37,261 nucleotides of DNA from a virus: positions 1 to 37,261 of the IMG/VR virus record IMGVR_UViG_3300047324_000033; one strand, 5' to 3'. The notes beneath the pieces are model-generated. The model saw nothing but the letters and a program-made list of their open reading frames with translations. It did not search any database and had not been told where the DNA came from. How positions within the stretch are numbered: the first letter of the stretch is position 1; each line of letters begins with the position of its first letter. Both the position numbers and the translations under genes were made by a program. This document shows, one piece after another, positions 1 to 37,261 of the stretch.

Positions 1-127
1 ATTGGTTCTTTATTAATTTTAATTTCCAATATTTTCTTTTTATTCATTTGTTTTTTCTTCATCGCTTAACATGTCGTAAATAGCTTGTTTAATTTAATCC
101 TTACCTTGCCTCTGCGTGCCGCGGAAT
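1..127. repeat. Terminal direct repeat (left copy), circle overlap
   Basis: Bases 1-127 are identical to 37135-37261. An exact repeat of this length at the two ends of a contig is what an assembler leaves when it closes a circle. The real unit is therefore 37,134 bases, either circular or circularly permuted. The repeat contains the 5' end of the gene at 36948-37196 and the start of pentamer array A, so both continue across the junction. Confidence 0.95.
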
Positions 128-235
128 GCCGTGCCCGACCTCAGCGAGCCTGACCTCAACTAACCGAACCACACCAGGATTAAATTCACCATGCCTTGCC
201 ACAGCGGACCGCACCACGCCGGACCGCTGCACACC
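96..235 (-). repeat. Degenerate 5-base-period array A (YNNGG on minus strand)
   Basis: Noncoding, GC-rich stretch between the minus genes at 244-474 and 36948-37196 (joined across the circle). On the plus strand CC falls at positions 4 and 0 modulo 5 from 99 to 235. I count CC at 20 of 28 successive sites. Most exceptions keep one C, and the register is not lost even across an AT-rich interruption near 176-188. The three other bases of each unit vary freely, so it is periodic without being a sequence repeat. Read as minus-strand RNA the unit is YNNGG. Confidence 0.85.
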
Positions 236-243
236 GGAGTGTT

Positions 244-474
244 TTAATTAGGATTTACGGGCCAAAGATCTCCTTCTTGAACTGAAATTTTGCCCATAAA
301 TTTACAAATTTGTATTGCAGAGTCAGCCTCAGGTAAATATTTAATTGCTGCTTTCACAGCTTCCGGGTAATCATAAATATAACCACTTGTTTTGCTTTCA
401 TAATTTACCAAAACATGTTGTGTTAATTCATTTTTTTTGTTTATATACGTAGCTACATAATATCCTTTATTCAT
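244..474 (-). CDS. Small unknown phage protein, 76 aa
   Basis: I do not recognise this protein. It is a small soluble-looking chain with beta-rich N-terminal sequence (MNKGYYVATYIN) and an alanine-rich helical middle. ATG at 474 is preceded by an AAGGAAA ribosome site. It follows the 207-aa gene at 488-1111 by 13 bases and is probably cotranscribed with it. The pair is bounded by pentamer array B upstream and array A downstream, so its mRNA would carry G-rich periodic sequence at both ends. Confidence 0.7.
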   Translation of the reverse strand: MNKGYYVATYINKKNELTQHVLVNYESKTSGYIYDYPEAVKAAIKYLPEADSAIQICKFMGKISVQEGDLWPVNPN

Positions 475-487
475 TATATTTCCTTTT

Positions 488-1111
488 TTAGTTACTAATT
501 ACTTGAAAGTTAACAATTTGAAAACGGCCGTAAGTGGGCCTAAAATCAGCAAGCCCAACAAGTCTTCCTGCTGTTGCTATGCTGTCGTTTAAATCTTGAG
601 GATTAACATATTCCGGTAGATTTACCATAATTTGAAACTCAGCTTCCCAGCCTGCTCGTAAAGCAGGCCTTGTGCGGTTAATGCCGCTTCTTTGCACAAC
701 AACCCTTCTTTTGTCTTCATAGTCCCATTCTTTTTTACCGACTGATGATAGAGGTGTTAAACAAACAAGAGCTGCTTTGTAAAGATCCATAGCACTTTTA
801 CGTGGTGAACGGGGATCTTGTTTAAATTTGGCAGCTGCAATAATCGACATTCTTAAATATTCACCTGGAATGCAAATAAATCCTTCTTCATTTCTATAGA
901 CAAATGATTCAATATTATCGGTTTTTTTACCTTTAGATCCCTTTGCAAGAGCGCTTTTCGTTTCAACTTCTTCACAATTCCACCGGTGAAACAATAAATC
1001 ACTGCAACCTTTTATTTTTACATTCACTACATAAGGTAACGATAACTCTATTGTTTCCTGTGATGCGTTTGTCGTTTGATTTTCAACGACTTCTTTTTTT
1101 AGTTTAACCAT
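488..1111 (-). CDS. Conserved-looking phage protein of unknown function, 207 aa
   Basis: ATG at 1111 has an AGGAAAG ribosome site. The chain starts with a polar tail (about 25 residues), then a beta strand pattern (YVVNVKIKG) and a LLFHRW motif. The C-terminal third carries GWEAEFQIMV and a GRLVGLADFRPTYGRF motif. The glycine- and arginine-rich end after a beta strand loosely recalls RAMP/Cas7-type RRM folds, but this is a faint resemblance and I assign no function. The gene is the first after the portal terminator, and its leader holds array B. A nucleic-acid-binding role is possible but unproven. Confidence 0.75.
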   Translation of the reverse strand: MVKLKKEVVENQTTNASQETIELSLPYVVNVKIKGCSDLLFHRWNCEEVETKSALAKGSKGKKTDNIESFVYRNEEGFICIPGEYLRMSIIAAAKFKQDPRSPRKSAMDLYKAALVCLTPLSSVGKKEWDYEDKRRVVVQRSGINRTRPALRAGWEAEFQIMVNLPEYVNPQDLNDSIATAGRLVGLADFRPTYGRFQIVNFQVISN

Positions 1112-1145
1112 ATTACTTTCCTTTTTTTGTTGTTTTAATAAAATT

Positions 1146-1339
1146 AACCATACCTAACAGGACCAAACCGAGCCACACCGAGCCACACCCAACCTACCCC
1201 TGACGCGCGTTGCCAAGCACTACCCCACCAATCCAAACCAAACCAAACCCCAGCTTGCCCTGCCACACACTACCTCACCAATCCAGACCCTGCCTAACCC
1301 TGCCGTGCCTCATCAAGGCTCGCCTTGCCAAGTTTTACC
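1146..1339 (-). repeat. Degenerate 5-base-period array B (YNNGG on minus strand)
   Basis: Together with array C and the terminator this fills the gene-free stretch 1112-1527. On the plus strand CC sits at positions 3 and 4 modulo 5 from 1148 to 1339. I count CC at 30 of 39 consecutive sites with no slip. Units seen on the minus strand include TGTGG, CTCGG, TTTGG, CAAGG and TGAGG. The array lies in the leader of the minus gene at 488-1111, downstream of the portal terminator. An AT-rich gap at 1340-1388 may hold a weak minus-strand promoter. No open frame of useful length runs through it, and a 5-base period is incompatible with a simple codon repeat. Confidence 0.9.
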
Positions 1340-1388
1340 GTGGAATGATATGACATCTATATTAAGCAAAATGTAAATAAATGGAAAC

Positions 1389-1420
1389 AAAAAAAAGAGG
1401 TAAGTTAAAAACTTACCTCT
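1389..1420 (-). terminator. Rho-independent terminator after the portal gene
   Basis: On the minus strand an 11-bp stem (1410-1420 with 1396-1406, AGAGGTAAGTT type) closes a 3-base loop and is followed by eight U (A run 1389-1396). It lies about 110 bases past the portal stop, with array C between. It separates the packaging genes from the unknown genes at 488-1111. Confidence 0.9.
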
Positions 1421-1480
1421 ACCTCGCCTTTCCTTACCTCGGCAGACAATGCCACGCCTCAGCATGCCTTGTCTTGCCAT
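1421..1480 (-). repeat. Degenerate 5-base-period array C (short)
   Basis: Plus-strand CC at positions 2 and 3 modulo 5 from 1422 to 1478, at 8 of 12 sites by hand count. It lies in the 3' untranslated region of the portal transcript, directly before the terminator stem. It is shorter and less regular than arrays A, B and D, but the G-rich strand is again the transcribed one. Confidence 0.65.
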
Positions 1481-1527
1481 GCTTTAATCTAACCTAAACA
1501 ATACATCCACACTTTAAACGAGAGTAA

Positions 1528-3660
1528 CTATACCAATTGCTCTTCTTGTTGTAAAGATTGCTGAGATGGGGTTGACATCATGAGTTTTTGGACAAATTCT
1601 TTGCTAGCTTCATTTCTTTCCACTTGAGCTCTTGAAGATTTTTCCAACTCTTGCTCGTCATAAGATATGGAATCCAAATTGTTTGCCTGTAGATATGTTT
1701 CTAACTCGCCAAACTTTTGAATTGTCTCTAACAACTTAGCTAAAGCTTCTGCTTTTTCTTTATTTGCCATTGCATGGTTTTTAGAGATCATGCTCATACG
1801 TTCTTCGAATAAGCCAACGTTAGATTCTGACCTAGAATCTCTTTCACGAGCTTGTGACAATTGGTTATGAATTTTAGCCATAAGCTCTTTAATTTTCATT
1901 TCTTCAATTGTATGCTTAATGTTCATCTCTTCAGACTGAGCAGCTTGCATTTGTTGTTCTTGCTGCTGGAGATATGGGATGATTTCACCTTTGCCGGTGA
2001 TGTTGAGTTTAGGAATAATCATTGATGGCGAGAACACTTCGCGTCCAAACATCTGATTCATGTCCATCATCTGTTGAGCTTGTAAGTTTTGTTGGGTTGG
2101 TGTGAGATCTGATTCCTCAACCAAAACATTAAACTTAGCAAAAACTTTAGAATAAAAATGTGCTGTTGGTTCTTCGCCTATGTAAAGAGCTACTTTTTCT
2201 GCATTCCAGTTGTTGAGAACAATCTGAAGAAGTCTTTCGCCTAAAAGCTTATCTGAAAAATCCCATTGGTCAAAATACTTCTGGAAAACCATAAGATTAG
2301 CAGCCTGTTTTAAAAGCACTGTAAGGCTTGAGGTTTGCTTATCTTGCTGGCCTGACCAATTCTCTAGGTTGATTCCTGATGTTGCAAATATGAGGTTCTT
2401 CATTTGTTCTGCAAGGGCAAGATCAGACTCGGGCACTGCTGATGGGATGATCTTCTCAACATCGGTCATTTCATAGCCTTCGTTGATGATTACATCCCAG
2501 CCTTGACCTGCTTTTTTGAGATTGTCTTCATTGGCTACAGCACCAACTTTACGTTTCCAACCGGCATTAATGGTTGCAGCTGCGATATCATTGTTAGTTA
2601 TGATTTTATAGTTCATGAGGAACTGGGGATCTCTCATAGTGCGAATAAGCCCACGCACACGTAGGTCATAATAGTTTATATGCGGTTCATAGTTCCAATA
2701 ATAGGGGATAAAGGGGCAGCCATCAAAACCAAGGGGATTGTCACCTTGGTACATAAGTTGATCGTTGAGTACAACAGCTAGTTTCCAGCAAGGAACATCA
2801 ACGGTCACTTCTTCCATGTCGGGAATGTTATAGAGAATTTGCTCTAGATTATCATCACCGCCAGCATAATCAAAAAACTGATTACGAGTCCTACTATACA
2901 AACGTTTTTTCTTACGCTTCCATTTGTACCAGACATAGCTAAGCACCATAAGATCGTTTCTCGCCATATTATAATTTTCAGGTAAAAAATAAAACGATCC
3001 AAAACGTTGCGGTGTGCCTGCCATTGGTTTGATTTGATCTATTTTATCAGGGAATCTGTCTTCTGCTTCTTTCTTAGATATGTACTCTTGGCACCACACG
3101 AACTGTGCATCGGACATATCGGGAGATCTAAAGTAGGGATCAACGAGGAATGCATTGTATTCCCATATTTTTACTTTTAGCTCGCCTTGAGCTTGATCAT
3201 CACCTGAAAAATCAAGATATGGCTGTAAAAGTACCATTCCTGAAATAGCAGCAAGTTCTTTAGCTTTGGATTTCTGTTCGTGAATAGAACCTTTGTTGGC
3301 TGCATGAGTGATTAATTTGGTGTATTGGTCTGTTGTTTGCGGGTCAGCGCCTTCGGTAGGGACATAGTTGAAGTTTTTGCGATGCTGTCTTTCATAACCT
3401 GTTACCATGTTAATTGGTTGTTGCACCAAGTTAAAATAGTACTGCTGATAAGAGGTAGTTGGAGAAAAGTTAAAGTAGCGGTTTACAAACGTGTCTGTTC
3501 CAGCATAGACAAGGGTATCGATATTGGCTTGATTCCAACGCGATTGTTCAATGGGTTGAAACTTAGAGTAAAGGTTATCAAGCCATTGTCTGACGTTACC
3601 TTGATTAGGCTCTAATGCGTTATTCCATGGGGGATAGTAAAATGAGATAAGAGCCTCCAA
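1528..3660 (-). CDS. Portal protein, P22-like, 710 aa
   Basis: The portal is the dodecameric ring at the capsid vertex through which DNA enters and leaves. The length, the tryptophan/tyrosine-rich N-terminal third with MVTGYERQHRKNF near residue 85, and the long helical glutamine-rich C-terminus (about 560-710, with a coiled coil) fit P22-type portals. The neighbouring terminase supports this. The start is odd. The first in-frame candidate is TTG at 3660 with no ribosome site before it. GGAGG lies inside codons 1-3 and points to an ATC codon 5 bases further on. A stop lies two codons upstream of the TTG, so the start must be in this short window. A terminator follows. Confidence 0.88.
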   Translation of the reverse strand: MEALISFYYPPWNNALEPNQGNVRQWLDNLYSKFQPIEQSRWNQANIDTLVYAGTDTFVNRYFNFSPTTSYQQYYFNLVQQPINMVTGYERQHRKNFNYVPTEGADPQTTDQYTKLITHAANKGSIHEQKSKAKELAAISGMVLLQPYLDFSGDDQAQGELKVKIWEYNAFLVDPYFRSPDMSDAQFVWCQEYISKKEAEDRFPDKIDQIKPMAGTPQRFGSFYFLPENYNMARNDLMVLSYVWYKWKRKKKRLYSRTRNQFFDYAGGDDNLEQILYNIPDMEEVTVDVPCWKLAVVLNDQLMYQGDNPLGFDGCPFIPYYWNYEPHINYYDLRVRGLIRTMRDPQFLMNYKIITNNDIAAATINAGWKRKVGAVANEDNLKKAGQGWDVIINEGYEMTDVEKIIPSAVPESDLALAEQMKNLIFATSGINLENWSGQQDKQTSSLTVLLKQAANLMVFQKYFDQWDFSDKLLGERLLQIVLNNWNAEKVALYIGEEPTAHFYSKVFAKFNVLVEESDLTPTQQNLQAQQMMDMNQMFGREVFSPSMIIPKLNITGKGEIIPYLQQQEQQMQAAQSEEMNIKHTIEEMKIKELMAKIHNQLSQARERDSRSESNVGLFEERMSMISKNHAMANKEKAEALAKLLETIQKFGELETYLQANNLDSISYDEQELEKSSRAQVERNEASKEFVQKLMMSTPSQQSLQQEEQLV

Positions 3661-3717
3661 TAGCTAAAAAAGCTTATAGAGGATAAAATACAATATAAAT
3701 TTTATCTTGGCAATTGG

Positions 3718-3951
3718 CTATTGTTTGCCCCAATTGTAATAACCATACATTGCAATGCACGCAGAAACGCAACAGCTAACACTTTGTGATATGAGACCAC
3801 GTTGCAAATCCATGTAAAACCAATAAGACAGGCAAAAGATTTCGATGATGAAACATATTCTGTTTTTGCGAGCATTTAAGAATTTACCTGTCTTTCCTAA
3901 AAGTAAAAAACAAGCGTCTATAAGGTTGGCTGTTAATCCAAAAAGATCCAT
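3718..3951 (-). CDS. Small integral membrane protein, 77 aa
   Basis: Two or three hydrophobic segments are visible (about residues 5-20, 31-47 and 52-71), ending in a MYGYYNWGK tail. That tail resembles the C-terminal motif of PnuC-type transporters, but the protein is far too short to be one. It lies between terminase and portal, four bases after the terminase stop. Small membrane proteins here can be holins, and with no endolysin nearby that remains a guess. Confidence 0.65.
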   Translation of the reverse strand: MDLFGLTANLIDACFLLLGKTGKFLNARKNRICFIIEIFCLSYWFYMDLQRGLISQSVSCCVSACIAMYGYYNWGKQ

Positions 3952-3955
3952 TTGA

Positions 3956-5236
3956 TTAAAAATTACCTCGTGGTTGGAACCTGTTTTTTTGATATTCTAA
4001 AGCGCTGTGAGCGTAAGGGTTGTAGGTGACTACTTTATGAGTTTGCATGACATATCTGAGAGCATCAACGGCATGATCCCCTTTTTTAACTGGCTCATCA
4101 TCACCCATCAGAGATTTTTTATCATCCCATACATAGTTTTCTATTTCTCGTATAAGATTAGGACAATCTTTGAGAACGTAAAGATTACCTTTGGCCATCT
4201 CTGATGTCATGGTTTGAATGCCATTATACACATCATTATCGGCAGGGATTACATGGAGGCCTTTGCGTTGGAGTTCTAGTTTCATGGCTAAGGCGGATGG
4301 ATCTATGTAAATGCCTTTGATTGCATAAGGTTCTAAAAAGCTTTTAACATCTTCGGCAAACTCTGAGTTTACCTTTTGTCGTCCTGTTTTTTTGCAGTCC
4401 CAATAGTATTCTTTTTCCACCCAAATACGCTTACCGCTTTGTGTGTTATGCCCAGTAGCAACACCAATGAGTAGGCAAGCAAAAGCGTTGCTGACGCCAT
4501 AATCAATACCAGCGACCCAATACTCAGCCGCAGTAGGTGGCTTGCGTAACACATGCAGATCCCTATCAAAGAAATCGAATATTGCACCTTCAGCCATACA
4601 CCAAAGGCCAAGATAATTGCGCTTATAAAAAACACCGGATAAAGAACTTTTGATTCGGGCCTTATAGGATTCATCGACGAAAGGATTGTCCTCCAAAGTA
4701 AAGTGAAGTGCATAATAATTAGGATCTCCTTGAGCTGCTTTATCTATCCATTGTTTGACAATGTGTGATGGATGTGTTGGGTTCATCGAACACACGCCTT
4801 TAGAATAAGGCTTACGAAGACGAGTGTCTAGCATGTTAATGAAGTTTTCGGGATACAGGGTCATCTCATCACAATAGACAAGAGATAATGTACGACCTTG
4901 AATAAGGCCCACTGAGCCTTCGTCTTTGGCTCCGTATGTGGTTATCACCTTGTCTTTGTAGGTAAGTACTCGCCGGGACGGGTGCCACGCAAGGAAGGGC
5001 TTATAATTAGCCAGCTTAGGCTCTGTAAAATAGAGGTTGATAACGTTGTTATAGATAGTGGTAGCTGTTTTGCCAATCATGGCAATTTCTGAGTCAGGAC
5101 ACTTTTCTACCTGCAACATAAACCAATGAGCTGTTGCTATGGTTTTACCAGTGGACACCGAACCGTGTGTGATATTCCAACGCTTATTCGCATTAAGGAG
5201 AAATTCTAGTTGTTTTTGTGACAGTGGATCTTGCAT
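3956..5236 (-). CDS. terL: Terminase large subunit (ATPase and nuclease), 426 aa
   Basis: This is the motor that cuts concatemeric DNA and pumps it into the capsid. The N-terminal ATPase has Walker A GSVSTGKT at residues 25-32 and Walker B LSLVYCDEM near residue 120. The C-terminal RNase H-like nuclease shows GIDYGVSNA, YIDPSA and DHAVDALRY, giving the expected acidic residues. I take ATG at 5236. A longer frame from a TTG at 5272 adds a hydrophobic stretch with no ribosome site and would abut the divergent J-domain gene. No clear Shine-Dalgarno site precedes the ATG either. The small terminase lies about 1 kb upstream on the same strand, separated by three plus-strand genes. Confidence 0.93.
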   Translation of the reverse strand: MQDPLSQKQLEFLLNANKRWNITHGSVSTGKTIATAHWFMLQVEKCPDSEIAMIGKTATTIYNNVINLYFTEPKLANYKPFLAWHPSRRVLTYKDKVITTYGAKDEGSVGLIQGRTLSLVYCDEMTLYPENFINMLDTRLRKPYSKGVCSMNPTHPSHIVKQWIDKAAQGDPNYYALHFTLEDNPFVDESYKARIKSSLSGVFYKRNYLGLWCMAEGAIFDFFDRDLHVLRKPPTAAEYWVAGIDYGVSNAFACLLIGVATGHNTQSGKRIWVEKEYYWDCKKTGRQKVNSEFAEDVKSFLEPYAIKGIYIDPSALAMKLELQRKGLHVIPADNDVYNGIQTMTSEMAKGNLYVLKDCPNLIREIENYVWDDKKSLMGDDEPVKKGDHAVDALRYVMQTHKVVTYNPYAHSALEYQKNRFQPRGNF

Positions 5237-5271
5237 AATGCAAAGGATAAAAGAAATAAAGTAAAACAACA

Positions 5272-5688
5272 ATGAGATTTTTTGGAAACTGCGTTCATAA
5301 AGATGAAGCTAAAATACTTTATCTTAAATTAGCTAAATGTTTCCACCCCGACAAAGGTGGCGATGCGGAGTTAATGAAAGAACTGAACAAACAATATGAA
5401 GTTTGGGAGTATGATGTATTTAAATATCAACCAACCAATTTGTTAAAAAATCAATATAATTTAGAATTTGAAAAACAAATCAAAAAATTATCTATAGAAA
5501 AAGATATGCTAGCAGAAGAAAACAAAAGACTAGCATTTGATGTTAACTTATACAAATACAAACTTGATTGCCAAACACAAATTGCAGACAATTATCTCAA
5601 AAACAACCTTGAACTTAATGATAAATTGGATATTTACAAAAACATGAGCTTATGGGAAAGGATTGTGGATTGGTGGAAAAACAAATGA
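5272..5688 (+). CDS. J-domain protein with coiled-coil tail, 138 aa
   Basis: Residues 8-52 form a J-domain. J-domains stimulate Hsp70/DnaK ATPase activity. The invariant HPD is at residues 25-27 inside CFHPDKGGDAELMKELN. The HPDKGGD form and the following helix closely match the J-domain of polyomavirus T antigens and small viral J proteins, rather than full DnaJ. No Gly/Phe region, zinc centre or substrate domain follows. Residues 60-125 are a charged coiled coil instead. It likely recruits host DnaK to a phage target. It starts a three-gene plus-strand island inserted between the terminase genes, and the next gene overlaps its stop (ATGA). Confidence 0.85.
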   Translation: MRFFGNCVHKDEAKILYLKLAKCFHPDKGGDAELMKELNKQYEVWEYDVFKYQPTNLLKNQYNLEFEKQIKKLSIEKDMLAEENKRLAFDVNLYKYKLDCQTQIADNYLKNNLELNDKLDIYKNMSLWERIVDWWKNK

Positions 5689-5876
5689 TTGAAAAAATTG
5701 AATTTGTGATCCATGAGAATGGGGTTACAATCAAGAATTTCTCTAGTTACAAATTTAAAGTAAGCACAATTGATAACGAAGTTTCAATTAAAACAAATTA
5801 TATCGTTTATTGTAAAAATTTGGATTTGAAAAAAGCAAAAATACTTTTTGTAGGTAAAAATGAAGAACAGAGCTAA
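5685..5876 (+). CDS. Small unknown protein, 63 aa
   Basis: I chose ATG at 5685 because it overlaps the stop of the J-domain gene (ATGA coupling). An in-frame ATG at 5652 would lie inside that gene. The chain looks like a small beta-sheet protein (KIEFVIHENGVTIKNF and alternating hydrophobics) of unknown function. The next gene starts 17 bases before its end, consistent with translational coupling in the 5272-6252 operon. Confidence 0.65.
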   Translation: MIEKIEFVIHENGVTIKNFSSYKFKVSTIDNEVSIKTNYIVYCKNLDLKKAKILFVGKNEEQS

Positions 5877-6252
5877 ATGCAAGTTGTGCGGTGATGTGAT
5901 CATGAGCTATCACCAATTTGATTATGTCGAGTGCAAATGTGGAGAGATCACTGTTGAAGGCGGTGACGCTATGAGATGTGCCGCCAAGAGCTGGGATAAC
6001 TTTTTGAGGGTGGATGATGAAGGTAGAGAATATCCTATCAAAATCGAGGAGTTAAGCAAGTTTGAGCTAGCAGATATGGTGCCATATCCACCTGATAGGC
6101 CTAAGCTTACTAAAGAGGATCTAATTACTACTATTGTGGAAATGCGTAAGAGCATTGAAAACTTACCGTCACATGCTATGCAATCTCCACTCACGCATTA
6201 CGACATGTTATCGTTATTGATGTTACTAGAGTCTTTATTTAAGCTGCCTTGA
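5860..6252 (+). CDS. Putative zinc-binding unknown protein, 130 aa
   Basis: The N-terminus has CKLCG (C at 7 and 10) and CKCGE around residues 29-31, a plausible four-cysteine zinc site. A WDNFLRVDDEG turn and a helical C-terminus follow. No family is recognised. Its 3' end overlaps the convergent small terminase gene by 55 bases, so transcription from the two strands would collide here. It is the last gene of the J-domain island. Confidence 0.7.
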   Translation: MKNRAKCKLCGDVIMSYHQFDYVECKCGEITVEGGDAMRCAAKSWDNFLRVDDEGREYPIKIEELSKFELADMVPYPPDRPKLTKEDLITTIVEMRKSIENLPSHAMQSPLTHYDMLSLLMLLESLFKLP

Positions 6253-6710
6253 GCATCAGCAATCTGTTTGATGAGGTCTTTGTTTAGCTGTTCAGCTATC
6301 TTATAATCTTCTGATTTCTCTAACTTATCTGCTTGGGTTTTGAGCTTGTGTTGTAATTCGAGTTGCTCGTTTTCTTCTTCTTTGACATCTTTGCAATAGA
6401 TTCTGATAAACCGATGAGCAATGGATGGATTTACCGTTCCATTCATGTAATTTTTTGCCACAAGTGCTCTAGCCTGTTCATAATAAGGAAGGAACTCTGG
6501 TTTTTGGATATAGGCTTTAAAGGTTTCCCAAAGAATACCTTTTTCCACTGAAAACCACATATTGAGATGGAGAGGATTATGTTCTTTTACCCAGGCAACC
6601 ATTTCTTGTCCTAACTTAATAAGCTCGTCAGGTTCAGGTGTCACGGTTCTTGGTGCTCCTCTTTTATTTTTACCTGCGGTAGGGCCACTCCCAGGATATC
6701 CTTTCGGCAT
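6198..6710 (-). CDS. terS: Probable terminase small subunit, 170 aa
   Basis: The small terminase recognises the packaging site and hands DNA to TerL. I start at ATG 6710 (MPKGYPGSGPT). A longer reading from 6848 adds hydrophobic residues unlike the family. After a basic Gly/Pro/Lys-rich N-terminus come a helical domain with PEFLPYYEQARALVAKNYMNG, a pattern seen in phage TerS (helix carrying a YxxARxL motif), then a charged coiled-coil tail. Its position upstream of TerL and the iteron-like repeat just before it fit. The family call rests on pattern and context, without motif-level proof. Confidence 0.6.
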   Translation of the reverse strand: MPKGYPGSGPTAGKNKRGAPRTVTPEPDELIKLGQEMVAWVKEHNPLHLNMWFSVEKGILWETFKAYIQKPEFLPYYEQARALVAKNYMNGTVNPSIAHRFIRIYCKDVKEEENEQLELQHKLKTQADKLEKSEDYKIAEQLNKDLIKQIADAQGSLNKDSSNINNDNMS

Positions 6711-6731
6711 ATATAATCTTTTCTTTTTTGT

Positions 6732-6768
6732 GATATTTTGATATTTTGATTGATGATATATTGATATC
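6732..6768. repeat. Iteron-like GATAT repeats upstream of the small terminase
   Basis: GATAT occurs at 6732, 6740, 6755 and 6763, with an imperfect copy (GATTG) at 6748. The spacing is therefore 8, 8, 7 and 8 bases. The cluster lies 22 bases before the TerS start, in the divergent gap between TerS and the plus operon at 6895. It could be a TerS binding (pac-like) site or an operator. Confidence 0.5.
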
Positions 6769-6823
6769 ATAAGCGAATGGAAAATCCAGTAACGCCTGGT
6801 TATAAGATAGCAGGTTGCTAACG

Positions 6824-6898
6824 ATGAGTACAAGCTTAAGAGTAACAAAACAACAAAAGAATTTTAAAAAGATAGGTAGCAAAAGGAGTAAAATATGA
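6824..6898 (+). CDS. Possible 24-aa basic leader peptide
   Basis: A small frame (MSTSLRVTKQQKNFKK...) ends with TGA overlapping the ATG of the next gene (ATGA), and its last codons cover that gene's AGGAG site. This layout is typical of translational coupling or a leader peptide. Its own ribosome site is weak (AGG about 10 bases upstream). It may simply be a chance frame. Confidence 0.3.
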   Translation: MSTSLRVTKQQKNFKKIGSKRSKI

Positions 6899-7119
6899 AT
6901 TACACAATGAGAGCATACAACAGCGGCATGGAATCATGTGTTATTGCCCTGGGGTCTACGACTGATTTTGGGGCTTTTGTTAAAGCCAAGAAATTAGGGA
7001 GAGACTTTGGTCAGGATGTATGTATCGCTTTGTTTAGAGAAATTGAAAACAGGTGCTACAGGACAAGGTTTGGATTAAATGAGAAGTTTAAGAATTTAAA
7101 CTGGGAAAGGATCCGATAA
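6895..7119 (+). CDS. Small unknown protein, 74 aa
   Basis: ATG at 6895 follows a good AAGGAG site. The chain has a compact alpha/beta look (CVIALGSTTDFGAFVKAKKLG) and a basic C-terminus. No family is recognised. It is first in a plus-strand run of small genes to 8002, divergent from TerS. The next gene overlaps its stop (TAATG). Confidence 0.7.
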   Translation: MNYTMRAYNSGMESCVIALGSTTDFGAFVKAKKLGRDFGQDVCIALFREIENRCYRTRFGLNEKFKNLNWERIR

Positions 7120-7403
7120 TGTACAAATTAGAAGGTAACATATTTGACAAAAACGAAAACCGATACGTTGGTTTGTGGTGTGATGCAACAGGAGGAGAAG
7201 AATTTGAAAACATTGACGAAGTTTTTGAAATGATGCGTGAGACTGAAGATTTTTTTGGTTGTTTTGAATGGAGAATACATCCTGACAACTTAGGTATAGA
7301 ACAAGAATTAAGACAAGAATTTTACAATGTGGATTACGGGGAATTGAATCTGTTTAAAGATGAAATCCTTGTTTATCGTTTAGTAAAAATTAAAGAAAAA
7401 TAA
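7119..7403 (+). CDS. Small acidic unknown protein, 94 aa
   Basis: The start overlaps the previous stop (TAATG). The protein is acidic and aromatic (DEVFEMMRETEDFFGCFEWRIHPDN) with no metal or nucleotide motif that I can name. Acidic small early proteins often mimic DNA or bind host enzymes, but nothing here shows that directly. Confidence 0.65.
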   Translation: MYKLEGNIFDKNENRYVGLWCDATGGEEFENIDEVFEMMRETEDFFGCFEWRIHPDNLGIEQELRQEFYNVDYGELNLFKDEILVYRLVKIKEK

Positions 7404-7416
7404 ATAAGGTTAAAAA

Positions 7417-7566
7417 ATGAAAGAAAAAAAAGAAAAAGTACTCACAAGCATAAGGCTTGATAAAGATTTGCATATAGCATTCAAAAAGAAAGTTCTGGAA
7501 GAAAGAACAAGCATGATGAATAAAACGGAAGAATTAATAAAAGGATACGTAAATGAAAGCAGATGA
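7417..7566 (+). CDS. Ribbon-helix-helix DNA-binding protein, 49 aa
   Basis: ATG at 7417 opens a 49-residue frame. A basic start is followed by TSIRLDKDLHIAFKKKVLEE (about residues 10-29) and a second helix ending EELIKGYV. The strand-helix-helix pattern, with alternating Ser/Arg/Leu at the strand, is that of the Arc/MetJ/CopG fold. Such proteins bind DNA as dimers of dimers and usually repress their own operon. The gene lies between two cotranscribed genes and overlaps the next by 14 bases. The ribosome site is modest (AAGG). Likely operators would be palindromes upstream of 6895 or in the 11432-11524 region. Confidence 0.7.
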   Translation: MKEKKEKVLTSIRLDKDLHIAFKKKVLEERTSMMNKTEELIKGYVNESR

Positions 7567-7840
7567 CATTGAAAATTGTGAAGAAATAATCAAAGATTTA
7601 AGCAATGAAATGTATCCTAAAATCCTAAAAATGGTCGATGAATATGGAGATAAAGTTAAATTAAATCTTAATAAAAAAGAAAGTTTTTTGTTAAAAAATT
7701 CTTTATTAACAAATTTAGCAGCTAAATTTCTTGTTGTAGGTTTATCAAGTTACAAAAAAAAATATAGGTATATTATTTTTGAACATTGCGTGGATCAGAT
7801 AAAAAATGCCCTATCTGAATATGAAAAAAACGAAGATTAA
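7553..7840 (+). CDS. Small helical unknown protein, 95 aa
   Basis: It overlaps the ribbon-helix-helix gene by 14 bases. It is all-helical and lysine/glutamate rich (MKADDIENCEEIIKDLSNEMYPKI), with one more hydrophobic segment (LTNLAAKFLVVGL). No family is recognised. The close coupling to a ribbon-helix-helix gene resembles an antitoxin-partner layout, but no toxin fold can be identified. Confidence 0.6.
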   Translation: MKADDIENCEEIIKDLSNEMYPKILKMVDEYGDKVKLNLNKKESFLLKNSLLTNLAAKFLVVGLSSYKKKYRYIIFEHCVDQIKNALSEYEKNED

Positions 7841-7849
7841 TAAGGAATT

Positions 7850-8002
7850 ATGCCAATGAAAATTGATAACGAAATATTTAATGATTTAACAGGAATTAAC
7901 TTATTGCATGAAAGTTTAGAAGATATACATGAAGAAGATATACCAATAATTTTAGATGAAATTATTAAGAAATTGACGGCTGCGTTAGAGATATCTGTAT
8001 AG
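7850..8002 (+). CDS. Very small acidic protein, 48-50 aa
   Basis: The frame runs from ATG 7850 to TAG 8002. A second ATG at 7856 is 9 bases from AAGGA and is probably the true start. The protein is acidic and helical (NLLHESLEDIHEEDIPIILDEI), with no family. Its 3' end overlaps the convergent resolvase gene by 38 bases, so it is the last gene of this plus operon. Confidence 0.5.
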   Translation: MPMKIDNEIFNDLTGINLLHESLEDIHEEDIPIILDEIIKKLTAALEISV

Positions 8003-8423
8003 AAAGCTGGTGTTGTTTGGGAGGGCCTTTGACTTGGACATAATCCCAAGTAAGGATAGGAGAGTCATCGGCTCTTCCCGAAGGTAGGTTGGGAAAAATA
8101 ACCTCAGCAATAGCATCTTTAATCCATTTACACCCATAGATAAAATTATCATGATCCATCTTACGAGGAGAGATTCTGGTTAATGTGATGGTGATAGGTT
8201 GGTGATTGTTTTTTTGTAACAGGTGCCCAGAAGGTAAGAGGGCCAGTAAAATGCTTTGTTTCTGGGCTTTTTGCTTCTTCCTTGAGGATGCCCAATGTCC
8301 TTTGTAAGAGTTTTGAGGAGAGTGGATTTGGACAGGAAGTGTTAGATTTAGGAGTAAGTTTGAAGTCCCGGGAATCAGAGATAGATTTGAGGTAATGGGA
8401 TTGTGAGAGGTAGTCTTGCTCAT
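7965..8423 (-). CDS. RusA-like Holliday junction resolvase, 152 aa
   Basis: RusA-type enzymes cut four-way and branched DNA made during replication and recombination. The core shows LPVQIHSPQNSYKGHW, then ITLTRISPRKMDHDN with the catalytic DxD-N pair, and GRADDSPILTWDYVQ with the second acidic pair. This layout is typical of phage RusA homologues. The start is uncertain. ATG at 8423 gives 152 aa but has a poor ribosome site. A TTG at 8462 would extend it. A second frame stays open across the same bases (8161-8469, N-terminus MTIDTQFPFDEDYYSYEQDY), which confuses the 5' end. It is last in the replication operon, after the GroES-like gene. Confidence 0.72.
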   Translation of the reverse strand: MSKTTSHNPITSNLSLIPGTSNLLLNLTLPVQIHSPQNSYKGHWASSRKKQKAQKQSILLALLPSGHLLQKNNHQPITITLTRISPRKMDHDNFIYGCKWIKDAIAEVIFPNLPSGRADDSPILTWDYVQVKGPPKQHQLSIQISLTQPSIS

Positions 8424-8499
8424 AAGAGTAATAATCTTCGTCGAATGGGAATTGTGTGTCAATAGTCATAAGTATCTTTGGTTGATAGAAGTAGTATAC

Positions 8500-8537
8500 A
8501 CCTGTGGAGGATAAATATCAACCACAGGTATTTTTTT
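8500..8537 (+). terminator. Plus-strand terminator between resolvase and GroES-like genes
   Basis: ACCTGTGG (8500-8507) pairs with CCACAGGT (8522-8529) and is followed by seven T at 8531-8537. The only plus-strand genes that could feed it end at 8002, so the transcript would run about 500 bases antisense to the resolvase gene. It has no U run in the minus direction. Confidence 0.7.
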
Positions 8538-8805
8538 AATCTACAATAGCCAGGACTTGATCCGGAGTGACAACGTAATGCTCTTCCTCGTCAACCCAAA
8601 CACGATAGGCCCCCGGCTTAATTACAACCAATTGGTTGATTTTTAATTGATGGAGGCTACCTTGAGTTGGGTTGTCTTCGTTAATTGCTACAATTCGATA
8701 TTTGGGGGTAAATTTTTGATTTTCTGACACCACCAATATCTTGTTTGGTGTTTTAGGTTCTTCTTTCTCTTGTTTGACCAAAATCATGTTGTTATAGGGT
8801 TTCAT
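8536..8805 (-). CDS. GroES-like co-chaperonin (gp31-type), 89 aa
   Basis: GroES heptamers cap GroEL. Phages such as T4 encode their own version (gp31) so that large capsid proteins fold. The pattern MKPYNNMILVKQEKEEPKTP, then KYRIVAINED, a KINQLVVIKPGAYRVWVDEEEHYVV stretch and the C-terminal DQVLAIVD follow the GroES beta-barrel, including the final LAIV strand. The region that would form the mobile loop (about residues 14-30) is present but diverged. ATG is 7 bases from AGAGGA and two bases from the primase-helicase stop. The call is by pattern only. Together with the J-domain protein it suggests that this phage adjusts host folding machinery. Confidence 0.72.
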   Translation of the reverse strand: MKPYNNMILVKQEKEEPKTPNKILVVSENQKFTPKYRIVAINEDNPTQGSLHQLKINQLVVIKPGAYRVWVDEEEHYVVTPDQVLAIVD

Positions 8806-8807
8806 CT

Positions 8808-10262
8808 TTAATCCTCTTTGTAATTTACAGGTGGTTTTATATTTATTTCTTTGTATGAGTCAGTTTGGTAGTCATAGAGGAGTTCGGCAACACCTGAATT
8901 ACCGACAAATCTATTTTTCCAAACTTTCAAAGTTATTTTGTTTTTTTTAAAAACATCGTGAATGTCTAATCTTGAAAGAATTATGACATTATCAGCAAAT
9001 TGTTTGATAGAGGCTCCCCCTTTGAGTTGGGAGTAAGTTATCTCTTTACCGTCATGGCCTGCCGCTTGTGTCGGATGGACAATCAAGATTATAGATACTT
9101 GATACTCAGTAGCTATGAGATGCAATCCCCTCATAACATCTTTGATATCCTCGTAGAGGTTTGGGTTTTTGGGGTTGTATTGAATGTAATCAAGATGATC
9201 CAAAACCACAAAATCAATCCCGTAACAATACTTTCCAATTTCAATATTTTTCTTTAGACTAGCTATGGTAACTACATTTTGGAGAGGATTAAAATATAAT
9301 CCATGTTGTGAAAAAAATATTTGAGAAGCGGAACTATCGCTATGGGAAATTTCCTCCCACCTAATTTTTTTCTGTAAAAACTTTGTTAAGAACTTGCGGT
9401 AGATCACCTTGGTATTCATCTCAAAAGAATTGATCCAAAGTTTTTTACCTTGGGTAAGGAGATTATAAGCCAAATGACAGGTAAAAGAAGTCTTACCCGA
9501 ACCTGTATCAGCAGAAACAACGGTTACTTCTCCCTGCCTCATCCCAATTAAAATTTTATCTAATGATGCCCAACCTGTTGATACTCCTAGATCTAAAGCT
9601 TTATTATAATCTTTAGGAAGATCGTTGATATGCACAAAGCCGTTAACAATCACTCTCTCTGCATTAATAATAAAATTATTAAAATCTTCTTTATCATTAT
9701 TTATTAACCATTCATTAATATCTTTATAATTAGTTTTTAATCTTCTATATTTATTAATAGGAATTAAAGATTGTACTTCAAGGGCTGCCTTGTTACCGGG
9801 CTCATCATCATCAAAAGCTATATAAATTATATCAAACTGCAGGATGTAATCTAAATTTTCACTTATAGATTTTTTGGCAGAACTTGCTCCATGAGGGATA
9901 GAAGTAGAATTTACATATCCACAGGTAGCAGCAGCTACAGCATCAAACTCACCTTCGGTGATGATAAGATAAGATTTATCTTCAAAATCTTGTTGGTTGA
10001 AGAGAGGATAAATAAATTCTTTCTCATCACATTGAGATATCGGTGACCATTTTTGATTTTTTTTATCAAAAAAATCTCTCGATTTATATCTCAATACAAC
10101 TCCATTTCTTTGGTATGCAAAGAAATAAAAATCTTCTTGGTACGCTACCCCCATCTTTATCGCCTCTGGTATCCCTAAAAATCTAGCAGACAAGTTCACT
10201 CGTCCATTCTCTCCGATACTGTCATGTCTGAAAAAAGTTACCGGTTTAGTCGGGTATCTCAT
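8808..10262 (-). CDS. TOPRIM primase-helicase (T7 gp4/Twinkle-like), 484 aa
   Basis: It unwinds the fork and may prime it. Residues 1-90 resemble the RNA polymerase subdomain. The TOPRIM fold has TEGE at 102-105 and FDDDEPG at 150-156, then KDINEWL. The RecA-like helicase (about 225-470) has Walker A ADTGSGKT at 251-258, Walker B IDFVVLDHLDYI, an IVHP motif and a KGGASIKQFADNVIILSR segment. No N-terminal zinc finger is present, so sequence-specific priming may be lost or reduced. ATG at 10262 has AAGGA and overlaps the stop of the initiator gene (TAATG). No phage DNA polymerase accompanies it, so the host polymerase is presumably used. Confidence 0.92.
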   Translation of the reverse strand: MRYPTKPVTFFRHDSIGENGRVNLSARFLGIPEAIKMGVAYQEDFYFFAYQRNGVVLRYKSRDFFDKKNQKWSPISQCDEKEFIYPLFNQQDFEDKSYLIITEGEFDAVAAATCGYVNSTSIPHGASSAKKSISENLDYILQFDIIYIAFDDDEPGNKAALEVQSLIPINKYRRLKTNYKDINEWLINNDKEDFNNFIINAERVIVNGFVHINDLPKDYNKALDLGVSTGWASLDKILIGMRQGEVTVVSADTGSGKTSFTCHLAYNLLTQGKKLWINSFEMNTKVIYRKFLTKFLQKKIRWEEISHSDSSASQIFFSQHGLYFNPLQNVVTIASLKKNIEIGKYCYGIDFVVLDHLDYIQYNPKNPNLYEDIKDVMRGLHLIATEYQVSIILIVHPTQAAGHDGKEITYSQLKGGASIKQFADNVIILSRLDIHDVFKKNKITLKVWKNRFVGNSGVAELLYDYQTDSYKEINIKPPVNYKED

Positions 10263-10705
10263 TACTTATTCCTTTGGTTAATAATTTCTTCAATTTCTTT
10301 GTCTAGGTCATACGGTTCAGCTTCTTTTTCCAGAGCATATGGAACAGATAAAGAAATATTATTCTTATTCTTTTCTTCTTCTATATATGTTAAGGAAGAA
10401 AATTTTTCTGGAGGGCGTGGCCCAAGCTTGGGCCAAATTTGACCCAAGGGGTAGAGTTTTCTTTTAGTTTTATCCTTGGTATCGGGGTATTCAATTTTTA
10501 TAAAATTAGATTTTGAAAGTTCAGCCAAATACCGCTTGGTTGAACGAGTACTTCTTTTTAATCTTTTTGAAAGGTAATCATTGGTGGCAAAACAATAACC
10601 TGTTTTGCGGGAAAGAAAAAGTATATGACCATAAAGTCTTATGGCATCAGCAGAGATATCCGCTTGGTCAACCCTAAGGGGTATAATTAAATAGTTTTCT
10701 AACAA
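10262..10705 (-). CDS. Winged-helix replication initiator or helicase loader, 147 aa
   Basis: The N-terminal 75 residues are a winged helix-turn-helix (YGHILFLSRKTGYCFATNDY, then KRLKRSTRSTKRYLAELS), as in phage O/DnaD/Rep N-terminal domains. The C-terminus is a charged disordered tail. Position directly before the primase-helicase fits an origin-binding or loader role. The start is TTG at 10705, supported by GGAG 6 bases upstream. That GGAG lies inside an 8-bp inverted repeat (10709-10716 with 10730-10737), so initiation may be controlled by mRNA structure or an antisense RNA. Confidence 0.75.
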   Translation of the reverse strand: MLENYLIIPLRVDQADISADAIRLYGHILFLSRKTGYCFATNDYLSKRLKRSTRSTKRYLAELSKSNFIKIEYPDTKDKTKRKLYPLGQIWPKLGPRPPEKFSSLTYIEEEKNKNNISLSVPYALEKEAEPYDLDKEIEEIINQRNK

Positions 10706-10823
10706 AATAGCTCCATGTCTTGTGTTTTTATGGAGCTCCTGATAGACTGGACTTAAGATTGCTATGTGTATGGTCTAGTCTATTAGGGTGCTTGGGTTGT
10801 CTTCCAAGCGCTCCATTTTTTTT
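10694..10823 (+). ncRNA. Candidate antisense RNA over the initiator start
   Basis: A plus-strand TATAAT at 10682-10687 is followed by the antisense of the initiator start codon and ribosome site and then by three inverted repeats. These are 10709-10716/10730-10737 (8 bp), 10743-10752/10773-10782 (10 bp with one wobble) and the terminator stem at 10786-10813 with eight T. No plus-strand gene lies nearby to need that terminator. The layout matches the counter-transcribed RNAs that limit plasmid Rep synthesis. The -35 element is weak, so this is inference. Confidence 0.4.
10786..10823 (+). terminator. Rho-independent terminator, plus strand
   Basis: A GCTTGG/CCAAGC core, extended by G-U and G-C pairs to about 10 bp (10786-10795 with 10804-10813), is followed by T8 at 10816-10823. 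It points rightward, against the flanking minus-strand genes. Confidence 0.7.
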
Positions 10824-10837
10824 AATATTTTATCAAA

Positions 10838-11101
10838 TCAACTCAAAAGATATCCATCCGCTTTTATCTCCGGTTTCTTTAACTTAACCACAATTTCTCC
10901 GTTAATCTCTTGTGTATCAATAACATCCAATTCATCTAACCTGTGGATGTCATAAATAAACTCATTTTCCAAAATATCTTTGTCTAAAATCACATAACCC
11001 TGCATATCTTGTGTGTCCCAAAGCCAAAGATAAGATGGGATGCAATCATGTGCATTTTTAGATACTTGGCAAAGAAAAGGGTAAGGCGGGAAATCATCCA
11101 T
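10838..11101 (-). CDS. Unknown protein, 87 aa
   Basis: ATG at 11101 follows AGAGG by 7 bases. The N-terminus is Pro/aromatic rich (MDDFPPYPFLCQVSKNAHDC) and a mixed acidic segment follows (YVILDKDILENEFIYDIHRL), with ELDVIDTQEINGEIVVKL further on. The DELDVIDTQ...VKL stretch looks like the wing of a winged helix, so it could be a small regulator, but this is weak. It sits between the Cro-like gene and the initiator. Confidence 0.65.
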   Translation of the reverse strand: MDDFPPYPFLCQVSKNAHDCIPSYLWLWDTQDMQGYVILDKDILENEFIYDIHRLDELDVIDTQEINGEIVVKLKKPEIKADGYLLS

Positions 11102-11118
11102 ATGGTATAACCTCTGCT

Positions 11119-11229
11119 ATGAAAGATGTTTTTAAAGAAATATTTAAAGATCCTATCGTTATCCAAGGCTTAATAGTTTTAGGATTTATCATCCTCCTAT
11201 TCAGCGTTGTTAACTATCTTGCTGATTGA
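11119..11229 (+). CDS. Possible 36-aa single-pass membrane protein
   Basis: ATG at 11119 opens a frame (MKDVFKEIFKDPIVIQ) followed by a strongly hydrophobic helix (about residues 15-32) and a stop at 11229. It fills a gap between two minus-strand genes and overlaps the Cro-like stop. No ribosome site is visible, so it may be a chance frame. Confidence 0.3.
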   Translation: MKDVFKEIFKDPIVIQGLIVLGFIILLFSVVNYLAD

Positions 11230-11431
11230 TCTCGGGTAACTCCTTAGGATCTATCCAATCATAACAAGATACTTCCCCCTTTGTCAGTATCTCTATTCTC
11301 AATGCCGTCTTCAAAGACGGATACGCCTTACCGTACATCAACTCATTCAAGTACTGGGGAGTCACACCCCACTCCTTAGCTTTAAAGTTATACCGATACC
11401 CATGCGAATCTAGATAATCTTTCATTTTCAT
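11210..11431 (-). CDS. Cro/YdaS-like helix-turn-helix regulator, 73 aa
   Basis: The segment KAKEWGVTPQYLNELMYG followed by YPSLKTALRIEILTKGEVSC matches the helix-turn-helix and C-terminal pattern of YdaS/Cro-type phage repressors (VspqYLseilnG, then AlrIek.TgG.V). ATG at 11431 has AAGGA about 7 bases upstream. It is the first gene of the leftward early operon and diverges from the rightward operon at 11525, the usual place for a switch regulator. Expected targets are the repeats at 11472-11498. Confidence 0.72.
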   Translation of the reverse strand: MKMKDYLDSHGYRYNFKAKEWGVTPQYLNELMYGKAYPSLKTALRIEILTKGEVSCYDWIDPKELPEINQQDS

Positions 11432-11439
11432 GCTTTTTT

Positions 11440-11512
11440 CCTTGTCTTAAATTAAGTGATACCTTACTATAATAAGTTATAAGCCTATCATAAGTTATGT
11501 CAGGCTGTCAAC
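11440..11512. promoter_or_regulatory. Divergent early control region with direct repeats
   Basis: The gap between the divergent operons holds a plus-strand -10 TATAAT at 11468-11473 with only poor -35 candidates. It also holds a minus-strand TTGACA (11511-11506) and two exact copies of ATAAGTTAT at 11472-11480 and 11490-11498, 18 bases apart. The copies flank and overlap the presumed promoters, as operators for the Cro-like or ribbon-helix-helix protein would. Confidence 0.6.
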
Positions 11513-11524
11513 AAGGAGTTGAAT

Positions 11525-11719
11525 ATGAGTTTCGTACACGAGGATAGTTTAGATAAAAATTGCTTTAGAATAGCACAGGCTTTAGATCGATTGGTTGAAC
11601 AAGATAAATTGGAAGTTGTTATTTGTGATTGTTGTGCTTCTAAAGTTAAAATAACCAACATTGTGGCATCAAAAAATCGTTTGAAGATTTTAATTGAGGT
11701 TGACAATGAAGATCGATGA
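11525..11719 (+). CDS. Small unknown protein with CxxC, 64 aa
   Basis: ATG at 11525 is 6 bases from AAGGAG, which decides it over an upstream TTG. The centre carries ICDCCASKVKI, with three cysteines that might hold metal, between a helical N-terminus and a beta C-terminus. It is the first gene of the rightward early operon. No family is recognised. Confidence 0.68.
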   Translation: MSFVHEDSLDKNCFRIAQALDRLVEQDKLEVVICDCCASKVKITNIVASKNRLKILIEVDNEDR

Positions 11720-11885
11720 AGAAAGAAAAAAAATCATAAGACTTAAGTCTGCTATCAGACAACTTGAGTTTTCCTTAACCGAAATCAAAGATTTGGTTGT
11801 GGATCTAGAAAATGCAAACTTAGACAAAGAGGAAGAAGGTTGGATGCGAATCGGTCAAACAACCTTAAAGGCAATGGTGAGATAA
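11706..11885 (+). CDS. Small coiled-coil protein, 59 aa
   Basis: I chose ATG at 11706, 6 bases after GAGG and inside the end of the previous gene. The chain is a charged coiled coil (ERKKIIRLKSAIRQLEFSLTE) of unknown role. The next gene begins on its stop (TAATG). Confidence 0.6.
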   Translation: MKIDEERKKIIRLKSAIRQLEFSLTEIKDLVVDLENANLDKEEEGWMRIGQTTLKAMVR

Positions 11886-12049
11886 TGTATTACGAAATTG
11901 AAATTGATAGCGATGAAGCTAAACAAGATGCCCATGATTCTTGGTTAAAAGAAATGGGCATAGAAACTGAAGATGAGTTCTTAGAGTGGAAAGAAAAAAT
12001 GAATGAAACTGAAAGCTGGTTATACGATGTCGACCGACAACTTGATTGA
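11885..12049 (+). CDS. Small acidic unknown protein, 54 aa
   Basis: The start overlaps the previous stop (TAATG). The product is very acidic and helical (YYEIEIDSDEAKQDAHDSWL). It overlaps the nuclease gene by 23 bases. No function is visible. Acidic proteins next to nucleases may act as inhibitors, but that is speculation. Confidence 0.6.
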   Translation: MYYEIEIDSDEAKQDAHDSWLKEMGIETEDEFLEWKEKMNETESWLYDVDRQLD

Positions 12050-12593
12050 AGATTTAAGAGTAACTCAAATCCTGTCTCCTTTCTCAGGCTATAGTTATGT
12101 ACAAAAACATATCCTTGAAGAAGCAGCAGCTAGAGGAACCAGAATCCACGATTCCATCAAAGATTATCTTACCATAGGCAAACCTCTTATTGCGGAGAAT
12201 CCGCAAGAGCAAGGTTACCTTGAAAGTTTTAAAACCTTTTGGAAGCCCTTTTACAGCCCCGTGGTTGTTGAGAAAAGATACAACCAGGACGGATACACAG
12301 GTCAATGCGATTGTTTGATCCAATTCAAAAATAGGCACATCCTATTAGATTGGAAAACATCCAAGAGTGTAAACCGCACATGGGAGTACCAAACAGCAGC
12401 TTATAGAGATATGTGTCAAAATGAAGAAAAGATATTTATTGATGAATGCTGGGTGATACAACTTTTACCCGATGGCACAAACTTTGAATGTCATATCTTT
12501 GTAAATTCTAAAGAAGCTTTTCAAACTTTTTTAAAATGCAAGGATCTTTATGAGATATTTTTTAAAGGAAAAACAAATCAATTTTATGAATGA
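12027..12593 (+). CDS. PD-(D/E)XK exonuclease, RecB-like, 188 aa
   Basis: Such enzymes degrade DNA ends for recombination or host DNA turnover. The N-terminal HILEEAAARGTRIHDSIKDY carries the conserved RGTxxH helix. Then come GYTGQCDCLIQF (motif II Asp), HILLDWKTSK (motif III D-x-K) and EYQTAAYRDM (motif IV, QxxxY), as in the Cas4/AddB/lambda-type nuclease clan. No cysteine cluster for an iron-sulphur centre is visible. I start at ATG 12027 (MSTDN) instead of 12003, since the latter lies inside the previous gene with no better ribosome site. The ssDNA-binding protein follows after 79 bases. Confidence 0.85.
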   Translation: MSTDNLIEDLRVTQILSPFSGYSYVQKHILEEAAARGTRIHDSIKDYLTIGKPLIAENPQEQGYLESFKTFWKPFYSPVVVEKRYNQDGYTGQCDCLIQFKNRHILLDWKTSKSVNRTWEYQTAAYRDMCQNEEKIFIDECWVIQLLPDGTNFECHIFVNSKEAFQTFLKCKDLYEIFFKGKTNQFYE

Positions 12594-12672
12594 AACATTT
12601 TTATAAACATTGTGATGATACCATTTTTGGTAATGAATAAACAAAAAATTAAAATACATTGGAGAAATTAAA

Positions 12673-13212
12673 ATGAGTTTTTTACCAGCAGATTACGAGA
12701 ATCCTACAGCAAATAGCAACTACATGAAACTTAATGATGGAGAGAATAAGTTTCGTATTCTTTCAGCTCCCATTTTGGGATGGGAAGATTGGCAAGACAA
12801 AAAACCCATTCGTTACCGAATGGACAATAAACCATCAAAACCTATAGATCCTGCAAAACCGATTAAACACTTTTGGTCGATGATCGTATGGAATTACGCT
12901 ACAGAATCCATCCAAATCCTTAACATCACACAAGCAGGCATCCGAAGCTCTTTACAGTCCTTAAGTGAAGATTCCGACTGGGGAGCCCCTTACGGTTACG
13001 ATCTCAAGATTAAGAAAGAAGGAAGCGGCAAAGACACCAAATATTCAATATCCCCTCTTCCGCATAAAGAAATACCTGAGCATATTAAGTTAGCTTTTTA
13101 TGCTAAACCATGCAACTTAGATGCTCTTTACACAAACGATGACCCTTTTGCTCCTAATCAAAAAAAAGTAACACTGCCTGCTTTTGAAAAGGATCAAGAT
13201 GTTCCGTTCTAA
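12673..13212 (+). CDS. Single-stranded DNA-binding protein, 179 aa
   Basis: The sequence LNDGENKFRILS, KHFWSMIVWNY, QILNITQAGI, DWGAPYGYDLKI and a KYSISPLPHK stretch follow a phage ssDNA-binding family with one OB-like fold. The C-terminus ends acidic then DVPF, like the DDIPF tail by which bacterial SSB recruits partner proteins. ATG has GGAG upstream. Adjacency to the nuclease suggests a recombination or replication pair. A hairpin-like TACCA...TGGTA lies in the 79-base gap before it. Confidence 0.8.
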   Translation: MSFLPADYENPTANSNYMKLNDGENKFRILSAPILGWEDWQDKKPIRYRMDNKPSKPIDPAKPIKHFWSMIVWNYATESIQILNITQAGIRSSLQSLSEDSDWGAPYGYDLKIKKEGSGKDTKYSISPLPHKEIPEHIKLAFYAKPCNLDALYTNDDPFAPNQKKVTLPAFEKDQDVPF

Positions 13213-13399
13213 GTTATATGTAAAATTTATAATCTCAGCCATATCTTATTTGTTATGGCTGACTTACATCTGTTACAAACCAAGTCCATTACCTGAACAA
13301 CTATCTTTTCATGCAATTATAAGCGTGGCTGTTGGGAGTGCATTTGGAACTTTTTTGGCTTTGGTTATGTGTGAATCTAAAAACAACAAAAGAGATTAA
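13199..13399 (+). CDS. Small two-helix membrane protein, 66 aa
   Basis: ATG at 13199 follows AAGGA and overlaps the ssDNA-binding gene by 14 bases. Two hydrophobic segments (about residues 8-24 and 37-57) flank a short polar loop with prolines, and the C-terminus is KNNKRD. The layout is holin-like, but early-operon position and lack of an endolysin argue for caution. Confidence 0.6.
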   Translation: MFRSKLYVKFIISAISYLLWLTYICYKPSPLPEQLSFHAIISVAVGSAFGTFLALVMCESKNNKRD

Positions 13400-13402
13400 A
13401 AA

Positions 13403-13615
13403 ATGAAAAAACTTCCATCTACAAAAGATTTAATTGAAATGGAAAAACTATATAATAAAATTATACAAGTTTTATCAACACAACCAAATCCTCGAATGTG
13501 TACAACAGTTTTGTTAAAAATTGTAGTCGATTTTATTAGAGTACAAGAAAACCCCGATGAATGTGCTGAACAAGCGATTGACGCAATTAAAACACTGATG
13601 AGTATCAAAAAATGA
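13403..13615 (+). CDS. Small helical unknown protein, 70 aa
   Basis: A helical protein (TKDLIEMEKLYNKIIQVLST) with two cysteines (CTTV, DECAEQA). No family is recognised. It overlaps the phosphoesterase gene start (ATGA), so the two are probably translated together. Confidence 0.6.
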   Translation: MKKLPSTKDLIEMEKLYNKIIQVLSTQPNPRMCTTVLLKIVVDFIRVQENPDECAEQAIDAIKTLMSIKK

Positions 13616-14289
13616 ATATTGATTGCATTGGCTGCATGCACGGGGCATACCCTGTTTTAGAGGGCGGAGATCTTTTGATTATCACAGGAGATCTTACAAC
13701 TAACGATTCCGTCAAATCTTGGTGTGATTTTTTTATATGGCTTAGCCGTCAAAAATACAAAAAGAAAATTGTTATAGGCGGCAACCATGATAACTTTCTA
13801 ACTCAATGCATTCCCACAGAAGAAGCTAAACAATTAATAGGTATGGGTGGTGATGATTTTGAGTATTTATACGATAACGGCACAACCTACGAAGGGCTTA
13901 AAATTTGGGGCTCTCCTTGGTCTTTGTGGTTTCATGGCATCAACCCCCATTGCAAAGCTTTTACAGGCTCTGAAGGGGATTTAAAAAGGAAATACAGCCT
14001 AATTCCTAAAGACACTAATATTTTAATTACTCACACCCCTCCTTATGGAGTGCTGGACGATATAGAAAAAGGACACCAAGATAAATACACCACGTTTACA
14101 GGTTCCGTTAACCTCAGATACAAATTAGAAGAAATAAAACCCAAGTTACATGTTTTTTCTCATATCCATGAACATGGCGGCAAGCAAGTTCTCTTCAAAC
14201 ATGAAGGGCCTAACACCCTTTGCGTTAACTGCTCAATCATGAGTGAAAACTACGAACCTGTACATAAACCGGTAAGAATTATCTTATGA
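13612..14289 (+). CDS. Calcineurin-like metallophosphoesterase, 225 aa
   Basis: This family hydrolyses phosphoesters of nucleotides or nucleic acids using two metal ions. Motifs are in order: IGCMHG at residues 6-11, GDLLIITGDLT (D27), GGNHD at 56-60, THTPP (H141) and SHIHEHGG (H184, H186). The first motif is normally D-x-H, but here the Asp position is Cys8 (C-M-H), so the first metal site may be altered. The rest of the active site is intact. It is coupled by overlaps to the genes on both sides. The substrate is unknown. It is of MPPED/class III-like length. Confidence 0.82.
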   Translation: MNIDCIGCMHGAYPVLEGGDLLIITGDLTTNDSVKSWCDFFIWLSRQKYKKKIVIGGNHDNFLTQCIPTEEAKQLIGMGGDDFEYLYDNGTTYEGLKIWGSPWSLWFHGINPHCKAFTGSEGDLKRKYSLIPKDTNILITHTPPYGVLDDIEKGHQDKYTTFTGSVNLRYKLEEIKPKLHVFSHIHEHGGKQVLFKHEGPNTLCVNCSIMSENYEPVHKPVRIIL

Positions 14290-14408
14290 TTATATTTTTA
14301 CCGGTGGCATTGGTGATGCTTTATTTTTCTTATGAACTAGGAAAAATAAAAGGTTTTAACGAAGCAGTAAGAAAAAACAACGAAGCTAAGGAAAAAAAAG
14401 ATGCCTGA
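14286..14408 (+). CDS. 40-aa single-pass membrane protein
   Basis: ATG at 14286 overlaps the phosphoesterase stop (ATGA) and its own TGA lies inside the start of the SPFH gene. Residues 1-15 are hydrophobic (MIIFLPVALVMLYFS), followed by a basic helix (KIKGFNEAVRKNNEAK). Coupling on both sides supports it being real. It may act with the SPFH membrane protein. Confidence 0.55.
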   Translation: MIIFLPVALVMLYFSYELGKIKGFNEAVRKNNEAKEKKDA

Positions 14409-15639
14409 ATTTTTATTAAAAAATTACAAAAAAATATTAATAGCTTTTGGTTTATTAATTTTTTGCATTATGTCTGTTGGTAATAACAATGATCAAATGT
14501 GGCTTATTATTCAATACCCATGGGGCGAGGTTAAAGTTATAGATACCGCGGGTCTTTATTTTAAAGGAGGCGGCTCTCATTGGACGTATCCTCGCAACTG
14601 GCAAGTAGAGTATGACAAAGATCATGCGTTTAAAGTTGTATTTAACGATGGTGGTTCTGCAACCATGACAGCCATGGTTCGCTTTTCATCTCCTGTAACA
14701 ATCGAAGGTAAAAGGCGTTTTCATCAATTGTTTGGGGGCAACGAAGAAGCTGTAGAATCGGCCGTATGGGCTCATATTTCTGATGCCATGAAATCATCCG
14801 GGCCGGTTATGTCAGCAAGCGAACACCAATCCGCCCGAAGAGGTGAATTTACATCTCTTGTGCAAGATCAATTGCAAAAAGGTCTTTTTGAAATGAAAAG
14901 AGTCAGCAGGACTTTACAAGATCAATTTGATGACAAAGGCAAGCCTATTACTGTTTATGCAACAGAAGTTGTTTTTAATGGAGACAGCGGCGAACAAAAG
15001 ATTTCCAGGCCTTCTCCTTTAACTGATTTTGGTCTTGTAATTACTCAATTTAGCATTACCGATGTTGTTTATGACGATCAAACTCAAAGACAATTTGCTC
15101 AAAAGAAAGAAGCTTTTTTAGCTGCTGAAGGATCCAAAGCTCAAAGAGAAAAAGAAGTACAAGAAAGATTAATGGTAGAAGAAAGAGGAAGACGTGAAAA
15201 AGCAGAAACAGAATCTATGGCACTTAGAAAAAAGGCTGAAGCGGTTATTAACGCTCAACGAGAAAAAGAGGTGGCTGAAACTAATTCCGCCAGAAACTTG
15301 GCCATTGCTCAATTTGCAAAACAAGAAGCGGAAACAAGAGCTTTACAAGAGCTTGAGGTTGCCCGATTGGCTAAAGAAAGAGCTAAAGAAGAATCAGAAG
15401 CTCAAATCATCCTTGCAACCGCAAGACAAAAATCTTTGGAGCTGGGGGGAGCATTATCAGAAAAAGATCAAATATTGGCAGAGATTGAGCGAGATAAAGC
15501 TATTGGAGTTGCTCGAGAACTGTCTAAAATAGCAGTGCCGGAATTTATAATCAGTGGAAATTCAGACACCTCTTCAATCACTGACTCAATGATGAATATG
15601 TTAATGCTTAAACAATTAGGAATCTTACCAAACAAATAA
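14401..15639 (+). CDS. SPFH/Band 7 (prohibitin-flotillin-like) membrane protein, 412 aa
   Basis: SPFH proteins form large ring-like membrane microdomain scaffolds and often regulate proteases. Residues 11-26 are a transmembrane helix. An SPFH domain follows (WLIIQYPWGEVKVIDTAG through GLVITQFSITDVVYD, about residue 230). The next segment is a long Ala/Glu/Lys/Arg coiled coil (about 235-370) as in flotillins and HflK/HflC. The C-terminus ends in a short hydrophobic tail with MMNMLMLKQLG. It is the largest gene in the early operon, an unexpected investment for a 37-kb phage. Roles could include membrane remodelling, inhibition of host FtsH/HflKC or superinfection exclusion, and none is shown. 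Confidence 0.82.
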   Translation: MPEFLLKNYKKILIAFGLLIFCIMSVGNNNDQMWLIIQYPWGEVKVIDTAGLYFKGGGSHWTYPRNWQVEYDKDHAFKVVFNDGGSATMTAMVRFSSPVTIEGKRRFHQLFGGNEEAVESAVWAHISDAMKSSGPVMSASEHQSARRGEFTSLVQDQLQKGLFEMKRVSRTLQDQFDDKGKPITVYATEVVFNGDSGEQKISRPSPLTDFGLVITQFSITDVVYDDQTQRQFAQKKEAFLAAEGSKAQREKEVQERLMVEERGRREKAETESMALRKKAEAVINAQREKEVAETNSARNLAIAQFAKQEAETRALQELEVARLAKERAKEESEAQIILATARQKSLELGGALSEKDQILAEIERDKAIGVARELSKIAVPEFIISGNSDTSSITDSMMNMLMLKQLGILPNK

Positions 15640-15655
15640 CCGCTCAACACCATTG

Positions 15656-15714
15656 ATTGGTTTAACCAAAAACCGTGCAGTGCCATTGCACGGTTCCGTG
15701 CAAATAATTGCACC
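15656..15714 (+). other. Cluster of three inverted repeats after the SPFH gene
   Basis: The 100-base gap has TTGGTTTAACCAA (15656-15668), then AACCGTGCA/TGCACGGTT (15671-15679 with 15687-15695, 9 bp), then TGCAA/TTGCA (15700-15713). The middle stem has no T run, so it is not a typical terminator. It may be an mRNA stability or processing element, or an operator. Confidence 0.5.
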
Positions 15715-15740
15715 GAAACTTAAAAAAACAAAAGGATTTT

Positions 15741-15974
15741 ATGGAGATTGAAAAGATAAAAACAGAGTTAAAAAAAATAGAATCAGAAATGATGGATTTA
15801 GTAGATATCCTTTTTTCTGATCATGATAATCAAAAATTAATTTGTTATAACATAGGCATTATTTTTGAAAAAATATGCAGGTTAAAAAATTATGTAGATG
15901 AGCTTTCTTCAAAAAAAGAATGTAACAACTCATCTGAAGATGTCAAGTTAACGTGGGAAGACTTACAACCCTAA
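15741..15974 (+). CDS. Small helical protein, 77 aa, paralogue of next gene
   Basis: ATG at 15741 follows AAAGGA. The protein is an acidic helical bundle (EKIKTELKKIESEMMDLVDI, then LICYNIGIIFEKICRLKNYV). It aligns along its length with the next gene (ICYDLGRI...), so the two look like a tandem duplication. No function is recognised. Confidence 0.65.
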   Translation: MEIEKIKTELKKIESEMMDLVDILFSDHDNQKLICYNIGIIFEKICRLKNYVDELSSKKECNNSSEDVKLTWEDLQP

Positions 15975-15992
15975 TTTTAAAAAAGGAAAAAA

Positions 15993-16247
15993 ATGTTATC
16001 TCAAAAAATACTTAATGAACTTATAGCTTTATCAAAAGATATGGATGATTTAGCAGAAAACATGTTTTATAAAGGTGAAGATGACGAACGCGATGAAAAA
16101 AACATCCTATTCATCTGTTATGACTTAGGTCGCATTTCCAATAGATTTGATCACATCATAAATCAAGTATCTGAATGTGTATTAGCTGAAGAAAGCAAAT
16201 TTACCAAAAAAGCAAAAAACACATGTGATTGCAATGATTGTGTATAG
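15993..16247 (+). CDS. Small helical protein, 84 aa, paralogue of previous gene
   Basis: It shares with the previous product the pattern EL..L..DM.DL...MF..., ICY.LG.I..., and the polar linker. It adds a cysteine-containing tail (TCDCNDCV). An AAAGGAAAAA ribosome site is present. The tail cysteines could bind metal, but the protein is otherwise unrecognised. Confidence 0.65.
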   Translation: MLSQKILNELIALSKDMDDLAENMFYKGEDDERDEKNILFICYDLGRISNRFDHIINQVSECVLAEESKFTKKAKNTCDCNDCV

Positions 16248-16461
16248 ATTTAAAATTACCTACGCTTCTAAAAAAATGCAGCAGATTAGTGAATTTCTTA
16301 AAAAATGCAATCTTGGGGATAAAGAATTTGCTATTCAGGAAACTTACGAAATTACCACTAAAGATGATCACCCTGTTGATAAAATTAAAAAAGGTCTTAC
16401 TTGGGCTTTTGAACAAACCGAAGCTAAAGTTTTTGAAATTAAAGGCGGAAAAATAGAATGA
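16234..16461 (+). CDS. Small unknown protein, about 75 aa
   Basis: Starts are weak. ATG at 16234 overlaps the previous gene, and an upstream in-frame GTG at 16225 is possible. The chain has mixed alpha/beta sequence (FKITYASKKMQQISEFLKKC, VDKIKKGLTWAFEQTEAKVF). A long frame in another phase over the same bases is rejected because of its composition. It overlaps the next start by 4 bases. Confidence 0.55.
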   Translation: MIVYRFKITYASKKMQQISEFLKKCNLGDKEFAIQETYEITTKDDHPVDKIKKGLTWAFEQTEAKVFEIKGGKIE

Positions 16462-16718
16462 GTTTAGAACAATTAAAAATATTGCAAAAAGCACAAAAAG
16501 AAAACAACCGTGAAATTTTAGACGGTTACAACAATGAAATTGAAGAAATGATTGAAAAAATTGAAACTATTTTAAACACAAAACCAACTTATATTGGACA
16601 AGTGGCTATTTTTGCTATTTTGGTTCAAGCTTATCATAATAACGGGTATCAAAAAAAAGATCTCCATCTTGAAATAGATCATTGTTGGGATTTTTACTAC
16701 GATGAAAATTTAAGGTAA
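16458..16718 (+). CDS. Small helical unknown protein, 86 aa
   Basis: ATGA overlap with the previous gene. It is a charged helical protein (LEQLKILQKAQKENNREILD) whose second half has AIFAILVQAYHNNGYQ and an acidic, aromatic end (DHCWDFYYDENLR). No family is recognised. Confidence 0.6.
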   Translation: MSLEQLKILQKAQKENNREILDGYNNEIEEMIEKIETILNTKPTYIGQVAIFAILVQAYHNNGYQKKDLHLEIDHCWDFYYDENLR

Positions 16719-16725
16719 ATGTTTT

Positions 16726-17130
16726 ATGGGTTGCGACATACATTTTTATTTTGAAAAATTAAATAAAAAAACTAACACATGGGAGCCTTACACACAAATT
16801 GACAAAAGCGAATATCCTGATAATAGAGATTACGAAATGTTTGCTTTTCTATGCGGTGTTAGAGGCAGCTTAAGAACTTATGGCAAAGATATATCTCGTA
16901 GAGGGATCCCAAAAGATACTTCTTACAAAGAATATAGATTAATTTCCGGCGGAGAAGAATATCAATATTTAGGAGATCACAATTTTACTTGGGCAACGAT
17001 CAAAGAGTTAAAAAACTTACCTTGGAAAAAGGCAAATCTTGAAGAATGTTCATTTGTTAGATTTTTAGGGAAACATTTCTTAGGAACCAAAGACAATGAT
17101 GTAAGAGTACTTATAGGTTTTGATTCGTGA
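16726..17130 (+). CDS. MGCDIH-type conserved phage protein, 134 aa
   Basis: The N-terminus MGCDIHFYFEKL...WEPY is characteristic of a phage family of unknown function that begins MGCDIHxxxE. The Cys, Asp, His cluster plus later His residues (DHNFTW) suggest a metal site. It is the last gene of the rightward early operon. The terminator at 17212-17246 lies 80 bases later. Confidence 0.75.
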   Translation: MGCDIHFYFEKLNKKTNTWEPYTQIDKSEYPDNRDYEMFAFLCGVRGSLRTYGKDISRRGIPKDTSYKEYRLISGGEEYQYLGDHNFTWATIKELKNLPWKKANLEECSFVRFLGKHFLGTKDNDVRVLIGFDS

Positions 17131-17211
17131 TTTGAATCAGCATTCTTGATAAAAAATCATCAGATTGATTAGTGTAAGGTTGTTGTTTTTTCATATTACA
17201 TATCTTTTTTA

Positions 17212-17246
17212 CCTCTAGTTGTAGATTTGACAACTAGGGGTTTTTT
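17212..17246 (+). terminator. Rho-independent terminator of the rightward early operon
   Basis: An 11-bp stem (17212-17222 with 17230-17240, one G-T pair) closes a 7-base loop and is followed by six T at 17241-17246. It ends the 11525-17130 operon where it meets the leftward fibre cluster. Its T run overlaps the stop codon of the small minus gene at 17245. Confidence 0.9.
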
Positions 17247-17340
17247 ATTTCATAAAAAAGTATATAGCAATAACAAGAAAACACCACACGATGCACATAG
17301 CGCTTATAGTATAAGCCAATATCTTAATGGGGTCTTTCAT
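17245..17340 (-). CDS. 31-aa single-pass membrane protein
   Basis: The ATG (complement of 17338-17340) lies inside the end of the lipoprotein gene in another frame. The product is almost all one hydrophobic helix (ISAMCIVWCFLVIAIYFFMK). It stops in the terminator T run. Overlap with a lipoprotein gene recalls nested lysis genes, but the size is very small. Confidence 0.45.
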   Translation of the reverse strand: MKDPIKILAYTISAMCIVWCFLVIAIYFFMK

Positions 17341-17464
17341 TTTTGCCTTCTGCTTTGACCTCTACTTCCCGAACTCCATCTTTAGCATCTAAATCTAAAG
17401 AAAAAGCAGTGCAGGAAGTTAATGAAACCATCACAAAAATAAATATACTTCTATAAAATATCAT
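17324..17464 (-). CDS. 46-aa lipoprotein, possible outer-membrane spanin
   Basis: A signal sequence (MIFYRSIFIFVMVS) ends in a lipobox LTSC with the acylated Cys at residue 18. A mature part of 29 polar residues follows (DLDAKDGVREVEVKAEG). Small phage lipoproteins of this type include Rz1-like spanins that help break the outer membrane, but the proline-rich region of Rz1 is absent. It overlaps the preceding gene (ATGA). The partner inner-membrane spanin is not obvious. Confidence 0.6.
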   Translation of the reverse strand: MIFYRSIFIFVMVSLTSCTAFSLDLDAKDGVREVEVKAEGKNERPH

Positions 17465-17646
17465 GAAGGATCCTTAAGCGATTGTAAAAGCTCTACCACA
17501 GCATCAATAGCAGCATTCTTAGAATCTTTATCTTTAGCAAATTCAGACTCAAACACATCAATAATGCTATCTAAATGACTAACTACAGTTCCAATAGAAC
17601 TTAAGCTTGTTGATTTACCAAACATACTCAAAAGATCGTTAAGCAT
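17461..17646 (-). CDS. Small helical unknown protein, 61 aa
   Basis: A helical protein (MLNDLLSMFGKSTSLSSIGT, then DSIIDVFESEFAKDKDSKNA) with an amphipathic look and no known family. It sits two bases after the basic 49-aa gene and overlaps the lipoprotein gene. Confidence 0.65.
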   Translation of the reverse strand: MLNDLLSMFGKSTSLSSIGTVVSHLDSIIDVFESEFAKDKDSKNAAIDAVVELLQSLKDPS

Positions 17647-17647
17647 A

Positions 17648-17797
17648 TTAACACCCTTTCTTTTTCATTTTTTTGCCTTTTTCTACCAGCTTATCTCTTT
17701 TCTTGTCTTCTTTTTCAAGATGCTTTAGCTCTTTGCCGGCTTTTGCCGTCTTCTTGCTTTTCACATCTTTCTCAATCTTTCTAATCATCTTGTCCAT
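17648..17797 (-). CDS. Highly basic 49-aa protein
   Basis: ATG at 17797 overlaps the previous stop (TAATG). About 40 percent of residues are Lys or Arg ([19 protein letters not shown]). It is likely nucleic-acid binding, possibly a minor virion component, since it sits in the late fibre cluster. It is short, and the frame is supported mainly by tight coupling on both sides. Confidence 0.6.
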   Translation of the reverse strand: MDKMIRKIEKDVKSKKTAKAGKELKHLEKEDKKRDKLVEKGKKMKKKGC

Positions 17798-17934
17798 TAT
17801 TTTTTACCTTTCTTTTTCATTCCGGCTTCAGACATAGCTATCGCTATAGCTTGTTTTTGAGGCTTTCCATGTTTCATTTCCGTTTTGATATTTTTGCTTA
17901 TTGCTTCTTTAGATTTACCCTTGGCTAGCGGCAT
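17797..17934 (-). CDS. Small conserved phage protein ([11 protein letters not shown] type), 45 aa
   Basis: The sequence [20 protein letters not shown] followed by [18 protein letters not shown] is a very common small phage protein pattern (KSKxAISxNIxxEMxxGKPQKQAxAIA, DUF6496-like). It is found among virion genes of many tailed phages and has no assigned role. The pattern match is strong. It overlaps the next upstream gene by 20 bases. Confidence 0.85.
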
Positions 17935-18127
17935 CTGATGTCTCCTGTGGATTCACTTCCGGTTTAGGTTGTACTGCTGATTTAGCCATATCTTCTATCG
18001 ATCCCACATGCTTTGAAATCTGAAATAAAGCTTCTTTCACATCATTGATAGGACTATCAACATCACATGTTAATAAGTATTTTCTATTATTAACTTCAAC
18101 TTCAATTTTTGCACAATACTTTACCAT
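17915..18127 (-). CDS. Small unknown protein, 70 aa
   Basis: A beta-type N-terminus ([20 protein letters not shown]) leads to a helix and a Pro/Gln-rich tail ([16 protein letters not shown]). No family is recognised. It lies in the late small-gene cluster after the fibre genes and is probably expressed with them. Confidence 0.65.
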
Positions 18128-18133
18128 TTTATC

Positions 18134-18235
18134 CTACTCTTGTTGCAGATATTCTTCCGATAACACTTGGGCCCGTTCCTCCCGACCAAAGGGCTTTAAG
18201 CTACTAAAGCTCTTTTTAGAGGGATTGTTAAACAT
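18134..18235 (-). CDS. 33-aa small protein
   Basis: The frame MFNNPSKKSFSSLKPFGREE ends ...EYLQQE at 18134. It fills the gap between the fibre gene and the 70-aa gene. The ribosome site is weak (GG 8 bases upstream). No function can be given. Confidence 0.4.
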   Translation of the reverse strand: MFNNPSKKSFSSLKPFGREERAQVLSEEYLQQE

Positions 18236-18244
18236 TATTTACCA

Positions 18245-19297
18245 TTAGTGAACTTGATAGCCGCAAAACCATGTTGGATAACCAGTGCCTAAATAAGCCC
18301 CTCCGGATCCGTTTACAGGTGTAAATTTACCTGCCCCTCCCCCCTGAGCAACAACTTTGAACACACATGTATCTCCTGCTGTCATGCTTATTAAACCAGA
18401 TATGTTTAAACCTGTTTGTTGACCTGCAGTATAATTGGCATTGGTATTCAAACTATAAGCTGTAGCCACTAGCGTAATTGCAAAATATGGCGCATCGGGG
18501 CCCGAACTTGCACCGCCAAAATAAACACCTGCACTAAAATAATACAAGCCTGTATTGGGAGCGGTAAACGTCCCTGTGGAGTTGTTGTAGTTCGAATCTT
18601 TATCAAAATTCACAGTATCGCAAATGACTTGGTAAACAGTTCCGTCACCTGTTACGTTAGCTACAGCTGTTGAAAGGTGAGCCATGAAAGCAGGTCCTAC
18701 ACCGTAGGTTCCTAATTGACCTGTTGTGGTATTGATAGTAACCAATTGACCATTTGTAATTGTGTTATTTGTAATACCGGAGATATAGCAAGCTGATTGA
18801 CTATTACCAATCCTTGTTACGCCATTATCACCTGTAACACCGATATTATTGATTAGGACATTACCTGTCTCAGTGCCTGTATAAGCTGTAGCACTATCAT
18901 AACCTATGCAAACGTTAAAACTGCCATTGCAACCACCGGCAACTGAGTCGCCAATATAAGTATTAAAACTACCTGTAGATGGTCCTCCGGTATCTGCTCC
19001 GATAGCAACGTTGCCGCTACCAGTAGTAATGTTACTTAAAGCAAATATCCCTAAACTTACGTTGCTAGTTCCGGTTGTTAAAGATGGTAAACTAGATCCT
19101 AAATTAAGGTTGCCAAAACCAAAATCCAGCTTAAGCTCTGAGGTACTGCCCGCAAAAACAATAGTTGAGTTAGCTGTGACGATGTTAATGTTATTAGCTG
19201 TTGGGCTTTGTGCTCCGCCTGTGTTGCCTGTTAAGGTTTCAACATTGCCGCCACCACCGCCACCGCCTGATCCGTTGCCTACATAAACTTGACTCAT
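18245..19297 (-). CDS. Tail-fibre-like protein with C-terminal C1q/TNF-type domain, 350 aa
   Basis: Three parts are visible. A Gly-rich N-terminus (GSGGGGGGG) comes first. A middle with repeated Thr/Gly/Asn units (TGTSNVSLGIFAL, GSGNVAIGADTG, GSFNTYIGDSVAG) resembles trimeric adhesin heads. A C-terminal jelly roll (about 205-350) has PAFMAHL, TGTFTAPNTGLYYFSAGVYF and the closing FCGYQV, as in C1q-like domains. Such proteins trimerise and bind surfaces, so a receptor-binding or head-fibre role fits. It overlaps the preceding 114-aa gene (ATGA). Confidence 0.75.
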   Translation of the reverse strand: MSQVYVGNGSGGGGGGGNVETLTGNTGGAQSPTANNINIVTANSTIVFAGSTSELKLDFGFGNLNLGSSLPSLTTGTSNVSLGIFALSNITTGSGNVAIGADTGGPSTGSFNTYIGDSVAGGCNGSFNVCIGYDSATAYTGTETGNVLINNIGVTGDNGVTRIGNSQSACYISGITNNTITNGQLVTINTTTGQLGTYGVGPAFMAHLSTAVANVTGDGTVYQVICDTVNFDKDSNYNNSTGTFTAPNTGLYYFSAGVYFGGASSGPDAPYFAITLVATAYSLNTNANYTAGQQTGLNISGLISMTAGDTCVFKVVAQGGGAGKFTPVNGSGGAYLGTGYPTWFCGYQVH

Positions 19298-19638
19298 ACT
19301 AGATGTACCTGCATAAATTCGATATAAACATTACCTGTTGGAGTTCCTGGAGCGCTTCCATTCCAAGAAATAAAGATAGGAGTATTAGCCGGAAACATTA
19401 AATTAGAACTTGTTGGACTGTTAGTCCGAATGTCATAAGCAGATCCTGAGCTAGCAGGAAATCCCCAAATAGCCGTAGTTCCATTAATGCTTATTAAAAC
19501 ATCCCCGTTAGTGCCGTTTTTAACAGCTGCTAAAGCAACCGGATGTGTAGTTAACACAACTTCAGCAAATGTTGTGGTGATAGCAGAAGCTGCCACCACC
19601 GTTAAAGTTTGAAACTGCGCTTGCCCTGACCAAGTCAT
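19294..19638 (-). CDS. Probable virion beta protein, 114 aa
   Basis: A beta-rich, Thr/Ser/Gly-rich chain without Lys-rich or catalytic motifs (VVLTTHPVALAAVKNGTNGD, then ...YIEFMQVHLV). Such composition and the place between two fibre genes suggest a fibre connector or cap. ATG has AGAGGT upstream. Confidence 0.6.
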   Translation of the reverse strand: MTWSGQAQFQTLTVVAASAITTTFAEVVLTTHPVALAAVKNGTNGDVLISINGTTAIWGFPASSGSAYDIRTNSPTSSNLMFPANTPIFISWNGSAPGTPTGNVYIEFMQVHLV

Positions 19639-19646
19639 GTAAACCT

Positions 19647-20336
19647 CTAGTTAAGTACTATGCCTGTAAATGTGATGTTAGCAGTTGTTGTTGAAGCGCC
19701 TGTTCCGTTTGTAACCACAATCACAGATGAACCGGCAGAGTTTGTCACGCTTTGGATTGACAATGCAGATCCGCTTGTAGCACCTACCATTGTGTATTGA
19801 ACATCAGTTGTAGATCCCGTAATTGCTGAGTTTGTAATCGTAAACGATTGTGTTGCACCGGCTGCAATGCTTACACCTGAGAAAGTAACAACAACAACTC
19901 TACCGTTAGCAGTTTGAGGCGATGCCCCTGCTGCAACAACTGTCGGTGTTGTTACAATGCCTGTGCCTGCACCGGAAATAGTTAAGTTGCCTGTAACAGT
20001 TGCAGGGCCTGGAGTCACTAATGGGTTTGCCAATGCAAGAGTAGTTGTTCCGGCAGATGTTGTAGCAGTGATTTGATTTGTTGTGCCAGCAATAGCAAGG
20101 ATTGCGCCTGTCGAAGAAACACTTTGAACCCAAGTTGCTGATAAAGTCCCACCCACACTAGACAGATTCAACAAAAACCAAACACCGTTGCCAGGCCATA
20201 CCCACTCTTGCCCAACAAAGTAGTTCACATCGGTTGCAGCAGGAGCTCTAACATCATAATGAGGATAAGATGGCCCTTGACCGTTTGTTGATCCTATCGC
20301 AATTCCGTAAAGGTTTTGATTTGGTTGAAATCCCAC
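19647..20336 (-). CDS. Fibre or surface protein, Thr/Ala/Gly-rich, 229 aa
   Basis: A possible binding head (GQEWVWPGNGVWFLLNLSS) is followed by a repetitive beta region (TTNQITATTSAGTTTLALAN) and a C-terminal beta sandwich. The start is GTG at 20336, decided by AGGAG 6 bases upstream. It is the first gene of the leftward fibre operon, driven from the promoter region at 20422-20453. Confidence 0.65.
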   Translation of the reverse strand: MGFQPNQNLYGIAIGSTNGQGPSYPHYDVRAPAATDVNYFVGQEWVWPGNGVWFLLNLSSVGGTLSATWVQSVSSTGAILAIAGTTNQITATTSAGTTTLALANPLVTPGPATVTGNLTISGAGTGIVTTPTVVAAGASPQTANGRVVVVTFSGVSIAAGATQSFTITNSAITGSTTDVQYTMVGATSGSALSIQSVTNSAGSSVIVVTNGTGASTTTANITFTGIVLN

Positions 20337-20421
20337 AGTGAACTCCTATTTTTAATTTTACATTCAATTTAAGTATTTTATTCTTTTTAAAATAGGCAAA
20401 ACTTAAATAAAAGATTATGGA

Positions 20422-20453
20422 TTGAATTTAATCATTAGATTAAGTACTATCAA
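20422..20453. promoter_or_regulatory. Overlapping divergent promoters
   Basis: Plus strand: TTGAAT at 20422-20427, a 17-base spacer and TACTAT at 20445-20450. Minus strand: TTGATA (20453-20448), a 17-base spacer and TAAATT (20430-20425). Each -10 overlaps the opposing -35, so only one can be occupied at a time. The plus promoter would start transcription just before array D. The minus promoter serves the fibre operon. Confidence 0.55.
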
Positions 20454-20459
20454 GTAAAA

Positions 20460-20704
20460 CAGGGTGGTTAGCAGAGGTAAGGTCTGCTCGAGCTCTGGCC
20501 TGGTGAGCTGAGGACTGACCTGGCAAGTTCAGGTGAGGTCAGCTGAGGCGTGACCTGGTGGGGTGAGGATTGATCTGGAAAGTTAAGCCAAGATAGGGCG
20601 AGGCGTGATTGGGTTCGGCAGAGTGAGATGTGGTTAGGCAGGACTAGGTGAGCTCAGGTGTGTTTCGGCTCGTTTTGGACCGGAGCGACAAGGTTAGGTA
20701 AGGA
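20460..20704 (+). repeat. Degenerate 5-base-period array D (YNNGG on plus strand)
   Basis: This fills most of the gene-free stretch 20337-20726. From 20497 to 20703 G stands at position 2 modulo 5 at 41 of 42 sites, and GG at 25 of 42 (counted by eye). Before 20497 a one-base phase shift is seen (GG at 20466, 20476, 20481). The first base of the unit is nearly always a pyrimidine. The same YNNGG rule as arrays A-C applies, but on the opposite genomic strand. It is again the strand that would be transcribed, as leader of the gene at 20727. Confidence 0.9.
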
Positions 20705-20726
20705 TTTTTTTACATGGAGGTTTAAC

Positions 20727-20900
20727 ATGGATCGTTTTTTTGAAACTATAATTAACATGACTGTTGGAGCCGGTATTTACCTTTTTGGTGCACACCAAGG
20801 GGAAAAACAAGCTCGCAAAGACATTGAAGTTCAACTGCAACAAGCAGAAATCAATGAGCTAAGAAAACAATTGAATGAATTAAAAAATAGAAAAAATTAA
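20727..20900 (+). CDS. 57-aa membrane-anchored coiled-coil protein
   Basis: ATG at 20727 has a perfect GGAGG 6 bases upstream. Residues 4-22 form a hydrophobic segment (FETIINMTVGAGIYLFGA), then a basic turn and a coiled coil (QLQQAEINELRKQLNELKN). One N-terminal membrane helix with a coiled coil is the layout of inner-membrane spanins and of small phage scaffolds. It stands alone on the plus strand with its own promoter, the array D leader and a terminator, so it is probably controlled separately from the late genes on either side. Confidence 0.75.
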   Translation: MDRFFETIINMTVGAGIYLFGAHQGEKQARKDIEVQLQQAEINELRKQLNELKNRKN

Positions 20901-20910
20901 GTCAAACAAT

Positions 20911-20938
20911 AGCTAAGATTATTTCTTAGCTTTTTTTT
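20911..20938 (+). terminator. Rho-independent terminator of the 57-aa gene
   Basis: AGCTAAGA (20911-20918) pairs with TCTTAGCT (20924-20931), loop of 5, followed by T7 at 20932-20938. It ends the short plus-strand unit that starts near 20457. Confidence 0.85.
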
Positions 20939-21000
20939 GTTTTTTTAACTTGTCGATGATAGCTCTAATCAAATTTAATTTTTTTAAATTTTCAAAATCT

Positions 21001-23028
21001 TTATTGTTCATTTTTAGGTTTTTTCTTTTTAGGTTTTTTTTCTTTAGGTTTTTTCTTTTTAGGTTTTTTTCTTAATTTTTCCCAATAGTCGTATAATGTT
21101 TCTAGCTTATAGTAATTGGGATTTGGTGGCTGACCTTTTGCAGCTTTTTTGTATTTAGGATCTTTCAAGATTTCTTTGTGAAAAGCAGCCCCTAAAGATC
21201 GTCTATCTTCTTGTGACCAAGCGCCATAAATATTTTGTCCCTTGGTTATCGGTATACCCATTTTGTTAGCTATACGATAAACTTTATCAGGATCAACATC
21301 GTAATATTTATAAGTTGAGCCGTCGTGAAATTGGACATACATTTCAGCATCTTTAGGGTTATATAGAAATAAAACTATATTTGAAGATTTATCTACTTCC
21401 GGTATGTTTAAGATGTTTTGAACAGCTTTTATAATTTCTTTATCAGTTTTTACATAATCATCTTTACGATAACTTTTTTGCTTTCCATTAACATCGGCAA
21501 TTATCCCTTCTTTACCTTCAAATTCAATCTCTCCTGGGCCATTAGGAGTAATTACTACATCTTTTATTTCTTCAATAGGTATTGGTTTAGGCGCTGATTT
21601 TTGGGCAGCCTCTTGGCTTTCTTTTTCTTCTTTTTCTATAACGCGTTCAATTTCATTTGAACTCTGTTCTTTTAAAGCTACTTGTCCAATAGGTGTGCTT
21701 ATAAAATCAACATTTGGATATATTTTTTGCAACAACCTAACCCAATCTTCATTATCCAAAACACCGATAGGATTTAAAGTATTTTCAGGTGCATAATTAT
21801 TTGTAATTTCACGTTTAAAATCTTTATCGTTTAAATCCAACAAATCCAACATGTTTTGCGGAACATCCGATTCGTTAAACTCATTTGTTTTCTTAGCTTT
21901 TGTTAAAAAGATTTTTACATCTTTAACAAGCTTTTGCATGTCTTTTGTGTCAGAAGAACTTAAATCAAGAATTTTGGTTTTGTTGTTTGATTTTGTTTTT
22001 TGCAGCTTGTTTTGGTTTTTGGAAACTTCAGTTGGCAAAGCCGTTTCTTTCTTTAACAAATCATTAAAATCATTGTTTTGGTTGTTTTCTTTTACAGCTC
22101 CAGCAGTTCTTTGCGGCTCTGTATGCAACTGTTCTTGCCTTCCATAACCTCTTTCAAACCTTTCAATTTCTTCATCAATGAGAGATTGTTTTCTTTTTTC
22201 TTCAGCTTGTTTAGCCTGCACTTGCTGTTGGTGTTGCTGGTATTGTTGTAACGCTTGATCATGGCCTTGTTGAGCTTGTTGCTGATGCACAACAACCCCA
22301 TAATCCTGGATAGCTTGTTCAAAGCCCCCGGGAGCTCTATCTAAAACAGCTAACTTGTTTTTTGGTAGAGTTTGTCTTAAGAGCTGCATTACAGCAGCAG
22401 GAGCGAGCCCCGATGTAATTGCAGATGCAACCTGTTTACCAATACCGATATTTTCAATGATAGCTACGTTTTGCTCAGGGTCATGCTCATAAGGCGGGAT
22501 GATTGGTGTATTAGGTGTGCCTAACGCATTAGGAGCCCCTCCTTGAGGAGATCTAGGCCTTGGACCACCCTGTGTAGGTGCAGGGCCTTGCGGTGGTTGC
22601 TGGGGATTGTAAGGCAATTGTTTTTGAGCAGCTCCCGGCAACTGTGGCGGCGCCCCTTTTTGCCTTTGCGGTGAAGCCGGTAATATTTCACTAGGATAGA
22701 TAGCTCTATTTCTGTTTTGATAGTAATACAATCCTGCAGCAATGGCTCCTGCAGTTCCAACGGCTCCTATCAATCCTGTTTTTTGATTAAGATCTTTAGA
22801 TTTTTCACTTTTTCTTCTTTTTTCAACCTCAGTCAAATAACCCGTAAACTCTTGTTTAGGAGGTTTATTGGGATCGATAAATTTCTTAAGCACAGTATCA
22901 GCGGTATATCCAATAAGCAAAGCTTGATCTATCCGTTTTGCATATTGAGGATATTGACGAGCTATTTGATTTAAGATAGCTCTAGATGAATATCCGCTAG
23001 CTAATGCTTGTAAAATTTGAGATGCCAT
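21001..23028 (-). CDS. Probable ejection/internal virion protein with KTSC-like domain, 675 aa
   Basis: Third of three large helical proteins after the tail genes, the usual place for DNA ejection proteins. The N-terminus has a helical repeat (ASGYSSRAILNQIARQYPQY) and a short hydrophobic segment (GLIGAVGTAGAIAAGLYYY), then Pro/Gln-rich disorder. Near residue 490 is a small beta unit (TPNGPGEIEFEGKEGI), then a KTSC-like domain (YVQFHDGSTYKYYDVDPDKVY). The protein ends in a Lys/Pro tail. No lytic transglycosylase motif was found. It abuts the preceding gene. Confidence 0.65.
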   Translation of the reverse strand: MASQILQALASGYSSRAILNQIARQYPQYAKRIDQALLIGYTADTVLKKFIDPNKPPKQEFTGYLTEVEKRRKSEKSKDLNQKTGLIGAVGTAGAIAAGLYYYQNRNRAIYPSEILPASPQRQKGAPPQLPGAAQKQLPYNPQQPPQGPAPTQGGPRPRSPQGGAPNALGTPNTPIIPPYEHDPEQNVAIIENIGIGKQVASAITSGLAPAAVMQLLRQTLPKNKLAVLDRAPGGFEQAIQDYGVVVHQQQAQQGHDQALQQYQQHQQQVQAKQAEEKRKQSLIDEEIERFERGYGRQEQLHTEPQRTAGAVKENNQNNDFNDLLKKETALPTEVSKNQNKLQKTKSNNKTKILDLSSSDTKDMQKLVKDVKIFLTKAKKTNEFNESDVPQNMLDLLDLNDKDFKREITNNYAPENTLNPIGVLDNEDWVRLLQKIYPNVDFISTPIGQVALKEQSSNEIERVIEKEEKESQEAAQKSAPKPIPIEEIKDVVITPNGPGEIEFEGKEGIIADVNGKQKSYRKDDYVKTDKEIIKAVQNILNIPEVDKSSNIVLFLYNPKDAEMYVQFHDGSTYKYYDVDPDKVYRIANKMGIPITKGQNIYGAWSQEDRRSLGAAFHKEILKDPKYKKAAKGQPPNPNYYKLETLYDYWEKLRKKPKKKKPKEKKPKKKKPKNEQ
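21011..21070 (-). repeat. Short tandem repeat coding the Lys/Pro tail
   Basis: Four imperfect copies of a unit of about 15 bases (TTTTTAGGTTTTTTC on the plus strand) code for KKPKKKKP-type tail residues. Such repeats gain and lose copies easily, so tail length is probably variable between relatives. Confidence 0.7.
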
Positions 23029-24362
23029 TATCTACCTCTAAGATTGAGTCCATATAAAATCTTTTGCAATCTATCTAATGGAGGTTGTTTTAACAAATCT
23101 TTAACTGTTTGCTGCTCTTCGTTGTACTCAAACTCACCTTCATATTCCATTTTGCTAAGCTCATCTAAAAAGATTTCGTGATCCACGCCTTTGTCTTCTA
23201 AAGCTTTTCTAAAAAGAAGAAGATTCGTTGCAGGGTCAGCCGTTAAAGTATCTCGAATTGTCTTTCTTATTTGCTGATCTTGTTGAGGTGTATATCTATC
23301 TTCAAAAACTGTATAGGCATTCTTAGGTTTTGTTACGAATTCGGTAGTCTTTTTCATTTCCGGCAATTGAGCCACTTGTTTAGATGCTGTTTCACCTAAA
23401 GAGGATAAAATAGTTTCTCTCTCTTCAGGATAATAGCCTCTATCTTCCAACAGAGTACGAGCAAGTCCATAAAAACCTTTTTCCAAAATAGGCTTTAAGT
23501 CAGCTCTTAGTGAGGCTCTTTCCGTTTCAGCTTTAACTGATGTGCCTAAAAGATCGGATTCAATCTTGTTAAACGCTCTTCTTGCAGGTAGATGATTTTT
23601 TATGTTTTCTACATCATTCTTAAATTTAATAGCTTCTTTGGTAAGTTTCTTTTCTGCATCAGCAGGACTTAAGTTTTTTTCTTCAGCAATCTCTTCGCCT
23701 CTTTTAGCAAAATATTCTTGTATGTCAGGCGTTGCATCAGCCATGTAATTTAAGATTTTTTCTTTGCCTAAAGTTCCATATTTTTCTTTGTATGCTGTTA
23801 ACTCACGATTTTCTAACTTGGTGTCATAATTGTATTGTTTGTTATCTTCGTTGATATTTTTAACCAATTGCAGGGCTTCTTCTAACTGCATTGGTATATT
23901 TTGTTCGTTATAGTACCTTTGCAATCTTTTAGCTTCTTCGTTAAGCTCGAGGGGATTTAAAACAGGTCTTAATTCACCGGTAGTCTGTTGTTGAGGTAAC
24001 AGCGTAGATTTAAACGGTGCGTTCTCTCTTGCTTTAGCACCTTTTAGAGAAGGCGTATTTTTTACCTCTTGCTGAGGTTGCATTTGCCCTTGTTGAGTTG
24101 TTTGATCGCGGGTTAAGTTTGCATTTTGATCCGCTTGAGCTTTTTTTCTAGCCATTTCATATTTAAGCTCATTTGCAAGCAATTGTTGTCTAGTTGCAGG
24201 ATCTTGGATGCCTGCCAAATCTAAACCGGTTCTTTTTTTAATAGCTTCGTTTTCTCTGGCTATACTTTGATAATCAGCAAGATGTTGAACGCCTTGACTT
24301 ACACCTGCGTTAAGCCTATCAACAAACGTAGGCTTTTTATTTATCTGAAGCATCGGAATCAT
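23028..24362 (-). CDS. Probable ejection/internal virion protein, 444 aa
   Basis: A long, almost wholly helical, Gln/Glu/Lys-rich chain (NEEAKRLQRYYNEQNIPMQL; DKGVDHEIFLDELSKMEYEG). No enzymatic motif is visible. Its helical nature, size and place between two similar genes fit the internal proteins of short-tailed phages that form the ejection channel. It starts one base after the 246-aa gene ends and overlaps the next. Confidence 0.6.
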   Translation of the reverse strand: MIPMLQINKKPTFVDRLNAGVSQGVQHLADYQSIARENEAIKKRTGLDLAGIQDPATRQQLLANELKYEMARKKAQADQNANLTRDQTTQQGQMQPQQEVKNTPSLKGAKARENAPFKSTLLPQQQTTGELRPVLNPLELNEEAKRLQRYYNEQNIPMQLEEALQLVKNINEDNKQYNYDTKLENRELTAYKEKYGTLGKEKILNYMADATPDIQEYFAKRGEEIAEEKNLSPADAEKKLTKEAIKFKNDVENIKNHLPARRAFNKIESDLLGTSVKAETERASLRADLKPILEKGFYGLARTLLEDRGYYPEERETILSSLGETASKQVAQLPEMKKTTEFVTKPKNAYTVFEDRYTPQQDQQIRKTIRDTLTADPATNLLLFRKALEDKGVDHEIFLDELSKMEYEGEFEYNEEQQTVKDLLKQPPLDRLQKILYGLNLRGR

Positions 24363-24363
24363 A

Positions 24364-25104
24364 TTACATAAATCCTTGTGTTAAACTCGGTGTGTTATTT
24401 ATACCTTGCCAACCTTGTAATCCTGCTGTACTGTTTCCACTCCAGCTAGATGGCAATCCTCTAGCCAAAGCAGACAAATCGCCACCGCCTGACATGCCCC
24501 CGCCTCTACCGCCAAAAGCATTGCCTACGCTGCCGCCAAGGCTAGCCCCTTGCAGTGCACCGGCAGGGCCTCCAATGATACCGCCGCCAATAGCTCCAAT
24601 GCCTGCGCCTATCAAACCAGGAAGCCCGGAGGATGTGTCTTTTTCATACAGGTTACGCAAGTAAGGCCTTTGTCCCAAAAGCTCACTGCTAAATCCTCTA
24701 AGATCCATAAGAGCTTGTCTTTGCAATGCCTGACGATTAGCTTGTAATTGCATAGCAAAGTCACTAGCTGCTTGAGATTGAGAATTTTGAAATCCACTGC
24801 CTCTACGAGCTCCCATGCCAGAACCAGAAAAACGAGAAGCATTTTGACCTTGAAACTCTTGAAACTGCCTCATTGCAGGAGCTTCTATCTGGTTAAAAAT
24901 ATCCTGATCACCAGAAGCTAAACGAGATAAATAGCTGTTAGGCCCAACATAAGAAAATTGCTGATTGTAAAGCTGCATTTGCTGAGGATCAAATTGAGCT
25001 AGGCTTGCAACTCGATAACCTGATGGGATCTTCTCCTTAAAAGGCTTAGCACCGGTTGCAGGGGATCCTTGTAAATTCTGTCCTGATGCTCCATAGAAAC
25101 TCAT
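24364..25104 (-). CDS. Probable ejection protein with glycine-zipper segment, 246 aa
   Basis: ATG at 25104 is chosen because GAGGT lies 5 bases upstream. The longer frame from 25125 has none. The Gln/Ala-rich helical N-terminal half is followed by a glycine zipper (GLIGAGIGAIGGGIIGGPAG, about residues 165-185), typical of membrane-inserting ejection proteins, and a Gly/Ser-rich tail. First of the three ejection-type genes. Confidence 0.65.
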   Translation of the reverse strand: MSFYGASGQNLQGSPATGAKPFKEKIPSGYRVASLAQFDPQQMQLYNQQFSYVGPNSYLSRLASGDQDIFNQIEAPAMRQFQEFQGQNASRFSGSGMGARRGSGFQNSQSQAASDFAMQLQANRQALQRQALMDLRGFSSELLGQRPYLRNLYEKDTSSGLPGLIGAGIGAIGGGIIGGPAGALQGASLGGSVGNAFGGRGGGMSGGGDLSALARGLPSSWSGNSTAGLQGWQGINNTPSLTQGFM

Positions 25105-25160
25105 AAACGACCTCGTTTTTTCCACAGAATATCAATTAATTTGTTAATGGTATATTAATT

Positions 25161-25637
25161 TTAAAATTGAGAAAGCCACGTCAATACAATAATTCCTGAA
25201 ACTATTGTTGGAGCTCCGGCCCCTGATTGAATGACAATATTGGTAGGAGTTATATAGAAAGTAACTTGACCTGCGATGGTTGCACTGCCGGCATAGATTA
25301 CACCATAGTAATTAGTCCCATCGGTAAAGCTACCGTAAGTTGCAGGAGAAAATAAAGCTACAGCCGCAAAGTTAATCCCATGCGGAATACTTCCCGCACC
25401 TGTGAATGTATATATCTGTCTTAAGGTTTGTTGTTTGGTGGGTTGACCTTTAATGTACCATGTTTCGCCTGTTATAGTTGGATAATTAACTGCAAAAATA
25501 CCGATGGTCCTTGCGTTAACTTTAGAAGCTATATCGATATAAGCATGATCAGATTGGTTGGCTAATTCCTTAAGGTCATCATTAGGGAATTGCCTTTGTT
25601 CTCTGAGGTAAGGAGCTTGTTGTAGTAAGTTACCCAT
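25161..25637 (-). CDS. Tail-associated virion protein, 158 aa
   Basis: A helical N-terminus (MGNLLQQAPYLREQRQFPND) is followed by a compact beta domain (TGAGSIPHGINFAAVALFSP to ...IVLTWLSQF). The form of short helix plus beta barrel suits a tail needle tip or fibre anchor. It overlaps the stop of the 885-aa gene (TAATG). No family can be stated firmly. Confidence 0.6.
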   Translation of the reverse strand: MGNLLQQAPYLREQRQFPNDDLKELANQSDHAYIDIASKVNARTIGIFAVNYPTITGETWYIKGQPTKQQTLRQIYTFTGAGSIPHGINFAAVALFSPATYGSFTDGTNYYGVIYAGSATIAGQVTFYITPTNIVIQSGAGAPTIVSGIIVLTWLSQF

Positions 25638-28294
25638 TACGCTAAATGCGGTCCTCTATCTATGGTTAATTGCATCCCGTGCAAAGTAATCTCACTTGTC
25701 GCATAAGTTAAATTTCTCATCTGAGCATCGCTTAAGGTAATTCCAATTTGTACAGAATCACCAATCAAACTCGTGTTAAACCTATGCCATATTTGGTATT
25801 GGTTTTCAGCTGTTGGCATTTGTAGATTCACATTAGCAGGCGTTAAACCAATGTTTGTACTTTCAGGACAGGTGTACATAATCTGAGAATAGACTAAACC
25901 ATTAGGAGGAGGATTGACCATATTACTATTGTAAGCATTGTCAGGATCTTGGCTTAGGTAAAGATTAACAGTAACTTGAGAGGAAGCTGTATAGTCCATT
26001 AAGTATTTTTGAACTGATAATCTTAATTGTCTTCCTTCGTTCCAGTAAAAAGGAAACTGTCTAGTTTGTAAAAGAGGTTGAGACAACCTCGTAAAGGTCC
26101 CTAATCCTAAATAAGTCCCTGCCGGAAAAGGCAGATCTATTACAAAGTTATTGGCATCTATAATTTTTACCACTTGTCCAACGAGATTGTTGATAGATGT
26201 TGTCCCTAAACAACCTGTAATAAACAAATAATCGCCTGTTCCTGTGCCTGGATTTGAAGCCGTTACACAATGGTTTGTAGATGTTATCTGAGTATTGCCA
26301 TTGTAATCACTAATTGCTTGAATGGTTCCTGAAGGTGCTTCACCTGTTCCTTGACCAATGATTAACACATATCCTTGTGGATTGCCTGCAATGATATTTG
26401 TAAATAAAGCTGAAGATGATCCCGAATTCCAAGGCTCTCTCCACACTGACCAAGATGCAAATCCTGTGGTCTTCCAAGTCCTTTTTATCTGCGGTCTGTA
26501 TCTACCATGGGCAGTGAAATTCTCATACAAAACAGCCCAAGTGTTGTCTCTATAATTAAACAAAAATGTCTGTGTAGGAAACTTCCAAGGGCTATTGTTT
26601 ACAGGATAAGAAAAATAGATCCATTCTTTAAAAAAGTCTCTAATTGCATTAACTCTTAGCACGCCATTGTTAAGAGATTGTACTTGGAAAACACTATCGG
26701 GGATCTCAAGATCTATTCTTTGAGAGCTTTGTTGATCTGTCATAGATATTCCGTAAGGGCCAAGATCAATAGCACCCTTATCTAAAGCAACAGCTGAAAA
26801 AGTTGAAGAAGAAGGCAATTCAGAGTTAATATTGAAAAAAAGAAAAGGTTGCAGATCATTACCAGTATAAACAAATCGTGTTTTTCTGCCATCTCCTCCA
26901 AACCCCACTAAAAGAACATCTTCGTTGTTGCTTACGGTTGTAATTGGCTGTGAAATACCTGCGGGAAGATAACCTCCTGCACCAGTCTGATCTACATAAT
27001 AAGCAATGATATTAAAAGTTTCACCTGTAGGAACAGGAGCTGCATAATATGGTGTGCCGTTCCAACTCCATAAAGCCGTATCAGAAAGTTGTATTGCATT
27101 TCCCGTGCTTGTTTGTATGTATGGACTAAAAAAGATAAGCCTATCTTTAAAAGGCACAATAGCCAAAGCCCCCACAAGGTAATAAGTGCCTGCAGTTTCG
27201 TTATCTATAGAAACAGTACCTGCAGTTAATGGAGGAGCAAAATTAACCCATCCCAAGCCTGTGTTTGTCGGTAACCCTGTTCCATTTGTAGGATCTCCAT
27301 CATACCATTTAATGCCATCTTGTCCCGGTATGGTATTTGTTAACAGTTGAGCTATTCCACCGCCGGTCACTGTTTGAGCTGTTGCAAAAGTAACTACATA
27401 GTTTCCAGCTGCTGCTCCTGCAATGCTTGAAACAGTTCCTGTTATGTTGTTAACAGTAGATCCTGTGAATTCATTAAACCAAAGTTTATCACCAACAACA
27501 AGCGTTGTAAAATTGACGCCAAGATTTTTTAGATTAAACGTAACTGTTGTAGATCCGCTTCCTGAAACATATGTAGCAGTTACAAAGTTAAATCCCGGTT
27601 TATTGTTGGTAGCCCACAAAGCCCCTGAATAGTTTGTAGTCCAAAAAAGTTGATAATCAGCTCCTGACCAAACAAAAGGTATATTTGTGCCTTTGTAATA
27701 ATTGACATTATAAAAAAACACAGACGTTGAGCTTTGGTTGATTTGATAGCTATTGGTAGTGTCAAAGGCCATCAAAAGGGGATAAAGCATGTTAACGCCG
27801 GGAGCTACAAAATCCCTAAGCCCCATCACAGGATTACCTGGAAAATAGCTAAAAAAGCCTGTTAAAGGCCCTACAGTTGCGCCGGTTATTGTGACAGTAC
27901 CTGTGGCATAGTTTATAGTTCCTGTGCCGCCTAAAGAGCCTGTAAGCGTTCCATTGGGTATCGTAGGCTCTGTATATGTTTGTCCGCTTACAACAAAGCT
28001 AATAGATCCCGGAGTGATTGTTGAGGTTGTCGGCAATCCTAAATAGGTTATGAGGTTAACAGCACCGCCAACTAAAGCTATTGGTCCATCTTGCCACGGT
28101 AAAGCTCCTGACGCTACAGACTGAACTTGAATTTCCAACTGACCTAAAAAGATAGTTCCTCTTTTACGTTTAGCTCTTCCTCTCCAAGAGTAAAAATTAA
28201 ACATCGTAGGAAAAGCATCATTATCAATAGCAAATGGAAGCCTATCAAGTTTTAAGCCTTTGGAGAAGTTACCTATGAACAGTTGGTCAGGCAT
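25637..28294 (-). CDS. Large tail/stopper protein, 885 aa
   Basis: The N-terminus (GLKLDRLPFAIDNDAFPTMF, then NFYSWRGRAKRKRGT) is a common start for the large tail proteins of short-tailed phages that follow the adaptor, comparable in position to P22 gp10 and T7 gp12. The remainder is beta-rich, with at least two inserted domains rich in TTVTF/VVGD motifs like those in the 383-aa protein, and a C-terminal beta region. It is the largest gene in the genome and probably forms the tail nozzle. The function is inferred from position and composition. Confidence 0.7.
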   Translation of the reverse strand: MPDQLFIGNFSKGLKLDRLPFAIDNDAFPTMFNFYSWRGRAKRKRGTIFLGQLEIQVQSVASGALPWQDGPIALVGGAVNLITYLGLPTTSTITPGSISFVVSGQTYTEPTIPNGTLTGSLGGTGTINYATGTVTITGATVGPLTGFFSYFPGNPVMGLRDFVAPGVNMLYPLLMAFDTTNSYQINQSSTSVFFYNVNYYKGTNIPFVWSGADYQLFWTTNYSGALWATNNKPGFNFVTATYVSGSGSTTVTFNLKNLGVNFTTLVVGDKLWFNEFTGSTVNNITGTVSSIAGAAAGNYVVTFATAQTVTGGGIAQLLTNTIPGQDGIKWYDGDPTNGTGLPTNTGLGWVNFAPPLTAGTVSIDNETAGTYYLVGALAIVPFKDRLIFFSPYIQTSTGNAIQLSDTALWSWNGTPYYAAPVPTGETFNIIAYYVDQTGAGGYLPAGISQPITTVSNNEDVLLVGFGGDGRKTRFVYTGNDLQPFLFFNINSELPSSSTFSAVALDKGAIDLGPYGISMTDQQSSQRIDLEIPDSVFQVQSLNNGVLRVNAIRDFFKEWIYFSYPVNNSPWKFPTQTFLFNYRDNTWAVLYENFTAHGRYRPQIKRTWKTTGFASWSVWREPWNSGSSSALFTNIIAGNPQGYVLIIGQGTGEAPSGTIQAISDYNGNTQITSTNHCVTASNPGTGTGDYLFITGCLGTTSINNLVGQVVKIIDANNFVIDLPFPAGTYLGLGTFTRLSQPLLQTRQFPFYWNEGRQLRLSVQKYLMDYTASSQVTVNLYLSQDPDNAYNSNMVNPPPNGLVYSQIMYTCPESTNIGLTPANVNLQMPTAENQYQIWHRFNTSLIGDSVQIGITLSDAQMRNLTYATSEITLHGMQLTIDRGPHLA

Positions 28295-28848
28295 TAATTA
28301 CCTATAGCGATAAATGTAACTTGCGTAATCCCTGAAGAAGTGTTCCTGTAATTAACGCCAGTTTGATTAAAGTTAATTACATACACTATATCTACGTTGG
28401 AATTAGTTCTTATAGGTGTTTGCACGACAGTAAAACAATTTGTGGGAAAGCCTGTGGGGAAATTGTAAGAACCGGTACCGGACGTGACAGTTGCTATACC
28501 CCATTGGAACATTAAACCGTTAGACAATCTAAAATATCCTGGGTTTGCAAATTGGGTTAATAGAGCACCCACTAATTCATAATTTTGAACTGCATTTTGC
28601 CAATAAGGTTTTGAAACACCACCTGAAAAAAAGGGATAAAAAGTTGAAACTCCTGAAGCTATTCCCGGAGTAGCCACATTAGCATTAAAGTTAAGAAGAG
28701 TATGATAACCTCCGTTAGGAGTGTTAAACCCAACATGGTTAATAGGGATAATAGAATTTATCGATGCATTGTTAGTTTGCATGATCGGTTGATCATCACC
28801 AGGATCGTTAGGTTGATTAGGAATGTTAGGGTTAAACGTAAATGTCAT
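28294..28848 (-). CDS. Tail-fibre-type protein with gp53-like C-terminal domain, 184 aa
   Basis: The C-terminal 80 residues (GLMFQWGIATVTSGTGSYNF, PTGFPTNCFTVVQTPIRTN, VTFIAIG) match the small fibre-tip domain LQWG...FPxxFxxxC...FxxIG, related to putative tail fibre gp53-like C-terminal domains. The N-terminus is Asn/Pro-rich and disordered. It lies between the adaptor and the nozzle gene, so it may be a tail-attached spike. Confidence 0.75.
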   Translation of the reverse strand: MTFTFNPNIPNQPNDPGDDQPIMQTNNASINSIIPINHVGFNTPNGGYHTLLNFNANVATPGIASGVSTFYPFFSGGVSKPYWQNAVQNYELVGALLTQFANPGYFRLSNGLMFQWGIATVTSGTGSYNFPTGFPTNCFTVVQTPIRTNSNVDIVYVINFNQTGVNYRNTSSGITQVTFIAIGN

Positions 28849-30062
28849 ATTGTAGATCCGCCTATGTTGTTAAAACCTGATTGTCCTTGATTTAGCCCTT
28901 GGCTGTAGATCGTTTGTGTTCTTGAGCTTGTCCATTGTCTTTGAGATCTCTTCCAAACAAGCAATTCTTGCTCTTTAAAAAGAGGCTCATAAAACATAAA
29001 CTGCTCTGTATCTCCTGTATCTGCAAGGATCTTTCTAGCAGCTCCTCTAGCTATATATTCTGCCATGTATCCAAACGGAATAGCAGCCCCTGTATTGAAA
29101 AAAGCTGCAGGAGATAGATAAGCATCCAGCTCAACAATGTATTGCGTATCCGGAGGACTTCTGAGCGTTATAATGTTATTGTAAAACAGAAGTGTTCTTG
29201 GCAAACCACATTGGAAATAATAACAAGTGCCGCTGATGTCAGCTCCTTCGGGAATGGCTGAAGGAAAATACACATTTGAAACAGTGCCCGTTATGTAATT
29301 AACCACGTTTTGAGTTGTGCTATAACCATTAGGTAAAGCTACAGAACCGTAAGGAGCTAAACCGGGAGACATTAAAAGGCCTAAATTAGCATAGTTAGTG
29401 CCTGCAACTTGAAGGAATTGTCCAGAATCTTGAACAATAATGTTGTTACCGTTCACATCTATGGACGTTAAGTAAACAGCAGGAATAATACTTGTGGTTG
29501 GGATAGCTGTATTGATTGTAGTCCCAAAGTAAGGATCTTGATTGCTGCCTGTAGCTATAATGCCTGTAATATCAACATGCCCTCTTAAGATGTATTGAAA
29601 AGGAGGGTTAAGAGGGTTAGAGTTATTAGGTGTAATAGGAAAAGTAAGAGTGTAAGGTCCCGCTGATCCATTACCTGTGCCTACGACATTAAGTTGCTGA
29701 GTAACATTTGGGTAAATATTAAAAAAGGACTCTTTCTGAGTTTGAAAAGGCACTTGTATCCCGTTAATGTAAGCAGGGCCTAAAAAACCCTGATACACAG
29801 GATAAATGCCAATATCTTGAGAATTAGGAACACCCGGAGTTTCTGACTGTACAGAATACAAAGGCATATTGTACTGATCAACCCCGGGTTGTGTCACAAA
29901 CTGGTATTTAGTTTTAAGATCAAATAATTGCATCCTAGCGTCAACATCCATGATCCAAAATCTATTGATGTAATCAATAATCAAGGCATCAGTGATTTGA
30001 GAGTCCGATGGACTTTTGATGATTCGACGTACATATGTAATAACTGAACTTAAAAAATTCAT
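28845..30062 (-). CDS. Head-tail adaptor / tail accessory protein, 405 aa
   Basis: The N-terminus (VITYVRRIIKSPSDSQITDA, then LIIDYINRFWIMDVDARMQL) and the long beta-rich body fit the adaptor family below the portal (gp4/gp11-like) in short-tailed phages. The last part is helical (EYIARGAARKILADTGDTEQ) with an aromatic Gln-rich end. It overlaps the gene on either side by 1-4 bases, so the connector genes form one tight operon. Confidence 0.65.
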   Translation of the reverse strand: MNFLSSVITYVRRIIKSPSDSQITDALIIDYINRFWIMDVDARMQLFDLKTKYQFVTQPGVDQYNMPLYSVQSETPGVPNSQDIGIYPVYQGFLGPAYINGIQVPFQTQKESFFNIYPNVTQQLNVVGTGNGSAGPYTLTFPITPNNSNPLNPPFQYILRGHVDITGIIATGSNQDPYFGTTINTAIPTTSIIPAVYLTSIDVNGNNIIVQDSGQFLQVAGTNYANLGLLMSPGLAPYGSVALPNGYSTTQNVVNYITGTVSNVYFPSAIPEGADISGTCYYFQCGLPRTLLFYNNIITLRSPPDTQYIVELDAYLSPAAFFNTGAAIPFGYMAEYIARGAARKILADTGDTEQFMFYEPLFKEQELLVWKRSQRQWTSSRTQTIYSQGLNQGQSGFNNIGGSTI

Positions 30063-30625
30063 TAAAACCCGCTTGCATTCATGAAAATAGATCTTTTCTT
30101 AGAAACAGGAATAGCATCTAACCTTTGAACAGTTGTGTCTACAGCCATAGCACCATAAGCAGTTCCAAAATTTGAAACTTCTGTAACTTGATTAGTCATT
30201 TTAAGTCTGTGGTAAGTAGATCTTTTTATCTGTTCTGCAAGATACCTTGGACCCCAGACAGGTTTGTTAGTCGGCACTATCCAATATTCTGCAGGCAAAC
30301 CAGGATAAGGTTTTGTCCAAACATCAATATCATCGCCTATGATTTCTCTGTGTTCTGCTATGAAATTAACATATTCTTTAGCATGTTCATAGTCTGATCT
30401 AAATCTTTCGTTGAATTTTTCAGTAGATGCTACTTTCCTAATGGGTTTTAGATAAATATCTTTAGCTTTATCTAAATCTTTACTGGAAAGTTTAGTTTGA
30501 GGTTCAACATCTTCTTTAGGCGCCTGATTCATGCGGTCTAACGTTAAACTTTTAACGTTTTCATCAAATTGTTTGAATTGCTCTTCTGCCTTTACCAATT
30601 CATTATCTACTTTTGCTTTTGCCAT
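30062..30625 (-). CDS. Head-completion or connector protein, 187 aa
   Basis: The N-terminal 90 residues are a charged coil. The C-terminal half is compact (DVWTKPYPGLPAEYWIVPTN, WGPRYLAEQIKRSTYHRLKM). No enzymatic motif is seen. The position between the capsid beta protein and the adaptor suggests a head completion role. Confidence 0.6.
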   Translation of the reverse strand: MAKAKVDNELVKAEEQFKQFDENVKSLTLDRMNQAPKEDVEPQTKLSSKDLDKAKDIYLKPIRKVASTEKFNERFRSDYEHAKEYVNFIAEHREIIGDDIDVWTKPYPGLPAEYWIVPTNKPVWGPRYLAEQIKRSTYHRLKMTNQVTEVSNFGTAYGAMAVDTTVQRLDAIPVSKKRSIFMNASGF

Positions 30626-30631
30626 AGTTAC

Positions 30632-31057
30632 CTACACGGGTGAAATATTAATAAAAGAACCTGGAATATAGGTTCCTTGATTTACCCTACCAGAATTATT
30701 AATAAAACCATTATTGATTTCTCCAACTGCAACAATTTGAGCAGGTGTTGGAGTGTTTACAGACACATAAGGGTTGCCGCCGCTTGAAAAGATCGCTAGT
30801 TCAACTTGGTTGCTTGATGGTAGAGAAATCACATATCCAGTCTTTTGATTCAACTGAAAGCATTTAAATGCTTCAGGGATAATCAGTCTAACCAGCTGTC
30901 CTATAACGTAATTCATATTAATCGTGGTTGTAACAATAGTAGTGACGCCTAATGTGATGTTAGAGATTGTAAATAGACTAGGTTGATAATTTTGAGGTTG
31001 CGGTGTTGGATTGTTAAAAGGTGGAATTGGACCGCCGGGAAGTGGAGGAGAAGCCAT
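30632..31057 (-). CDS. Virion beta-domain protein, 141 aa, homologous to part of the 383-aa protein
   Basis: After a Pro-rich N-terminus, the segment SNITLGVTTIVTT...VIGQLVRLIIPEA..QLN..TGYVIS...VAVGEINNG...GTYIPGSF aligns motif by motif with residues about 210-365 of the gene at 31142-32293. It seems to be a shortened duplicate of that capsid or tail decoration domain. A strong hairpin lies just upstream. Confidence 0.7.
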   Translation of the reverse strand: MASPPLPGGPIPPFNNPTPQPQNYQPSLFTISNITLGVTTIVTTTINMNYVIGQLVRLIIPEAFKCFQLNQKTGYVISLPSSNQVELAIFSSGGNPYVSVNTPTPAQIVAVGEINNGFINNSGRVNQGTYIPGSFINISPV

Positions 31058-31065
31058 TTTTAACC

Positions 31066-31093
31066 TAAAAGGGGGAAGTTTTACCTTCCCCCT
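31066..31093 (-). terminator. Attenuating terminator after the capsid genes
   Basis: A 9-bp GC-rich stem (31070-31078 with 31085-31093, AGGGGGAAG) closes a 6-base loop, followed on the minus strand by four U. The short U run suggests partial termination, which would lower expression of tail genes relative to capsid genes. Confidence 0.7.
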
Positions 31094-31141
31094 AAAATAC
31101 CATCTAATAAGTAATACTTACTAGTTGAAATCAACAACATC

Positions 31142-32293
31142 TTAAGTATTGACGTCGTGTAAATAAGCACGCCAGTAAATCACATCAGCGGAAGTACCGG
31201 AAATGCCTGAGCCAATAATGAAACCTTGGAAGGTTGCATTAATGTAAGCACCTTGGATGGCAGGACCGTTGATGGTGTTAACTGCAGCAGACACACTGCC
31301 TTGATATCCATTATACACTTGAGGAGATGGATAAAGCTGGGAACCAGAAGAGATCTGGAGGCCGCCTGTATTGACATCGCCAACAGGAATAACTTGAGGA
31401 TATTTAAGTCCCGGGAAGCTTGCAAAGGTTTGGTTGCTGTTGTAAGCCGTATAAGCAGAACTGTTAATATTAACCACAAAGTTAGTGCTGTCTGTAACTG
31501 AAATTACATAACCGTATATTGGAGATCCAGGAATTACCACGTTTGGCAATTCATTAAGCTGTGTTGTGCCCCAAGCTGTAGGAATATGAAAACCAACTTC
31601 TTGACCAACAACAACGTTAGACGGTGCTGTAGTTTGAATGGTAGTTGTTGTTCCTAAAGTAATAGCACTAATAACTGCTTGTCCCGGAGCATAAAGCGCA
31701 GGGTAAAGCACTTGCTTAAAGGATGCGTTAGTGTTCAAACCACCGGTTGAAATTGCCGTATAGTTTGATTGGTTGGTATTCCAGTTGATAGTAAACGTAG
31801 TTGTAGACGGAACTGTAACAACTTCGAAAGGAATGCCAGCAATTTGCTGCATGCCTGTCGTAGTTGTTTGATACAAGTTCTGAAATACAACAACATCACC
31901 AACAACTAAACCGTGAGCTGCAGTTGTTGTAACAACAGGAGCTGTTGAGTTTTTTGTGATACCGCCTGAAGCACCTAAAAAGACTGTAGGCCCATACTGC
32001 AAAGCTAAACCTGCTTGGACAGTCGTGAAACCTGTACCAGCTGTTAAGCCTGTGCTTGTCAGGCCTGTGGATCCTGTTGGACCAATAAACTGAGCTCCGG
32101 TGCCAAATGTGCTAAGCACAGCGGCGCCTTGACCCATATCAGTCATCCAAGAAGCACTGGTAACACCGGCACCAGCCACAAGTCTTGTTTGGTTATCAAT
32201 AGCAATATAGTTAGGAATAAAAGGCAATATAACAGCTGTTGCACCGCCTGTAGACGTAACCTTACCGCTAGCCATTCTAGAATATTCAGCCAT
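31142..32293 (-). CDS. Abundant virion beta protein (decoration or tail), FCCH-like domain, 383 aa
   Basis: The chain is Thr/Ser/Gly/Val-rich. It contains a segment like the E1 FCCH-type beta domain found in phage structural proteins (TTAAHGLVVGDVVVFQNLYQ, then the FEVVTVPSTTTFTINW part) and a second related beta domain (ITLGTTTTIQTT...VVVGQEVGFHIP). It lies one base after the capsid gene and before a terminator, so it is probably made in large amounts. It may decorate the capsid. Confidence 0.65.
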   Translation of the reverse strand: MAEYSRMASGKVTSTGGATAVILPFIPNYIAIDNQTRLVAGAGVTSASWMTDMGQGAAVLSTFGTGAQFIGPTGSTGLTSTGLTAGTGFTTVQAGLALQYGPTVFLGASGGITKNSTAPVVTTTAAHGLVVGDVVVFQNLYQTTTTGMQQIAGIPFEVVTVPSTTTFTINWNTNQSNYTAISTGGLNTNASFKQVLYPALYAPGQAVISAITLGTTTTIQTTAPSNVVVGQEVGFHIPTAWGTTQLNELPNVVIPGSPIYGYVISVTDSTNFVVNINSSAYTAYNSNQTFASFPGLKYPQVIPVGDVNTGGLQISSGSQLYPSPQVYNGYQGSVSAAVNTINGPAIQGAYINATFQGFIIGSGISGTSADVIYWRAYLHDVNT

Positions 32294-32294
32294 A

Positions 32295-33263
32295 CTATAC
32301 CCCCAATGCGCTTAAACGAGTTGAAAGCAAATTACGTATAGCTGTGTCTTGCGTAATCGCTTGAGCTTGGGCAAACTTAACTGCCAAAGTAGCGTTTTGA
32401 GCAAGCATACCAGAATAGTAAGGATCTCTATAAATCAAGTTCATAGAGTAACCGTCTTGGTTGATGTGTGTAACTGCTTGTTTGCCGACAACTGTGTTAT
32501 AATACACGTCTTGACCGTTAGCAGATGCACCACGAGCTACAGGAGCTTCAGAGCTTGTCAAAACTCTTATGTTATAAGCAGAACCATACTCAGATGGTAA
32601 AGCTGAAGCATTTGTAGGATAGTTCCATTGGTTCAAGAATCCTTGACCAACAAGACCATCAAAATCAGTTTGCAGCTCTGTAGACGCCAGCATAAAATAA
32701 GCTGAACGTACAGGGCCTGTACCAAAACGGTCCATCCCTTCAATACCGGACATGAACTTATAGGCATTGTTAGTATCTAGCGTAGTAGCAACTAAGCTAA
32801 AATCAGACATGCCTAAATTTGTGGGATTATCCCCGTTAGAACCCGCACCGGCCATGATCTGGCTAGCGGCAGAAACGATGTAATCTCTTAAAATCAAATC
32901 CTCAGCTTGACGCATTGCAACGGCAAGTCTTTCAGAAACCCAAGCTAATACGCCTTCTTGGTCTTGTAAAATGACCTGCTCGTTAATAATAACGCCTGTA
33001 CCAAAAAACGCCATCTGAGCGTCTATGATATCTCTTTGAGGCACTTGTGCTGGGGGATCAATCCCCGAGTTACCCAACTGAATAGTGGGCGGTTGTAATG
33101 CGCGCGGGCGCATAAATCTGCAAGTAGTACCGCCGTTTGCAGGCATCGATACTTTGTCGCAGATTGTAATGTAATTCATCGTGGGAGTTGGCACGTAGAG
33201 CATTGCAGGCGCTAAAGACTGCAAAATCATAGGGCCAAGATTCCCGGTTGTCGTAATCGACAT
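32295..33263 (-). CDS. Major capsid protein, N4-gp56-like, 322 aa
   Basis: The order N-arm, then MLYVPTPTMNYITICDKVSM, PANGGTTCRFMRPRALQP, DPPAQVPQRDIIDAQMAF and FGTGVIINEQVILQDQEGVL, then a long helix (VAMRQAEDLILRDYIVSAAS), follows the N4-gp56 family of HK97-fold capsid proteins. The place after the scaffold and before the connector genes fits, as do the length, promoter and strong AGGTGA ribosome site. It is presumably the most abundant virion protein. Confidence 0.8.
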   Translation of the reverse strand: MSITTTGNLGPMILQSLAPAMLYVPTPTMNYITICDKVSMPANGGTTCRFMRPRALQPPTIQLGNSGIDPPAQVPQRDIIDAQMAFFGTGVIINEQVILQDQEGVLAWVSERLAVAMRQAEDLILRDYIVSAASQIMAGAGSNGDNPTNLGMSDFSLVATTLDTNNAYKFMSGIEGMDRFGTGPVRSAYFMLASTELQTDFDGLVGQGFLNQWNYPTNASALPSEYGSAYNIRVLTSSEAPVARGASANGQDVYYNTVVGKQAVTHINQDGYSMNLIYRDPYYSGMLAQNATLAVKFAQAQAITQDTAIRNLLSTRLSALGV

Positions 33264-33613
33264 AGGAAATCACCTACAAAGTGTGATTTACGTGATATGA
33301 TGATCAGTACACGAGCTTAATTTACGTTGTTCTCGATCATATCTTGAGTGGATTTTGATTAAGAAAAGTATTGTATGCTTTCAAACGAAAAACTTTAGTT
33401 TTTACCTTCAAGTTTTTTATCAAAACTCATCATGCAAATTCCAGGAAACCGGAACAGGTTCTAATTTATCAACAAACCTTATCTTAAGTTTGTTTCCATT
33501 TTTTAAGAGGTTTTTTGCATTTTATGCATTCAACACAATTCACACATAATCCTATGAAAGATGCGAACCTTCCTAACGCGATTTGGCATTTAACTCTTGC
33601 CTTGAGAACTTCA
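33264..33613 (-). other. Long untranslated leader of the capsid operon
   Basis: About 340 bases lie between the promoter at 33614-33642 and the capsid start. No frame in this stretch has both a proper start and good composition. The leader is AT-rich. Only very short frames with Cys clusters (CVNCVECIKC around 33505-33560) appear, without a usable start codon. Confidence 0.5.
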
Positions 33614-33642
33614 ATATAAAAATTTAATTAATTTTGAGTCAA
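33614..33642 (-). promoter_or_regulatory. Promoter for the major capsid operon
   Basis: TTGACT (33642-33637), a 17-base spacer and TTATAT (33619-33614) read on the minus strand. It is the best sigma-70-type match in the late region and faces the capsid gene. Confidence 0.6.
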
Positions 33643-33673
33643 TTTGATTGTTAGATTGTATTAGGTAAGTTTT

Positions 33674-33889
33674 TTAAGGAGAATATCCACAAAAGGGACA
33701 AAAACTTATTTTTATTTTATCAGAATCGCAATGGCAATTACCTTCTATTTTTAAATGTAAATTTCCGATGTCCCAACCATATTCAATGCATTCATAAGTG
33801 TATCGATTTTCAAAAGTACATTTATGCTGAATTGGATCTGCAACTTGCTCGTAATTGCCATTTGGCATCATTTGCATTATCGTTTTCAA
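33674..33889 (-). CDS. Small zinc-ribbon-like protein, 71 aa
   Basis: The start is TTG at 33889, since AAGGA lies 7 bases upstream of it but 19 from the next ATG. The C-terminus has CHCDSDKIKISFCPFCGY, a CxC...CxxC pattern fit for zinc. It lies between scaffold and capsid genes, bounded by a terminator upstream and the capsid promoter downstream. The function is unknown. Confidence 0.6.
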   Translation of the reverse strand: MKTIMQMMPNGNYEQVADPIQHKCTFENRYTYECIEYGWDIGNLHLKIEGNCHCDSDKIKISFCPFCGYSP

Positions 33890-33965
33890 TTTGGTTTCCT
33901 TGTGATATCTGTATGGTTTTCTTATTACATGATTTTTTAATTACATCTTATCCTTATACATAAGG

Positions 33966-34038
33966 ACAAAAACCGCCTTTTCTATCCTTGTAAAACAGGA
34001 AAGGCAGTTTTAAATACTACTAATTTTGTTAGTAGTAT
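33966..34038 (-). terminator. Terminator with preceding hairpin after the scaffold gene
   Basis: On the minus strand a 9-bp hairpin (34014-34022 with 34030-34038) directly follows the scaffold stop. Then comes an 11-bp stem (34000-34010 with 33970-33980, one G-U) and a U run. A further inverted repeat TCCTTA/TAAGGA sits at 33951-33966. It would separate scaffold from capsid expression. Confidence 0.75.
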
Positions 34039-34701
34039 CTACAGTCTTAGCTTACTTTTGAGCTCTTGCATTTTTGCGTAGGCGTTTTTTTGTCCAACAG
34101 GTGAGAAATCTCCTGCGGCAGCATATGGGGCAGCAGCTATACCGGAAGGTTGGTAATAAGGAGATTTTCGATTAGCATCTATCTTATCTTGGATAGTTTG
34201 TTGTTTAACCTCTGGTTTATCTAAGCCTAAAGCTTTAATGTTTTTGTACACCAATTTTTGTCTTTCAAACCCTTGAGGCATCTCTAAGATGGTCTCTGCA
34301 AGCTCAGGATCTTTTAACATAAGCTTTTCAGCATGCTGCATGAGCACATCCTCAAAGTCAGGGTTATTTCTTAACCAATTGGCCTTACGTTCTTCTGCAA
34401 TAGCTTGACGAACTGCTTGCTGCACTTCTGATTGAGTTTGTTGTTTAGTTTTTTCACCAAACTTAGCAAGCTTCTTGTTAAGTTTTTTTACATCCACATA
34501 AGGTTCGTCAGTATCTTCTTCCTCTTCTTCGTACTGTTGTTCCCTTTGAGATTCTTGCACTTTTCTTTCTAGCTCTAAACGAGCTTGTCTTTCAGCTTCT
34601 AGCTGCCTTTGGTATTTAGCTTCCAGCGCACGGAAGTTTAATTCTTTGTCGCTTGGTTTGTGATCGGTTTGTACTTGATTTTGATCTAGGGGAGCTGCCA
34701 T
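34039..34701 (-). CDS. Scaffolding protein, 220 aa
   Basis: Scaffold proteins guide capsid assembly and are lost from the virion. The chain is a charged helical protein with a Glu-rich coil (residues 25-70), a QTQSEVQQAVRQAIAEERKA helix, and a basic C-terminal helix (YAKMQELKSKLRL) of the kind that binds capsid protein. Its position just before the capsid protein in the late order fits. ATG has AAAGGA upstream. The call is by composition and context. Confidence 0.72.
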   Translation of the reverse strand: MAAPLDQNQVQTDHKPSDKELNFRALEAKYQRQLEAERQARLELERKVQESQREQQYEEEEEDTDEPYVDVKKLNKKLAKFGEKTKQQTQSEVQQAVRQAIAEERKANWLRNNPDFEDVLMQHAEKLMLKDPELAETILEMPQGFERQKLVYKNIKALGLDKPEVKQQTIQDKIDANRKSPYYQPSGIAAAPYAAAGDFSPVGQKNAYAKMQELKSKLRL

Positions 34702-34726
34702 ATTTATCCTTTCCCTTAACGTAGGG

Positions 34727-34756
34727 TTGACGGTTGGAATTAACCGTAATTTAATA
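34727..34756 (+). promoter_or_regulatory. Promoter and palindrome in the divergent gap before 34793
   Basis: TTGACG (34727-34732) is followed after 18 bases by TTAATA (34751-34756). Between them an inverted repeat ACGGTT/AACCGT (34730-34735 with 34742-34747) overlaps the -35. It drives the plus-strand island and may be an operator shared with the scaffold promoter on the other strand. Confidence 0.5.
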
Positions 34757-34792
34757 ATAATTAGCGATTAAAGACAATATAGATAAAGCATA

Positions 34793-35062
34793 ATGAATTT
34801 GAAAGATGATATTTATGGAGAAATGGAAGTTTATTTAGAAGCTTATAACTACTGCGAATTCCTTTATGAAAAAGGTTTAATCGATCTAAGCCTAAAAAAT
34901 GAGTTGAAAGATAGAATTAAGCAAAAAGAGAAAAAAAAGCATATATTTGTAACGAAGCCTTTTAAAACTTGCGACGCGATAGGAGAAACTTTATACGATT
35001 TTATGAAAGTCTTGAGAGAAAGAGGAATAATAGCTGAAATAAATGCCAGGAAAGTCCAATGA
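34793..35062 (+). CDS. Small helical unknown protein, 89 aa
   Basis: A helical basic protein (EMEVYLEAYNYCEFLYEKGL, then KDRIKQKEKKKHIFVTK). ATG at 34793 has no clear ribosome site, which suggests leaderless or weak translation. It is first of three coupled plus genes that interrupt the late minus-strand block. No family is recognised. Confidence 0.6.
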   Translation: MNLKDDIYGEMEVYLEAYNYCEFLYEKGLIDLSLKNELKDRIKQKEKKKHIFVTKPFKTCDAIGETLYDFMKVLRERGIIAEINARKVQ

Positions 35063-35541
35063 AGCTGGACATATTAGACACATACGATAGATACAAGCAT
35101 TTCACTAAACAAGGATTTGATATAGCCGAATGTTGTCAAAATTTAATAGATCAAAGGCCTTTTGGTGAGCATCCTTTCTATATTTTTGCACATGCAAGGA
35201 CTGATGATGATGGAGTGACTAAAAGGTTGATATGGCAGCCTAGACTCACTAAACCTAAAGCACAGACAAATAGTATGCTTTTTAAGGCTTACCCCGGAAC
35301 TGATCACATCAAAGTAATTTGGATGATACCGGCAAGAGAGCTTTGGGAGTCTTTCCAACAAAACAAGTTAACAGAAAACAAAACAGTGTTGGAAAGCATT
35401 GATAACTTTTTACATCACAGAAAAAAACTAGAAGCCAAAGAAGATGATGACTTAAGCGATGACAAAATAGATACCATCTATAGAAACATAAGCATATCAA
35501 CTACAGCAAAAAAGAAATTATTTAAATTGGAAACATTGTGA
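35059..35541 (+). CDS. Unknown phage protein, 160 aa
   Basis: ATGA overlap and an AGGAAAG site support the start. The central HPFYIFAHARTDDDGVTKRL, then IWQPRLTKPKAQTNSMLFKA and HIKVIWMIPARELWESF, look like a conserved phage family with an alpha/beta core. A charged tail follows. No function can be named. It is coupled to the next gene. Confidence 0.7.
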   Translation: MKLDILDTYDRYKHFTKQGFDIAECCQNLIDQRPFGEHPFYIFAHARTDDDGVTKRLIWQPRLTKPKAQTNSMLFKAYPGTDHIKVIWMIPARELWESFQQNKLTENKTVLESIDNFLHHRKKLEAKEDDDLSDDKIDTIYRNISISTTAKKKLFKLETL

Positions 35542-35738
35542 AACAAAGATGGATTAGATTATTTAACATATATGGTAGAGATGATTTAGAAGAAAAGCTA
35601 AACAAGTTTCTCGCTCAATATCCCGATAGTGAAATTAGAGTTTGGAATGACAAAAGTCAATTCTGGTGTGCCTCTGTAATCTATTCTTACCCAGAAAGCT
35701 TTACAAATTTCAAGCCAGAGATCGCGGAGGAGTCTTAA
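35538..35738 (+). CDS. Small unknown protein, 66 aa
   Basis: The start is GTG at 35538 overlapping the previous stop (GTGA). The chain (MKQRWIRLFNIYGRDDLEEK, then EIRVWNDKSQFWCASVIYSY) looks like a small alpha/beta domain. Its 3' end overlaps the convergent 66-aa minus gene by 29 bases. Confidence 0.6.
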   Translation: MKQRWIRLFNIYGRDDLEEKLNKFLAQYPDSEIRVWNDKSQFWCASVIYSYPESFTNFKPEIAEES

Positions 35739-35910
35739 GCTTTTTGGGAGTGATTTCTTGCATTCCCATCCCATCACGCATCCGACCTAATTTGGCTTTA
35801 ATGCCGGTGCCGTAATAGTCTCCCATGCCCATAGATGAATGGTTAACATGCCAATCACCTGATGTGTTTTTAGAAGGTTTTGTATGGGCAGGGATGTTAG
35901 CCTTTTTCAT
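35710..35910 (-). CDS. Small conserved phage protein, 66 aa
   Basis: I start at ATG 35910 with GGAAG close upstream. The longer frame in this phase adds residues unlike the family. The core SGDWHVNHSSMGMGDYYGTG, then IKAKLGRMRDGMGM, has the look of a small conserved protein found near capsid genes in many tailed phages, without known role. It overlaps the previous gene by 14 bases. Confidence 0.7.
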   Translation of the reverse strand: MKKANIPAHTKPSKNTSGDWHVNHSSMGMGDYYGTGIKAKLGRMRDGMGMQEITPKKLKTPPRSLA

Positions 35911-36157
35911 CGACTTCCATGGCTTTGACTTTACCCATTGGCATAGTAGGCACTGTTTCTTTAGGGTTGCCCTTGTGACCAACAGGTTGTTTATGGCCAA
36001 CACCGTAATGCGTGCCGGCATTAACATAACAAGATGATCTTTGATCATATTGAGGACAACGAAAATCCCAAATAGATTCTGGTTTGCCATCTATTGGTTT
36101 ATCTTTAGGTCTTTGATTTTTGATGGCAATAGGATCGTTAAAACCTGATTTGGGCAT
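35897..36157 (-). CDS. Small conserved phage protein, 86 aa
   Basis: The chain has ESIWDFRCPQYDQRSSCYVN, then AGTHYGVGHKQPVGHKG, a pattern (WDFR.P.YD.R.SC...G..YGVG..QPVG) common in small phage structural-region proteins. Gly/Pro/Lys-rich and probably extended. AGGT lies upstream of the ATG. A competing longer frame over the same bases is rejected. Confidence 0.75.
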   Translation of the reverse strand: MPKSGFNDPIAIKNQRPKDKPIDGKPESIWDFRCPQYDQRSSCYVNAGTHYGVGHKQPVGHKGNPKETVPTMPMGKVKAMEVDEKG

Positions 36158-36183
36158 ATTGTACCTATAATAACATTGGCTTT

Positions 36184-36444
36184 TTAGTTTCTCATGCCGT
36201 CTTTACGAGCATGTGATTTAACTTTAGCTTTGCCCATTTCTTGCTGACGACGGATCATCATCGAGGTGTCTTCATAAGACATCAAAGATCCTGCACCTTC
36301 AGCAGACGATTCATTTTTAACTTTATGCGGGCCGTCAGGAAATACAGTGTCTTTGCCTTTTGGACCTGCCCAAAAAGAATGGTCGTCAATTCTTTGACCA
36401 CCGGACTTGAAACTGCCTCTTGAGCTGTCGTCGTGTTGTTTCAT
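36184..36444 (-). CDS. Small conserved phage protein, 86 aa
   Basis: DDHSFWAGPKGKDTVFPDGP, NESSAEGAGSLMSYEDTSMM and ending GMRN form a recognisable family pattern (DHSFWAG...FPDG.HK...SSAEGAG...YEDT). It is often seen next to portal and scaffold genes. The role is unknown. Its promoter is at 36473-36501, and AGAGG precedes the ATG. Confidence 0.75.
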   Translation of the reverse strand: MKQHDDSSRGSFKSGGQRIDDHSFWAGPKGKDTVFPDGPHKVKNESSAEGAGSLMSYEDTSMMIRRQQEMGKAKVKSHARKDGMRN

Positions 36445-36472
36445 AAAAACCTCTAAGTGTAACTTTTTATGT

Positions 36473-36501
36473 ATAATAATCTTTTATATATGATTTGGCA
36501 A
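36473..36501 (-). promoter_or_regulatory. Promoter for the small conserved gene block
   Basis: On the minus strand TTGCCA (36501-36496), a 17-base spacer and TATTAT (36478-36473) lie about 30 bases before the ATG at 36444. This would allow the three small genes to 35710 to be expressed apart from the upstream block. Confidence 0.6.
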
Positions 36502-36583
36502 TAAAAGAAAAAGGAGGATTCACAACAGGGATTACATGCTTAAGAGTCTTGGTGTTGATAATAAATTTGGATTGAATGTTTGC

Positions 36584-36955
36584 TTAAACGTTTTTTTTAC
36601 CTTCAGGGTATTGTTCCAAAACATCTTCTTTTGATACCCAAATTCTTTGCATTGGCATGCACTGAATCATACGGTCTTTGATAAACAACTTTCTGATTTT
36701 TCTGTATAATTGTCTTAAACCTCTTTTGCCGTAAACAATAGGATGTTTGATGCGGAACATAGCCCTGGACCATTTAGTGCCGCCAATCAAATGCCAAGGA
36801 TCTAGAATCCTAACGCCTTGAGCAAATTTCACACCGATGGTGGCATTTTGAGCTTCTGGTTTGTAAGGATTTGACACATTAGGAGGGCGATAAACATAAA
36901 TGCCAGTAATGTTTCCTTTATCCAATACTAATCTTGAGCCAGATTCTTCATTCAT
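36584..36955 (-). CDS. Unknown virion-region protein, 123 aa
   Basis: The chain is basic with a beta N-terminus (LVLDKGNITGIYVYRPPNVS), a central WHLIGGTKWSRAMFRIKHP and a Lys/Arg-rich helix. No family is recognised. It overlaps the gene at 36948 by 8 bases and is separated from the next gene by a promoter gap. Confidence 0.65.
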   Translation of the reverse strand: MNEESGSRLVLDKGNITGIYVYRPPNVSNPYKPEAQNATIGVKFAQGVRILDPWHLIGGTKWSRAMFRIKHPIVYGKRGLRQLYRKIRKLFIKDRMIQCMPMQRIWVSKEDVLEQYPEGKKNV

Positions 36956-37196
36956 TTTTTAACCATTTGCCCCATCGATTTAAATATACAATTGTTTCAT
37001 ATGTTTGATCAAGTCCTAGTTCTTTGCATTTGTCTGCGTCTTTAATGATTGCTTCATGTTCTTTTCTGCCATTTACATTGATGTATTGAACAGGGATTTG
37101 TTCAGGCAATAGATGTTCGCCATTTTCCAATGATATTGGTTCTTTATTAATTTTAATTTCCAATATTTTCTTTTTATTCATTTGTTTTTTCTTCAT
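36948..37196 (-). CDS. Small unknown protein, 82 aa, crossing the repeat
   Basis: The start (ATG at 37196, or a second Met at 37181) lies inside the terminal repeat, so the same bases also occur at 1-62. The basic N-terminus and a beta-helix body (ILEIKINKEPISLENGEHLL) are visible. No family is recognised. On the circle it follows array A and is read with the gene at 36584. Confidence 0.65.
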   Translation of the reverse strand: MKKKQMNKKKILEIKINKEPISLENGEHLLPEQIPVQYINVNGRKEHEAIIKDADKCKELGLDQTYETIVYLNRWGKWLKNE

Positions 37197-37261
37197 CGCT
37201 TAACATGTCGTAAATAGCTTGTTTAATTTAATCCTTACCTTGCCTCTGCGTGCCGCGGAAT
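37135..37261. repeat. Terminal direct repeat (right copy)
   Basis: Exact copy of bases 1-127. See the left copy. It should be counted once when the circle is closed. Confidence 0.95.

Follow-up and report, generated by a model that had tools for sequence, protein, structure and literature searches.

Viral Interference Programmable Repeat (VIPR) is a phage-encoded system reported in a preprint of April–June 2026 (PMC13142463), which describes it as follows. VIPR occurs mostly in phages or proviruses and combines a RAMP protein, Vipr, with vrRNAs that each consist of 9–16 YNNGG repeats and a 3′ tail. The product of the vipr gene is a ~20-kDa RAMP homologue encoded adjacent to the arrays, long intergenic stretches flank vipr, and an accessory gene, vap, is among the features of the system. 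In the vrRNA, GGY is kept and NN is hypervariable, and the NN dinucleotides base-pair with DNA, skipping one base from each dinucleotide to the next. The vrRNAs are expressed and bind Vipr, and their NN bases match the DNA of other mobile elements. The vrRNAs of Escherichia phage SUSP1 are functional, and changing the NN bases alone while retaining GG abolishes function. Staggered arrays with overlapping vrRNAs are also mentioned, and VIPR is divided into seven types (PMC13142463).

The DNA analysed here (the window) is a stretch of 37,261 nucleotides that makes up IMG/VR virus record IMGVR_UViG_3300047324_000033, and the initial annotation, made from sequence alone, had singled out a five-base periodicity at positions 1146–1339. 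We conclude that this array and three further ones are almost certainly genes for the vrRNAs of a VIPR system carried by the phage, with the open reading frame (ORF) at 488–1111 encoding its Vipr protein. This kind of system has already been described, and the phage in the window is an additional, divergent example whose clade is distant from that in which the laboratory work was done.

Of the 40 CC dinucleotides in the segment 1146–1339, 30 share a single phase of 5 that offers 39 sites, the 30 of 39 agreeing with the initial annotation, and there are no phase slips through position 1340. Dinucleotide shuffles of the same segment gave a mean of 10.7 in-phase CC and a maximum of 17, and none of 2000 reached 30. 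When periods from 3 to 12 were compared in this segment, the signal was found at 5 (and its multiple 10) alone. The comparison with shuffled controls that the initial annotation had named as a check also holds against shuffles of the whole window: the array scores 46.2, and 200 such dinucleotide shuffles gave at most 7.4. The window scan found four arrays in all, three with RNA on the minus strand (97–240, 1146–1340 and 1402–1495) and one on the plus strand (20464–20706). In-phase counts were 20 of 21 CC for 97–240, 8 of 10 CC for 1402–1495 and, on the opposite strand, 26 of 35 GG for 20460–20710, and these were reached in 0 of 2000 shuffles in each case. The single array first described is therefore real, but the three others and the guide content of the variable bases had been missed. 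The features of the locus are as follows.

97..240, minus strand: array C, with tracts C1 (~193–238, 10 units) and C2 (~98–178, 16 units) and TGAATTTAAT between them
244..474, minus strand: 76-aa ORF directly 3′ of vipr; possible vap (accessory) gene by position
488..1111, minus strand: vipr, encoding the 207-aa Vipr protein of the phrog_4652 family with a predicted Cas7-type RAMP fold, between arrays B and C
1146..1340, minus strand: array B, ~38–39 YNNGG units in a single phase, immediately 5′ of the vipr start codon
1396..1420, minus strand: 11-bp hairpin with a T run behind it where array A ends on its 3′ side; resembles an intrinsic terminator and is a possible tail or terminator
1402..1495, minus strand: array A, ~12–13 YNNGG units, the size of a single vrRNA
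1527..1555, minus strand: promoter-like site with an extended −10 (10/12) just 5′ of array A; a consensus match, not commoner than in shuffles
20464..20706, plus strand: array D, at least 42 YNNGG units with one +1 phase change near 20490, adjoining the ribosome-binding site of a 57-aa ORF
20727..20900, plus strand: 57-aa ORF 3′ of array D; a hairpin resembling a terminator lies behind the ORF at 20911–20931

The base preceding CC is a purine and the remaining two bases are highly variable, so that the unit on the RNA strand reads Y-NN-GG, with a pyrimidine in 91% of units, two highly variable bases, the first G in 91% and the second G in 74%. The minus-strand RNA that had been proposed for 1146–1339 agrees with the predicted strand of vipr. 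Across the four arrays the entropy of the NN positions is 1.3–2.0 bits, and 25–40% of units lack a full GG. When the SUSP1 genome was read with the same array finder, we recovered one array 5′ and three arrays 3′ of vipr, as published, and the four SUSP1 vrRNAs have GG in 54–86% of units (60–76% in the window arrays) and Y in 92–94% (88–93% in the window arrays). By analogy, the variable NN bases would be the information, or guide, content of the arrays.

By size, array A (12–13 units plus the hairpin/terminator), C1 (10) and C2 (16) fall within the 9–16 units of a vrRNA, and the NN series of array A reads AT AA AA AT GA GT AT CT GA AA AA GA. From the promoter-like site to the hairpin and T run, array A looks in sequence like a stand-alone transcript of ~125 nt. 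Arrays B (39) and D (at least 42) exceed 9–16 units and show no clear internal tail, and B could accommodate two or three vrRNAs or a staggered set. None of the window arrays has an identified tail conserved with SUSP1. A closing stem around the tracts was considered and rejected: C2 does lie between the arms of a 10-bp inverted repeat, yet across five tracts the stems are no better than those of mismatched pairs. Arrays B and D end immediately before the ribosome-binding sites of vipr and the 57-aa ORF, respectively, and arrays placed in 5′ leaders in this way may let free Vipr influence the downstream gene. Neither small ORF was matched, with zero homologues of the 76-aa ORF in Pfam, PHROGs and the collected loci and none of the 57-aa ORF among the collected loci. 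A period-15 T-rich tandem repeat also lies in this part of the window (21011–21080), at the 3′ end of a 675-aa KTSC-domain gene.

Array D lies ~16–19 kb from vipr on the circular map and on the opposite strand. A separate array in the leader of the 57-aa gene would mean that guides come from several transcription units and are supplied in trans, and we tentatively suggest that this clade may use long continuous arrays together with a physically separate one, although we hold this general reading to be rather doubtful. Neither the long uninterrupted arrays nor the remote array D could be matched to a feature in the text of the VIPR paper (PMC13142463).

The identity of the protein encoded at 488–1111 rests on several comparisons. 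BLASTP against SUSP1 Vipr gave E=3e-11 with 25% identity, and both proteins match phrog_4652; this PHROG, listed without a function, is now identified as the SUSP1 Vipr family. With the window protein at its head, a 61-sequence profile found PDB entry 36pp, 'SUSP1 Vipr protein', with E=1.2e-39. The AlphaFold2 model of the window protein has a pLDDT of 90.7, and all 50 of the 50 PDB matches listed for it are RAMP-type CRISPR effector subunits, mostly of type III-A Csm and type VII. The reading frame is intact and the near-invariant residues of the family are present. The window Vipr falls in a 12-member clade separate from SUSP1 with support of 100/98. Elsewhere, locus L323 (3650–3930) has a Vipr 67% identical to that of the window adjoining three short YNNGG tracts, at least two of which are apparently closed by A/T-rich inverted repeats.

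The association of array and vipr was also examined in other genomes, beginning with the rhythm-only pattern HRCCN x7, which gave at least 120 matches in IMG/VR. Among the matches listed, 107 loci have arrays that are diverse and non-repetitive and that keep to a single strand at nearly every locus, so the search of other phages that the initial annotation had suggested does recover YNNGG arrays. In many of these arrays, a 4-nt unit or a short conserved linker separates one block from the next. Among the same matches, phrog_4652 was found in 29 of 30 tested contigs picked by array pattern alone, compared with 0 of 14 control genomes, which is independent support for the view that such systems can be found by the array pattern alone. 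Among the matches listed, the sequence retrieved around the array includes a Vipr-like ORF at 83 of the 107 loci (median gap of 38 nt), and in 81 of these 83 the ORF is on the array-RNA strand. The profile behind the count of 83 was partly trained on array-adjacent ORFs and phrog_4652 is an external family, which makes the phrog_4652 test the cleaner of the two. The family was found in only 5 of 50 phages related by portal protein, and among 32 long portal-relative contigs arrays occur only in the two Vipr-positive ones. In the four other Vipr-positive phages available in long form the arrays adjoin vipr, except in G057, where arrays lie near both contig ends and vipr at one end.

Several of these loci have features of their own. 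A portal relative (L409/L410, IMG/VR contig 3300027737_000005) has two phrog_4652 (vipr) loci, at ~21.9 and ~34.4 kb, with a weak array beside each. At L083 (638–1198) there are five vrRNA-like tracts with a highly conserved ~50-nt linker between them (GGGCCTTATTGC..GGCGG..CCGCCTTATGACGTGCAAT), which is likely a tail/leader. In L084, L086, L095 and L193 a single 4-nt unit interrupts the array every 45–75 nt, which suggests a boundary between successive guides. L087 (IMG/VR contig 3300031229_000079) has a 41-unit array on a 35-kb contig that has no phrog_4652 match, and is either an orphan array or the partner of a different Vipr type. Strict 12-unit matches in bacterial and archaeal genomes were mostly ordinary simple or coding repeats and were rejected as VIPR. 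Four diverse 12-unit loci with a Vipr-like ORF are in MAGs labelled Fibrobacteres, Patescibacteria, Alphaproteobacteria and Thermoplasmata, and Vipr-like ORFs adjoin YNNGG arrays in the archaeal/bacterial MAG contigs L309 (Thermoplasmata archaeon), L222 (Patescibacteria), L216 and L293.

The window is a phage genome with a P22-type portal and an end repeat. The repeat is exact over 127 bp (1–127 = 37135–37261), and we take it to be the overlap left by assembling a phage genome of 37134 bp that is circular or permuted; array C therefore spans the point at which the assembly was cut, and the circular form of the genome is complete. The gap from the portal gene to an 86-aa gene is mostly less than ~110 nt in 77 relatives but measures 2217 nt in the window and, in L082, 1257 nt, and each of these two enlarged gaps contains a vipr gene. 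The best reading is that the VIPR locus entered the space between these two genes as cargo, which gives a further instance of VIPR as an inserted module beside a phage portal gene. A few other relatives have gaps of 0.25–4.7 kb without an array, so the site seems to accept other cargo too. One of them, L024, has a 4.7-kb insert without array or Vipr at this spot, which is a possible cargo hot spot.

If the locus works as the account of VIPR and SUSP1 would lead us to expect (PMC13142463), the arrays would be transcribed and then cut or terminated into RNAs of 9–16 units, and Vipr subunits in a row would coat the array RNA with one contact per GGY. The NN dinucleotides would then read target DNA as NNxNNxNN, with one base skipped, and the Vipr–RNA complex would block transcription of a competing phage or satellite. 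We searched 2.7 Mb of collected loci and 1.35 Mb of related phages for natural targets of guides A–D with 0–3 skip bases, and none was found above shuffled guides; the 1-nt skip rule did no better than other skips in these searches. Five exact guide-core patterns searched in IMG/VR with flank extension likewise gave nothing above chance. The C2 core, which read as codons gives the helix-turn-helix-like [ED][HQ]S[ED]RT[IM]A, had 10 exact IMG/VR matches without extension, and we base no claim on it. The empty searches do not weigh heavily against function, as the collections may lack the targeted genomes and near relatives of the window.

It is scarcely conceivable that the arrays are a decayed simple tandem repeat or coding sequence. 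Array B does contain a mild internal duplication (CACTACC[C/T]CACCAATCCA[A/G]ACC x2, 50 nt apart), but 29 of its 39 pentamers are distinct, which rules out an ordinary tandem repeat, and the initial annotation's view that spacing is selected, with no slipped repeat involved, holds. Its exclusion of a codon effect is borne out by the lack of any ORF of at least 60 aa overlapping array A, B or C, and array D stops upstream of the ATG at 20727. CC/GG positions are kept and flanking bases are not across many unrelated phages, which also speaks against decay. CRISPR repeats had been dismissed as well, and none was found beside the RAMP gene in tandem-repeat and Rfam scans of the window, where the Rfam scan gave zero matches. 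The initial annotation had also offered a two-tetrad G-quadruplex run, selected as a structure in the transcript. GG every 5 nt fits the G2N3 motif, but this idea does not account for the pyrimidine after GG or the strict 5-nt phase over 39 units, nor, among the matches listed, for the strand agreement with vipr (81/83) and the linkage to a RAMP gene (29/30), and we consider it highly improbable. TRAP, the trp RNA-binding attenuation protein, binds NAG triplets spaced ~5 nt apart along RNA, and this spacing was the basis for proposing a ring or filament protein that reads every fifth step. The stepwise reading comes close to the published multi-subunit mechanism; the TRAP-like part falls, because the neighbouring gene encodes a protein with the predicted fold of a Cas7-type RAMP, homologous to SUSP1 Vipr, and a binding array for a TRAP-like ring or another host RNA- or DNA-binding protein is hardly to be expected. 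Neither TRAP nor a G-quadruplex is needed.

A more serious alternative, which we nevertheless regard as unlikely, is a vestigial or repurposed VIPR in which Vipr still binds the arrays but the guides have decayed and now mainly regulate vipr (array B) or the 57-aa gene (array D). The 25–40% of imperfect units, the empty target searches and the position of B and D immediately 5′ of ribosome-binding sites would all fit. Against it, the window Vipr has kept its frame and the near-invariant family residues, and the working vrRNAs of SUSP1 have a similar share of imperfect units (PMC13142463). A functional VIPR system is therefore the reading that we prefer.

Compared with the SUSP1 system (KT454805; vipr = ALH47069.1), the window has YNNGG arrays that flank vipr on the same strand, the same unit profile including imperfect units, and a homologous Vipr (phrog_4652) with a RAMP fold. 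It differs in that the two Vipr proteins are 25% identical and fall in separate clades, the window arrays are longer and one sits at a distance on the opposite strand, a SUSP1-like tail is not recognised, and the 76-aa ORF has no homologue found. In TIGR-Tas systems, phages encode guide RNAs in tandem, which direct a Nop-domain protein in binding DNA; the window shares tandem phage guide RNAs with them, but the protein and the repeat layout are different. TRAP sites resemble the window arrays in having triplets ~5 nt apart, but the window triplet is GGY instead of NAG, the linked protein is another one, and the variable bases are informative. The class 1 CRISPR RAMP subunits (Csm3/Cas7 of types III and VII) are like Vipr in predicted fold and, we infer, in their oligomeric RNA-guided logic, whereas the window has no CRISPR repeats or cas genes seen, a 5-nt rhythm and a non-contiguous guide. 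What began as an anonymous sequence oddity is thereby tied to a just-described, CRISPR-related RNA system that reads DNA.

Follow-up and report, generated by a model that had tools for sequence, protein, structure and literature searches.

A probable displaced guide array of a phage VIPR system upstream of a small membrane-protein gene

A run of 49 pentamers of the form NN-G-(G)-Y, located at positions 20462 to 20704 on the plus strand of an IMG/VR phage contig and referred to here as array D, is probably a vrRNA array that belongs to the VIPR (Viral Interference Programmable Repeat) system of this same phage and has been displaced. The window, meaning the whole stretch of 37,261 bases analyzed, carries portal, terminase, capsid, and primase/helicase genes. 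The assignment is drawn from a repeat that matches the published code, from a vipr gene encoded in the same window, and from same-strand arrays found at 28 of 29 vipr loci. The initial annotation, made from the window alone, missed the Vipr homologue that links arrays A to C, and did not recognize D as the displaced array. The system itself is already known as VIPR; D is a variant in being displaced and very long, an arrangement absent from the main text of the VIPR preprint.

Results

VIPR is described as an RNA-guided system that phages direct against rival phages, with SUSP1 and P. fulva clades (PMC13142463; bioRxiv 2026.04.26.720920). According to the main text of that source, its effector, Vipr, is related to the RAMP proteins of CRISPR systems and is called an ancestral RAMP, with a RAMP fold made of an RRM core, a glycine-rich loop, and a thumb, and an accessory gene, vap, adjoins vipr. 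The guides, or vrRNAs, consist of 9 to 16 YNNGG repeats in which GGY is kept and NN is hypervariable; they lie in intergenic regions flanking vipr and end in an invariable structured 3' tail, and staggered overlapping arrays are mentioned. DNA is recognized through the NN bases with one nucleotide skipped (NNxNNx), and transcription is repressed; RNA binding, the skip rule, and repression all come from SUSP1 and P. fulva VIPR (PMC13142463). CRISPR class 1 RAMP complexes, built on a Cas7 backbone, are comparable in their way of working only, in that a guide RNA is held by repeating subunits, whereas VIPR pairing is noncontiguous and the window holds neither a repeat-spacer array nor cas genes.

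The window protein encoded at 488 to 1111 on the minus strand (207 amino acids, phrog_4652) is, by sequence comparison, a homologue of Vipr. It matches SUSP1 Vipr (PDB 36pp) in a phmmer search with an E value of 2.7e-5, and a profile of the window clade from which SUSP1 relatives were left out matches the same protein at 1.3e-9, with only the conserved C-terminal glycine motif aligning between the two proteins. The gene is flanked by array A (96 to 235, minus strand; two blocks of about 10 and 16 pentamers) and by array B, of about 38 pentamers, directly upstream of it (1144 to 1329, minus strand). Array C (about 1412 to 1482, minus strand; 12 to 13 pentamers) has an upstream promoter-like site matching at 10 of 12 positions (1527 to 1555) and is followed by an intrinsic-terminator-like hairpin (1396 to 1420), both on the minus strand. 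The second G of the triplet is kept in 18 of 26 pentamers of A, 33 of 38 of B, and 9 of 12 of C. Part of array A is also copied by a 127-bp direct terminal repeat (1 to 127 and 37135 to 37261), which probably reflects overlapping ends in the assembly of a circular or permuted genome. As candidates for vap, the 75- and 82-amino-acid genes neighboring vipr gave no informative family matches; vap families are diverse, and unlike the published systems the window has no recognizable vap gene.

In their ~200-amino-acid phage Vipr and in GGY/NN pentamers with hypervariable NN, intergenic around vipr and on its strand, the window locus and the published systems agree. The tandem repeat with a fixed triplet and variable NN is clear in arrays A to C and takes the form GNY in D, and the position flanking vipr holds for A to C but not for D. 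Array C falls within the published 9 to 16 repeats per vrRNA, whereas D, with 49, lies above them. Array D further departs from published VIPR in lying about 19 kb from vipr, on the opposite strand, ahead of an unrelated gene, and with a looser second G. Its remote site weakens the description of D as an ordinary vrRNA locus, not the presence of VIPR in the window.

The nearest Vipr relatives (DSL-LC04 and contigs L326, L327, L328, and L002; 58 to 67% identity) belong to the same Vipr clade, and their arrays adjoin vipr on its strand, being short and degenerate in L327 and long and multiblock in the other four. They differ from the window in showing no displaced array in the records or parts searched and, for L326 and L328, in blocks separated by hairpins. 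By eye, these short hairpins, which part the array blocks at 6608 to 7211 of L326 and 6611 to 7193 of L328, differ in sequence but are alike in shape (e.g., GACTGATTAATTTCAGTC and GACTCGAAAGAGTC). Capsid relatives of the window (L349 to L354) occur in six GTDB metagenome-assembled genomes assigned to Nitrospiraceae, Bacteroidales, Chlamydiia, Patescibacteria, Pseudomonadota, and Peregrinibacteria; given such conflicting groups these are probably misbinned phage contigs, and they point to no single host.

The regularity of array D is well beyond chance. A G at 41 of 42 in-phase sites on the plus strand had been reported for part of the array, and this count is reproduced and extends to 46 of 49 over 20462 to 20702. 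The period-5 score is 85; the highest value reached was 20.6 when the whole window was shuffled 60 times with dinucleotides preserved, and 31.4 when D alone was shuffled 1,000 times. The 49 pentamers follow one another without a gap. Among the runs measured, whose median is 14, none with 90% G or more exceeds D; those in L326, L328, L235, and LESphi2 that are longer span several blocks and are poorer in G (G fractions in this comparison are derived from scores). The ending of D resembles that of array A (GGTAAGGATT), and D shares its triplet class with A to C. The ends of A, B, and D have in common GG(T/C)A(A/T)GG, after which the sequence is A/T rich.

By column, G1 is kept in 41 of 42 pentamers, G2 in 25 of 42, and Y in 37 of 42, while the two N columns are near random, with entropies of 1.99 and 1.82 bits. 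The loose second G, together with the lack of a detectable target, would suit a former vrRNA array that has decayed and has no present function, yet the retention of G1 and Y at these levels over 245 bases points to current constraint, and we regard decay as highly improbable. Other assignments were tried and rejected. A simple tandem repeat is at odds with the varying N bases, the sole TRF unit within D spanning 20 nt, and a coding sequence with the period of 5 and with stops that interrupt every frame inside D. Rfam has zero matches in the window, which speaks against an RNA of a known family, and a TRAP-regulated leader would show (G/U)AG triplets with 2-nt spacers rather than the fixed GGY/GNY found here. 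RNA secondary structure predicted for D gave z scores of -2.5 to -2.8 against dinucleotide shuffles; as z is only -1.5 against shuffled pentamer order, D has no clear RNA structure.

The 3' end of D lies about 11 bases upstream of a GGAGG ribosome-binding site (20716 to 20720, plus strand), so that D forms the apparent 5' leader of a 57-amino-acid open reading frame (20727 to 20900, plus strand) whose product is predicted to have a single hydrophobic stretch and a tail resembling a coiled coil. An intrinsic-terminator-like hairpin (20911 to 20931) with a T tract reaching 20938 follows on the plus strand. The initial annotation had placed D between a plus-strand promoter and a GGAGG-led small gene with its own terminator; the small gene and a terminator-like hairpin are indeed present, but the promoter is only a weak candidate (TTGAAT-17 nt-TACTAT, 20423 to 20451, plus strand), matching at 8 of 12 positions against a scan threshold of 9 of 12. 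Somewhat further on, a 15-base repeat, TTTTTAGGTTTTTTC, occurs four times at 21011 to 21070, in the C-terminal coding end of a 675-amino-acid gene, and gives a lysine-proline tail.

Relatives of the window phage were gathered by capsid and terminase. In four relatives the matching site is an opposite-strand small-gene cluster that includes homologues of the 57-amino-acid protein, at 30 to 39% identity in three relatives and 20% in one. No array is present at this site in any of the four. Because these relatives carry the small genes without the array, D and the 57-amino-acid gene are separable, and the proposal that promoter, array, gene, and terminator form a self-contained cassette loses its footing, the more so with a weak promoter. 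From these comparisons, D most likely arrived at a pre-existing small gene rather than being formed as a unit with it.

The placement of D could alternatively be taken to indicate a regulatory leader, on which Vipr or another protein would control the 57-amino-acid gene through ribosome block or changed termination, so that the product appears only at low levels of free Vipr; in the same way, array B would be autoregulatory for vipr. Consistent with this are the position of D within the apparent leader, the similar placement of B directly before vipr, the degenerate second G of D, and the distance to vipr. However, arrays are absent from the homologous small genes in four relatives, the N columns of D vary beyond the need of a pure binding array, many phages have their arrays between genes or on the downstream side of vipr, and C comes with a promoter-like site and a terminator-like hairpin. 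A leader function is therefore in our judgment rather unlikely.

Searching DNA for a GTTNN repeat pattern gave further array contigs. Many phage contigs contain pentamer arrays whose N bases vary; in each contig the arrays keep to a single strand, occupy intergenic gaps, and share the coding strand of the adjacent genes. The gene common to these neighborhoods encodes a ~200-amino-acid protein of phrog_4652. Cultured phages with both vipr and arrays include MakoManhole, Trine, LittleE, Medea1, LESphi2, VpaE1, DSL-LC04, phiHSIC, and SUSP1, and the phrog_4652 gene is also present in many Felixounavirus phages besides VpaE1. In a scan of nonredundant loci, 28 of 29 had a same-strand array within 1.5 kb of vipr; at the remaining locus, L327, arrays that are short and degenerate can be seen by eye. 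Matches on the opposite strand were confined to two GC-rich phages. As a positive control, SUSP1 showed the array pattern only at 27618 to 27966 and 29164 to 29236, on both sides of the vipr-vap genes, in agreement with the sequenced vrRNAs of PMC13142463, of which one lies upstream and three lie downstream. Nine whole cultured VIPR genomes and near-complete IMG/VR records gave isolated weak matches only and no further array that is clearly displaced.

This survey speaks to the earlier proposals that the G-rich strand tracks transcription and that the function lies at the RNA level. Both gain support, the first from the placement of arrays on the vipr coding strand and the second from the fit to VIPR, in which repeats of this kind serve as guide RNAs (PMC13142463, main text). 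A fixed triplet every five bases would in principle also be compatible with an array of sites at the DNA level that has nothing to do with Vipr and serves a DNA-binding protein, a primase, or the formation of R-loops. The strand rule, the tight link of arrays to a Vipr homologue, and the published RNA function oppose this; we reject a priming or R-loop element for D, and we give the DNA-level explanation as a whole almost no credence.

The wider set of contigs also shows variation in array form. Arrays of GTT-NN type are found in L003, L141, L126, L129, L164, L178, L181, L193, L204, L208, L235, L238, L242, L243, and others; elsewhere the fixed triplet is of GGA, GGC, GCA, or GGT type, varying by phage but always with G first. 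Period-6 arrays occur in L096 (885 to 1071) and L157 (351 to 650), as GGGTAC/GGGAAC and GGCTCT/GGCTAT, respectively. L164, L217, L230, L241, and L268 have varied pentamer arrays and no Vipr homologue in the part of the contig fetched; they are possibly fragments or Vipr-borrowing elements. A full tRNA (Rfam RF00005, 65 bits) lies between the vrRNA arrays of L265 (2532 to 2602, minus strand), and minihelices resembling an acceptor stem plus T arm lie between arrays of actinophages (L318, about 1650 to 1693; L321, about 4200 to 4250; L322, about 3700 to 3745). Such separators suggest vrRNA processing by tRNA-maturing enzymes; the main text of PMC13142463 makes no mention of a tRNA between arrays. 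L235, which also carries a VIPR locus, contains a HEARO RNA (RF02033, 157 bits) at 12529 to 12750 on the minus strand.

Searches for targets of D and of A to C under skip rules of 0 to 3 nt gave none above chance in 2.5 Mb and 4.4 Mb of phage DNA. An IMG/VR scan with three nine-dinucleotide segments of D and one of C returned few matches, none of which extend, and a codon-position signature of the NN bases was computed without a clear signal either way. The lack of a target for any of the four arrays is weak evidence. The same lack, with the great length, displacement, and looser triplet of D, could be reconciled with a decoy or counterdefense role, in which D would be an RNA sponge for the Vipr of a competing phage and would need correct triplets but no target. 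Conflict between VIPR systems does exist, with some vrRNAs aimed at other VIPR systems (PMC13142463, main text). A sponge would nevertheless soak up the phage's own Vipr too, and the Vipr of rivals would have to bind the triplet class of D, which makes this role quite improbable.

Discussion

When array D is placed into the context of VIPR, a path from sequence to function can be proposed for it as a displaced vrRNA array. D would have been inserted ahead of a small gene that was already there, and a plus-strand transcript would carry the 49 pentamers followed by the 57-amino-acid reading frame. Vipr made from 488 to 1111 on the minus strand could then load in trans and coat the D RNA, probably with one subunit per pentamer. 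By analogy with SUSP1 and P. fulva VIPR, it would hold the GGY/GNY triplet and leave the NN dinucleotides exposed, and these may pair with the DNA of a rival element as NNxNNx, so that transcription is repressed there. Given the staggered overlapping arrays mentioned for VIPR, the D RNA might serve as several guides, whether or not it is cut.

Several points count against D as a VIPR guide: the separation of about 19 kb and the other strand, 49 repeats where 9 to 16 are published, a second G in only 25 of 42 pentamers, the lack of a target, the lack of a recognizable vap gene, and the weak promoter. It is conceivable, though we consider it unlikely, that D is a single continuous 49-repeat guide or polymeric ribonucleoprotein, coexpressed from the opposite strand with the gene of a small membrane protein, possibly one for lysis, and would thereby form a second guide program timed separately from the main VIPR locus.

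In the literature searched, VIPR is represented by one 2026 preprint only, and the window adds an independent clade. If D is a displaced vrRNA array, as we think probable, an array of this type can leave the vipr locus and sit before an unrelated gene, and searches confined to the vipr neighborhood will miss guides. The displaced array makes testable whether guides act in trans, whether array length has a limit, and how guide repertoires spread among phages.
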